This document shows, in pieces, positions 1 through 41,826 of a stretch of DNA of 41,826 nt; position 1 is the stretch's first letter; each line of letters begins with the position of its first letter. A program made the position numbers and the translations under genes. This DNA is from Bacteroidales bacterium. Lineage in GTDB: Bacteria > Bacteroidota > Bacteroidia > Bacteroidales > Tenuifilaceae. Under the pieces are notes generated by a model. That model saw nothing but the letters and a program-made list of their open reading frames with translations, had not been told where the DNA came from and searched no databases. The stretch spans positions 1-41,826 of the forward strand of contig JACABB010000032.1 of NCBI GenBank assembly GCA_013376985.1. The letters are read 5' to 3'.

Positions 1-248
1 AAAATACAACATTAATAGCTAACTGGTCCATAATAAATGCAAACATACGAGACCGAAGTCAGAAGATGTAAAACAGTTTCTCTGCAACACTGCCCAACAG
101 CAATACATCATCACAGCAACATCGTATCACAGCCCCACAGCATCACAGCAAAACAGCTCCCTCCCGTTTTTCCAAATATTCGTTACTGCTTGTACAATTG
201 CATTTATGCACTAAATAATGTATTTTTATCCCTATAAAATTTCATTAA
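1..248. other. Intergenic start of window with CACAGCA-type microrepeats
   Basis: No convincing gene is seen here. Positions 95-160 contain loosely repeated CACAGCA/CATCACAGCAA words, the same low-complexity family found at 1182-1312 and 3473-3497. A short open frame at 37-237 reads through these repeats, giving His/Ser/Gln-rich protein with no domain, and is not credible as a gene. Confidence 0.6.
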
Positions 249-641
249 ATGTCAACTTCGGATAATAATAAAGCATACAACGAATGGATTCTCCAGTCCG
301 ATTACGACTACGAGACTGCCGAGGCTATGTATTCTACTGCACGGTATGTATATGCTGTTTTTATGTGCCATTTATGTATCGAAAAGATTATTAAATCGCA
401 ATATTTAAAACAACTTGATAAGGTAGCTCCTAAAAGTCATAACCTGCTTTGGCTTGCCGAACAAATTAAACTTGAGTTTCCTGAACATTTATATAAATTT
501 GTATTCCAACTAAACGATGCATCCCTTCCTACGCGTTACCCTCAAGAACTTAAGGCTGCAATAAAAGCATACCCAAAGGAAGTAACACTGGTAATTTTGA
601 ATAAAACCAAAGAACTACAGCAATGGATAAAACAACAATAA
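249..641 (+). CDS. HEPN domain protein (COG2250 type), toxin half of an MNT/HEPN pair
   Basis: A 130-aa all-helical protein of the HEPN family, likely the toxin of a two-gene MNT/HEPN toxin-antitoxin module. HEPN toxins of this kind are known or suspected ribonucleases. Visible signatures are the N-terminal YNEWILQSDYDYETAEAMY segment, a CHLCIEKIIKSQY helix, the KSHNLLWLAEQI segment and the TRYP motif near residue 94, all typical of the sacsin-like HEPN subgroup. I do not see the RX4HXY motif of the HepT subgroup, so a nuclease role is inferred from context only. The 3' end overlaps the nucleotidyltransferase gene by 19 bp, implying translational coupling. The ATG follows a TATAAAATTTCATTAA leader without a Shine-Dalgarno motif. 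Confidence 0.85.
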   Translation: MSTSDNNKAYNEWILQSDYDYETAEAMYSTARYVYAVFMCHLCIEKIIKSQYLKQLDKVAPKSHNLLWLAEQIKLEFPEHLYKFVFQLNDASLPTRYPQELKAAIKAYPKEVTLVILNKTKELQQWIKQQ

Positions 642-937
642 CAGCTATTATCAATTTTTTTAAGACCGAGCTTCAGCAAAAAGGGGTGAAATTGCGGGGA
701 ATTGCTCTTTTTGGCTCACAGCTAACCGGAACATCAAATCCCGATAGCGACATTGATTTAATTATTGTATCCGATAACTTTCAGGATAAAACTATTTTTG
801 AACGCTCCGATATTACAATGGATACTGAGATAAAAGCATTAAAAAAATACAATATGCCAATGGATATTCTTAAAATGACAAACGAAGAATTTAATCAAGG
901 CATACAGAATAAAAGGTTCTATGCCCAAATGGTATAA
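623..937 (+). CDS. MNT-type minimal nucleotidyltransferase (antitoxin half of MNT/HEPN pair)
   Basis: A 104-aa minimal nucleotidyltransferase. Family members neutralise their HEPN partner, in the characterised MntA case by adding AMP to it. The active-site signature is present: GSQLTGTSNPDSDIDL around residues 31-46 matches GSX10DXD, and a third acidic residue lies in PMDILKMT near residue 81. The length fits the family. It overlaps the 3' end of the HEPN gene, giving the toxin-first order seen in characterised pairs. A repeat-rich 431-bp gap follows, with no further linked gene. The alternative is a fragment of a larger nucleotidyltransferase, but the compact size and the HEPN neighbour argue against it. 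Confidence 0.88.
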   Translation: MDKTTITAIINFFKTELQQKGVKLRGIALFGSQLTGTSNPDSDIDLIIVSDNFQDKTIFERSDITMDTEIKALKKYNMPMDILKMTNEEFNQGIQNKRFYAQMV

Positions 938-1040
938 TAAAAAAAGGTGCTAACTGCACTCCCGCTGGGATCGAATAGCAAAGGAAGGACAACTTCTATA
1001 AACACCCGCTCCCCCCAGAATCGAAAAACTTTGATAAGTT

Positions 1041-1055
1041 ATCGCATTTTGCGAT
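1041..1055. repeat. 15-bp palindrome, copy 1 of a family
   Basis: ATCGCATTTTGCGAT, followed by AGTGAGAATAAAGTT and a purine-rich tail. Related copies are at 2750-2764 and 2906-2920, with a degenerate copy at 2626-2640. They share the palindrome and the adjacent AGTGAAGAG-like sequence. Confidence 0.7.
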
Positions 1056-1181
1056 AGTGAGAATAAAGTTAGAAGTTGGAAGCAGGAAGTCCGAAGACCG
1101 AAGACGGGAGTTGGAAGATAGAAGATGCTTAATAATTTGAAAATTGCGGAATTTGAAGATTTGAAAATTAACCCAATGACC

Positions 1182-1312
1182 CCACAGCAACACAGCATCA
1201 CTGCAACACAGCACAACAGCATCACTGCATCACAGCCTCACAGCAACACCGCTTCACAGCAAAACCGCATCACAGCCTCACCGCACCACAACTCCACATC
1301 ATCACATCATCA
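1182..1312. repeat. CACAGCA/CATCACAGCA low-complexity microrepeats
   Basis: An irregular tandem array of short words such as CACAGCAACA and CATCACAGC covering about 130 bp. Shorter tracts are at 95-160 and 3473-3497. Unit length varies, so this is not a classical minisatellite and not a CRISPR array. Function is unknown. Confidence 0.65.
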
Positions 1313-1329
1313 CAAAAAAAATTAATCCC

Positions 1330-1337
1330 TACCTTTG
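1330..1337 (+). promoter_or_regulatory. Bacteroidota -7 promoter box (TACCTTTG)
   Basis: TACCTTTG matches the TAnnTTTG consensus of the Bacteroidota primary sigma factor and lies 32 bp before the ATG of the cupin_5 gene. A -33 TTG element is not clear, because the upstream sequence is microrepeat. Confidence 0.5.
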
Positions 1338-1368
1338 TATGGCTATGCAACCTTAAAACCAATACACC

Positions 1369-1851
1369 ATGACATCAAAAGAGCTAATTGATAGTTTAAA
1401 CCTACTGCCTCACCCGGAAGGTGGATACTATAAGGAAACATACAGATCCGATGAAACAACAGTCAATAAAAACGGCAATTTAAGAAACATATGCACAGCA
1501 ATACACTTTTTGCTTGAAGATAAGGACAAATCGCACTTCCATAGAATACAATCCGATGAGCTTTGGTTCTTTCACCTAGGGCAACCCCTCGAAATTTATT
1601 ACATACTCGGAAAGGAAATTAAAACCGTAACGTTAGGGAATAATATCCAAAACGGCAATGCGCTCTTTTGCAAAATACCCGCCAATACATGGTTTGCAAG
1701 CAAATTAAAACAGCCGGAAGGATACTCCCTTGTAAGCTGCACCGTTGCCCCAGGATTTGATTTTGCAGACTTTGAACTGGCAAAAAGGGATGAACTCACC
1801 CAAGAATTCCCCCACCTAAAAATCATCATCGATGAGTTTACACGAGAGTAA
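1369..1851 (+). CDS. Cupin_5 (DUF985) family protein
   Basis: A 160-aa cytoplasmic protein of the cupin_5/DUF985 family. The diagnostic N-terminus LLPHPEGGYYKETYRS is at residues 12-27. The double-stranded beta-helix core follows, with SHFHRIQSDELWFFHLG around residues 55-71 (a cupin metal-binding-like motif with His and Glu) and SCTVAPGFDFADFELA near residues 124-139. The length is normal for the family. The substrate is not established for the family, so no reaction is proposed. The HEAT-repeat gene starts 27 bp downstream, so the two probably share a transcript from the promoter at 1330-1337. Confidence 0.88.
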   Translation: MTSKELIDSLNLLPHPEGGYYKETYRSDETTVNKNGNLRNICTAIHFLLEDKDKSHFHRIQSDELWFFHLGQPLEIYYILGKEIKTVTLGNNIQNGNALFCKIPANTWFASKLKQPEGYSLVSCTVAPGFDFADFELAKRDELTQEFPHLKIIIDEFTRE

Positions 1852-1878
1852 GACTCCTCATCCATTATCACTCCCCCA

Positions 1879-2658
1879 ATGAACTTCTACAAATTAAGCA
1901 AGGAACAACGCCAGCTCCTGGTCATCCGAATTAAAGATGAGATAGAATCCGATTTAAGGTTACAGGCAAACAATCATCTCCTAAAATACTTCACCGATGA
2001 TGATACATACATCCGAAAATCAGCATACATAGCGTTTGGTAGGATATATAAAGAGAATAGCATAAACCGTTCCGATATAGTAAATCAGCTGCATTCACTA
2101 CTAAAAAATCAAGACCCAAAGGTTCGGCAAACAGCCATCAATGCGGCAGGTGAAATTGGAATTATCAATTTCAGCGAAATTGAGCAATTGATAGAAATCG
2201 GGCTTTTCGATTCGCACCACTCCGTACGAAATGCAGTTATCGGTTCGCTAAAAAAGATTGGGGAGAAAAACCCAAAACCCGCTATAAACTTTGCAAAACG
2301 CTTTCTCCATCACGAGGAAAAAGAGGTTCGTAGGGAGATTTGCCATGGTTTAGAATTATTCGGCAGAACACACCCAGAGGATATCCTACCCCTGCTAAAG
2401 GAACTTGAGTACGATAATGCCAGCAGGGTAAAAAACATGGTAGTACACGTTATAGGGCAAATAAGCTATAAAAAGAACTGCCTAGAAAAGGTAATAGCAC
2501 ACCTAAACACCTGGGAGAATAAAAAGCTAGTAGAAAAAGCACTAAACGAAATAGTGGAAGTACACGATAGGTACAAGAACTTTGCATTTTACACGCAGGA
2601 GCAGGCAGTAAAATATATCGAAAAGAATTGCTTTTGCGATAGTGAAGAGGGAAGTTGA
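1879..2658 (+). CDS. HEAT-repeat protein, C-terminus formed by an intergenic repeat
   Basis: A 259-aa helical solenoid with no signal peptide. At least five HEAT/PBS-lyase-like repeats are readable: DDTYIRKSAYIAFGRIY, QDPKVRQTAINAAGEIG, SHHSVRNAVIGSLKKIG, EEKEVRREICHGLELFG and NASRVKNMVVHVIGQIS. Such scaffolds usually bind proteins or nucleic acids, and the repeat pattern also recalls DNA-alkylation-repeat proteins. No catalytic motif was recognised. It lies 27 bp after the cupin_5 gene in the same direction. The last residues (CFCDSEEGS) are encoded by the TTTTGCGATAGTGAAGAGG sequence of the local palindrome/purine-tail family, so the original stop may have been replaced by a repeat. Confidence 0.8.
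   Translation: MNFYKLSKEQRQLLVIRIKDEIESDLRLQANNHLLKYFTDDDTYIRKSAYIAFGRIYKENSINRSDIVNQLHSLLKNQDPKVRQTAINAAGEIGIINFSEIEQLIEIGLFDSHHSVRNAVIGSLKKIGEKNPKPAINFAKRFLHHEEKEVRREICHGLELFGRTHPEDILPLLKELEYDNASRVKNMVVHVIGQISYKKNCLEKVIAHLNTWENKKLVEKALNEIVEVHDRYKNFAFYTQEQAVKYIEKNCFCDSEEGS
2626..2640. repeat. Degenerate palindrome copy inside the 3' end of the HEAT gene
   Basis: AATTGCTTTTGCGAT retains the right half (TTTTGCGAT) of the 15-bp palindrome and is followed by the same AGTGAAGAGGGAAGTTGAGAG tail seen at other copies. It lies within the coding sequence and supplies its stop codon. Confidence 0.55.
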
Positions 2659-2749
2659 GAGTGGAAAGTGAAAGGGATGGAAGTCGGAAGTCGGAAGACC
2701 GAAGATGGGAGTCAGAAGTCAGCATCACAACCCACAATTCGAATTGATC

Positions 2750-2764
2750 ATCGCAATTTGCGAT
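2750..2764. repeat. 15-bp palindrome, copy 2
   Basis: ATCGCAATTTGCGAT, followed by AGTGAAGAGAGAAGGTGAGG and GAAGTTGAGAGTTGACAG. Confidence 0.7.
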
Positions 2765-2905
2765 AGTGAAGAGAGAAGGTGAGGGAAGTTGAGAGTTGAC
2801 AGAGGAATGTGTTGCGGTGTTGCTGTCTTCGGACTTCCGTCTCCCTACCCCCGTCTTCCATCCCTTTTCACTTTTAACTTTCCACTTGTCACTTTCCCCT
2901 TTACT

Positions 2906-2920
2906 ATCGCAAATTGCGAT
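2906..2920. repeat. 15-bp palindrome, copy 3 (inverted orientation)
   Basis: ATCGCAAATTGCGAT. The purine-rich tail lies on the opposite side, because upstream CTTTCCCCTTTACT is the complement of AGTAAAGGGGAAAG. The unit is therefore inverted relative to the copies at 1041 and 2750. Confidence 0.7.
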
Positions 2921-3128
2921 AATAACCCGTAACAATCCGATCTTCTATCTCCTGTCTCCTGTCAACTCTCAACTGACAACTCTCAACTGTCTTTGGACTT
3001 CGGACTTCGGACTCCCGTCTTCCCCACTTGCCACTTGCCACTTGCCTGTCAACCATCAACTGTCAACTATTCCACAGCCAAAAAATCAAAATAACTTTAA
3101 TAGATTTGCATCCAATATTCTAAAAATC

Positions 3129-3455
3129 ATGAAAACCTCCCTTGCTTGGTGGATACTTATAATCGCAGGCCTATTCGAAACAGGATGGGCTATTAGCATG
3201 AAATACTCCGATGGATTCTCAAAGCTATGGCCTAGCATTTTTACAGCGGTTAGTATGCTAATAAGCGTTGTCCTCTTAACCTATTCGTTAAAAGTCTTAC
3301 CAGTTGGATCCGCCTACGCCGTGTGGACAGGAATTGGTGCTGTAGGAACGGTAATCTTGGGCATCATACTCTTTAAAGAACCCTATGATCTATACCGATT
3401 ATTCTTCATTTCACTTATCATATTCGGCATAGCCGGCTTAAGAATCATAAGGTAA
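3129..3455 (+). CDS. sugE: SMR-family exporter, Gdx/SugE type
   Basis: A 108-aa inner-membrane protein with four predicted helices, of the small multidrug resistance family. The first helix carries the conserved Glu in LIIAGLFETGWAISMKYSDG. WAISMKYSDGFSKLWPS is typical of the Gdx/SugE branch, whose characterised members export guanidinium as antiparallel dimers. The last helices contain VGSAYAVWTGIGAVGTVILG. An open frame extends upstream to 2796, but that part translates low-complexity repeat, and the family length fixes the ATG at 3129. No guanidine riboswitch was recognised upstream. Substrate specificity (guanidinium versus quaternary ammonium) is inferred from the signature only. Confidence 0.9.
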   Translation: MKTSLAWWILIIAGLFETGWAISMKYSDGFSKLWPSIFTAVSMLISVVLLTYSLKVLPVGSAYAVWTGIGAVGTVILGIILFKEPYDLYRLFFISLIIFGIAGLRIIR

Positions 3456-3472
3456 ATAAAAAATACAATTGC

Positions 3473-3497
3473 ACAGCATCACAGCATCACAGCAACA
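3473..3497. repeat. CACAGCATCACAGCA microrepeat tract
   Basis: A short tract of the CACAGCATCACAGCAACA family, immediately downstream of the SMR gene. Confidence 0.6.
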
Positions 3498-3654
3498 CAA
3501 TTAAGAGGTTAAATCTCCCAAAAATTGCCCAGTAGTAAATGAATAATTATCTTAGTCCTGAAAAGATTACTCTAAACGGTATATAATCCGTAGTATAAAT
3601 GCACTGCTACCAACCTCATATTCTTAATACTAATCAATTACAAATAAATCCTTT

Positions 3655-4725
3655 ATGAAAAGATTTTTTTTGATAACAATTATTATCATCTCTTTATTTG
3701 AATGCTCCTATTCTCAGAATGATTTTAAATCTTCCTACATTATAAAAAACAAAGTAGATACAATATTTGGAACTGGTCTTATAAGTAAGAATCAGGAATA
3801 TTGTTTATTTAAAAAGTTTGATGCCAAGGAATACACAAAGTTATATCCAACAGATATTGATGCTTTCAGGGTTGTAGATGGGAAATATTATGTATCAAAG
3901 CAAGTTAAAGACTGGAATGGTGAATTAAAATGGTATTTCCTTGAATACTTAGTCCATGGGAAAATAGATTTATTCACCATTTCAAATGATGCTAGATTTT
4001 TTATTCAAAAGGAAAATGAAGGTTTTCAGGAGCTAAATGATAAAATTGATAAGATTAAAAACACCAATGGGGAAAAATATCTACTAAATGATAAACGCTA
4101 CATTGGATACATCAAAGTATACATGTCCGATGCTCCCTCGCTATATTCTAAAATTGACAATCTTAAAAAATTAAATCAGAGTGATTTGGTAGATATCTCT
4201 ATCGATTACCACAATGCCGTTTGCAACGACTATAAATGCACAAACTACACAAAAGTAGTTCCTAAAGTTACCTACAAAATGGAAATCTTAACAGGTGTAA
4301 ACCGCTTCAACAGCTACTATACACCTCAATTTGGAGTCTTAATCCACATTTGGCGACCTATAAGGAATGAACGATTATATTTAAAATTAGGAATTTTATA
4401 TTCGGATAGGCCTTATGCCTACAAAGACAATTTAAGGAAGGACATAAATAAAAGATACTATAACTTAAAGTTTCCAATAAGCTTTCAATACGTTTTTGGA
4501 AAAAAAGCGTTAAAACCTACCTTAGCGATAGGATCACCAACAGGCATGTTTTTAATTAGCTCATTACAAGGTGGCTTTATCTACTCATTATCCGATAAAT
4601 CTGAACTAAGTCTAAGTGGTTCAATTGACGGATTATTAGATTTAGGTCTGGGTCTCCACAAGGATGATTTTAATAATAATTTTGCCCACACTATTAGCTT
4701 TGGTTATTTATTTAAGTTAAATTAA
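3655..4725 (+). CDS. Secreted/outer-membrane protein of unknown function
   Basis: A 356-aa protein with a clear N-terminal signal peptide (MKRFFLITIIIISLFECSYSQ). No named family was recognised. The first ~200 residues are mixed and end in a segment with Cys residues (NAVCNDYKCTNY). The last ~150 residues alternate hydrophobic and polar residues (YTPQFGVLIHIWRP, RLYLKLGILYS, HTISFGYLFKLN) and end in an aromatic/aliphatic strand, as expected of an outer-membrane beta-barrel of the PorT/OMP_b-brl type. It stands alone between 200-bp and 129-bp gaps. Location in the outer membrane is an inference from this pattern. Confidence 0.75.
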   Translation: MKRFFLITIIIISLFECSYSQNDFKSSYIIKNKVDTIFGTGLISKNQEYCLFKKFDAKEYTKLYPTDIDAFRVVDGKYYVSKQVKDWNGELKWYFLEYLVHGKIDLFTISNDARFFIQKENEGFQELNDKIDKIKNTNGEKYLLNDKRYIGYIKVYMSDAPSLYSKIDNLKKLNQSDLVDISIDYHNAVCNDYKCTNYTKVVPKVTYKMEILTGVNRFNSYYTPQFGVLIHIWRPIRNERLYLKLGILYSDRPYAYKDNLRKDINKRYYNLKFPISFQYVFGKKALKPTLAIGSPTGMFLISSLQGGFIYSLSDKSELSLSGSIDGLLDLGLGLHKDDFNNNFAHTISFGYLFKLN

Positions 4726-4854
4726 ACAAATATATTTGATGATTGATTTTAGGTACAATAAAAGAATGGCATAGTTTTCGCCTTAAAATGAATTGAAGGC
4801 TTTCAACTATTCATTTCAAAAGAAATAATTTGCAATAATTAAAATATAATACAA

Positions 4855-6237
4855 ATGAAAAAATATCTACTCCTTATCCTTGTAATTGCTACGGTGATTT
4901 TTGGATCATCATGCGCATCGAAACGATATGCCAAAAAAGGCCTTAAATACGAGCAGGCTGGAATGTATGAAATGGCAGCCCAATCCTACCTCCGCTCCCT
5001 ACAGGCAAATCAGAACAATATCGACGCTCGAATTGGTTTAAAGAAAAACGGGCAACGACTACTAGATCAAAAGCTCCTAACCGTTCAGAGCGATTACGAT
5101 GCTAACGAAGACAAAAAAACCGTTTACGATTACCTCGATGCAAAAGGTTATCTGGATCAAGTTGGTTCATTAGGCGTTGAGCTACTTATGTCCGAGCGCA
5201 CAACCGAGATGTTTAAAGAGATAAAACCCAAATATGTTGAGAAGATTTACAACGAAGCCCAAGTCCTACTCGACGATGAAAAATTTAAACAATCCGAAGA
5301 GCTACTTGCAGAGGTTCAACGATTAGAACCTGGATACGGGAAAACCGATGAGATGATGAAGGTATCAAAATGCGAACCCATATATCGCCAAGGCAAGGAG
5401 TTTTTAAGCACCAATATGTATCGTAAGGCATATGCCAGCTTCGATCAAATCCTAAGAGGTCAAGGATCTTATAAAGATTCAAAAGAGCTACGCGAAGAGG
5501 CTTTAATGAAAGGAATGGTTACCATTACCATGAACAGCCTAACAAATAAATCGGGCTACGATAATGTTCAACCAATGATCGAAAGTAAAATTCGCACCTC
5601 ACTGAATAACCTAAAAAATCCGTTCGTTAAAATAATCGACACGCAAAACACAAACCAGATTATTGCAACCCAGCAGCAGGGATTAAGCCAAGGCTCCGAC
5701 ATTCAGGTTGGCAAAATACTTGCAGCCAAAGCAATATTCAGCGCAAGCATAATCAGCTTCAACATCAACGAGGGGCGATTGAATAAACAGGTTAAACGCG
5801 GATATCTAAAAGAGGAAATCGCCACCAAAGACCCTGTTACAGGCGAAACCAAAAAAGAGTACAAATACCATAAGGTAAACTATACAGAATATTCACAGGC
5901 AAATAAGGTATCATCCTCATTCCAGTACCAGCTAACCTCCACCGAAACATCCTCAATCCTTGTATCAGACGCAATGGATATTAGTGCCGATGATGATATT
6001 CACTACGCTACGTTTGAGGGTAACGGGAATATGCTAGTACCCGGTTACTGGGAAGAGATAGACAAGGATTCCCCAAGGGATAAGGTTAACGACACTTCAT
6101 ACGAAGTTGGCGTTCTTCAAGGACTTCTTAAATTAAAGCGTAACATAAAAAGTATCGAAACCCTTAAAGTTGAGGTAATTGATAATATAGCCTCACGCGT
6201 AGCCCACAAAGTTGATGTTTATAACCCAGAAGAATAG
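4855..6237 (+). CDS. Lipoprotein with TPR-like N-terminus and CsgG/LpoB-like C-terminal domain
   Basis: A 460-aa lipoprotein with signal sequence and lipobox GSSC (lipidated Cys at about residue 20). Residues 25-200 contain helical pairs of TPR character (YEQAGMYEMAAQSYLRSLQANQNN, MYRKAYASFDQIL). From about residue 220 comes a CsgG/LpoB-like alpha/beta domain: MVTITMNSLTNKSGYDNVQPMI, VKIIDTQNTNQIIA, GKILAAKAIFSASIISFNI. In LpoB and relatives this fold sits in the periplasm and binds envelope partners; the role here is unknown. The next lipoprotein gene starts 4 bp after the stop, so the two are co-transcribed and probably act together at the envelope. Confidence 0.8.
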   Translation: MKKYLLLILVIATVIFGSSCASKRYAKKGLKYEQAGMYEMAAQSYLRSLQANQNNIDARIGLKKNGQRLLDQKLLTVQSDYDANEDKKTVYDYLDAKGYLDQVGSLGVELLMSERTTEMFKEIKPKYVEKIYNEAQVLLDDEKFKQSEELLAEVQRLEPGYGKTDEMMKVSKCEPIYRQGKEFLSTNMYRKAYASFDQILRGQGSYKDSKELREEALMKGMVTITMNSLTNKSGYDNVQPMIESKIRTSLNNLKNPFVKIIDTQNTNQIIATQQQGLSQGSDIQVGKILAAKAIFSASIISFNINEGRLNKQVKRGYLKEEIATKDPVTGETKKEYKYHKVNYTEYSQANKVSSSFQYQLTSTETSSILVSDAMDISADDDIHYATFEGNGNMLVPGYWEEIDKDSPRDKVNDTSYEVGVLQGLLKLKRNIKSIETLKVEVIDNIASRVAHKVDVYNPEE

Positions 6238-6241
6238 GACT

Positions 6242-7633
6242 ATGAGACTTTTAAACAGAATCTCCATCCTACCCCTACTAATAGTGCTCGTAGGTTGTGG
6301 AGGAACAAAAAAGGTTGAAACAATCTACCCCCCTGCCCCATCGTGGGTGCAAAATCGCCCAATATCATCGGAGTACTACGTTGGAATAGGTTCCGCACGG
6401 AAAACTGGCGATATCAACCAAATCCAGCAAACCGCTAAGCAGAATGCCCTTGCCGATATGGCTAGCGATGTATCGGTTAGCATATCATCCAACTCCCTCC
6501 TCTATGCCTTTGAGAGCAACCTAAATCTTACCCAAGATTTTACATCATCAATAAAATCTCAAGCAGAGCAGGATTTAGAGGGTTACGAAACTGTAGGTAA
6601 TTACGAGGATCAGAATAACTACTGGGTTTACTTTAGGTTATCTAAGGTTGATTATCAACGAATAAAGGAGGAACGTAAGGCAAAAGCAATAGCAAAATCG
6701 CTCGACCTATACGATAAAGGCTTGGAAGCTGAAAAAACGGGTGATGTTCGCCAAGCATTCCTTAACCTTATTAAGGCGTTAGAACCCCTTAAACCGTATT
6801 TTTCCGATCCCTTACAGATTCCATACCAAAGGCAAGATATCTACCTAGGAAATGAGATTTTTAGACATATAACTCAAGTACTCTCCTCTATTCGGATTGA
6901 AGCAACAAACAAGCAGATTAGCGTAAAGCAGGGACAGCAATTACCTTTAGGCTCTACGGAATTTAAAGTTACCGGGCAGAATGGTCAGCCATTAAACGGA
7001 ATAGCTCTTACGGCTACTTACACCGAAAGACCTTTAAGAAATAGCAAGGTACAAACAGATGTAAACGGGTTAGCATCCTTTGTACTTGATGCAATTCGTT
7101 CAAACAAGAGTAACGAAACACTTAAGGCTACTGTAAATCTTGAGGTTATTGCCAACGAGGCTACAATGGATTTCATTATTCGTAAGCTATTTGCTCGTTT
7201 CCGAGCACCCGAAGCATCAATGAATATCAATATTGTTAAGCCTACGTTTTACATCACTTCCGATGAATCTAACCTCAACAACAAACTAACCTCACCAATT
7301 CTTGCCGAAAGCCTAAAACATCAAATAATTGAGGCAGGATATACAGTTGTTGATAAAGATATTGATGCTGATTACCGAATAAATATCACAGCAGCTACAC
7401 AGAATAGCGGTGAATCGGGCACATATAAAAAAGCATCGCTTAATTGCAGCATTTCAGTAAAGGATAAAACCAATGCCGAAGTATACGCAAAGCAGCTTGA
7501 GAATATCACGGGAACTCATTTTGACAATCAATTGGCTGGAATTGAAGCATACAAAGAGGCAGCAAAGAAGATTGAATATACAATTTCGAGAGAGATTATT
7601 GATGGAGTAACTAAAGGGAAATCGGCTTACTAA
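6242..7633 (+). CDS. LPP20-family lipoprotein
   Basis: A 463-aa lipoprotein. The start at 6242 gives a proper signal (MRLLNRISILPLLIVLVGC, lipobox LVGC); an upstream in-frame start at 6212 would add ten residues inside the previous gene. Residues about 30-150 form an LPP20-type domain: PSWVQNRP, YYVGIGSARKTGD, ALADMASDVSVSI and YWVYFRLSKVDYQRI. A Big-like beta segment follows (LPLGSTEFKVTGQNGQPLNGIALTATYTE), and the C-terminal part resembles the LPP20/LpoB alpha-beta fold again (GYTVVDKDIDADYRINITA). It is coupled to the CsgG/LpoB-like lipoprotein 4 bp upstream and followed by a strong terminator. The joint presence of two related folds suggests an outer-membrane complex, but the function is not known. 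Confidence 0.82.
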   Translation: MRLLNRISILPLLIVLVGCGGTKKVETIYPPAPSWVQNRPISSEYYVGIGSARKTGDINQIQQTAKQNALADMASDVSVSISSNSLLYAFESNLNLTQDFTSSIKSQAEQDLEGYETVGNYEDQNNYWVYFRLSKVDYQRIKEERKAKAIAKSLDLYDKGLEAEKTGDVRQAFLNLIKALEPLKPYFSDPLQIPYQRQDIYLGNEIFRHITQVLSSIRIEATNKQISVKQGQQLPLGSTEFKVTGQNGQPLNGIALTATYTERPLRNSKVQTDVNGLASFVLDAIRSNKSNETLKATVNLEVIANEATMDFIIRKLFARFRAPEASMNINIVKPTFYITSDESNLNNKLTSPILAESLKHQIIEAGYTVVDKDIDADYRINITAATQNSGESGTYKKASLNCSISVKDKTNAEVYAKQLENITGTHFDNQLAGIEAYKEAAKKIEYTISREIIDGVTKGKSAY

Positions 7634-7656
7634 GATAAAATCATACATCATTACAA

Positions 7657-7706
7657 AGAGGCTGCCTAAAACGACCATCAGGTCTAAAATAGGCAGCCTC
7701 TCGGTT
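7657..7706 (+). terminator. Rho-independent terminator after the lipoprotein pair
   Basis: A perfect 10-bp stem pairs GAGGCTGCCT (7658-7667) with AGGCAGCCTC (7691-7700), with a 23-nt loop, and TCGGTTT follows. The A-rich left flank and T-containing right flank fit a terminator for the 4855-7633 operon. Confidence 0.75.
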
Positions 7707-7921
7707 TAATACAACTGACTTTGGGGAATTTGCGAAAAATATTAACTTTGATAAGGATTACTAAAAGTATTTAATACATTGATTTATGGATTTATAAATG
7801 TGCATTTAGGATACATATAAACGAGTTTCATGCAAGCGCGAGAAAAAGCTACTGCCTTGTAAAGAGAACACTTTCTAAAAGTATTATATGGAGTATAAAC
7901 TTGGTGAAATATACAAATCTA

Positions 7922-9484
7922 ATGAATGTAACTAATGTTATTTTAATTGATGTTGGTACCCCCAGAGATGAAATCAGCGAGCCTATTGGTATTGAAACAA
8001 TTAGTCCCTATATTGAGTGTATTCCTAATGTTAAGTTAACATTAGAATCAATAGAATTGTCTAATAAATTAGTAAACACGAATTGGAAGTTGTTTGACAT
8101 TATAGGAATATCCACTAAAATTAGAGCTTTTGATAGATTAGAGCTATTAATCAATGATATAATAAAAATCAATCCAAATGCACTAATTATTTTAGGCGAC
8201 ATTGTATCTACTTTTGGTTATCCAGAATTATTAAAAAGATGGAAAAATATCATTTGTGTAATTGGTGAGGGAGAAATCTGTATGCCTCTATTGGTGCGTG
8301 CTTATAGAGATTGTACACTAAATAAGTGTATTAATGAAATACCAAATATTGCATATTGTAGTGAAAATAAAATTATTACAACAAAAAGGCAAATTGTTGA
8401 TGTGTCAAAAGCATTGCGGCCTACCCGACATTTTATTAAAGATATTTACGCAAAGCAAGGCATAGTTCACCTCGAAGGAAGTAGAGGTTGTGTTTATTCA
8501 AATTGTTCATTTTGTGGTATTCAACAAAAGTATGGGGGTGTTGGTTGGCGTCCATTTTCGTTAACTCATATAATATCAGAATTGGATTATTTGTCAAATA
8601 TGGGGTTTCGCTCTCCATATTTTACAGATGAAGATTTTTATGGAAATGATGTTGAGAGAGTGACACAATTTTGTAAAAACTTAATAAATGAAAAAGCGAA
8701 AGGAAATATCAACCCTAATTTAGATTTTTACTTTAATGCAAGAGTAGATTCAATTTTAGGTACAGAGTTTGGAGATTTTGATGAAGCAACCAAGGTTTTA
8801 CAATTATTGAAAAATGCAGGATTACGAGAAATTTTTATTGGTGTAGAATCAGGGGGTGTTGCACAAATAGACCGATACAAAAAAAGAATCACAATAGAGA
8901 AAAATATCCGTGCAATAAATTTATTGACTAGTTTGGGCATTGACTTAGATATTGGATTCATATTTTTTGACCCGCATGCTTCAATAGATGATTTGTATTT
9001 TAATTTAGAATTTATTCGGTTAGCTCAAATAAATAAAAATTATTCTCGTTTAACCAAGAAATTAAGACTCCAGCCATTTACTGGTATATCACATGGCTAT
9101 TTCAAAAATTACAACCAAAAACCTGAAATTAACTTAAATTTTGTGTGTTTTGATTATGATTTTCAAGATGATAACGTTAGAAATATATATCGATTATTTA
9201 AGAATTGGGAACTTGAGGACTTGGATATTATATATAATATGCAATCATTTTGTAGAGGTGAAATAAACACAGAATTAGAAAGAAATGAAGTAAAACAAAT
9301 TATATCTTCATATAGATTTCTTGATTTAGAATACTTACATTCGTTAGTATTTGGTATTAAAGAAAATATTGCAACTGACAAATATTTAACAAATATTTAC
9401 GACCAATTTCATAGAATAAGGGAACATATTGATTCTTTTAATATTGATAAAATTAAATGGTTTCATAACGAGTATCGAAAATGA
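7922..9484 (+). CDS. B12-binding-type radical SAM protein of unknown substrate
   Basis: A 520-aa protein. Residues about 1-140 resemble the Rossmann-like B12-binding domain of class B-like radical SAM enzymes: VILIDVGTPRDEISEPIGIETI, FDIIGISTKIRA, ALIILGDIVSTFGYPELL and VIGEGEICMPLL. The radical SAM barrel follows. The [4Fe-4S] ligands are C190, C195 and C198 in RGCVYSNCSFCG, a CX4CX2C spacing instead of the usual CX3CX2C. Other barrel landmarks are YFTDEDFYGND, DFYFNARVDSI and LREIFIGVESGG. A TTG at 7901 would add seven residues; the ATG at 7922 is preferred. The stop overlaps the next ATG by 4 bp (ATGA), so it forms an operon with the two following genes. The substrate is unknown and no precursor peptide gene is visible nearby. 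Codon use is AT-richer than in the flanking lipoprotein genes. Confidence 0.85.
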   Translation: MNVTNVILIDVGTPRDEISEPIGIETISPYIECIPNVKLTLESIELSNKLVNTNWKLFDIIGISTKIRAFDRLELLINDIIKINPNALIILGDIVSTFGYPELLKRWKNIICVIGEGEICMPLLVRAYRDCTLNKCINEIPNIAYCSENKIITTKRQIVDVSKALRPTRHFIKDIYAKQGIVHLEGSRGCVYSNCSFCGIQQKYGGVGWRPFSLTHIISELDYLSNMGFRSPYFTDEDFYGNDVERVTQFCKNLINEKAKGNINPNLDFYFNARVDSILGTEFGDFDEATKVLQLLKNAGLREIFIGVESGGVAQIDRYKKRITIEKNIRAINLLTSLGIDLDIGFIFFDPHASIDDLYFNLEFIRLAQINKNYSRLTKKLRLQPFTGISHGYFKNYNQKPEINLNFVCFDYDFQDDNVRNIYRLFKNWELEDLDIIYNMQSFCRGEINTELERNEVKQIISSYRFLDLEYLHSLVFGIKENIATDKYLTNIYDQFHRIREHIDSFNIDKIKWFHNEYRK

Positions 9485-10743
9485 CAGTGCAAGAAGAAGA
9501 CAGAATGTTATTTTTGGCAGGCAACTTTGAAGTACAGAGGCTTGCAGGCTATAATGATAAAAAAATTGAAAGAGCAATATATAGTAAAATACGTAATCAT
9601 TTTATTTATAGTTGTTTGATTTCCGACAGGGTAATTCAGCCTGTTGCACATTACTATCAATCAGAAATAACTAGAAAAATATCTTCCGAATTTAATATTT
9701 TTTTTCGTCCATATAAAGATAATCCGCCAATTGCTTATTATGCAGTTAGTTATCAAAAGGGTACTTTTCATGACGATGCTTTTGAAAAAGCGGAATCATA
9801 TACAAAGAACTTTCAATGTTATTCCAATAAAATCATAAGAGAAAGAATTACTAAATCTATTTCTCAATTATCAAATCCATATATACGTAAAGGAGAGTTA
9901 GCAAACTCAATTTCGGATATAATTATCAATAACGCAAAAAGTGGTGGCAATTTATTTGAATTTGTTTTTAATAATACATTCAATGAACAAAATACCAAAG
10001 TAATTCTTTCTCCATTAGTAGAGATTTGTGAAGAAAAGAAGTTCGCTTTAATACCAGAGTACCTTGAAATGAAATTGCATCCAAATACTCCTACTCCATT
10101 TTTTAATTTAATGCGATATAGTCTTTTGGATACTTATATGAACTCAACGGCAAGACTTTACGGAGCATATCCAAACAATCCTCTAATTCGATTTTATGCT
10201 GGCATTGATTTTCCATATCAATTTCATTATTTGGATACAAATTTATTTCAAGATTATGTCAAGTTACTTCCCAATATTGAGGATAGTATAAGCAGATTAA
10301 CTCCAAAACAATTAATTGAATTAAAATATTCAACGAATTTCATAATGTTTTTGGCACATTATAAGCAGTTAATTTTGAATATTGGATTGTCTTACATTAA
10401 AAACAAATTCACTCATTCAATACTTAATGAGTATGCTGAACAAAAAGGTCTATACCAAAAGAGGATACAACAATTAGTAGAAAATCAAAATGTTATGCGA
10501 TTATTGTCTGATTCATTGAATAATAGCATAAAAGATAAAAACAAAATTATAATTCCAAGTAGCAATTTCATTGATTACAATAATATTCCAACTATAGCTT
10601 TTGCAAATGAAGTTACAGAAAAATTTTCGGGAAGATACGAAGAGTTTTTATTGAAAAATATAGAATCTTATTCTTCAACTTTATATGGCAATACAATAAA
10701 TAAACAATTTGGAGTTATTAATTTAATTATCAATAAGAAATGA
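9481..10743 (+). CDS. Unknown 420-aa protein in the radical SAM operon
   Basis: No family was recognised. It has no signal peptide and no obvious membrane helix, and is rich in Asn, Ile, Tyr and Phe. Features seen: N-terminal MTVQEEDRMLFLAGNFEVQRLAGYNDKK, a central acidic/aromatic region (GIDFPYQFHYLDTNLFQDY), and a helical segment rich in Lys and Gln around residues 305-340 (FTHSILNEYAEQKGLYQKRIQQL). It is coupled on both sides by 4-bp ATGA overlaps, to the radical SAM gene and to the small membrane protein gene. The tight coupling suggests it works with the radical SAM enzyme as a partner, substrate or accessory subunit; that is inference. Confidence 0.8.
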   Translation: MTVQEEDRMLFLAGNFEVQRLAGYNDKKIERAIYSKIRNHFIYSCLISDRVIQPVAHYYQSEITRKISSEFNIFFRPYKDNPPIAYYAVSYQKGTFHDDAFEKAESYTKNFQCYSNKIIRERITKSISQLSNPYIRKGELANSISDIIINNAKSGGNLFEFVFNNTFNEQNTKVILSPLVEICEEKKFALIPEYLEMKLHPNTPTPFFNLMRYSLLDTYMNSTARLYGAYPNNPLIRFYAGIDFPYQFHYLDTNLFQDYVKLLPNIEDSISRLTPKQLIELKYSTNFIMFLAHYKQLILNIGLSYIKNKFTHSILNEYAEQKGLYQKRIQQLVENQNVMRLLSDSLNNSIKDKNKIIIPSSNFIDYNNIPTIAFANEVTEKFSGRYEEFLLKNIESYSSTLYGNTINKQFGVINLIINKK

Positions 10744-11099
10744 AGATAGAGAACAAACAATATGGAATATTTAACTTTATTTTAAATTCAATAAATATGA
10801 ATATTAATTGGAAATTTGGAAGTCGTAATTTAACCATTATTCAAATTGTTATTGGTTTAGTATTCGGTATTGCAACTGGATATTTAATTTTTAATTATAC
10901 GACCATGACTGGCATGCAATACTTTTTTTGTAGAGTATTCCTATCATTAGGAATAACCTTGATTGGTTCTGCTTTTCTTGAAGGTACTGTGAAAATCAAT
11001 TGGACTATTAGTAAGGTTTTGTCAGTAAAAGCATTCGGATGGATAGCAATTTTCATTTTGCTATATTACTTCAATCCTCCTTCTGCACCGATACCATAA
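10740..11099 (+). CDS. Small membrane protein, third gene of the radical SAM operon
   Basis: A 119-aa protein with three likely membrane helices: LTIIQIVIGLVFGIATGYLIF (about residues 32-52), YFFCRVFLSLGITLIGSAFL (about 62-81) and AFGWIAIFILLYYFNPP at the C-terminus. The N-terminus NKQYGIFNFILNSINMNINWKFGSRN is polar. The start overlaps the stop of the 420-aa gene by 4 bp. No named family is assigned. The final SVKAFGWIAIFILLYYFNPP stretch reminds me of a motif recurring in small bacterial membrane proteins, but I could not check this. It may anchor the operon's other products to the membrane. Confidence 0.78.
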   Translation: MKIENKQYGIFNFILNSINMNINWKFGSRNLTIIQIVIGLVFGIATGYLIFNYTTMTGMQYFFCRVFLSLGITLIGSAFLEGTVKINWTISKVLSVKAFGWIAIFILLYYFNPPSAPIP

Positions 11100-11288
11100 A
11101 TGCCAACGTGCAACATCATATATAAAACACTTATTTATAAATTATTATCTAAGATTCCCTCTCTCATAAATTTTCGTATAGGTAGGCAGTAATAAAGCAC
11201 ACAATCCCTAACGTTTCATGCATGCAACCATCAGTTTTCATTACATTTCATTCCTTTTATAACATAAGTGCCATCATAAAGATTTTTC

Positions 11289-11296
11289 TACCTTTG
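11289..11296 (+). promoter_or_regulatory. -7 box (TACCTTTG) before Bro-N copy 1
   Basis: TACCTTTG matches TAnnTTTG and lies 19 nt before the ATG at 11316. This supports that ATG over an upstream in-frame TTG at 11298, which lies next to the box. Confidence 0.5.
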
Positions 11297-11315
11297 TTTG
11301 ATATTCGTGATTCCC

Positions 11316-11778
11316 ATGACAAAAGAAACTGCAATCAAATTATTCAATGACAAGCAAATACGCACTCTCTGGGATGATACACATGAGAAATGGTATTTTT
11401 CTATTGTGGATGTTGTGGGTGTGCTTACTGAAAGCGAGAATCCCAATAACTATTGGAAAGTACTGAAAAATAGGCTAAAGAAGGAAGGAAGTGAGTTGGT
11501 TACAAATTGTAACCAACTGAAGATGCAATCCACTGATGGTAAATTTTATAAAACGGATGTTGCTGATACAGAACAACTATTCCGCTTGATTCAAAACTTC
11601 AAAGAAAAAAGAACCTAAAACCTTTCACGAAAACAAAGTAGTTACTCAAAAAGGCGGGAATGTTGCAAAAGAAGCACGTTTGCAATTAGAAAAAACAACA
11701 GGGGAAAAAGTAGTAACAAAGTTAAATGCCAAGAATCTAAATAATCCTATGTTGAATGCCAATAATGATGAAGAATAA
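11316..11778 (+). pseudogene. Truncated, frameshifted Bro-N family gene, copy 1
   Basis: The N-terminal open frame (11316-11618, 100 aa) carries a Bro-N domain: TAIKLFNDKQIRTLWDDTHEKWYFSIVDVVGVL-type start, YWKVLKNRLKKEGSE and ADTEQLFRLIQ. Full-length relatives run to about 270 aa. Here the usual middle part is missing and reading ends at TAA 11616-11618. The family's C-terminal segment (PKTFHENKVVTQKGGNVAKEARLQLEKTTGEK, in two pieces of the usual motif) continues in the +1 frame from 11590 to the stop at 11776-11778. It is therefore either a deletion pseudogene or two fragments joined by frameshifting. The same junction is present in copy 2 (13614-14076). Bro-N proteins are DNA-binding and common in phage and mobile DNA. 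Confidence 0.75.
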
Positions 11779-11912
11779 ACAACGAAACATAGCGTATTTA
11801 TTGGCTCCGCCTAACTCGCAAAAGGCAACCTTACAAACACAACAAACGAAACGATACCCCGACACTTAAATGACAAAAAAGCATAACTATTGGTCATTAT
11901 AATATTTATTTG

Positions 11913-11920
11913 TATCTTTG
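11913..11920 (+). promoter_or_regulatory. -7 box (TATCTTTG) before the ATPase gene
   Basis: TATCTTTG matches TAnnTTTG, with TTGG at 11890-11893 as a plausible -33 element (about 19 bp spacing), shortly before the ATG at 11930. Confidence 0.6.
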
Positions 11921-11929
11921 AAATAAAAA

Positions 11930-13045
11930 ATGTTTGAAAGGACTATAGAAAATATTATAAAAGACAAGATTGACAGTGGAAAAGCCATAGTTGTTGTTGG
12001 TGCGCGACAAGTTGGAAAAACAACTTTATTAAACGAAATTCTTAAAGACAAGGATTATCTGTTTCTTGATGCTGATGATCCTTCAACAAGAAACCTTTTG
12101 CAGAGCCCTACTACAGAACAGATTAGAACATTTATTGGCGATTATAAATATATTTTTCTTGACGAGGCTCAGAGAATACCAGGAATCGGCTTGACCTTAA
12201 AAATCATTACTGACCAATTCAAGAAAGTTCAACTGTTTGTAAGTGGTTCTTCATCATTTGATTTGGGGAACGAATTAAATGAGCCTTTAACTGGTAGAAA
12301 ATGGGAATATGAATTGTTCCCTATTTCTTGGGAGGAATACGAAAATAAAATTGGATTAATAAAATCTGAGCAGCAACTAGAAAACAGATTGCTATATGGT
12401 CTCTATCCTGAGGTTATTAATAATCAAGGGAAAGAACGGGAAGTATTAAAAAATCTTGTAAATAGTTACTTGTATCGCGACATCCTAGCCTTTTCAGACA
12501 TAAGGAGACCTGAAGTGCTTGAAAAACTGCTGCAAGTATTGGCATTACAAATGGGAAGCGAAGTAAATTACAATGAGCTATCACAACTGATTGGAATTAA
12601 TAAAATTACAGTTCAAAAATATATCGATATTTTAGAAAAAGGGTATATCGTTTTTAGGTTAAATTGTTTCAGCAGAAACATACGAAACGAGATAAAGCAG
12701 AACAGGAAAATCTACTTTTATGATAATGGCATCAGAAATATGATTATTGGTAATTTTAACCAATTGGATTTAAGAACCGACAAAGGTGCTTTGTGGGAGA
12801 ATTTTTTAGTTTCGGAAAGAAGAAAGCAAAACATTTATAAAGACACTTTTGCTAAAATGTATTTTTGGAGAACAAAACAACAACAGGAAATTGATTTTGT
12901 AGAAGAAAATAATGGGCAAATTGTAGGATTTGAATTTAAATGGAACCATAAAAAAACTAGATTTCCTCAAAACTTTATAGAAACATACAAGGCTGAAGGA
13001 CACGTAATTGATAGGAATAATTTTAGAGAATTTGTAAAAATATAA
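11930..13045 (+). CDS. AAA_14/DUF4143 ATP-binding protein
   Basis: A 371-aa soluble ATPase of the AAA_14-DUF4143 family, common in Bacteroidota accessory DNA. Walker A is GARQVGKT (about residues 24-31), Walker B is YIFLDEAQ (about 73-80), and a sensor-like VSGSSSFDL follows. The middle contains a winged-helix-like segment (NYNELSQLIGINKITVQKYIDILEKGYIVFRL). The C-terminal DUF4143 part ends with EIDFVEENNGQIVGFEFKW, a pattern like a PD-(D/E)XK fold (E..D...E.K) that may or may not be active. It has its own promoter and stands between two same-direction Bro-N remnants, which could serve as recombination sites. The biological role of the family is unsettled. Confidence 0.88.
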   Translation: MFERTIENIIKDKIDSGKAIVVVGARQVGKTTLLNEILKDKDYLFLDADDPSTRNLLQSPTTEQIRTFIGDYKYIFLDEAQRIPGIGLTLKIITDQFKKVQLFVSGSSSFDLGNELNEPLTGRKWEYELFPISWEEYENKIGLIKSEQQLENRLLYGLYPEVINNQGKEREVLKNLVNSYLYRDILAFSDIRRPEVLEKLLQVLALQMGSEVNYNELSQLIGINKITVQKYIDILEKGYIVFRLNCFSRNIRNEIKQNRKIYFYDNGIRNMIIGNFNQLDLRTDKGALWENFLVSERRKQNIYKDTFAKMYFWRTKQQQEIDFVEENNGQIVGFEFKWNHKKTRFPQNFIETYKAEGHVIDRNNFREFVKI

Positions 13046-13052
13046 CATTACC

Positions 13053-13159
13053 TGCGCACAACATTGTTTATTCTATTTTGAAAAGATGCCGCATTTGGAG
13101 TTTGCAGATGGCAAACTCCCAAACACAACAAATAAGCAAAATGTTGGCAGCAATGCGAC
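13053..13159. repeat. Long imperfect hairpin after the ATPase gene
   Basis: The left arm near 13053-13072 (TGCGCACAACATTGTTTATT) pairs imperfectly with 13131-13157 (AATAAGCAAAATGTTGGCAG then CAATGCG), leaving bulges. Inside is a perfect 9-bp hairpin, GGAGTTTGC (13097-13105) with GCAAACTCC (about 13111-13119). The bulged outer stem lies directly behind a lone gene, recalling attC-like cassette ends, but canonical integron core sites are not evident. Confidence 0.5.
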
Positions 13160-13242
13160 AGAACACATACGGAGATTTCCTAAATTTCAGAAAAACTTAA
13201 ATAAAGCAAGTCCTTATTCAAGATTATTGGCAAAATCTTAAA

Positions 13243-13417
13243 TAACGCGAGTTCGATGTAAGTATAACATACTGATCCTAAGCATGATGTTAGATTGTTA
13301 CTTTGTCATGCTGAACGAAGTGAAATCCGAAGGATTCGCTGAAAGCAACCATCTGGTCTTTAGGCGATTAGATCCTTCGCTTCGCTCAGGATGACACCTT
13401 ACATCGAACTCACGTTA
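13243..13417. mobile_element. MITE-like palindromic element with nested inverted repeats
   Basis: The outer arms TAACGCGAGTTCGATGTAAG (13243-13262) and CTTACATCGAACTCACGTTA (13398-13417) are inverted repeats matching at 19 of 20 positions. Nested inside, GTCATGCTGAACGAAGTGAA (13305-13324) pairs imperfectly with GATCCTTCGCTTCGCTCAGG...ATGAC (13371-13395), a motif widespread in intergenic DNA of Bacteroidota. There is no coding capacity, so any movement would need a transposase in trans. Confidence 0.7.
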
Positions 13418-13521
13418 AATCAAGGTATGTCTTTGTTTAAAATTGCAACAATGAAAAACGCTCAACTGCCGACTTAACTTCCACGATTGACACATCCAAT
13501 TAATGAGATATATCCTATGAT

Positions 13522-13540
13522 CTCTTCATCTCATGAAGAG
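13522..13540. repeat. Small hairpin upstream of Bro-N copy 2
   Basis: A perfect 8-bp inverted repeat, CTCTTCAT (13522-13529) and ATGAAGAG (13533-13540), with a 3-nt loop. No T-tract follows, so a terminator role is doubtful. Confidence 0.45.
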
Positions 13541-13587
13541 AATACTAAATTCCATTAAACTTCAAACCGAAACTTAAATTAATGGGT

Positions 13588-13595
13588 TATTTTTG
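13588..13595 (+). promoter_or_regulatory. -7 box (TATTTTTG) before Bro-N copy 2
   Basis: TATTTTTG fits TAnnTTTG and lies 18 nt before the ATG at 13614. An in-frame TTG at 13593 overlaps the box and is unlikely to be the start. Confidence 0.45.
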
Positions 13596-13613
13596 TGTAA
13601 TAACTTGAATAAT

Positions 13614-14076
13614 ATGACGCAAGATACGGCAATAAAACTATTCAATGACAAGCAAATACGCACTCTCTGGGATGATACACATGAGAAATGGTATTTTTCT
13701 ATTGTAGATGTTGTGGGTGTATTAGCCGAAAGTAGTAATCCTCAAACTTACTGGAGAGTACTCAAAAAAAGACTTTTAGATGAGGGAAATGAAACCGTTA
13801 CAAATTGTAACGCTTTGAAAATGCTCGCTGCCGATGGCAAAATGAGATTGCCCGATGTAGCTGATATAGAACAACTATTCCGCTTGATTCGAAACTTCAA
13901 AGAAAAAAGAACCTAAAAATTTTAACGAAAACAAAGTAGTTGCTCAAAAAGGCGGAAATGTTGCAAAAGCAGCACGTTTGCAATTAGAAAAAACAACAGG
14001 TGAAAAGGTAGTAACAAAGTTAAATGCCAAAAATCTAGATAATCCTATGTTGAATGCCAGTAATGATGAAGAATAA
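13614..14076 (+). pseudogene. Truncated, frameshifted Bro-N family gene, copy 2
   Basis: Second copy of the Bro-N remnant. The N-terminal frame ends at 13916 (100 aa), and the C-terminal fragment continues in the +1 frame to 14076. It has the same missing middle and the same junction (LIRNFKEKRT, then a +1 shift into KKKEPKNFNENKVVAQKGGN) as copy 1. The first ~85 bp and the last ~200 bp are nearly identical to copy 1. The centre (residues about 37-85, including SSNPQTYWRVLKKRLLDEGNE) is strongly different. Both reading frames have stayed open in both copies, so slow decay, gene conversion at the ends, or expression of two fragments are all possible. Confidence 0.75.
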
Positions 14077-14145
14077 AAACAAATACACAAAACATTATTT
14101 TAAACATCAAATAACGGAATTAAAATTGCAATTAAACCAAAGTAC

Positions 14146-14153
14146 TATTTTTG
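14146..14153 (+). promoter_or_regulatory. -7 box (TATTTTTG) before the GNAT gene
   Basis: TATTTTTG fits TAnnTTTG, with a TTG about 20 bp upstream (in AAATTGCAA, 14123-14131). The ATG at 14183 follows 29 nt later. Confidence 0.5.
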
Positions 14154-14182
14154 AGATTAAATTCTCTTTAGACATATAAAAC

Positions 14183-14962
14183 ATGGAACTCCACTCTATC
14201 CACAGCAAATCCGAAATCCTTAATTTCTTAATGTCAGCCCCTGAGCTACAGGTATATTCAATTGGCGACTTGGATGACTTTTTCTGGCCAAAAACAATTT
14301 GGTACTCACTCAAAGAAAATGACGAGATAAAGGCGTTAGCATTACTTTATATCGGAATGTCAACCCCTACCCTACTTGCCATATACAACAAGAATTTTGA
14401 CACTTTTCGTGAACTTATAGAAAGGTTAAAACCTATACTCCCAGCAAAGTTTTATGCACATTTAAGTTCTGGCTTAGTTAATACTTTTGGCAAGAACAAT
14501 ATCATTCAAAACTTTGGGAACAACATTAAAATGGCTCTAAGAAAAACCCCTTTGCAGATAAATGATAACAACATTCGAACACTAGTGGTTGATGATATTC
14601 CATTTATCGAGGAGTTCTATAGAAATTCTTACCCCGATAACTGGTTTGATAAAAGAATGATAGGAACAGAAAAGTACCTAGGGTATTTTAGTAATGGTTT
14701 GCTAGTTGGAATTGCGGGAATTCATGTGTATTCCAAGGATTATAAAGTAGCAGCATTAGGGAATATTGCCACACATCCCGACTATAGGGGTAAAGGAATA
14801 GGGTTCAAACTAACATCAACCCTTTGTTTGGATTTGAAAAAAACGGTGGATCATATCGGATTAAACGTAAAATCAAACAACGATGCGGCAATCAGCTGTT
14901 ACAAAAAGATAGGTTTCGAAATCGTGGGAAATTATGATGAATGCTTAATTAAAAATGAATAA
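14183..14962 (+). CDS. GNAT-family N-acetyltransferase
   Basis: A 259-aa cytoplasmic protein with a C-terminal GNAT domain. The acetyl-CoA-binding motif A is ALGNIATHPDYRGKGIGFKLT (about residues 192-212), followed by GLNVKSNNDAAISCYKKIGFEIVGNYDEC, the usual end of the fold. The N-terminal half (LNFLMSAPELQVYSIGDLDDFFWPKTIWYSL) looks like a second, degenerate GNAT-like domain, a layout known from two-domain GNAT/FR47-like proteins. The acceptor substrate cannot be told. It has its own promoter and no close operon partner. Confidence 0.88.
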   Translation: MELHSIHSKSEILNFLMSAPELQVYSIGDLDDFFWPKTIWYSLKENDEIKALALLYIGMSTPTLLAIYNKNFDTFRELIERLKPILPAKFYAHLSSGLVNTFGKNNIIQNFGNNIKMALRKTPLQINDNNIRTLVVDDIPFIEEFYRNSYPDNWFDKRMIGTEKYLGYFSNGLLVGIAGIHVYSKDYKVAALGNIATHPDYRGKGIGFKLTSTLCLDLKKTVDHIGLNVKSNNDAAISCYKKIGFEIVGNYDECLIKNE

Positions 14963-15187
14963 GCATATCCAAGTATTAATCTTAATAACTTCGTTCATCA
15001 TTATTTCAAATTATTTCTTTTGAACTACTATAATTCTTTACAATTTACAAATATTCATGTTTTTATATTGATAATTCAAATCCCTTAAAATCTGTTTGGT
15101 ATTATTATTGTGCTAAATAATGCTAAATTCTTACAGTTGGAATTAAAAACCTTTTCAAAAATCATTCGTAAATAAATCATTTTCTTA

Positions 15188-15195
15188 TACCTTTG
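15188..15195 (+). promoter_or_regulatory. -7 box (TACCTTTG) before the DUF1573 gene
   Basis: TACCTTTG, matching TAnnTTTG, lies 28 nt before the ATG at 15224. The 220 bp upstream are very AT-rich and hold no gene. Confidence 0.55.
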
Positions 15196-15223
15196 AACCC
15201 AATAATTTAAAATTATCAAAACC

Positions 15224-15649
15224 ATGAAAAAAATATTACTTTCACTGTCAGCACTTTTTATTGCTGGAATGCTACACGCACAAACCACCGAGGTTCAACA
15301 AAAGGCAAACAAAGCAAACATAACTTTTGCAAACCTAGAGCATAACTATGGTGTTGTTGAGTGGGATTCTAACGGCACATGTGAGTTCGAATTTACAAAT
15401 AATGGTAAAGAAGTTCTTACCTTAACTAACGTTCAGGCTTCTTGTGGATGTACAGCTCCAGAATGGTCAAAAGAACCTATTAAACCAGGCGATAAAGGAA
15501 AAATTATCGTTAAGTACAATACAAAGATTCCTGGAATGTTCCAGAAACAAATAAGAGTATCATCCAATGCAACCGAAGAGCCTATTATTTTAACAATAAA
15601 AGGAGAAGTTAAGCCACAGGCTCAACCACAGGAACAACAAAAGAAATAG
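15224..15649 (+). CDS. DUF1573 secreted protein
   Basis: A 141-aa exported protein. The signal peptide is MKKILLSLSALFIAGMLHAQ. One DUF1573 (ASH/MSP-like immunoglobulin) domain follows: FANLEHNYGVVEWDSNGTCEF, then the family signature ASCGCTAPEWSKEPIKPGDKGKI near residues 72-94, and ILTIKGEV. The C-terminus is a short Gln/Pro-rich tail. The family is abundant in Bacteroidota, probably periplasmic, and of unknown function. It is followed after only 21 bp by the aminotransferase gene, so the two probably share a transcript. Confidence 0.9.
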   Translation: MKKILLSLSALFIAGMLHAQTTEVQQKANKANITFANLEHNYGVVEWDSNGTCEFEFTNNGKEVLTLTNVQASCGCTAPEWSKEPIKPGDKGKIIVKYNTKIPGMFQKQIRVSSNATEEPIILTIKGEVKPQAQPQEQQKK

Positions 15650-15670
15650 TTTTTCTTAAAGAACTTTATA

Positions 15671-16870
15671 ATGCCTATTATCTCCGATAAAGGTAAAGCG
15701 ATGCCCGCTTCACCTATTAGAAAACTAGTTCCTTTTGCCGAAGAAGCAAAACGTAAGGGTCGTAAGGTATATCACTTAAATATTGGTCAACCTGATATAC
15801 CAACCCCAAAACTTGCTTTAGATGCAATAAAGAACAATCCTTTAAACGTAGTAGAGTATAGCCATTCTGCTGGTAACGAGAGTTATCGTAAAGGGCTATC
15901 AAACTACTATAAAACTATTGGTATAAACATCACTCCAAACGATATTATCACAACCACGGGCGGCTCAGAGGCTATCACAATAGCCTTTATGACCTGTTTG
16001 AATCCTGGTGATGAGGTCATTATCCCTGAACCCTTTTATGCAAATTACAATAGTTTTGCATTACAGGCTGGAGTTGTAGTAAAACCAATAACATCATATA
16101 TCAAGAGTGATTTTGCTTTACCTCCAGTTGCTGAATTTGAGAAGCTGATTACCCCTAAAACCAAGGGAATTGTAATTTGTAACCCCAATAACCCAACTGG
16201 TTATCTATACTCTCAGGCAGAATTAGAGCAGTTAGCCACTATAATCAAGAAACACGATTTGTACCTTTTCTCCGATGAGGTTTATCGTGAGTTTTGTTAC
16301 GATGGTGAAACCCATTTCTCTGCAATGATGCTTAAGGGTCTTGAAAACAATGTAATCCTTTTAGACTCTGTTTCGAAGCGTTATAGCATGTGTGGTGTTA
16401 GAATTGGAGCTTTAATATCGCTCAACAAAGAGGTAATTGCTTCGGCATTAAAATTTGCACAAGCAAGACTTTCTCCACCATCATACGGGCAAATTGCAGC
16501 AGAAGCAGCATTAGCAACCCCAAAGGAGTATTTCACCGAGGTTTACAACGAGTATATCGAGCGTCGTAACTATATGGTTGAAGCACTTAACAAGATGGAA
16601 GGAGTTTACTGCCCAAAACCAAAGGGTGCTTTCTACACTGTGGTTAAGCTTCCTATCGACGATTCCGATAAGTTTGCTCAATGGTTACTCGACAGCTTTG
16701 AATACAACAATCAAACTGTTATGCTTGCCCCTGCCACAGGTTTTTACTCAACATGTGGTTATGGTAAAAACGAGGTTCGTATTGCATACGTTCTTAAGAT
16801 TGAGGATTTAAAGAACGCTATGAAGTGTTTAGAGGAAGCTTTGAAGCAATATCCGGGTAGAACTATTTAG
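15671..16870 (+). CDS. Class I/II PLP-dependent aminotransferase (aspartate aminotransferase-like)
   Basis: A 399-aa cytoplasmic fold-type I aminotransferase. Landmarks: LNIGQPDIPTP (residues 37-47), TTGGSEAI (cofactor-phosphate loop), NPNNPTGYLYS (carboxylate region), YLFSDEVYREF, and the Schiff-base lysine K236 in LLDSVSKRYSMCGVRIG. The length is normal. In Bacteroidota such proteins are usually annotated as aspartate or aromatic aminotransferase; exact substrate use cannot be decided from sequence alone. It is co-transcribed with the DUF1573 gene and ends at a clear terminator. Confidence 0.9.
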   Translation: MPIISDKGKAMPASPIRKLVPFAEEAKRKGRKVYHLNIGQPDIPTPKLALDAIKNNPLNVVEYSHSAGNESYRKGLSNYYKTIGINITPNDIITTTGGSEAITIAFMTCLNPGDEVIIPEPFYANYNSFALQAGVVVKPITSYIKSDFALPPVAEFEKLITPKTKGIVICNPNNPTGYLYSQAELEQLATIIKKHDLYLFSDEVYREFCYDGETHFSAMMLKGLENNVILLDSVSKRYSMCGVRIGALISLNKEVIASALKFAQARLSPPSYGQIAAEAALATPKEYFTEVYNEYIERRNYMVEALNKMEGVYCPKPKGAFYTVVKLPIDDSDKFAQWLLDSFEYNNQTVMLAPATGFYSTCGYGKNEVRIAYVLKIEDLKNAMKCLEEALKQYPGRTI

Positions 16871-16892
16871 TAAGACCAAATATTAATTTCTT

Positions 16893-16928
16893 AAAATGTC
16901 ATGGCTAACACCATGACATTTTTTTTGC
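16893..16928 (+). terminator. Rho-independent terminator after the aminotransferase gene
   Basis: A perfect 10-bp stem, AATGTCATGG (16895-16904) and CCATGACATT (16911-16920), with a 6-nt loop and a run of T residues after it. Confidence 0.88.
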
Positions 16929-16942
16929 TCTTTTATCTCTTA

Positions 16943-16968
16943 AAAAGTTACCCAATTTGGTAACTTTT
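16943..16968. promoter_or_regulatory. HigBA operator: 10-bp perfect inverted repeat
   Basis: AAAAGTTACC (16943-16952) and GGTAACTTTT (16959-16968) are perfect inverted repeats separated by CAATTT. They sit immediately upstream of the -7 box at 16971-16978. This is the position expected for autorepression by HigA or the HigBA complex. Confidence 0.75.
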
Positions 16969-16970
16969 AT

Positions 16971-16978
16971 TATCTTTG
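16971..16978 (+). promoter_or_regulatory. -7 box (TATCTTTG) of the higBA operon
   Basis: TATCTTTG matches TAnnTTTG and ends only 6 nt before the higB ATG at 16985. Transcription would start at or next to the start codon, so the mRNA may be leaderless or nearly so. Confidence 0.6.
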
Positions 16979-16984
16979 CAGAGT

Positions 16985-17296
16985 ATGAGAATAGTAAAGG
17001 AGAGAACGTTAACCGAGTACTGCAAACTTAATAGATACAAGCAAGCTGAGGAATCTATTAAGGCTTGGATCTTCGAGGTTAGGTTCTCGACATGGAACAA
17101 CGCTAACGAACTCAAATTGAAGTACGGCAACGCTAGCATAATTAATTCGAAAAGGGTCGTATTTAATATCAAAGGTAACGATTATCGATTAATAGTTGAT
17201 GTAGAGTATAAACTAAAGGTTGTTTTTATCGTGTGGTTCGGCACACATACGGAGTACAATAAAATTGACGCTAAAACAGTAAACTATGAAAACTAA
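16985..17296 (+). CDS. higB: HigB-type mRNA interferase toxin
   Basis: A 103-aa toxin of the HigB family, a RelE-like ribosome-dependent mRNA endonuclease. Signatures: MRIVKERTLTEYCK at the start, KAWIFEVRFSTWNNANELKLKYGNASII, the conserved RVVFNIKGNDYRLIVDVEYK block, and WFGTHTEYNKID near the C-terminus. The ATG at 16985 is chosen over an in-frame TTG at 16976 because the TTG lies inside the promoter box. The 3' end overlaps higA by 11 bp, and the toxin-first order is normal for HigBA. It is inserted between the aminotransferase terminator and the NamZ gene. Confidence 0.92.
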   Translation: MRIVKERTLTEYCKLNRYKQAEESIKAWIFEVRFSTWNNANELKLKYGNASIINSKRVVFNIKGNDYRLIVDVEYKLKVVFIVWFGTHTEYNKIDAKTVNYEN

Positions 17297-17750
17297 AATA
17301 CTAAAGACCGAACGGGAATACAATACAGCCTGCGAAAGGATTTATAGTCTTATCCACAGCTCTGAAAACCCCATTGAACCAAATAGCCCAGAGGGCGAAG
17401 AGATGGAACTCCTATCATTGCTTGTTGAAAAGTACGAGCAAGAACACTATCAACTGGGCATACCCAACCCCATTGAGGCGATTAAGTTCAGAATGGAACA
17501 GATGAACCTTAAGCAAACTGATATAGCTCCGCTATTTGGAGGAAAGACAAGGGTATCAGAGGTGCTAAACGGCAAAAGACCGTTAACACTAAAGATGATA
17601 ACCTTACTCAACAGATATCTAGGAATTCCATTGGAGTCACTGATTAGTGGCAATAAAGATATAAAACTGGAACCTGCAAAACGGGAACGAATTTTAGGCA
17701 TAGCCTCTATTAGAGACTATGTAAAGGGTAGCCATGTAGCCATGATTTAA
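17286..17750 (+). CDS. higA: HigA-type antitoxin with XRE HTH domain
   Basis: A 154-aa antitoxin and probable autorepressor. The N-terminal half is helical and acidic (PNSPEGEEMELLSLLVEKYEQEH) and is the likely toxin-binding part. The helix-turn-helix is at about residues 70-115: FRMEQMNLKQTDIAPLFGGKTRVSEVLNGKRPLTLKMI. It overlaps higB by 11 bp. The DNA target is most likely the inverted repeat at 16943-16968. Confidence 0.92.
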   Translation: MKTKILKTEREYNTACERIYSLIHSSENPIEPNSPEGEEMELLSLLVEKYEQEHYQLGIPNPIEAIKFRMEQMNLKQTDIAPLFGGKTRVSEVLNGKRPLTLKMITLLNRYLGIPLESLISGNKDIKLEPAKRERILGIASIRDYVKGSHVAMI

Positions 17751-17772
17751 TCCACTAGGTCCGACTGTCGAC

Positions 17773-17790
17773 TCCCGCAAAAGTGCGGGA
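17773..17790. repeat. Short GC hairpin downstream of higA
   Basis: TCCCGCA (17773-17779) and TGCGGGA (17784-17790) form a perfect 7-bp stem with an AAAG loop. No T-run follows, so a terminator role is possible but weak. Confidence 0.4.
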
Positions 17791-18102
17791 CAAGTTATGC
17801 CGCTATAGGATATCTTAATATGCTGAGCCTGTCTAAATATCAATCAATTTAATTGAATCAATGGAATAATGGAAGATACAAGCAAAAATCTAACCTGTCC
17901 TCCATCATTCCAGCCTTCCATCTCGATACTAAATAATTATATGTCTCTACAATTAAACACATTATTACATTTCTTATACCGAACTGACGTTATAATCCCA
18001 AACCAAAGGTGTCTTATTCTACCTAAAAAACCATTTTCTGTTCCAAATTACTTTTATTTGTGTGAATTTGTATACTTTAGTAAAGAATATTTTACAACAT
18101 TG

Positions 18103-19281
18103 ATGAAACGCAATCTATATGCTCTAGCAATTGTTCTACTAATTGCTAATCCCATTTATGCGCAGAAAGAAAAAATTTTGGTTGGTGCAGAACAAACGAG
18201 TTTGTACATTCCTCTAATCAACCACAAAAAGATTGCAGTGGTGGCAAATCACTCCTCATCTATAGGAAAAGTTTATTTAGTTGATAGTTTAATATCCTTA
18301 AAAATTAAAATAAAAAAGATTTTTTGCCCCGAACATGGTTTTCGAGGAGAGGGTGATGCAGGGGAATACATCAGGAACTACACCGATAAAAAAACTGGCT
18401 TACCAGTTATATCGCTTTACGGAAGCCATAAAAAACCATTAGCCAAAGATTTAAAGGGAATTGAGGTTGTAATATTTGATATGCAGGATGTTGGGGTTCG
18501 TTTTTATACTTATATTTCTACAATGCATTATGTAATGGAGGCTTGCGCCGAACAGAGCATCACCGTAATTATCCTTGATAGACCAAATCCTAACGGATTT
18601 TATATTGATGGCCCAATCCTCGATACCACCTACCGTTCCTTTGTTGGACTTCACCCTGTTCCTCTTGTACACGGAATGACCATTGGTGAATACGCTCAAA
18701 TGATTAATGGCGAGAAGTGGCTTAAAAACGGGATTCAATGCAAAGTAGTAGTTATTCCGTGCAAAAACTATAATCATAAAATGATGTACTCCCTTCCAAT
18801 ACGACCATCTCCAAATCTACCAAACCAAACATCAGTTTTACTATACCCATCGCTTGGTTTTTTTGAGGGAACATGCATAAGCGTTGGGAGAGGAACCGAT
18901 TTTCCTTTTCAAATTTTTGGACATCCCTCCCTTCCCAATACTGGGTTTTCTTATATTCCAGTTGAAAAAATTGGAGCTAGCAAGAATCCCCCATTTAAAA
19001 ACGAAAAGTGTAATGGGTTCGATTTGCGTGAATACTCAGTAAAGTACTTTAAAGATAATCCAAGAATTAATCTTGATTGGCTTCTTTTTGCATACAAGAT
19101 GTTTAAAGATAAGAAATCATTCTTCAATAACTTTTTTGTTAACCTTTCGGGAACACCTGAACTAAAGAAACAGATTGAGCAAGGACTCGATGCTGAAACA
19201 ATTAGTAAAAGTTGGGCAAAACCTCTTATTGCATTCAAAAAGGTTAGAAAGAAATACCTTTTATATCCCGATTTTGAGTAA
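18103..19281 (+). CDS. namZ: DUF1343 family exo-beta-N-acetylmuramidase (NamZ-like, GH171)
   Basis: A 392-aa exported protein. The start at 18103 gives a good signal peptide (MKRNLYALAIVLLIANPIYAQ); the frame is open back to 17869, but that part reads non-coding DNA. The DUF1343 signatures are clear: VVANHSSSIG, FCPEHGFRGEGDAGE, SLYGSHKKP, VVIFDMQDVGVRFYTYISTM, ILDRPNPNGFYIDGP and EGTCISVGRGTDFPFQIFG. The characterised member NamZ releases terminal MurNAc from peptidoglycan fragments, so a role in cell-wall recycling is likely. RNase HI follows after 22 bp. Confidence 0.9.
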   Translation: MKRNLYALAIVLLIANPIYAQKEKILVGAEQTSLYIPLINHKKIAVVANHSSSIGKVYLVDSLISLKIKIKKIFCPEHGFRGEGDAGEYIRNYTDKKTGLPVISLYGSHKKPLAKDLKGIEVVIFDMQDVGVRFYTYISTMHYVMEACAEQSITVIILDRPNPNGFYIDGPILDTTYRSFVGLHPVPLVHGMTIGEYAQMINGEKWLKNGIQCKVVVIPCKNYNHKMMYSLPIRPSPNLPNQTSVLLYPSLGFFEGTCISVGRGTDFPFQIFGHPSLPNTGFSYIPVEKIGASKNPPFKNEKCNGFDLREYSVKYFKDNPRINLDWLLFAYKMFKDKKSFFNNFFVNLSGTPELKKQIEQGLDAETISKSWAKPLIAFKKVRKKYLLYPDFE

Positions 19282-19303
19282 AACAATAAATCAAAGAAAA
19301 TAA

Positions 19304-19936
19304 ATGCCTAAAGCGAGTAAGTTTTATGTAGTTTGGTCGGGGTTAAAACCTGGCATTTACGAGTCGTGGGATGAGTGCCAAAAACAGATAAAAAACTACC
19401 CAAACGCAAAATATAAAGGATTTCCAACTCGAATGGCAGCCGAAAGTGCTTACAATGGAAACTATGAGAGCTATAAGAAAAAAAGTACCAAAGAGAAAGC
19501 GTTATTCGGCTTACCCGAAGATCAACCTAAACCTGTGTACCCTTCCATTGCCGTAGATGCCGCTTGGAATACGGTAACTGGTGATATGGAGTATCAGGGC
19601 GTAGATACAAAATCCAAAAGGTTAATTTTTCATCAAGGGCCATACCGAGATGGAACTAATAATATAGGTGAGTTTTTAGCAATAGTTCATGCACTTGCAA
19701 TACTAAAACGAGAGAAAAGCAGTTTACCCATCTACACCGATTCAATGACGGCTATATCTTGGGTTCGGAATCGAAAAGCGAATACAAAACTTGCAAAATC
19801 TCCCGAAAATGAAATTCTTTTTGATTTACTGGACAGAGCTGAAAAGTGGCTAAAGGAGAACATTTGGAAAAACCCAATCTTGAAATGGGAAACTACCATA
19901 TGGGGCGAAATTCCGGCTGATTTTGGGAGAAAGTAG
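19304..19936 (+). CDS. rnhA: Ribonuclease HI with N-terminal viroplasmin/HBD domain
   Basis: A 210-aa cytoplasmic enzyme that degrades the RNA strand of RNA-DNA hybrids. Residues 1-55 form the caulimovirus viroplasmin/hybrid-binding domain (KFYVVWSGLKPGIYESWDECQKQIKNYPNAKYKGF). The RNase H catalytic domain follows, with acidic residues visible in SIAVDAAWN (Asp), NIGEFLAIVHAL (Glu) and LPIYTDSMTAISW (Asp). This two-domain form is common in Bacteroidota and Firmicutes. It lies 22 bp after namZ, probably in the same transcript. Confidence 0.9.
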   Translation: MPKASKFYVVWSGLKPGIYESWDECQKQIKNYPNAKYKGFPTRMAAESAYNGNYESYKKKSTKEKALFGLPEDQPKPVYPSIAVDAAWNTVTGDMEYQGVDTKSKRLIFHQGPYRDGTNNIGEFLAIVHALAILKREKSSLPIYTDSMTAISWVRNRKANTKLAKSPENEILFDLLDRAEKWLKENIWKNPILKWETTIWGEIPADFGRK

Positions 19937-19976
19937 AAGTTTTAATCAATATATTTTATCTTAGCAGTCGATTTAA

Positions 19977-20012
19977 GGGGAAAGGGACAAGTGGAAAGTG
20001 AAAAAAAAGAAG
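19977..20012. repeat. Purine-rich repeat tract between rnhA and the permease gene
   Basis: GGGGAAAGGGACAAGTGGAA and the following AGTGAAAAAAAAGAAG repeat the words seen, in inverted orientation, at about 2866-2905. This shows that the first 3.5 kb do not hold the only copies of that family. It lies in the leader of the permease gene. Confidence 0.55.
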
Positions 20013-20070
20013 AAAGTAAAATAGATTTTGTTGATTCAAATTAATTACTCGAAGACTTATCAATTTAAAA

Positions 20071-21315
20071 GTGAATTTAGAGAATTTCATAGCAAAGCGG
20101 TTGATGAGCAAGGATGGCGGAAATGGAACCCTATCCCGACCGTTCATTCGTATTACTACCATTGCCGTAGCATTGAGTTTGGCTATCATGATTATAGCAA
20201 TTGCTGTGGTTACAGGGTTTAAAAAGGAGATAAGCGAAAAAACAATAGGCTTTGGCAGCCATATCCAAATCACAAATTACGACGGCAACCGCTCATACGA
20301 AACTCGACCAATAAATCAAAATCAGGATTGCATTCCTAAGATAAAGGCTATTAAAGGTATTCGGCATGTTCAAGTATTTGCTGTAAAACCGGGGATTATA
20401 AAAACTGATACCGATATTCAGGGTGTTATACTTAAAGGAATAGGCCCCGATTTCGATTGGAGTTTTTTCAAAAAGAGTCTTGTTGAAGGAAGTATCTTTG
20501 AACTCTCCGATACATCAACAACAAATAATACGCTGATTTCGAAATCACTTGCCCGTTTACTCAAATTGAAGGTTGGCGATAAGTTTGATATGTACTTCGT
20601 ACAAGAACCCCCAAGAGTTAGAAGGTTCACTATATCTGGCATATACGATACAAAAATGGGTGAATTCGATAAGACATTTATACTTGTTGATATTAGGCAC
20701 ATTCGTAAACTGAACGACTGGAAGGATGATCAAATATCAGGATTTGAGATACTTGTTGATGACTTTGACCGCATTGAAGATCTTGCTCTGAAAGTAGATG
20801 ATATCTCAGGATTTGTCTTTTTTGATGATGGTTCAAAACTCAAGGTGCAAAGTATTATTGAAAAATATCCTACTATTTTTGATTGGCTTGGACTGCAGGA
20901 TCTAAACGCTGTAATCCTAATTGTTATAATGATTCTAGTTGCTGGAATTAATATGATTTCTGGTCTTCTAATTATTATTCTTGAACGAATTAAAATGATA
21001 GGGATTCTAAAAGCAATGGGAGCAGCAAATCCTTTAGTCCAAAGAATCTTTCTTATTCAATCAGGTTTTATCGTTTTACGTGGATTGTTTTTCGGAAACC
21101 TTATTGGCTTAGCAATTTGCATTGTCCAAAAAGAGTTTGGAATTATCAAATTAGATGAAGCAAGTTACTACCTCTCAACCGTTCCAATATACCTCAACGC
21201 CTTTCATATTCTCCTGCTTAACATTGGTACATTTCTGGTTACCATTGCAATGCTTGTAGTCCCATCGATGGTTATTTCTAGGATAAGCCCTGAAAAAACA
21301 ATCAGATTCGATTAG
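20071..21315 (+). CDS. LolC/LolE-like ABC transporter permease
   Basis: A 414-aa inner-membrane protein of the FtsX/MacB permease family, LolC/E branch, which releases lipoproteins from the inner membrane. It starts at GTG: NLENFIAKRLMSKD is the normal N-terminus of the family, and the first ATG (20104) would remove it. The first helix is ITTIAVALSLAIMIIAIAVVTGFKKEI (about 28-54) and is followed by a large periplasmic domain. Three helices lie in the C-terminal FtsX domain (AVILIVIMILVAGINMISGLLIII; LIQSGFIVLRGLFFGNLIGLAI; AFHILLLNIGTFLVTIAMLVV). No ATPase gene is adjacent. It ends in a 4-bp tail-to-tail overlap with the next, opposite gene. Confidence 0.88.
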   Translation: MNLENFIAKRLMSKDGGNGTLSRPFIRITTIAVALSLAIMIIAIAVVTGFKKEISEKTIGFGSHIQITNYDGNRSYETRPINQNQDCIPKIKAIKGIRHVQVFAVKPGIIKTDTDIQGVILKGIGPDFDWSFFKKSLVEGSIFELSDTSTTNNTLISKSLARLLKLKVGDKFDMYFVQEPPRVRRFTISGIYDTKMGEFDKTFILVDIRHIRKLNDWKDDQISGFEILVDDFDRIEDLALKVDDISGFVFFDDGSKLKVQSIIEKYPTIFDWLGLQDLNAVILIVIMILVAGINMISGLLIIILERIKMIGILKAMGAANPLVQRIFLIQSGFIVLRGLFFGNLIGLAICIVQKEFGIIKLDEASYYLSTVPIYLNAFHILLLNIGTFLVTIAMLVVPSMVISRISPEKTIRFD

Positions 21316-22079
21316 AAGTTATTATCCAAAATTGCTTTTGACTCTTTGGAAGGATCCTTAATTTTCCTATTGATCTGGTTAATATCAATCTCCTGATCAA
21401 AATTCTTAATAAACTTCAGCCTTGTATCCGTTGTTACACCTGTTGATATATTCAAAATCTTAACCCTGAATGGGTTTGAAAGGAATAGATAAATCTCATT
21501 ATCGCTCTTCCAGGTAACAAACTCTGGCACAAAATTAAGCAGATAGGAAAAAAGAGTGTTTTTTGAAGAATAGTCACTAATCACCAACTTATTCTTAATA
21601 CAATAAGCCATTAACAATCCGTTCTGAGTAAATGCTGGCAAACCACTCTCCTTGGAATAGCGCTGGAATTTATTGTTTTTTAAATTATACAGATAAATTC
21701 CATTAATGGAATCGACTTGAGTTACATTTATTATACCAATGCCAATGTAGGAACTATTCTTATCCAACCGTGTTGAATATCTAGAAGGCCATCCAACTAC
21801 TTTTCCAATTCTTGTAACTAAGACAGTTGAATTGGTTAAAGTATCTGTTTTAAAAAGTCCAAAAAGATAGCGAACATCTCTTGACATACCTCCATCAGGA
21901 AAAGTGCTAATGCCTTTTGGCATCTGAAACTCCCTTGCATTGGCAAGGTAGTAGTATGAGGAGCCAGAAATAACTCCTCCATACGATGTATCAAAGGAAT
22001 AAAGCAACTCTCTATGGTAACAAGATGAAAGTGTGCATAAGGCAATTAATACAAAAAGGCTTTTTATGATATTAAACAT
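21312..22079 (-). CDS. Lipoprotein of unknown function
   Basis: A 255-aa lipoprotein starting at ATG 22079 (MFNIIKSLFVLIALCTLSSC; lipobox LSSC). A TTG two codons upstream is less likely. The mature part is rich in beta-strand-like segments resembling short propeller-type repeats (SSYIGIGIINVTQVDSINGIYLYNL, NGLLMAYCIKNKLVISDY, EIYLFLSNPFRVKILNIS), but no family was recognised. Its 3' end overlaps the permease gene by 4 bp on the opposite strand. There is no operon partner. Confidence 0.75.
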   Translation of the reverse strand: MFNIIKSLFVLIALCTLSSCYHRELLYSFDTSYGGVISGSSYYYLANAREFQMPKGISTFPDGGMSRDVRYLFGLFKTDTLTNSTVLVTRIGKVVGWPSRYSTRLDKNSSYIGIGIINVTQVDSINGIYLYNLKNNKFQRYSKESGLPAFTQNGLLMAYCIKNKLVISDYSSKNTLFSYLLNFVPEFVTWKSDNEIYLFLSNPFRVKILNISTGVTTDTRLKFIKNFDQEIDINQINRKIKDPSKESKAILDNNF

Positions 22080-22527
22080 AGTCAATAGTTTATCACAAAA
22101 TACTTCGAGTCAAATTTATGAAAATTAAGTAATTATGTATTTTTTATCAAATAATATTTCAATGAATTAACAATTAGTTGATAATTTGTTTTTTGTCTTC
22201 CGTTTCACATTTTGGAATCATCGGAAACAAAGCTAATTTAGGGCTGCCATTTTAAGGGCATTTTTACAGGATTTACTTTGTATTCAGCATATAACTTTTG
22301 TGCCACAGACATTAGTATTTTAGGGCACGATAAGCTAGATATTGAATCATAAGATTAAAAGTTTACTATAGTTTATTTCTTTAATTTTGTTGATTTCGCT
22401 GAATCCATATGGTTTCATTAGATCTGAATAATAACTAAAATTTATACGCGTGAAACATCCATGATATTAGCCTTAACGCACAAGATAATGACTACTATGG
22501 ATGTTCCATCTGCACCTTAAAAAACAA
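22080..22527. other. Divergent intergenic region before gatE
   Basis: No gene was recognised. An AT-rich stretch is followed by TAATTTTG (22382-22389), a possible -7 box for gatE, and then by a 61-nt repeated element at 22452-22512. No T-box or known riboswitch was recognised. Confidence 0.5.
22452..22512 (+). repeat. 61-nt element, copy A (potential structured RNA or mini-ORF)
   Basis: It begins GAAACATCC and ends ATGGATGTTCCATCTG. It aligns without gaps over 61 nt to 34106-34166, strongly at both ends. AACATCC (22454-22460) can pair with GGATGTT (22499-22505). In the other copy this stem is AATGTCC/GGACATT, so two base pairs change in a compensatory way. The right end also reads as a mini-ORF, ATG GAT GTT CCA TCT GCA CCT TAA (22497-22520). 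Confidence 0.5.
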
Positions 22528-24540
22528 ATGAATAGACAGATGAAAAAAGGTTCAACCCCAACTAAGAAGTTCGATCCACATAAGAACTACCAAACCACAA
22601 TGAAATCTATCGGCTACGTAGTTCGTAAGAAAGCTACAGTAGAAGATTATCAGCGGATAGGCTTCAAATCAGGCCTTGAGGTACATCAACAACTTAAAAC
22701 AAAAAAGAAACTCTTCTGTCGCTGCCCTGCAGGCATTTTTCACGATAGTAACGACTATCATGCAGAACTTATACGCCATATGCGTCCAACTCTAAGCGAG
22801 ATGGGTGAATATGATGGAACGGCACTAATGGAATTCAAGACTCGCAAGGAGATTACTTATCGTATTCATAACCAAACAACCTGCACGTACGAAATTGATG
22901 ATACCCCACCATTTCCAGTTAACCGTGAGGCATTAGAAATCGCATTAGAAATCTCACTACTTAGCAAACTCAATATTGTTGGCGAGGTGCATATCACCCG
23001 TAAACAATACCTTGATGGTTCAATTCCAACAGGATTTCAACGTACAGCCATTTTAGGAGTTGAGGGTGCAATTCAACTCAAAAACAAAAAGGTTGGTCTA
23101 ATTCAACTAAGTATCGAAGAAGATTCTTGTAGAGAGATATCCGATATTGGTCATCAGCGTATCTATAAAACCGATAGGTTGGGAATGCCACTTATCGAAA
23201 CTGTAACTCACCCTCATTGCCTTACCCCCGATGAACTTCGCGAAGCAGGCGAATACATTCGCTTCCTAAATCGCAGTACTGGTAAGGTTCGTACTGGAAT
23301 GGGAGCAGCCAGACAGGATACAAACGTAAGCTGTGAAGGGGGTACAAGGGTTGAAATTAAAGGTGTTTCACATCTAAAATGGATACCAGAATTATCGCAC
23401 AACGAGTGCTTCCGTCAGTGGGCATTGCTGAATATTCGCAAACTACTACTCGATAAAGTAAAAACGCCTGCCAATTGGAAGTTAAGACATATAGAGGTTG
23501 ATCCACGTGACATTGGACTAGAATACCAATCCGCAATCAACTATGCAGATGTTGGATATAAAGTCTATGCTATTTGCTTACCAGAGTTTAAAGGCATCCT
23601 ATCACATTTTACGCAACCTGGAAAGAGTTTTACCAATGAGCTGAGCGATAGGTTAAAAGTTATTGCAGGGATAGAAAAACCGAACATAACTAGCACTGAG
23701 GACTTAGTTGCGCCTTTGAATGCAAAAGATTTCAATACGCTCTCAATTCCACTAAAAGCAACAGAGGATGATGCAATTATCCTAATTTGGGGACCTGCGG
23801 ATGATATGAAAACTGCATTGGAAACGATACAGGAACGTTGTATGATGGCATTTGAAGGAGTTCCCAGAGAAACCCGCAGACCATTAGAGGATGGAACAAC
23901 ACTATTTGAAAGGGTTTTACCGGGTGCTGATCGTATGTATCCTGATACCGACTCTGCTCCTATTCCACTGGAAGAAAGCTATATCGACATGCTTAAAACG
24001 CGTATCCAAATGGATATTGCCGATAGGTATAAGCAGATGAAAGATTGGAAGATCCCTTCTGATACCTACACATATCTCCTAAAGAAAAACCTTGTTCCTG
24101 TCATTGAACAACTAGTTAAATTAGGTGTTTCAGGTCGATTTGCAGGCACTTTCTTAGGTCATCAGCTAAAATTTGTTGAAGGAAAGATCGAAAAACACAA
24201 CGACTTTACTTATAACCGAATCATCGAGATGTTTGAGTTTCTTAATAAACAAAAACTACAACCGTCCATCGCTAAGATGATGCTTCCAATTATCTATCAA
24301 CACCCCAATATGGATTTCAATTCAGTACTTACTAGCTTAAACTTTAAACGACGTACAAAGGATGATCTTTTGGCTCCGGTTGATTACTTACTTGAGAAAT
24401 TTCGTGAGATTAGAGTTTCAAAAAGCAGTTCACCTGATGTAGCCTTAAACTGGGCTATGGGTCAACTTAACCGTCAAGCTTTAGGGAATGTTGATCTAAA
24501 GGATTTAAAGAAGAGCATCGAGAAAAAGCTTGTTAAGTAG
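22528..24540 (+). CDS. gatE: Glu-tRNA(Gln) amidotransferase subunit E (archaeal type)
   Basis: A protein of about 670 aa that matches GatE, the tRNA-binding and transamidase subunit of the archaeal GatDE enzyme that converts Glu-tRNA(Gln) to Gln-tRNA(Gln). The GatB/GatE cradle begins at GFKSGLEVHQQLKTKKKLFCRCP and continues with EYDGTALMEFKTRKEI, IDDTPPFPVN, RKQYLDGSIPTGFQRT and RTGMGAARQDTNVS. The GatE-specific AspRS-like insertion is visible (ILIWGPADDMKTAL, GVPRETRRPLEDGTTLFERV, LPGADRMYPDTDSAPI). The C-terminal helical/YqeY-like tail runs to the end (SSSPDVALNWAMGQLNRQALGNV). The length fits archaeal GatE plus ~35 extra N-terminal residues. The start is uncertain: ATG at 22528, 22540 or 22600. 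gatD follows after 30 bp. Confidence 0.9.
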   Translation: MNRQMKKGSTPTKKFDPHKNYQTTMKSIGYVVRKKATVEDYQRIGFKSGLEVHQQLKTKKKLFCRCPAGIFHDSNDYHAELIRHMRPTLSEMGEYDGTALMEFKTRKEITYRIHNQTTCTYEIDDTPPFPVNREALEIALEISLLSKLNIVGEVHITRKQYLDGSIPTGFQRTAILGVEGAIQLKNKKVGLIQLSIEEDSCREISDIGHQRIYKTDRLGMPLIETVTHPHCLTPDELREAGEYIRFLNRSTGKVRTGMGAARQDTNVSCEGGTRVEIKGVSHLKWIPELSHNECFRQWALLNIRKLLLDKVKTPANWKLRHIEVDPRDIGLEYQSAINYADVGYKVYAICLPEFKGILSHFTQPGKSFTNELSDRLKVIAGIEKPNITSTEDLVAPLNAKDFNTLSIPLKATEDDAIILIWGPADDMKTALETIQERCMMAFEGVPRETRRPLEDGTTLFERVLPGADRMYPDTDSAPIPLEESYIDMLKTRIQMDIADRYKQMKDWKIPSDTYTYLLKKNLVPVIEQLVKLGVSGRFAGTFLGHQLKFVEGKIEKHNDFTYNRIIEMFEFLNKQKLQPSIAKMMLPIIYQHPNMDFNSVLTSLNFKRRTKDDLLAPVDYLLEKFREIRVSKSSSPDVALNWAMGQLNRQALGNVDLKDLKKSIEKKLVK

Positions 24541-24570
24541 ATATAGTCATAATTAGAAATATTAGACACA

Positions 24571-25953
24571 ATGGAAGATATTTTTCAAGGTTATAAAGGC
24601 AAAGCGCTTGAGGTGCTTAAAAAATATAATGTTCGTGTTTGGGGTAAAGCGGTTATCGATACTACTCGTGGTGAATTTAAAGGAACTGTCCTTCCCCGTG
24701 CTGAGAACGACGACGATAAGCATATCGTACTAAAGATTGAGACTGGGTATAACATTGGTATCGATATCGTTACAATTAAGGGAATGAAAGAGATGGGTTA
24801 CTTTAAAGCCACCTATAAGATTCCTGAAAAAGAGTTTCCAGTTACTCCAAACTTACCTAAAGTTAAACTTTTAGGAACTGGCGGTACAATCGCATCACGC
24901 CTTGATTATAGAACAGGTGCTGTTATCCCTGCATTCTCTCCTGGAGAACTTTATGGAGCAGTTCCTGAACTTGCAGATATCTGCAACCTGACAACCGAGA
25001 AACTTTTCGCTGTATTCAGCGAGAATATGGGTCCTGAGCAGTACAAGGCATTGGCAATTGCTATTGGAAAAGAGATTGAAAACGGTATTGATGGTATTAT
25101 TATTGGACATGGAACAGATACCCTAAGCCATACCGCAGCAGCACTTACCTTCATGGTGCAAAATTCACCTGTTCCAATTGTACTAGTTGGTTCACAACGT
25201 AGCTCCGACCGACCAAGTAGCGATGCCGCTTTAAACCTAATGCATGCAACAACCGCAGCGGGTCATTCAGACATTGCAGAGGTTATGGTTTGCATGTTTG
25301 GACCAACTTCGGATGAATACGGATTTTTGCATCGAGGAACACGTGTACGTAAGATGCACTCCTCTTATCGTAGTACATTCCGTACCATTAGCGATACTCC
25401 CCTTGCAACGGTTAGCCGTAGCGGCGTAAAACCGATAAAAGAGGATTACAACCATCGCCGTAAGGATAGAAAGGTTAAGATTCTTCCATACTTTGAGGAG
25501 AAAGTAACGATTGTTTACTACTACCCAAATATGCAGCCCGATATTATTGATGCACTGGTTGACAATGGCTATAAAGGGATTATAATTGCTGGTACTGGGC
25601 TTGGGCATATTAACAAACCACTTTACCCTGCAATAGAGCGAGCATATAAGAAAGGTGTACATATTTACATGACAGTTCAAACCCTTTGGGGATTTGTTCA
25701 CATGTATGTATATGATACAGGTCGCGATTTGATGGCTAAAGGGATTATTCCTGCTGAAAACATGCTTCCCGAAACTGCTTATATCAAACTGGGTTGGGCA
25801 CTAGGTCAAACCAACGATCGTGAGGAGGTAAAGCGGTTAATGCTTACCCCAATTAACGATGAAATTACCCCAAGGGAGCCATATAATGGATATTTGATTT
25901 ACCAAGGCGGCGTTCCAGAGGTGGAATCGTTTATTAGGAGATTTAGGAAGTAA
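24571..25953 (+). CDS. gatD: Glu-tRNA(Gln) amidotransferase subunit D (archaeal type)
   Basis: A 460-aa glutaminase subunit that supplies ammonia to GatE. The N-terminal ~90 residues form the GatD-specific small beta domain (VRVWGKAVIDTTRGEFKGTVLP, DIVTIKGMKEMGYF), which is absent from ordinary asparaginases. The L-asparaginase-like domain follows: LGTGGTIASRLDYRTGAV with T103, HGTDTLSHTAAAL with T182 and D183, and RKMHSSYRSTFRT with K261. Spacing and identity match the catalytic Thr/Thr/Asp/Lys set of archaeal GatD. It sits 30 bp after gatE with no terminator between, so the subunits are co-expressed; a terminator follows. An ordinary type I asparaginase is ruled out by the N-terminal domain and the gatE neighbour. 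Confidence 0.93.
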   Translation: MEDIFQGYKGKALEVLKKYNVRVWGKAVIDTTRGEFKGTVLPRAENDDDKHIVLKIETGYNIGIDIVTIKGMKEMGYFKATYKIPEKEFPVTPNLPKVKLLGTGGTIASRLDYRTGAVIPAFSPGELYGAVPELADICNLTTEKLFAVFSENMGPEQYKALAIAIGKEIENGIDGIIIGHGTDTLSHTAAALTFMVQNSPVPIVLVGSQRSSDRPSSDAALNLMHATTAAGHSDIAEVMVCMFGPTSDEYGFLHRGTRVRKMHSSYRSTFRTISDTPLATVSRSGVKPIKEDYNHRRKDRKVKILPYFEEKVTIVYYYPNMQPDIIDALVDNGYKGIIIAGTGLGHINKPLYPAIERAYKKGVHIYMTVQTLWGFVHMYVYDTGRDLMAKGIIPAENMLPETAYIKLGWALGQTNDREEVKRLMLTPINDEITPREPYNGYLIYQGGVPEVESFIRRFRK

Positions 25954-25988
25954 CTTTTGATTTACAATTATTAGACTATAGTATACTC

Positions 25989-26018
25989 AATAAGGCTGCC
26001 CTTTTGGACAGCCTTATT
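25989..26018 (+). terminator. Terminator after gatED
   Basis: A perfect 10-bp stem, AATAAGGCTG (25989-25998) and CAGCCTTATT (26009-26018), with a 10-nt loop; the A/T ends of the stem allow bidirectional use. Confidence 0.75.
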
Positions 26019-26581
26019 AAATTCCTTCGTTAGGCTTAGGCTCCCGCTTATCAGCGAAGCAAGTTGTGTCTGAGGTTTTTCCCCGTTTACCTTTTTTGTG
26101 GTTTCTATTGCGAATTCAATGTTTTAGCGAACGGAGGCAAACTCTGCTAGGTTCTTCGAACTCTATCAGGTTATCATTCTAAGCATGACCTTTCAGAATC
26201 GATAGTATCTGAAAGAGTCTGAATAATGATTGCTTTTACAATGGTTAGTAGTCTTTCTGGTTTTGATCTCAGGCGCAGCCTGCAGCACCAGAACGACGCA
26301 GGTGCGCTTCGCAAACCTGCGCCGAACCTACTCATTTTTGGTTATTATAGCCTCTGTTTAACGGAGGGAAAATTTTGGGAAAGGAGATTCACCCACAAAC
26401 CTTTGTGGTTTGAAAATACTAACAGTCTTATCTTTTTTATAATTTACCTGCCAAAGGCAGGTGTAGCCTGCTATTAATAAACCGAGTCTGAACGGTGGTT
26501 TCTGTTATTTTGAATTGGTGCGGTCAAAGACCGCTGTTTAAGAACGATGAAGTCGTAGACTTCGGACGGGAAGGGGGTACG
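26019..26581. repeat. Hairpin-dense intergenic region between convergent genes
   Basis: No credible gene is seen. At least five separate perfect short palindromes are present: CTTTCAGA/TCTGAAAG (26190-26215), CGCAGGT/ACCTGCG (26297-26321), ACCTGCC-AAA-GGCAGGT (26446-26462), CGGTC-AAA-GACCG (26521-26533) and GAAGTC-GTA-GACTTC (26549-26563). Open frames at 26226-26477 and 26495-26872 read through these and are not supported. Confidence 0.65.
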
Positions 26582-26627
26582 AATAACAAGAGGGTGTCTC
26601 GGACTTTTGAGACACCCTCTTGTTATT
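26582..26627. terminator. Strong bidirectional terminator hairpin
   Basis: Perfect 19-bp stem, 26582-26600 (AATAACAAGAGGGTGTCTC) with 26609-26627, and an 8-nt loop. On the minus strand it begins at the stop codon of the C_GCAxxG gene and closes that operon. Confidence 0.85.
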
Positions 26628-27078
26628 ATATTTCCTTGTTGTTTTCAAATATCCCATCAAGTATCTCAGCGGATGTTTTAATGGCATTTGTGCAAACTTT
26701 ATCGAACAGGTTGTTGCTAATGGCATGGTCGATGCCTTCCTGTGTGCTAATGTCAACATTTAGCAATTTATTACAAACGGTTGAGCCGCATTTACTTTCA
26801 AAAGTTGTCAAATATTCTTTGGTAAGTTTATACAACTGCTCTTTTGACAGTTCCTCGCTTGGGTTTGAATGACCATACTTTAAACCAATTGCCATTACAG
26901 CACCTGACACTGCTCCGCAAACCTCACCTTTGAATGCTATTCCCGCTTCGAATCCTGCTGCAAGCCTTGCAGAATCCTCGGGGTTTTTAAAGTATTCTTT
27001 ACCAAATGGCATTAGTATTGATTGAGCACAACTATTTCCACTCTTAAAAAGTGATAATGATTCGTCCACCTTTTTCAT
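26626..27078 (-). CDS. C_GCAxxG_C_C family protein (probable redox/metal-binding)
   Basis: A 150-aa protein of the C_GCAxxG_C_C family (named after its Cys pattern). Seen: NSCAQSIL near residue 17, KGEVCGAVSGAVMAIGL (the CGA..GA core) near residues 51-67, CGSTVCNKLLNVDI near residues 95-108, and VCTNAIKTSAEIL near the C-terminus. The family is thought to bind metal or act in redox reactions; its function is not settled. It has no signal peptide. It is the last gene of the minus-strand operon (24-bp gap from the radical SAM gene), and its stop codon touches the terminator stem. Confidence 0.88.
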   Translation of the reverse strand: MKKVDESLSLFKSGNSCAQSILMPFGKEYFKNPEDSARLAAGFEAGIAFKGEVCGAVSGAVMAIGLKYGHSNPSEELSKEQLYKLTKEYLTTFESKCGSTVCNKLLNVDISTQEGIDHAISNNLFDKVCTNAIKTSAEILDGIFENNKEI

Positions 27079-27102
27079 AATATTTTATGGATTAATTATT
27101 AA

Positions 27103-28026
27103 TTAATTTTCTGGATAGTAGCCTGCTTCTGCTAGCATTTGCCACGCCATTGTTGGTGAAAATCCACGACCCTCTTTTGTATCTGAATGAGTATCTCTAG
27201 GGTTTGCACCAACTTCAGCGTATAGCTGATTTACACCTGCTAATAAACTCATCTGGGTTGGTTCGTGAACATTCATCGAACGGGATGGCTTAATTACTAG
27301 ATTAGTCACCGCCACAATTTTGGTCAGCTCCATAGCATTTATCTGACCATTGCTGAATAATGGAGTTCCAGGAACTGGAATTCTGCGCATGACAGCCATT
27401 GCATCTATCGGGAATTGCTTTGAAAAATAAATTAAATCTAAAATTTCATCATAGCTATGCTCTGGGCCAACAGGTTCTATGCAATAGTAAAGCTCAAGCC
27501 CTGCATTTAGAATATTCTCAATGGTTTTTTCCCGTATTTCTGGTTTTATCAAAGTATCAATACCCTCTCTGAAACGCTTGATATGGTAAGCTCCAGTAAT
27601 TCCAATCGCTTTGAACTCTTTAGCGGTTTCAAGGTCGAAATCTCCGATATTCGCAACAAAACGAACACTATCAGGCAAGTGCTTTCTCACTTTTGCTGAA
27701 ATCTCTATGAATTTTTTTATCGGATAATCGGCAGTTGTCATCAGAAAGAAGTCATTCATTCCTTCTTTTAGTAGAGATTGTACTCCTGTGATTATTTCAT
27801 CTGCGCCTATCTGCCATTTTCCTTCCACCGAATAGTGGGATGAACCCAAAGAACAAAATCCGCAGTTCTTAGAACAAGGTTCAGCATTCATACCAATTTG
27901 AGCAAAAACAAATCCTTTACTGCCGAATTGTTTTCTGCTTTGTTGATTAGAACGACTAATAAGTTTATAGAAATCGTCAGATGTTGTATCCGTCTTAAGT
28001 AAGTTTAAAGCTTCTTCTCTTTGCAT
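27103..28026 (-). CDS. BioB-like radical SAM protein
   Basis: A 307-aa radical SAM enzyme. The cluster motif CSKNCGFC has ligands C51, C55 and C58 (CX3CX2C). The barrel then shows FFLMTTADYPIKKFIEIS, RFVANIGDFDLE, GITGAYHIKRFREG, YYCIEPVGPEHSYDEI and AVMRRIPVPGTPLF. The C-terminal BATS-like region (NVHEPTQMSLLAGVNQLYAEVGANPRDT) is related to biotin synthase and to HmdB/PylB-like proteins. Typical BioB length and neighbours are missing, so biotin synthesis is unlikely. It sits between the G3E GTPase (41 bp upstream) and C_GCAxxG genes. It probably makes or alters a cofactor handled by that operon; the substrate is unknown. Confidence 0.87.
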   Translation of the reverse strand: MQREEALNLLKTDTTSDDFYKLISRSNQQSRKQFGSKGFVFAQIGMNAEPCSKNCGFCSLGSSHYSVEGKWQIGADEIITGVQSLLKEGMNDFFLMTTADYPIKKFIEISAKVRKHLPDSVRFVANIGDFDLETAKEFKAIGITGAYHIKRFREGIDTLIKPEIREKTIENILNAGLELYYCIEPVGPEHSYDEILDLIYFSKQFPIDAMAVMRRIPVPGTPLFSNGQINAMELTKIVAVTNLVIKPSRSMNVHEPTQMSLLAGVNQLYAEVGANPRDTHSDTKEGRGFSPTMAWQMLAEAGYYPEN

Positions 28027-28067
28027 AGTATTTAAGATTTAATAGAAATTATTAGGAGCAATATGTT

Positions 28068-29150
28068 TTAAACTAATCGATGGGTTGGGTTCGGAAATCC
28101 TGGCTGAAAGTACGAAAGATGCTTTTCATAAATCGTTACCCCATTTTGTGATTTTAACTGGTTCAGCAAATCGATGAATATTTTTCGTAGCACATCGGGT
28201 GTGGTTTGTATTCGGGCATTAACGAGTAGGTCAACCGTATTCGTTTTTTCAAGTTTCAAAGAGTTGGGAGTATCTTTCTCTAAAATGGTCGTATAACTCA
28301 GTTTATGAAATTGACCATTGAATGAGAGAAAGAATTTCAGATGTCCAATGGGTAGGTTTTTAGCCGTTACCTCAGCTGTTAACTTTTTAATGAACTCAAA
28401 AACGAGTTCAACCGATGAACCATTCGTAGAGGTTATTTCAATCTCCTCATCAAGCCAAGCAAGGTTAGCTTCACCAGCACCATACTTGTTATAGTCAACA
28501 TCTATCGATTTGTGCTCTTTTAAGCTTTGAACTTTGCTGATATTCTCAACCCAATTACTCACGGAATCGCTATTGAGTGAGTTTTGGAAGAGCAATTGCT
28601 TGAAGGGGAAAGTATCTTTAGCCATTTTCTTTAGCTTTGCAAACTCATCTGGTGTTAGCAAGTCCACCTTATTGACTATTAAAATTTCAGCCTCCTCAAT
28701 CTGCTTTTCCCAGATGTAGTTTGTCTCCATGCTAAACGGTAATGTATTACCCAGTAAATGCATGAGTAGAAGCTGTGAATCAACAAAACTTGAAAACGTA
28801 ACCTGTTCAATATCCGATTCTCTGTATTTCAGCAAGGGTTTTAATACCGTTGCAATCAGGTCTGTGCAAGAGCCAACCGTTTCAGCGAAGATTACCGATG
28901 GGTTGAAGTTCTCCTTTAGCGTGTTGATTTGAGAATCGAGCTGGTTATAGTTACAGCAGAAACAACCTCCTGTAACCTCGGTAAATGGAATGTTGGATTG
29001 TTGAATGAACCGACTATCGACAAGGTAATCCCCTTGGTCGTTTGTAATCACTGATGTTTTTTCATTCTTGTCGGTTAATAATTTACTGGCATTCGCAATG
29101 GCAGTGGTTTTTCCGCTACCCAAGAAACCTCCTACTAAGTGTATTTTCAT
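28068..29150 (-). CDS. COG0523 G3E-family GTPase (CobW-like metallochaperone)
   Basis: A 360-aa SIMIBI-class GTPase. The P-loop GGFLGSGKTT is at residues 7-16, the metal-binding signature GGCFCCNY is near residues 61-68 (CXCC), and the NKVD base-specificity motif is in EILIVNKVDLL. The C-terminal CobW-like domain contains LPIGHLKFFLSFNGQFHKLSY. Characterised relatives insert or deliver Zn, Co, Ni or Fe to client proteins. The client here could be one of the two operon neighbours downstream. It lies 46 bp after the arsR-like gene. Confidence 0.9.
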   Translation of the reverse strand: MKIHLVGGFLGSGKTTAIANASKLLTDKNEKTSVITNDQGDYLVDSRFIQQSNIPFTEVTGGCFCCNYNQLDSQINTLKENFNPSVIFAETVGSCTDLIATVLKPLLKYRESDIEQVTFSSFVDSQLLLMHLLGNTLPFSMETNYIWEKQIEEAEILIVNKVDLLTPDEFAKLKKMAKDTFPFKQLLFQNSLNSDSVSNWVENISKVQSLKEHKSIDVDYNKYGAGEANLAWLDEEIEITSTNGSSVELVFEFIKKLTAEVTAKNLPIGHLKFFLSFNGQFHKLSYTTILEKDTPNSLKLEKTNTVDLLVNARIQTTPDVLRKIFIDLLNQLKSQNGVTIYEKHLSYFQPGFPNPTHRLV

Positions 29151-29196
29151 ATTAATGTAGCTAAAATTATTTCATTAGAATTTGAATTTATACTTC

Positions 29197-29559
29197 TTAG
29201 ACCTCACTGATTTTATACGAATTATATTCGCAGCAAAAGCCCTTTGGAAGTTCCATGTCACATGAAAACTGAGAAAGAATAATATTCATCTCTCTAATTT
29301 TATCAGGAACTAAGCAATAGAGAATCTTCCCATCCTTTTCGTGACCCTCAATCAACCCCGCATTTTTTAGTTCATTCATGTGTTGGTTAAGAGTTGTCCT
29401 TGTTAGCGGAAACATTTCCGATAAATCACCCGAAAGGCATATTCGTGTTTGAGCCAAATATTTCAAAATTTGCAAGCGTGCAGGATGTGCAAGTGCCTTA
29501 AAAAGGTTTGCTCTTACCTGCGATTCTTGTTCGAATAGTTCCTTTTTTGCCAAAACCAT
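29197..29559 (-). CDS. ArsR-family metal-responsive-type transcriptional regulator
   Basis: A 120-aa winged-helix repressor. The start at 29559 (MVLAKKELFEQESQVRANLF) is preferred; an upstream ATG at 29595 would lie within the putative operator. The core is FKALAHPARLQILKYLAQTRICLSGDLSEMFPLTRTTLNQHMNELKNAGLIEGHEKDGKILYCLV. Cys residues occur in RICLSGD (before the recognition helix), in LYCLV, and in the C-terminal FSCDMELPKGFCCEYN, offering a site for a thiophilic metal or metalloid. It is the first gene of the four-gene operon and most likely its autoregulator. The inducer is unknown. Confidence 0.9.
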   Translation of the reverse strand: MVLAKKELFEQESQVRANLFKALAHPARLQILKYLAQTRICLSGDLSEMFPLTRTTLNQHMNELKNAGLIEGHEKDGKILYCLVPDKIREMNIILSQFSCDMELPKGFCCEYNSYKISEV

Positions 29560-29575
29560 CTTATTATATTTTTTT

Positions 29576-29595
29576 TTGACGTAAACATACATCAA
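29576..29595. promoter_or_regulatory. Putative ArsR operator palindrome
   Basis: TTGACGTAAACATACATCAA is a hyphenated palindrome (TTGA-Y-GTA-N4-TAC-R-TCAA) located 17 bp before the preferred start of the regulator gene. On the minus strand it contains TATGTTTA, close to the TAnnTTTG box, so repressor binding would block the promoter. Confidence 0.6.
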
Positions 29596-30165
29596 TAGTT
29601 TAAAAGTTGTGTAAGCAATACGTTAAAATATTCTTGCATGTGAAGAAAAAAGGAGAAAATAGATCAACAATTCTTATGCTTTCATAATCGAAGGCATTGT
29701 AATAAACATATCCCCAACTATAAATTCATTATGAGAAATAGATTTGATTATTCTAACAATTATATATCATGATCAGGTAGCTTTGCTACAGTTATACTTA
29801 TTCCATTCCGCTTAAATCATTACTAAATACATGCGGGGAAAGGGCTGACACACTCTGTTTTTACTAGTATGGCTGGTGAACTTTCTGACAAATGTCGGAT
29901 TTTTGTTTTTTATTTATAGCATCAATTGAACGGGTAATCCAAACTTTAATACTCTATCTTCTTTAGGATAACATATACTTCAATTAAAATAGATTATGTC
30001 ATAAAACAACATCTCACAAAAACCAATTAAATATTGAATTCTTTGATAGATAAAATCCTATTTTATTGCTTAAAATAATTCTAAACAATTATTATAATGA
30101 TAAAATATCGTTATTTTTTAATATTACGCTTTATAAATTAACCTATACACTAATTAATTTAACCT
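29596..30165. other. 570-bp divergent intergenic region
   Basis: An AT-rich region between the arsR-like gene (minus) and the C25 protease gene (plus). No gene, known riboswitch or clear repeat was recognised. A slightly GC-richer patch at about 29830-29910 (GCGGGGAAAGGGCTGACACA...) stands out from its surroundings but could not be assigned. Confidence 0.5.
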
Positions 30166-33100
30166 ATGAAAAAAATCTTTACTTCATGTCTTATTGTTAT
30201 GCTTTATTTTTCTGCTATAGCACAGCAAACAAATTGGCAGTACTTAGGGCAACAAAAAAAAGCGACGGCTGGATTTGAACTAGTCAAATCAAGTCAGTCA
30301 GAAATCGTTGTAAAATTCTCCCAAAGCGCCTATGGTTTACAAAGTGTAAATACAGCCAAAGGCAACGCTTTTGTTGTTTTATCCTACAAAGGAGCGCAAA
30401 TTCAAAAGAAGGGTGCTCCTGATTTAGGTAAGAATACTCAATCGGTCATTGTTCCTGACAGGGATGCTATGGCAATTGAGGTTGTTAACTCAAAATTCAC
30501 TGAGGTGGATAATATTGATATTGCCCCATCAAAAGGTGTAATATCTAGGAGTATAAATCCTAATGACATCCCCTACGAATATGGTATTGAGTATCAAACA
30601 AACGCTTTCTTCCCAGGTGATATTGCAACTCTAGGTGATCCTTACATTATTAGAGATTTCCGTGGCCAGACAATTATTATGCAGCCATATCAATACAATC
30701 CAGTTACAAAGAAACTACGCATTTATAGTGAAATTACCGTTAAAGTTATTTCCACTGGAAAAGAAGGTAAAAATACATTGATTAGACAAAAAGCTTTGAC
30801 CCAATTAGATTCTGGTTTTGAATCAATTTACTCTAACCATTTCTTAAACTTTACTGCAAGCAAGTATACTCCCCTAAGCGAAGCTAGCAAAAAGATGCTT
30901 ATTATTTGCTACGATAGCTACGCAAGCGCAGTACAACCACTTGTTACATGGAAAAACTCAATTGGTTTCACAACTACATTGGTTAACTACTCAACAATTG
31001 GCAGCGCGGCTGCTCTTAAAACATACGTACAGAACTTCTACAACACCAACGGGTTAACATATCTGCTAATAGTTGGTGATAATGCACAAGTTCCAACCTC
31101 AAGTACTTCAGCAGGTGATTCAGATAATAACTATGGTTATACTGTTGGCACCGATCATTACCTAGATATTTTTGTTGGTCGTTTCTCTGCCGAAAGCGCA
31201 GCACAAGTTACAACACAGGTAAATAAAACTTTATACTATGAAAGAGATATGCTATCAACCGCAACTAACCTTACAAAAGGTGTAGGAATTGCATCAAATG
31301 AAGGTGGTAGCGGTGGCGATAACGGCGAGAGCGATGAGCAACACATGAATAATATTAAAACCGATTTAACCAACTATGGTTATACAATTACAGATTGCTA
31401 TCAGAATGGTGGTTCAGCATCGCAACTCACAAGCTTAATTAATACAGGAACTGGCATCATTAACTATGTTGGTCATGGCAGCGAAACTAGTTGGGCCTCG
31501 ATGGTTTACACCAGTACAGATGTTGCAGCGTTAACCAACACCAATAAATACCCATTTATTATCTCTGTAGCTTGCGTTGTTGGTAACTTCAAATCAACTA
31601 CATGCTTTGCCGAAACTTGGCTACGTAGCACAGATGCAAGCAGTAACCCTGTTGGTGCTATCGCATTCTGCGGATCAACAATCAACCAATCATGGGCATC
31701 ACCAATGTTAGCTCAGGATGAAATGAATGATCTATTAATTGCAAACTCATATAAATCATATGGAGGAATGTTTGTAAATGGTATGTTCAAAATGATTGAT
31801 GGTTATGGTACAGACGGTGAAAATATGGCTGATACATGGACTGTATTCGGTGATCCATCATTATACACAAGAACACCTGGACATCTAAATGGCCCAACAG
31901 CTAGTAGCGACACTCAGGCTCCAACCGCTCCAACCAATTTGGCATCTTCAAATGTAGCCCAAACAACTTTAACTCTATCTTGGACAGCATCAACCGATAA
32001 CGTAGGTGTTACAGGATATGATGTTTATAAAAATGGCTCATTCTTAGCAACCTCAACCACTACAACTTACAATGTTACTGGTTTAACAGCAGGTACAAGC
32101 TATTCTTTCTATGTTAAAGCTAAAGATGCCGCAGGAAATGCTTCTGCTGCTAGCAATACAGTAAACGTTACAACTCTTAATCCAACTTCATTAACACTTC
32201 CTGTTACTGAAAACTTTGCAGCCTCAACATTACCAACAGGTTGGACAACCCAAAATACTGGAACAGGTGTAACTGAGCGTTGGAGTATGTCAAATACAGC
32301 AAATGCTGGTGGTGCTGCTTATGAGTTGATGTGTACTTACCAACAGGTTAATCCAGTAACAACTAGGATAATTACTCCTCCAGTTAATACAGTTGGTGTT
32401 AGTTCAGTTACCTTCTCATTTAAGCACATGTTAAATGCTTATGCTGCTGGAGTTACTTTGAGTTTACAAACTTCAAATGATAAATCAACTTGGACAAATA
32501 CAAGCTGGTCTGTTGCTACAACAGCAACTGATATTGCTGCAACTACCGTTAGCGTACCTGTAACAACCAATCTCAATTCAAATACAACCTATTTTGCTCT
32601 AGTAGCTACAGGTGACTTGTATCAGATTGACTACTGGTATGTTGATAATATTTCAATTACTACAGGAGGTTCAACCACAATCCCAACCGTTACAACTACT
32701 GCGGCATCAAGCATAACCTCAAGTTCTGCAACAAGTGGTGGTAATGTAACTGCCGATGGTGGTGCTACAGTTACCGAAAGGGGTATATGCTATGCAACCA
32801 CAGCTAACCCAACAACTGCAAATAGTAAAGTTACAAGTGGTACTGGAACAGGAACATTTACCGCAAATATGACTGGTCTGGCTGCCAATACTCTTTACTA
32901 TGTAAGAGCATATGCAATCAATTCAAACGGAACTGCTTACGGTACACAAGTATCTTTCACAACACTAACTGGAGGCGGTGGATCAACAGTTATAATTGGT
33001 ACTGGGACTGCAACACAGGGTTACCCACTTAGCTGCTACTATGGCTATGAGAGAAGTGCATCACTTTACACCGTAGCTGAAGTTGGTGCAGCAGGTATAA

Positions 33101-33801
33101 TCAATAAAGTTGAGTGGTATCCAACATTAACCACAACTTATAGCGTTCCTGTAAAGATTTACATTAAGTCAACAACCGCTACTACTATTACTGCTTCAAC
33201 ATGGGCAACAGCAATTTCAGGTGCTACATTAGTTTATAATGGAACTATGGCTGGAACAACTGCTAATACATGGATAGCATTCAGTCTATCTACAACATTT
33301 AGCTATACTGCTGGTTCAAATAACATATTGGTTCTTGTTGAGACTAATTATGGTACAACTGGCGCTGGTGCAAGTACTGGTCCAGCTTGTCAGTACACAT
33401 CTGCAACTAGCAAGCACATGTATATCAGAGCTGATAATACAGCACCAACAGGTACTGCAACTGTTTCAAGTTATCGCCCAAATATTAGACTCACATTCGC
33501 AAACAGAGGAGTAACTCCTCAAGTCAACGAGACTAGAGATATTACCAGTATTTCTGGAATTAGTGTATACCCAAATCCTACTGAAGGTGAATTTAAACTT
33601 CAAATTAATTCCGAGTACACAGGAGCAGTTCAAGTTACAATATATAACACTATTGGACAGATAATTAAAACCGTACCATTCAATAAATCAAACGTAAATG
33701 AAGAGAGACAAATAAGTCTAGCAAATCTACCTGCTGGTATTTACGTTGTTAACGTTAAAATGAATGGTGAAACTATGAATAGCCGAATTGTTCTGAAATA
33801 G
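30166..33801 (+). CDS. Gingipain-like C25 cysteine peptidase with Fn3 domains and T9SS sorting domain
   Basis: A 1211-aa secreted protease. The signal peptide is MKKIFTSCLIVMLYFSAIAQ. A propeptide-like N-terminal domain (residues ~20-230) precedes the C25 catalytic domain (KKMLIICYDSY, YLLIVGDNAQVP, DIFVGRFSAES). The catalytic pair is H437 in NYVGHGSE and C470 in SVACVVGNF, 33 residues apart as in RgpB. Next are a fibronectin III domain (TLTLSWTASTDNVGVTGYDVYKNG, ~595-670), a MAM/cleaved-adhesin-like domain (~685-830), a second Fn3-like domain (ATVTERGICYATTANP), a further beta domain, and a type A type IX sorting domain (ISVYPNPTEGEFKLQI...GIYVVNVKMNGETMNSRIVLK). It would be exported across the outer membrane and attached or released. 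It is monocistronic with a terminator. Confidence 0.93.
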   Translation: MKKIFTSCLIVMLYFSAIAQQTNWQYLGQQKKATAGFELVKSSQSEIVVKFSQSAYGLQSVNTAKGNAFVVLSYKGAQIQKKGAPDLGKNTQSVIVPDRDAMAIEVVNSKFTEVDNIDIAPSKGVISRSINPNDIPYEYGIEYQTNAFFPGDIATLGDPYIIRDFRGQTIIMQPYQYNPVTKKLRIYSEITVKVISTGKEGKNTLIRQKALTQLDSGFESIYSNHFLNFTASKYTPLSEASKKMLIICYDSYASAVQPLVTWKNSIGFTTTLVNYSTIGSAAALKTYVQNFYNTNGLTYLLIVGDNAQVPTSSTSAGDSDNNYGYTVGTDHYLDIFVGRFSAESAAQVTTQVNKTLYYERDMLSTATNLTKGVGIASNEGGSGGDNGESDEQHMNNIKTDLTNYGYTITDCYQNGGSASQLTSLINTGTGIINYVGHGSETSWASMVYTSTDVAALTNTNKYPFIISVACVVGNFKSTTCFAETWLRSTDASSNPVGAIAFCGSTINQSWASPMLAQDEMNDLLIANSYKSYGGMFVNGMFKMIDGYGTDGENMADTWTVFGDPSLYTRTPGHLNGPTASSDTQAPTAPTNLASSNVAQTTLTLSWTASTDNVGVTGYDVYKNGSFLATSTTTTYNVTGLTAGTSYSFYVKAKDAAGNASAASNTVNVTTLNPTSLTLPVTENFAASTLPTGWTTQNTGTGVTERWSMSNTANAGGAAYELMCTYQQVNPVTTRIITPPVNTVGVSSVTFSFKHMLNAYAAGVTLSLQTSNDKSTWTNTSWSVATTATDIAATTVSVPVTTNLNSNTTYFALVATGDLYQIDYWYVDNISITTGGSTTIPTVTTTAASSITSSSATSGGNVTADGGATVTERGICYATTANPTTANSKVTSGTGTGTFTANMTGLAANTLYYVRAYAINSNGTAYGTQVSFTTLTGGGGSTVIIGTGTATQGYPLSCYYGYERSASLYTVAEVGAAGIINKVEWYPTLTTTYSVPVKIYIKSTTATTITASTWATAISGATLVYNGTMAGTTANTWIAFSLSTTFSYTAGSNNILVLVETNYGTTGAGASTGPACQYTSATSKHMYIRADNTAPTGTATVSSYRPNIRLTFANRGVTPQVNETRDITSISGISVYPNPTEGEFKLQINSEYTGAVQVTIYNTIGQIIKTVPFNKSNVNEERQISLANLPAGIYVVNVKMNGETMNSRIVLK

Positions 33802-33852
33802 TTAATTCACTTCAGAAAGCAATCTTATAATAATAGATTGTAATATAGAAAT

Positions 33853-33890
33853 AAAGAGAGGTTGATGAAATATTCAACCTCTCGCTTTAT
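33853..33890 (+). terminator. Terminator after the C25 peptidase gene
   Basis: AGAGGTTGA (33857-33865) pairs with TCAACCTCT (33874-33882). The loop TGAAATAT is identical to that of the terminator at 34774-34809. Confidence 0.75.
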
Positions 33891-34241
33891 TTAACATCAA
33901 ATGAAAAAATCATTTACCCTTACTAAAATTGACTAGGTTGACATAAATTCAACACAATTTTCAAACTGCTAGTAATTATAATGGTCTTCACAATTCGGTT
34001 TGGAATAAACGCCAAATCTGGATATATCCAAACAGGCAACACCCTTTTGCATTAGTTGGACAAAAACACAACCTTTTCCCTATGAGGCTTAAAATAATGA
34101 AATATGAAATGTCCCTGTTGATAAAGAACACCAAACGCAATGATCAAAACATGGACATTCCATCTGAGCATATGTAATTTATATCATTCAACGAAAAATA
34201 AAAACCAATTCTACACTAATTGTTTATAAAGTTTTATACAG
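33891..34241. other. Intergenic region before the histidine phosphatase gene
   Basis: No gene was recognised. It contains copy B of the 61-nt element at 34106-34166 and is otherwise AT-rich. Confidence 0.5.
34106..34166 (+). repeat. 61-nt element, copy B
   Basis: It begins GAAATGTCC and ends ATGGACATTCCATCTG. AATGTCC (34108-34114) can pair with GGACATT (34153-34159). Same length as copy A, with compensatory changes in the stem. It also encodes a mini-ORF, ATG GAC ATT CCA TCT GAG CAT ATG TAA (34151-34177), parallel to that of copy A. Confidence 0.5.
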
Positions 34242-34745
34242 ATGAAAAATAAAAAATTTGGCTTATTAATAGCTGTCTTTGCAATTCTAACAATTATGAG
34301 TAGCTGTTCCACTACACGGTACTATATTGTTCGACATGCTGAGAAAAACAATTGTGATGATTGTGCCACATGCAATTTGTCTAATGCAGGAATCTTGAGG
34401 GCAATAGCATTACGTGATACGATGGTTAAAAAAAGTATCGATACAATTTTTACTTCGCAGTGTTTAAGAACTCAATTAACCGCGCAACCAACAGCAACTC
34501 AGCTGCACAAAACATTAAGTAAATACATTCAACTAAATTCATTTATTGAAAACCTTAAGGCTTTTGATAACAAAAACCTACTTATTGTAAGCCATAGCCC
34601 AGAGATTCCAATGATTGTAAGTGCTTTGTGTGGACAACAGATTACAGTGAATGAATTTAATAGGATGTTTATTGTAACAAAAACAAAATTTTTGGGCAAA
34701 ACAACCATCGCTTTCAAGGAAACAACTTACGGACAACCTAATTAA
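34242..34745 (+). CDS. Histidine phosphatase family lipoprotein
   Basis: A 167-aa exported protein. The signal with lipobox is MKNKKFGLLIAVFAILTIMSSC, predicting lipidation. The histidine phosphatase (phosphoglycerate mutase-like) motif is YYIVRHAEKNN (about residues 27-37), a second conserved block is SQCLRTQLTAQPTA, and the second catalytic His lies in LLIVSHSPEIPMIVSAL. The domain is at the short end for the family. Cys residues in NNCDDCATCNLSNAG are unusual next to the active site. The substrate is unknown. It is a single gene with its own terminator. Confidence 0.88.
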   Translation: MKNKKFGLLIAVFAILTIMSSCSTTRYYIVRHAEKNNCDDCATCNLSNAGILRAIALRDTMVKKSIDTIFTSQCLRTQLTAQPTATQLHKTLSKYIQLNSFIENLKAFDNKNLLIVSHSPEIPMIVSALCGQQITVNEFNRMFIVTKTKFLGKTTIAFKETTYGQPN

Positions 34746-34773
34746 AACAAACGGTTTAACGCTTTGGCTTAAT

Positions 34774-34810
34774 AAAAGAGAGGTTGATGAAATATTCAAC
34801 CTCTCTTTTA
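34774..34810. terminator. Bidirectional terminator, near-copy of the previous one
   Basis: A perfect 14-bp stem, AAAAGAGAGGTTGA (34774-34787) and TCAACCTCTCTTTT (34796-34809), with loop TGAAATAT. It lies between convergent genes and can serve both. Confidence 0.85.
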
Positions 34811-34839
34811 TTTGGCAAATAATAATCTACATTTATCTA

Positions 34840-37020
34840 CTAATTTTTCAACTCTATTTTGGCCTTATGTACTCCTGCAGGTAATTTAATGGTATAAATA
34901 CCTTCATTGCTGTATATATCGCAATTTGCTCTTTTAGAATCGATATAAATGGATTCTGGCTTCTTGTTAATACTAATGTAACAGGGAACATACTCTTCGC
35001 TATAGTCCAATTCAACTGAATTATCTGAAAACTTTGCTCCTTTCAGTTCACCAGAAATGCTAATAAGCTTGAGCCTATTAGAATCTTTAGCAGGTGTAAA
35101 AAACTCCAATTCATGCTTTCCCTCGGGAATAATAACATAATCGTCATCCATGGCATACCAATCGGATTTATCCATTTTTACCGAGATATTCTTGACCCCT
35201 AAATTAACCAAAACTGTGTAAGGGGTTGATACAACCCACTTGCCATCTAATTTTTCATCAATTCTCACATCACGGGCAAGAACGGTGTTGATATTTACAA
35301 AATCCCGAGGAAACAAGGCATCCTCAGAGTAGAATGCAGGTCTTGCATTATGTAAATCCATGTTATAGGTGATCTGGCGGATCTCTTCTCCCGATGGTTT
35401 CTCGGAAGGAAAACCACCATAGCCCTTTTCGTGACTACTCACAACATTGCAATCAAATATCAGCTTATTCTTTTCTTTAACCCTTTTTCGATATAGTTTA
35501 CCCATCATATCATACCGTTCGGGTGTTAGTCCCCAGCAACTCGATGGATCCTCCTCCTGTAAAACAATATCGTACTTTTTGCAGCATTTAAGGGTATTCT
35601 CTGTATCCTCACCTATATTATCCGATACCTCAGGTGTGATACTAACATCAATTACAGTAAGCATTACCTCAAAGTCCTTTTTTTGGAGTTTTATCTCGGA
35701 GAGATAATCAAGAAAATAAGTCTTAAGCTGGTAGCAAAGCTGTTTGCGATAATCGGCAAACTTGCGCCAATCGGCATTGCTGGTTCTCCAGTAATGCTGG
35801 CTTTTTGTATCGAAAAGGAGAACTGGATCAAACCCCGATTGCTTTTTAAAATCTTCCCTTACAATATCATTCATTGGTGTGAAATTCTCAGGAAGCTCAG
35901 GTCCAACGGGAGATGGTTCAAAGTACATCTCGGCAAAGTCAACTCCATCCCAATCATTATTTACAAGGAATTCTTTTAGCTCAGCAAAAACCTGTTTTCG
36001 GCAATCTGCATTGGCAAGATTCATTAAAAAACGCCAATCGATTTGAGCATCTTTCAGGTAAGCAGTCTTTTCCCTCCATTCTGGGTGATTGTTCCAGAAC
36101 TTCTCACTAATCATAGGTGTTTCGAGCCAGCAATAAACTAGAATCCCATTCTCATGGCAAACCTTAAGCAGATGCTTATAATCGTATTTATCGTCATAAT
36201 ACCAACCCGCAGCATATATCCTTTTTATTTTCAATGCCTTCCATTGCTTGGCAAGATTATCAATCTTGATGGTATCCAGATATCGCATACCAGGATCAAA
36301 GTACATCTCTACATGCCTCCGCTCTGCCAACCGTTTTAAACCAAAAACGTTTTCCAACGATTCTATTAGAAATGGAAATCTTGAATAACCCTTATCGGTA
36401 TTGGGATCGAAAAGGGTTGAATAGCAGATATATTTTCCCTTCCCAAAATTTCCGCTTACAACTATGGGCAATTTAGTGGAATCATCAATACAAAGAATTT
36501 CATGCTGTTTAGATGAATTATCTATTGGATTCACGGCCGATTGCTGTGTCCAATATAAAACATCACTTGGGTACTGCATGTCGCGAATTTTCGAAATAAC
36601 AATACTTTTTTGAAGTGTATGTACCCCCAATGCATCATTAATACCTGTTATACCATCGAATAGCAATTTTATCCCTGACTCCACTGCATTCTTAAGAACC
36701 TTTATCCCATCGGGTTTCAATTCCTTAGCCGATGCGTATGGCAGAATAGCAGCATCATAGTCCTTAATTTTATCGATTCCAAGACCTTCAACACTTACCT
36801 CTTTGTACCTAAAACCCGCTACATCAAGAGATTTTTTAAGCGATTTTAAATCATTCTTTTCTTCCTTTGAGAGTTTACTCGTATCAGATGGTTGAATAAA
36901 AGCTATTCTGTATATACGATTTATACCATCTACCCTGCTATTTATACCTGCATAGCCGCAGAATGAGAGTATTGTTGCAAAGGTAAAACCAATCAAAAAT
37001 TTTAGTCTAAAATTATCCAT
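34840..37020 (-). CDS. Secreted glycoside-hydrolase-like protein
   Basis: A 726-aa protein with an N-terminal signal (MDNFRLKFLIGFTFATILSFCGYAG). The start at 37020 follows a TATTTTTG box; an ATG at 37044 would lie in that box. Residues ~35-230 resemble a glutaminase/ThuA-like or trimerisation-type domain (YRIAFIQPSD, YDAAILPYASAKEL, GKGKYICYSTLFDP). A TIM-barrel glycosidase-like domain follows (HVEMYFDPGMRYLD, KRIYAAGWYYDDKYDY, GILVYCWLETPMISEKFW, DWDGVDFAEMYFEPSPVGP, FEVMLTVIDVSITPE, DIVLQEEDPSS), with acidic residues at strand ends as in glycosidases. A beta-rich domain of ~130 residues closes the protein. The GH family was not identified; a polysaccharide-degrading role is inference. Confidence 0.78.
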   Translation of the reverse strand: MDNFRLKFLIGFTFATILSFCGYAGINSRVDGINRIYRIAFIQPSDTSKLSKEEKNDLKSLKKSLDVAGFRYKEVSVEGLGIDKIKDYDAAILPYASAKELKPDGIKVLKNAVESGIKLLFDGITGINDALGVHTLQKSIVISKIRDMQYPSDVLYWTQQSAVNPIDNSSKQHEILCIDDSTKLPIVVSGNFGKGKYICYSTLFDPNTDKGYSRFPFLIESLENVFGLKRLAERRHVEMYFDPGMRYLDTIKIDNLAKQWKALKIKRIYAAGWYYDDKYDYKHLLKVCHENGILVYCWLETPMISEKFWNNHPEWREKTAYLKDAQIDWRFLMNLANADCRKQVFAELKEFLVNNDWDGVDFAEMYFEPSPVGPELPENFTPMNDIVREDFKKQSGFDPVLLFDTKSQHYWRTSNADWRKFADYRKQLCYQLKTYFLDYLSEIKLQKKDFEVMLTVIDVSITPEVSDNIGEDTENTLKCCKKYDIVLQEEDPSSCWGLTPERYDMMGKLYRKRVKEKNKLIFDCNVVSSHEKGYGGFPSEKPSGEEIRQITYNMDLHNARPAFYSEDALFPRDFVNINTVLARDVRIDEKLDGKWVVSTPYTVLVNLGVKNISVKMDKSDWYAMDDDYVIIPEGKHELEFFTPAKDSNRLKLISISGELKGAKFSDNSVELDYSEEYVPCYISINKKPESIYIDSKRANCDIYSNEGIYTIKLPAGVHKAKIELKN

Positions 37021-37041
37021 ACAGTAAGGTTTTTGATAACG

Positions 37042-37049
37042 CAAAAATA
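37042..37049 (-). promoter_or_regulatory. -7 box (TATTTTTG on the minus strand)
   Basis: On the minus strand this reads TATTTTTG (TAnnTTTG) and ends 21 nt before the ATG at 37020, which decides the start of the glycosidase-like gene. Confidence 0.55.
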
Positions 37050-37206
37050 CATTAGCTAATCAATATATTAAGGTTGATATAGTTAAGAAATGTTAGAATT
37101 TCAAAACTCTTTGCTTGGTTTCATTGCCCGTTTGTTTATTGAATCCCTCATAAAGTTACTTTTAGCAACAACTTAGATTGCTGATAATGAAAATACTACT
37201 TTTGAA

Positions 37207-37599
37207 TTATGCTAAAAATCGATGCTTAATCTCTTCCGAAGGCATCATGCAGCTCTCCTTTTTACCAAACAACCTATATCTTGATTTAGCAATTGCATTA
37301 TAAATTAAATTGCGTAGGAATCTTGGGATTGCAATTAGCGTAAAAAACGTCATCCAAAAGCCTTTTAAATCCTTTAAAGCATACAGTACCGCATCTGATC
37401 TAATAAAGCATTTATCATTCCTGATGTAAACAACAGAATCAACCTCCTCAAATTGAATATTAAAATGGCTCAGCAGATTTTTCCCCATCTCCGATTGGAT
37501 CGGTGCAAATTTAAAGAACCCTCGCGTATCCCGTCTAATGATGAATTGGACAAAATAGTTACAAAGATTACAAATCCCATCGAATAGAATAATGTTCAT
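37207..37599 (-). CDS. DCC-family thiol-disulfide oxidoreductase (DUF393)
   Basis: A 130-aa protein of the DCC/DUF393 family. The signature IILFDGICNLCNYFVQFIIRRD is at residues 3-24, with the CNLC redox motif. The rest of the family pattern follows (FKFAPIQSEMGKNLL, VVYIRNDKCFIRSDAVL, IPRFLRNLIYNAIAKSRYRLFGKKESC). It may sit at the membrane through the hydrophobic GFWMTFFTLIAIPRFL stretch. Physiological partners are unknown. It is a single gene transcribed away from the hydrolase/sigma operon. Confidence 0.9.
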   Translation of the reverse strand: MNIILFDGICNLCNYFVQFIIRRDTRGFFKFAPIQSEMGKNLLSHFNIQFEEVDSVVYIRNDKCFIRSDAVLYALKDLKGFWMTFFTLIAIPRFLRNLIYNAIAKSRYRLFGKKESCMMPSEEIKHRFLA

Positions 37600-37858
37600 T
37601 TTTTTGAGTACTTGTTTATGGTTGAAACAAAAATAGAGAGGTGTTGTTAATGCAATCTATTAAAATGTTCGCCATAAAAGCAAGAAAACGGCGTTTCAAA
37701 ATGACTTTTAAGCCATTCCTTCTCTATGTTCTCACTCTTTTTTTCTCTGCATTAAATTTCTTCTTATTTTAGAGGAATCTAAATTAGGTAAAAAAACCTT
37801 TTATACTGTAATAAAACATCTAAGTAAAATACTAAATGGTAAAATAAACATTAAGGAA

Positions 37859-38704
37859 ATGAAAAAACTAATTATTACCCTACTGGTTGCCGTTAGCACA
37901 ATTGCTACTCAGGCTTATAACACTATTAGTGTAGAACGTTTTGGAAAAGGTTCACCAATAATAATTATCCCAGGTTTGGGAGGTACCGGGGTATGGAACA
38001 GTGCTGTTAAAACTCTCTCCACAGGCAATACATGCTATGTGGTTTCAATCAAAGGAATTGCTGGCGATAAGAACCCCAACGATCCCAATTTTGCTGATGT
38101 TCAGAAAGATATTCTAGACTACATTCAAAAAGAGAAAATATCAAATCCAATAATTATGGGGCATAGCCTTGGCGGTGTTATTGCGGAACAGATGGTAATA
38201 AGCAACCCTACAACCTTTAAAAAACTTATTCTGGTTGACTCGTACCCATTCTCAATGGCAATTTTTAATCCTACTTTTACTTCAGAAATTGGCATTATAC
38301 AAGCCGAAACGTTTAAAAATCAACTGTCTATTCTTCCAGATCAAAAATATTTAGCCATGTGGGCTCAAAAAACAAAAGATATGGCAACTGATTCTACAGT
38401 CCAGAAAATGGTGTATAACTCTATTATCAATTCCGAGAGGAAATACATCATAGAAGCTCAAAAATTAGTGCTAACAAACGATTTAAGGGAAGGAATAAAA
38501 GAGGTTAAATGCCCGATTATGGTTTTATGCTCATCATATGTATTTAAAAAAATGGGGTTAACTGATGATATTATTAAACAAAGAGTTAATGATCAATTTA
38601 AGGATATCAAAGATTGTAAAATCTTAATTAACGATAATGCAAAACATTTCATAATGCAAGATTCCAAGGATTGGTTTATTGAGAATCTTAAAAAATTCAT
38701 TTAA
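37859..38704 (+). CDS. Exported alpha/beta hydrolase
   Basis: A 281-aa protein with a signal peptide (MKKLIITLLVAVSTIATQAYN). The alpha/beta hydrolase fold shows the oxyanion segment IIIIPGLGGTGVWNSAV, the nucleophile elbow GHSLGG with S103, and the likely catalytic His in NDNAKHFIMQDSKDW near the C-terminus. A probable esterase, lipase-like or peptidase activity is all that can be said. The ECF sigma gene starts 4 bp after its stop, an odd pairing that suggests co-regulation. Confidence 0.88.
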   Translation: MKKLIITLLVAVSTIATQAYNTISVERFGKGSPIIIIPGLGGTGVWNSAVKTLSTGNTCYVVSIKGIAGDKNPNDPNFADVQKDILDYIQKEKISNPIIMGHSLGGVIAEQMVISNPTTFKKLILVDSYPFSMAIFNPTFTSEIGIIQAETFKNQLSILPDQKYLAMWAQKTKDMATDSTVQKMVYNSIINSERKYIIEAQKLVLTNDLREGIKEVKCPIMVLCSSYVFKKMGLTDDIIKQRVNDQFKDIKDCKILINDNAKHFIMQDSKDWFIENLKKFI

Positions 38705-38708
38705 CACG

Positions 38709-39224
38709 ATGGATTTAAACGAAAAAGAGAGGCTTTTCTCCGATATCTACAAATCTTTTAGGGGTAAAATATACCGTATATGCTATGGGTATATCTATGA
38801 AAAAGAGCAGGTTGATGACCTATTTCAGGAGATAATGATTAATATCTGGAATAGTATCGATAGGTTTAGGGGCGAATCGCAGATTGGAACTTGGATTTAT
38901 AAGGTTGCCGTGAATACGGCACTTATACACAACAAAAAAACAAAAACCTATCAAAGAGTAAAAGTTTCTCTTTACGAGTCAAATTCAGCTGATAGCACGG
39001 AATCCGAAGATTACAGAGCCAAAGAAGAACAACTGAACAAGCTTGCCCTCTGTATCTCAAAGCTCGATAAGGAGGATAGGCTAATAATAACAATGATACT
39101 TGAGGATCTATCGTACGAACAGGTTTCGGAGATTGTGGGAATATCACCTAACTATGTTGGAGTTAAGGTAAATAGAATTAAGAAAAGACTTTTTGCAATG
39201 CTAAACGAGAGTAACCATGAATGA
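38709..39224 (+). CDS. ECF-type RNA polymerase sigma factor
   Basis: A 171-aa sigma-70 family factor of the extracytoplasmic-function type. The ATG at 38709 (MDLNEKERLFSDIYK) is chosen over an in-frame upstream start at 38679 inside the hydrolase gene. Region 2 includes GKIYRICYGYIYEKEQVDDLFQEIMINIWNS and FRGESQIGTWIYKVAVNTAL. Region 4 is LDKEDRLIITMILEDLSYEQVSEIVGISPNYVGVKVNRIKKRL. It overlaps the next gene by 8 bp. That gene encodes a membrane protein likely to control it. Confidence 0.93.
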   Translation: MDLNEKERLFSDIYKSFRGKIYRICYGYIYEKEQVDDLFQEIMINIWNSIDRFRGESQIGTWIYKVAVNTALIHNKKTKTYQRVKVSLYESNSADSTESEDYRAKEEQLNKLALCISKLDKEDRLIITMILEDLSYEQVSEIVGISPNYVGVKVNRIKKRLFAMLNESNHE

Positions 39225-39831
39225 TATAGCCGAACTTCAAAAAATATGGATGACGAAGGGTGACGAAGCAGCAAACGGTACAAAGGAACCCGTTCCTGAT
39301 TCTATTATGAACAAGTTAAAATCGTTAGAAACCTATCAGAACCGAATTAACAGAATTAAAATAGTAGTAATTACGGTTCTTCTGCTATCATTGCTCCTAA
39401 TACTAGCGTCTGCAAAAGTCTATTCAACATATAAATTATTGGGGTTTGGTGTGATTTTGGCTAGCGTTGCAATATTTATGATCTACTACCTTAAAAATCA
39501 ATTCAAAACCTCAAAGTTGGACTTTACATCAGGAAGCATCAATTTTACTGAAAGTACATTAAAGGCACTACAGAATCAAAATGCAATTTTTAAAGTCCCA
39601 TTTATTATCTTCTTTATATCGATAGTTTCTGGGTTAAATCTCTCAATTTATGGAGGCTCAGCAGATCTCACCACCGATGAGATGATAACGCTCTACCTGT
39701 TCAATAATATATTCGTTATTGCATGTGGCATTATTGGGTATAGAATTCGTTTATGGAGAATAAAAAAGGAGGTTACACCGCTAATTGATGAACTTACAAA
39801 AGTAAAAGAAAGTTTGGGTTCGGAGAGATAA
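39217..39831 (+). CDS. Membrane protein, probable anti-sigma partner
   Basis: A 204-aa protein with a soluble N-terminus (MNDIAELQKIWMTKGDEAANG, ~50 residues) and four likely membrane helices in two pairs (IVVITVLLLSLLLILASAKV; LLGFGVILASVAIFMIYYL; VPFIIFFISIVSGLNLSIY; LFNNIFVIACGIIGYRI), ending in a charged tail. It overlaps the sigma gene by 8 bp, the usual arrangement of an ECF factor with its anti-sigma factor. The N-terminal part is short and lacks a recognisable zinc-finger ZAS motif, so the anti-sigma role rests on position. Confidence 0.75.
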   Translation: MNDIAELQKIWMTKGDEAANGTKEPVPDSIMNKLKSLETYQNRINRIKIVVITVLLLSLLLILASAKVYSTYKLLGFGVILASVAIFMIYYLKNQFKTSKLDFTSGSINFTESTLKALQNQNAIFKVPFIIFFISIVSGLNLSIYGGSADLTTDEMITLYLFNNIFVIACGIIGYRIRLWRIKKEVTPLIDELTKVKESLGSER

Positions 39832-40545
39832 AATCTGCAATTATAATCACCAACAACAGAAGAGAGATATTGGTATATTTCAAACACTGTAAGAATTTTG
39901 AACATTGACAGTTGGGATGCCAAAATTCAAGTTTTTTCATTTTTTTTATCATCCTTAAAAAGTTCCGGAGAAACGAAATATTTGTAGAAAATAAATAATG
40001 CCAAATTTTAAGCTCCGTAGGAGCAACATATAATACCAATCTTAAATTCAAAATAGTCAATTTTTTTGAATTTATTAGATTGGCAAATGCCGATGAATAA
40101 ACATGTTTAGTCCATGAGGCGAAGCCGAAATTGGACTATTACATATTTCCAATCGGTATAATGCATTGATTTATATTTTGCTCCTGTGGAGCTTAAATAC
40201 ATAATGTGATTTTTTCTACAAATATTATGCAACTACGTTGCTAGAAAAAAATGAATATTTTTTAAATATGTTATAATTTTTAACACCCCACCTAGCAACG
40301 TTATATATATGGCTAAGGTAAATATTATAGATTAAATCTTTGTACTGTTTTTTTGGTAACAATTCCGATCTTTTAAAAAGTTCGGAACTATAGGGTTTAA
40401 TTTAACCTTTGCGCCCTTTTGTCCTTAATCTCTGCGACCTTGGGGGTTAAATTTCCCAATTCCACATTAAAATTCCACCATTATTGTTTACATTGCCTAG
40501 TACCTTTTTAAATGGAAATTACATTAACCATACTACCCGAGCACC
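39832..40545. other. 714-bp intergenic region with palindromic elements
   Basis: No credible gene is present. It holds the MITE-like element at 39977-40226, a second inverted pair ACGTTGCTAG/CTAGCAACGT (40235-40244 and 40292-40301), and a tract at about 40405-40455 (CTTTGCGCCCTTTTGTCC..., CTGCGACCTTGGGGG) of a type I recall as a recurrent intergenic sequence in Bacteroidota. Confidence 0.6.
39977..40226. mobile_element. MITE-like element with 15-bp perfect terminal inverted repeats
   Basis: AATATTTGTAGAAAA (39977-39991) and TTTTCTACAAATATT (40212-40226) are perfect inverted repeats. Nested arms TTTAAGCTCCGTAGGAGCAA (40007-40026) and TTGCTCCTGTGGAGCTTAAA (40178-40197) match at 18 of 20, and each contains its own GCTCC/GGAGC hairpin. 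The 250-bp element has no coding capacity. A target-site duplication was not seen. Confidence 0.7.
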
Positions 40546-41826
40546 ATGACCGATCTTGAACGTATCCACTTTATAGAAAAAACCTTTGGTTTTAAGCTAT
40601 ACCATGTGCCGATTGAGAAGTTGGCAACCGAAAAAAAATTTTATACTGTATCCCTAATATTCTATAGTCTTTCGGACATTCAGAATGAGAATTTTTTCTA
40701 CAAAGGAACCCGCAATTATAGCACAGATTCTAACGGCAATGTCATTGGTCTTGCCCTCGATTTTTCACCCTATTATTTACTCCCTGAAAATTTTTTATCT
40801 GGCTTTCGGTTTCTCAAACAGCTAAGCCTTAAAAATGTTCTTTTAAGCGATGTATCATTTCTTAAGGAGCTCAAGGAAATCACTTCGCTCGATTTAAGTT
40901 CCAATAATTTAAGCGATGCATCGTTTCTTAGGGAATTCAAGGGAATTACTTCGCTCGATTTAAGTTCCAATAATTTAAGCGATGTATCATTTCTTAGGGA
41001 CCTTAAGGGAATAACTTCGCTAAATTTAAGTTCCAACATTTTAAACGATATCTCGTTTCTTAAGGAGCTCAAGGGAATTACTTCGCTAAATTTAAGTTCC
41101 AACATTTTAAGCGATGTATCGAATCTTAAGGAACTAAAGGGAATTACTTCGCTCGATTTAAGTTCCAATATTTTAGGTGATGTATCCTTTCTTAGGGAGC
41201 TAAAGGGAATAACTTCGCTCGATTTAAGTTCCAACATTTTAGGTGATGTATCCTTTCTTAGGGACCTTAAGGGAATTAATTCGCTCGATTTAAGCGACAA
41301 TATTCTAGGCGATATATCGTTTCTTAGGGAGCTTAAGGGAATAACTTCGCTATATTTAAGCTCCAATAAGTTAAGCGATGTATCATTTCTTAGAGACCTT
41401 AAGGGAATAACTTCGCTAAACTTAAGCTCCAATAGTTTAAGCGATGTATCATTTCTTAGGGAGCTTAAGGGAATAACTTCACTATACTTAAGTTTCAATA
41501 AGTTAAGCGATGTATCATTTCTTAGGGAACTAAAAGGAATTAATTCGCTCGATTTAAGGAACAATCTCTTAAGCGATGTATCGTTTCTTAGGGAGCTAAG
41601 GGGAATTACTTCGCTCGATTTAAGGAACAATCTCTTAAGCGATGTATCGTTTCTTAGGGAGCTAAGGGGAATTACTTCGCTATATTTAAGTGAAAATAAT
41701 TTAAGAGATGTCTCATCTCTTAAGGAACTCAAGGGAATTACTTCGCTTGATTTAAGGAACAATCTCTTAAGCGATGTATCGTTTCTTAAGGAGCTCAAGG
41801 GAATTACTTCGCTCGATTTAAGCGAC
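40546..41826 (+). CDS. Leucine-rich-repeat protein, 3' end beyond the window
   Basis: A plus-strand frame of 427 codons from ATG 40546 with no stop before the window ends. Residues ~1-99 form a non-repeat N-terminal part (MTDLERIHFIEKTFGFKLYHV). From 40843 come 14 complete 22-residue LRR units and a partial fifteenth, consensus LSDVSFLRELKGITSLDLSS with NN or NI following, close to the internalin/SDS22-type 22-mer. Units are exactly 66 bp, without indels. There is no signal peptide, so the product is probably cytoplasmic. LRR arrays of this style can precede Roc-COR GTPase domains in Bacteroidota; whether one follows cannot be seen. A 341-codon minus-strand frame (40773-41798) is the antisense shadow of the repeats. 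Confidence 0.88.
   Translation, partial: MTDLERIHFIEKTFGFKLYHVPIEKLATEKKFYTVSLIFYSLSDIQNENFFYKGTRNYSTDSNGNVIGLALDFSPYYLLPENFLSGFRFLKQLSLKNVLLSDVSFLKELKEITSLDLSSNNLSDASFLREFKGITSLDLSSNNLSDVSFLRDLKGITSLNLSSNILNDISFLKELKGITSLNLSSNILSDVSNLKELKGITSLDLSSNILGDVSFLRELKGITSLDLSSNILGDVSFLRDLKGINSLDLSDNILGDISFLRELKGITSLYLSSNKLSDVSFLRDLKGITSLNLSSNSLSDVSFLRELKGITSLYLSFNKLSDVSFLRELKGINSLDLRNNLLSDVSFLRELRGITSLDLRNNLLSDVSFLRELRGITSLYLSENNLRDVSSLKELKGITSLDLRNNLLSDVSFLKELKGITSLDLSD

Follow-up and report, generated by a model that had tools for sequence, protein, structure and literature searches.

A bacterial clade of GatDE-type amidotransferases that coexists with glutaminyl-tRNA synthetase in Bacteroidales

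The gatE-gatD locus and its catalytic residues

The window is the whole 41,826-nt stretch of Bacteroidales DNA that was analysed, a contig from the family Tenuifilaceae (JACABB010000032.1, assembly GCA_013376985.1). It carries two neighbouring open reading frames on the same strand, separated by 30 bases and encoding proteins of 679 aa (GatE) and 460 aa (GatD), with the following features.

22501..24540, + strand: gatE, kinase/transamidase subunit of Glu-tRNA(Gln) amidotransferase; NF003107 and TIGR00134 above curated cut-offs, Foldseek top hits 1zq1_C and 2d6f, counterparts of archaeal E13, H15, E157 and E184 kept
22669..23985, + strand: cradle (catalytic) domain of GatE, split by the AspRS-like insertion; PF02934, 156.8 bits, aa 57-495
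23554..23817, + strand: AspRS-like (GAD) insertion of GatE, a weak match; PF02938, 21.8 bits, under the cut-off of 23.4, aa 352-439
24199..24531, + strand: C-terminal helical/tail (YqeY-type) region of GatE, strongly diverged, helical by prediction; PF02637, 27.0 bits, equal to the cut-off of 27, aa 567-677
24571..25953, + strand: gatD, asparaginase-like ammonia-producing subunit; NF003217 and TIGR02153 above curated cut-offs, T106, T182, D183 and K261 kept in 117/117
24667..24774, + strand: N-terminal beta domain of GatD; PF18195, 45.2 bits (cut-off 25.7), aa 33-68

The gene assignments rest on NCBIfam equivalog profiles, where GatE scores 476.5 bits against NF003107 (cut-off 456) and 408.2 bits against TIGR00134 (cut-off 319.55), and GatD scores 502.8 bits against NF003217 (cut-off 310) and 499.7 bits against TIGR02153 (cut-off 324). 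These scores and reading frames bear out the adjacent gatE and gatD genes of the first-pass annotation, as the PF18195 match does its extra N-terminal beta domain in GatD. Its AspRS-like insertion in GatE is present but weak, and its gatE start at 22528 corresponds to an in-frame ATG, an alternative start, although the reading frame already opens upstream at 22501.

For both subunits, the closest solved structures by sequence are the archaeal GatDEs of Methanothermobacter thermautotrophicus (2d6f) and Pyrococcus abyssi (1zq1), which also share the domain plan, the catalytic residues and the GatE fold. In particular, the predicted fold of the window's GatE is nearest to archaeal GatE (1zq1_C and 2d6f), with a TM-score of 0.60 by query and 0.77 by target. 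GatE and the GatB subunit of the GatCAB amidotransferase are homologues, and the same type of reaction is expected; however, GatD is asparaginase-like rather than a GatA amidase, and GatE scores far below the cut-offs of the GatB models (126.3 bits versus 338, and 121.1 versus 314.8).

The catalytic centre of M. thermautotrophicus GatD, which we take to be T101/T177/D178/K254, aligns with T106/T182/D183/K261 of the window's GatD, and all four residues are identical in 117/117 bacterial GatDs with a length of 400 aa or more. Three of the four positions first proposed (T182, D183 and K261) are therefore kept, whereas the proposed T103 is the earlier threonine of the same GTGGT motif. In archaeal GatE, E13, H15, E157 and E184 are presumably the metal/ATP-site residues, and the window and the two archaeal rows share the same residues at these positions, as do at least 99% of bacterial rows. 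The bacterial sequences do differ from the two archaeal rows, with 24 of the 597 compared columns fixed differently and with diverged helical and tail domains in GatE. Across the 18 of 22 comparisons that yielded a value, dN/dS lies between 0.003 and 0.077, and purifying selection maintains GatDE. At its Thr-Thr-Asp-Lys centre, GatD would liberate ammonia from glutamine or asparagine, and GatE would use ATP to phosphorylate the glutamate on Glu-tRNA(Gln) and then convert it to glutamine.

Distribution, descent and gene neighbourhood

Counting the window's own genome, GatE scores above the cut-off in 29/60 genomes of its genus, family and order and in 31/392 genomes of its phylum, and it was not found in 9/27 genomes of its own family, one of these nine being 63% complete. 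Lineages can thus live without GatDE. The best 80 matches listed in the genome scan are all labelled bacterial; the bait was a mixed one whose scores leaned slightly towards bacteria over archaea, so this list does not prove that bacterial copies outnumber archaeal ones.

In a GatB-rooted tree of 46 bacterial GatEs, three archaeal GatEs (one a fragment) and 7 GatBs, from which the long-branch sequence L102 was excluded and thus left unplaced, the bacterial GatEs group into a single clade (96/94) with the archaeal sequences next to it, and GatEs split from GatBs with support of 100/100. In another GatB-rooted tree, containing L102 and one wrong reading frame as a GatB row, the bacterial GatEs do not come out as one group, and their unity is not rejected (p 0.29). 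Within the window's family, the GatE tree tracks family and genus, and, with thin archaeal sampling, the window's GatE falls neither inside archaeal GatE nor together with it. Of the two origins first considered, an archaeal transfer or an overlooked bacterial lineage, the counts and the single clade favour the bacterial lineage, and a recent, direct archaeal transfer into this genome is rejected on genus-wise descent together with that clade. An ancient transfer from archaea may lie at the base of the bacterial clade, given an archaeal sample of three sequences, one a fragment.

The GatD gene follows the GatE gene in 56/58 loci of one set and in 72/80 of another. Leaving aside reading frames taken by position for antisense or overlapping ones, no other family recurs in more than 8/81 loci, so that GatDE appears to be a self-contained module; GatD is the only conserved neighbour that could hint at its function. 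Carriage by phages or plasmids was considered and rejected: a pattern-limited search of viral contigs gave 18 matches, none confirmed as a relative; the four plasmid records matching GatE hold no bacterial GatE (one is a haloarchaeal GatE and three are partial, two annotated as gatB and one unannotated); and the 185 plasmid records matching GatD all stay under 60% identity, the best of them including asparaginases.

The patchy presence, and the nesting of sequences labelled Aminicenantes, Calditrichota and Archangium within other groups, would fit a redundant GatDE, either a relic or an extra spread by lateral transfer, that does no more than GlnRS already does, has no role of its own and persists through chance and repeated re-acquisition. 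Such an account is improbable when set against the very low dN/dS of the pairs with a value, the conserved catalytic residues, the genus-by-genus descent of GatE in the window's family, and the outcome of the viral-contig and plasmid searches.

Coexistence with GlnRS

The first-pass annotation had asked how this host makes Gln-tRNA(Gln) and had proposed a search of its genome for glnS, gatCAB and gltX. The genome contains a GlnRS with intact HIGH and MSKR motifs, one GluRS, tRNA-Gln(UUG) and tRNA-Gln(CUG), and no GatB was found in it. The plain first answer is GlnRS, which yields the same product in one-step ligation with no mischarged intermediate; with GlnRS already in the host, GatDE is a second route and is unlikely to be its main maker of Gln-tRNA. 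More broadly, GlnRS scores above its cut-off in 72/80 GatE-bearing genomes among the best 80 matches listed, in 26/29 of the genus, family and order set and, by hand count, in 96/104 distinct GatE-bearing genomes, while 31 of the same 80 carry GatDE, GlnRS and GatB together. The hosts of GatDE are thus bacterial and mostly own GlnRS, whereas archaea are said to lack it in one of three reviews (PMC8762117, PMC9499178, PMC8007984). A partial parallel is described in PMC4206432 for Bdellovibrio-type bacteria with GlnRS, AsnRS and GatCAB, where an amidotransferase is likewise retained beside synthetases; there, however, GatCAB is the enzyme and is proposed to yield Asn-tRNA, while archaeal GatDE is described for Gln.

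Three assemblies lack both GlnRS and GatB (G059, G026 and G490), as would be expected if GatDE were the main route and GlnRS were inactive or accessory. All three are weak exceptions: G059 is 96% complete, but GlnRS is present in the two other genomes of its family, so that GatDE as its sole route was withdrawn; G026 is 78% complete; and G489, near G490 in the GatE tree, has GlnRS. With GlnRS so widespread among GatE-bearing genomes and its motifs intact in the host, a main route through GatDE is highly improbable. No genome was found among them in which GatDE is beyond doubt the sole route, and its activity is accordingly not proven by sequence alone. The equivalent of Thermus GluRS position 358, which we take to tell apart a non-discriminating GluRS, is Arg in 21/21 aligned GluRSs, including that of G372, which lacks GlnRS; the residue is not diagnostic.

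The tRNA partner and the role of bacterial GatDE

Archaeal GatDE is reported to read the A1:U72 pair of tRNA-Gln, according to one of the same three reviews. In contrast, the recovered tRNA-Gln genes of the bacterial hosts have U1 in 67/67 and A72 in 66/67, with U1:A72 in 66/67 and A1:U72 never. The protein has diverged unevenly: the N-terminal cradle of GatE has 62% identity to its counterpart in the other large bacterial group (archaea: 40%), whereas the helical and tail domains share 13-18% identity with other groups. The C-terminal tail, the part that binds the tRNA elbow in the archaeal enzyme, has an identity of 13-14% to other groups and 40% inside the Bacteroidales type.

This divergence suggests that the substrate may differ, with GatDE amidating a different target from bulk Glu-tRNA(Gln), such as a tRNA-Gln class poorly charged by GlnRS, or another Glu-tRNA. 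A distinct 73-nt tRNA-Gln class is a candidate, present by hand count in 27/31 GatE-bearing versus 45/361 GatE-lacking genomes of the phylum sample; the link holds within families (CMH p 3e-5, phylogeny ignored, strata typed by hand, with G020 dropped as no tRNA-Gln was found in it and f75 left out as a single GatE-bearing genome with the class absent) and at genus level in family f51 (7/7 versus 3/10, p 0.01). Scoring covered 12 candidates per genome under strict filters, with 9/11 training sequences of the class model from GatE-bearing genomes and a chosen limit of 88 bits, where the phylum-sample scores (104 to 73) show no clean gap. However, at genus level in the window's own family the link is gone (5/6 genera with GatE and 3/3 without carry the class, by hand count), all 8 GatE-lacking genomes of family f69 carry it, which makes it in part a marker of clade, and several GatE-bearing genomes lack it, for example Marinifilum flexuosum (G471), G022 and G056. 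Moreover, even within the other large bacterial group the tail is poorly conserved (25% identity), so that a diverged tail does not necessarily imply a new substrate. Overall, a changed substrate seems rather unlikely.

Instead, the bacterial GatDE is probably a working enzyme of its own clade and a second Glu-tRNA(Gln) amidotransferase, with a repair or specialised role in cells that also have GlnRS. Its most likely task is to remove or convert the Glu-tRNA(Gln) that GluRS produces, or else to serve only part of the tRNA-Gln pool, and it would not provide the bulk supply of Gln-tRNA. The equivalog matches, the conserved residues, the fold, the dN/dS values, the gatE-gatD linkage, the co-occurrence with GlnRS and the 31/80 genomes with all three systems argue for this second-enzyme reading; the lack of a clear sole-route genome, U1:A72 in place of the archaeal A1:U72, the diverged tail and the patchy presence count against it. 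More tentatively, GatDE could be a third glutamine-tRNA system of bacteria that kept the GatDE chemistry, rebuilt its tRNA-elbow module and works alongside GlnRS, either to correct Glu-tRNA(Gln) as its dedicated task or to charge the 73-nt tRNA-Gln class.

Reviews from 2021-2022 confine GatDE to archaea (PMC8762117, PMC9499178, PMC8007984), one of them calling it an archaeal signature (PMC8762117). This rule is broken by a bacterial clade that is broad, under strong constraint and found together with GlnRS. According to PMC3927822, whose main text nowhere contains gatD or gatE as whole words, the absence of gatCAB means that the indirect pathway is defunct; if GatDE is indeed a third system, that rule fails for GatDE-bearing Bacteroidales. 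Surveys that infer the function of GluRS or GlnRS from gatCAB alone can miss a route. Further, the bacterial clade is relevant to whether the last universal common ancestor had GatDE, and named strains (Marinifilum, Labilibaculum and Perlabentimonas) let one ask why cells keep two routes to Gln-tRNA.

The gatE and gatD genes of the window

The two subunit genes lie next to each other, as the first-pass annotation had described, with a gap of 30 bases between them:

22501-24540, same strand as gatD: gatE
24571-25953, same strand as gatE: gatD

In profile searches, GatE and GatD each score over the curated NCBIfam equivalog models of the archaeal enzyme, and the nearest solved relatives of both subunits are archaeal GatDEs. 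In particular, the predicted GatE model (mean pLDDT 81.6; 67 of 670 residues below 50) best matches 1zq1_C and 2d6f, with TM-scores of 0.73-0.77 by target and 0.56-0.60 by query and an rmsd of 6.6-6.7. Alignments show the catalytic positions kept in all 117 bacterial GatDs compared, and E13, H15, E157 and E184 (archaeal numbering) conserved in GatE; the GatD residue first listed as T103 is T106. Values of dN/dS fall between 0.003 and 0.077 in 18 of 22 comparisons, where three GatE pairs are saturated, one GatD pair has no value, and several dS values above 1 make the ratios rough. Judged by sequence, both genes are genuine and code for an enzyme of a known family.

GatD follows GatE in 56 of 58 loci of one set and in 72 of 80 loci of another; among the eight loci without it, GatE ends at most 80 bases from the locus end in five, and three have room but still no GatD. 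Beyond GatD, any one neighbouring family is shared by at most 8 of 81 loci, antisense frames excluded; the gatDE pair travels alone.

Between gatD and the convergent gene, a 20-pair inverted repeat (26582-26627) is perhaps a terminator; the scan yields no more such sites than shuffles. The window also encodes a NamZ-type exo-beta-N-acetylmuramidase (17869-19281) and a C25 peptidase of the gingipain family (30166-33801), which carries a propeptide and, at its C-terminus, a secretion-system sorting domain. A row of three genes on the minus strand (26626-29150), perhaps one cofactor operon, specifies a C-GCAxxG-C-C protein over the cut-off, and a BioB-like radical SAM protein and a CobW-like GTPase, both below cut-offs.

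Carriers and descent of bacterial GatE

With the host's own genome counted in both samples, GatE exceeds the cut-off in 29 of 60 genomes from the host's genus, family and order, and in 31 of 392 genomes sampled from the phylum. A scan of the genome collection, with a bait slightly closer to bacteria than to archaea, confirmed at least 576 relatives; the best 80 all have bacterial labels (Bacteroidales and other Bacteroidota, Ignavibacteria, Kapaibacterium, Chlorobiota, Planctomycetota, Cloacimonetes, Krumholzibacteriota, Aminicenantes, Calditrichota and one Archangium MAG), and GatE-bearing records are mostly MAGs, whose labels may be wrong. The carriers include four named strains: Marinifilum flexuosum, two Labilibaculum, and Perlabentimonas gracilis, a member of the window's own family (Tenuifilaceae per NCBI).

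In a quick tree of 133 of 140 rows (four duplicates and three short rows removed), the 131 bacterial GatEs lie apart from the 2 archaeal ones across a long branch (support 100), and branching within the window's family matches genera. In a tree rooted with seven GatBs, 46 hand-chosen bacterial GatEs form a single clade (ultrafast bootstrap 96, SH-aLRT 94) beside three archaeal GatEs, one a fragment; this clade is absent from a version that included the divergent row L102 and one wrong GatB row. The initial suggestion of an overlooked bacterial lineage is supported by this clade; with archaeal sequences numbering only three, one fragmentary, its origin may be an ancient transfer out of archaea beyond those sampled.

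The GatE of row L102 has diverged strongly, with 33% identity to the window and a branch of 1.58; its genome has GlnRS and no GatB over the cut-off. Separately, a Natrinema plasmid record (L272, 2890-4853) holds an unannotated haloarchaeal GatE, seemingly split across two frames.

In their available portions, PMC8762117, PMC9499178 and PMC8007984 confine GatDE to archaea, one of the three to archaea missing AsnRS. Bacterial GatDE goes without mention in the available portions of these three and of PMC4206432, PMC13047044, PMC9976931, PMC4810234, PMC8001834 and PMC7373986, and no paper on it was recognised by title or abstract, subscription papers and database notes lying outside the search. 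Further, PMC3927822, which surveys GluRS and GlnRS in bacteria, uses gatCAB as sole criterion, in the portion available, and takes the indirect pathway to be defunct where gatCAB is absent. As far as these portions extend, a bacterial GatDE clade is passed over in GatDE reviews; its members may be annotated though undiscussed, because NCBI models would already name GatD and GatE.

Gln-tRNA routes and tRNA-Gln classes

The first-pass annotation had asked how the host makes Gln-tRNA(Gln), proposing a genome search for glnS, gatCAB and gltX. The host genome (99.16% complete) encodes a single GlnRS, in which the HIGH and MSKR motifs are present, a single GluRS and no GatB; its tRNA-Gln genes are tRNA-Gln(UUG) and tRNA-Gln(CUG), the latter adjoining glnS. 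Across 80 GatE-bearing genomes (79 distinct, from 113 handles, hand-picked to favour isolates and other phyla), 72 have GlnRS over the cut-off, 36 have GatB and 31 have both, where G026, G035 and G059 were included on purpose because they had shown no GlnRS beforehand. GatB is present in five of the eight carriers lacking GlnRS; the three with neither are G026, which is incomplete, G490, a 1.4-Mb MAG, and G059, where GlnRS is present in both congeners. GlnRS occurs in 26 of 29 GatE-bearing genomes of the order set and, by hand count, in 96 of 104 distinct genomes of the combined sets. The known role of GatDE is already filled in these hosts.

The tRNA-Gln genes fall into two classes: the first measures about 71 nt and has a D-loop of the type AATGGTA, the second measures 73 nt and has AATTGGCA. 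By hand count in the phylum sample, 27 of 31 GatE-bearing genomes have the 73-nt class versus 45 of 361 others, a class called at 88 bits or more with a model (R2) built mostly from GatE-bearing genomes; its scores run past this limit without a clear break. The association holds within families (CMH p 3e-5, a statistic that ignores phylogeny), has exceptions in Marinifilum and others, and is gone at genus level in the window's family; it is a lead.

Both classes, which differ in structure, occur in the one genome G000 (C1:88880-88952 and C29:24793-24863), where the CUG gene adjoins glnS. An odd tRNA-Gln-like gene in genome G052 (L266, contig C11, 30-105) places U1 opposite U72 and is the sole one of 67 without A72. 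A 6.4-kb contig of G000 (L065, C66) has four near-identical tRNA-Cys(GCA) genes (1685, 2586, 4269 and 4782, plus strand), sitting singly between genes of a polyketide-like cluster (tandem acyl carrier proteins, ketosynthase, metallo-beta-lactamase fold, FMN reductase and sulfotransferase).

Domain divergence and a possible role beside GlnRS

The N-terminal catalytic cradle of the Bacteroidales-type GatE shares 62% identity with its counterpart in the other large bacterial group and 40% with archaea. For the helical and tail domains of this type, identity to other groups is 13-18%, where alignment is uncertain, and 40-42% within the type; tail identity inside the other large bacterial group is only 25%. 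PMC4810234 describes, in the portion available, how the tail domains of both GatDE and GatCAB suit tRNA-Gln with its small D-loop. Overall, because the chemistry is conserved, the tRNA-elbow module is changed and GlnRS is present, these sequence comparisons suggest that bacterial GatDE may have a second role beside GlnRS, either corrective or specialised.
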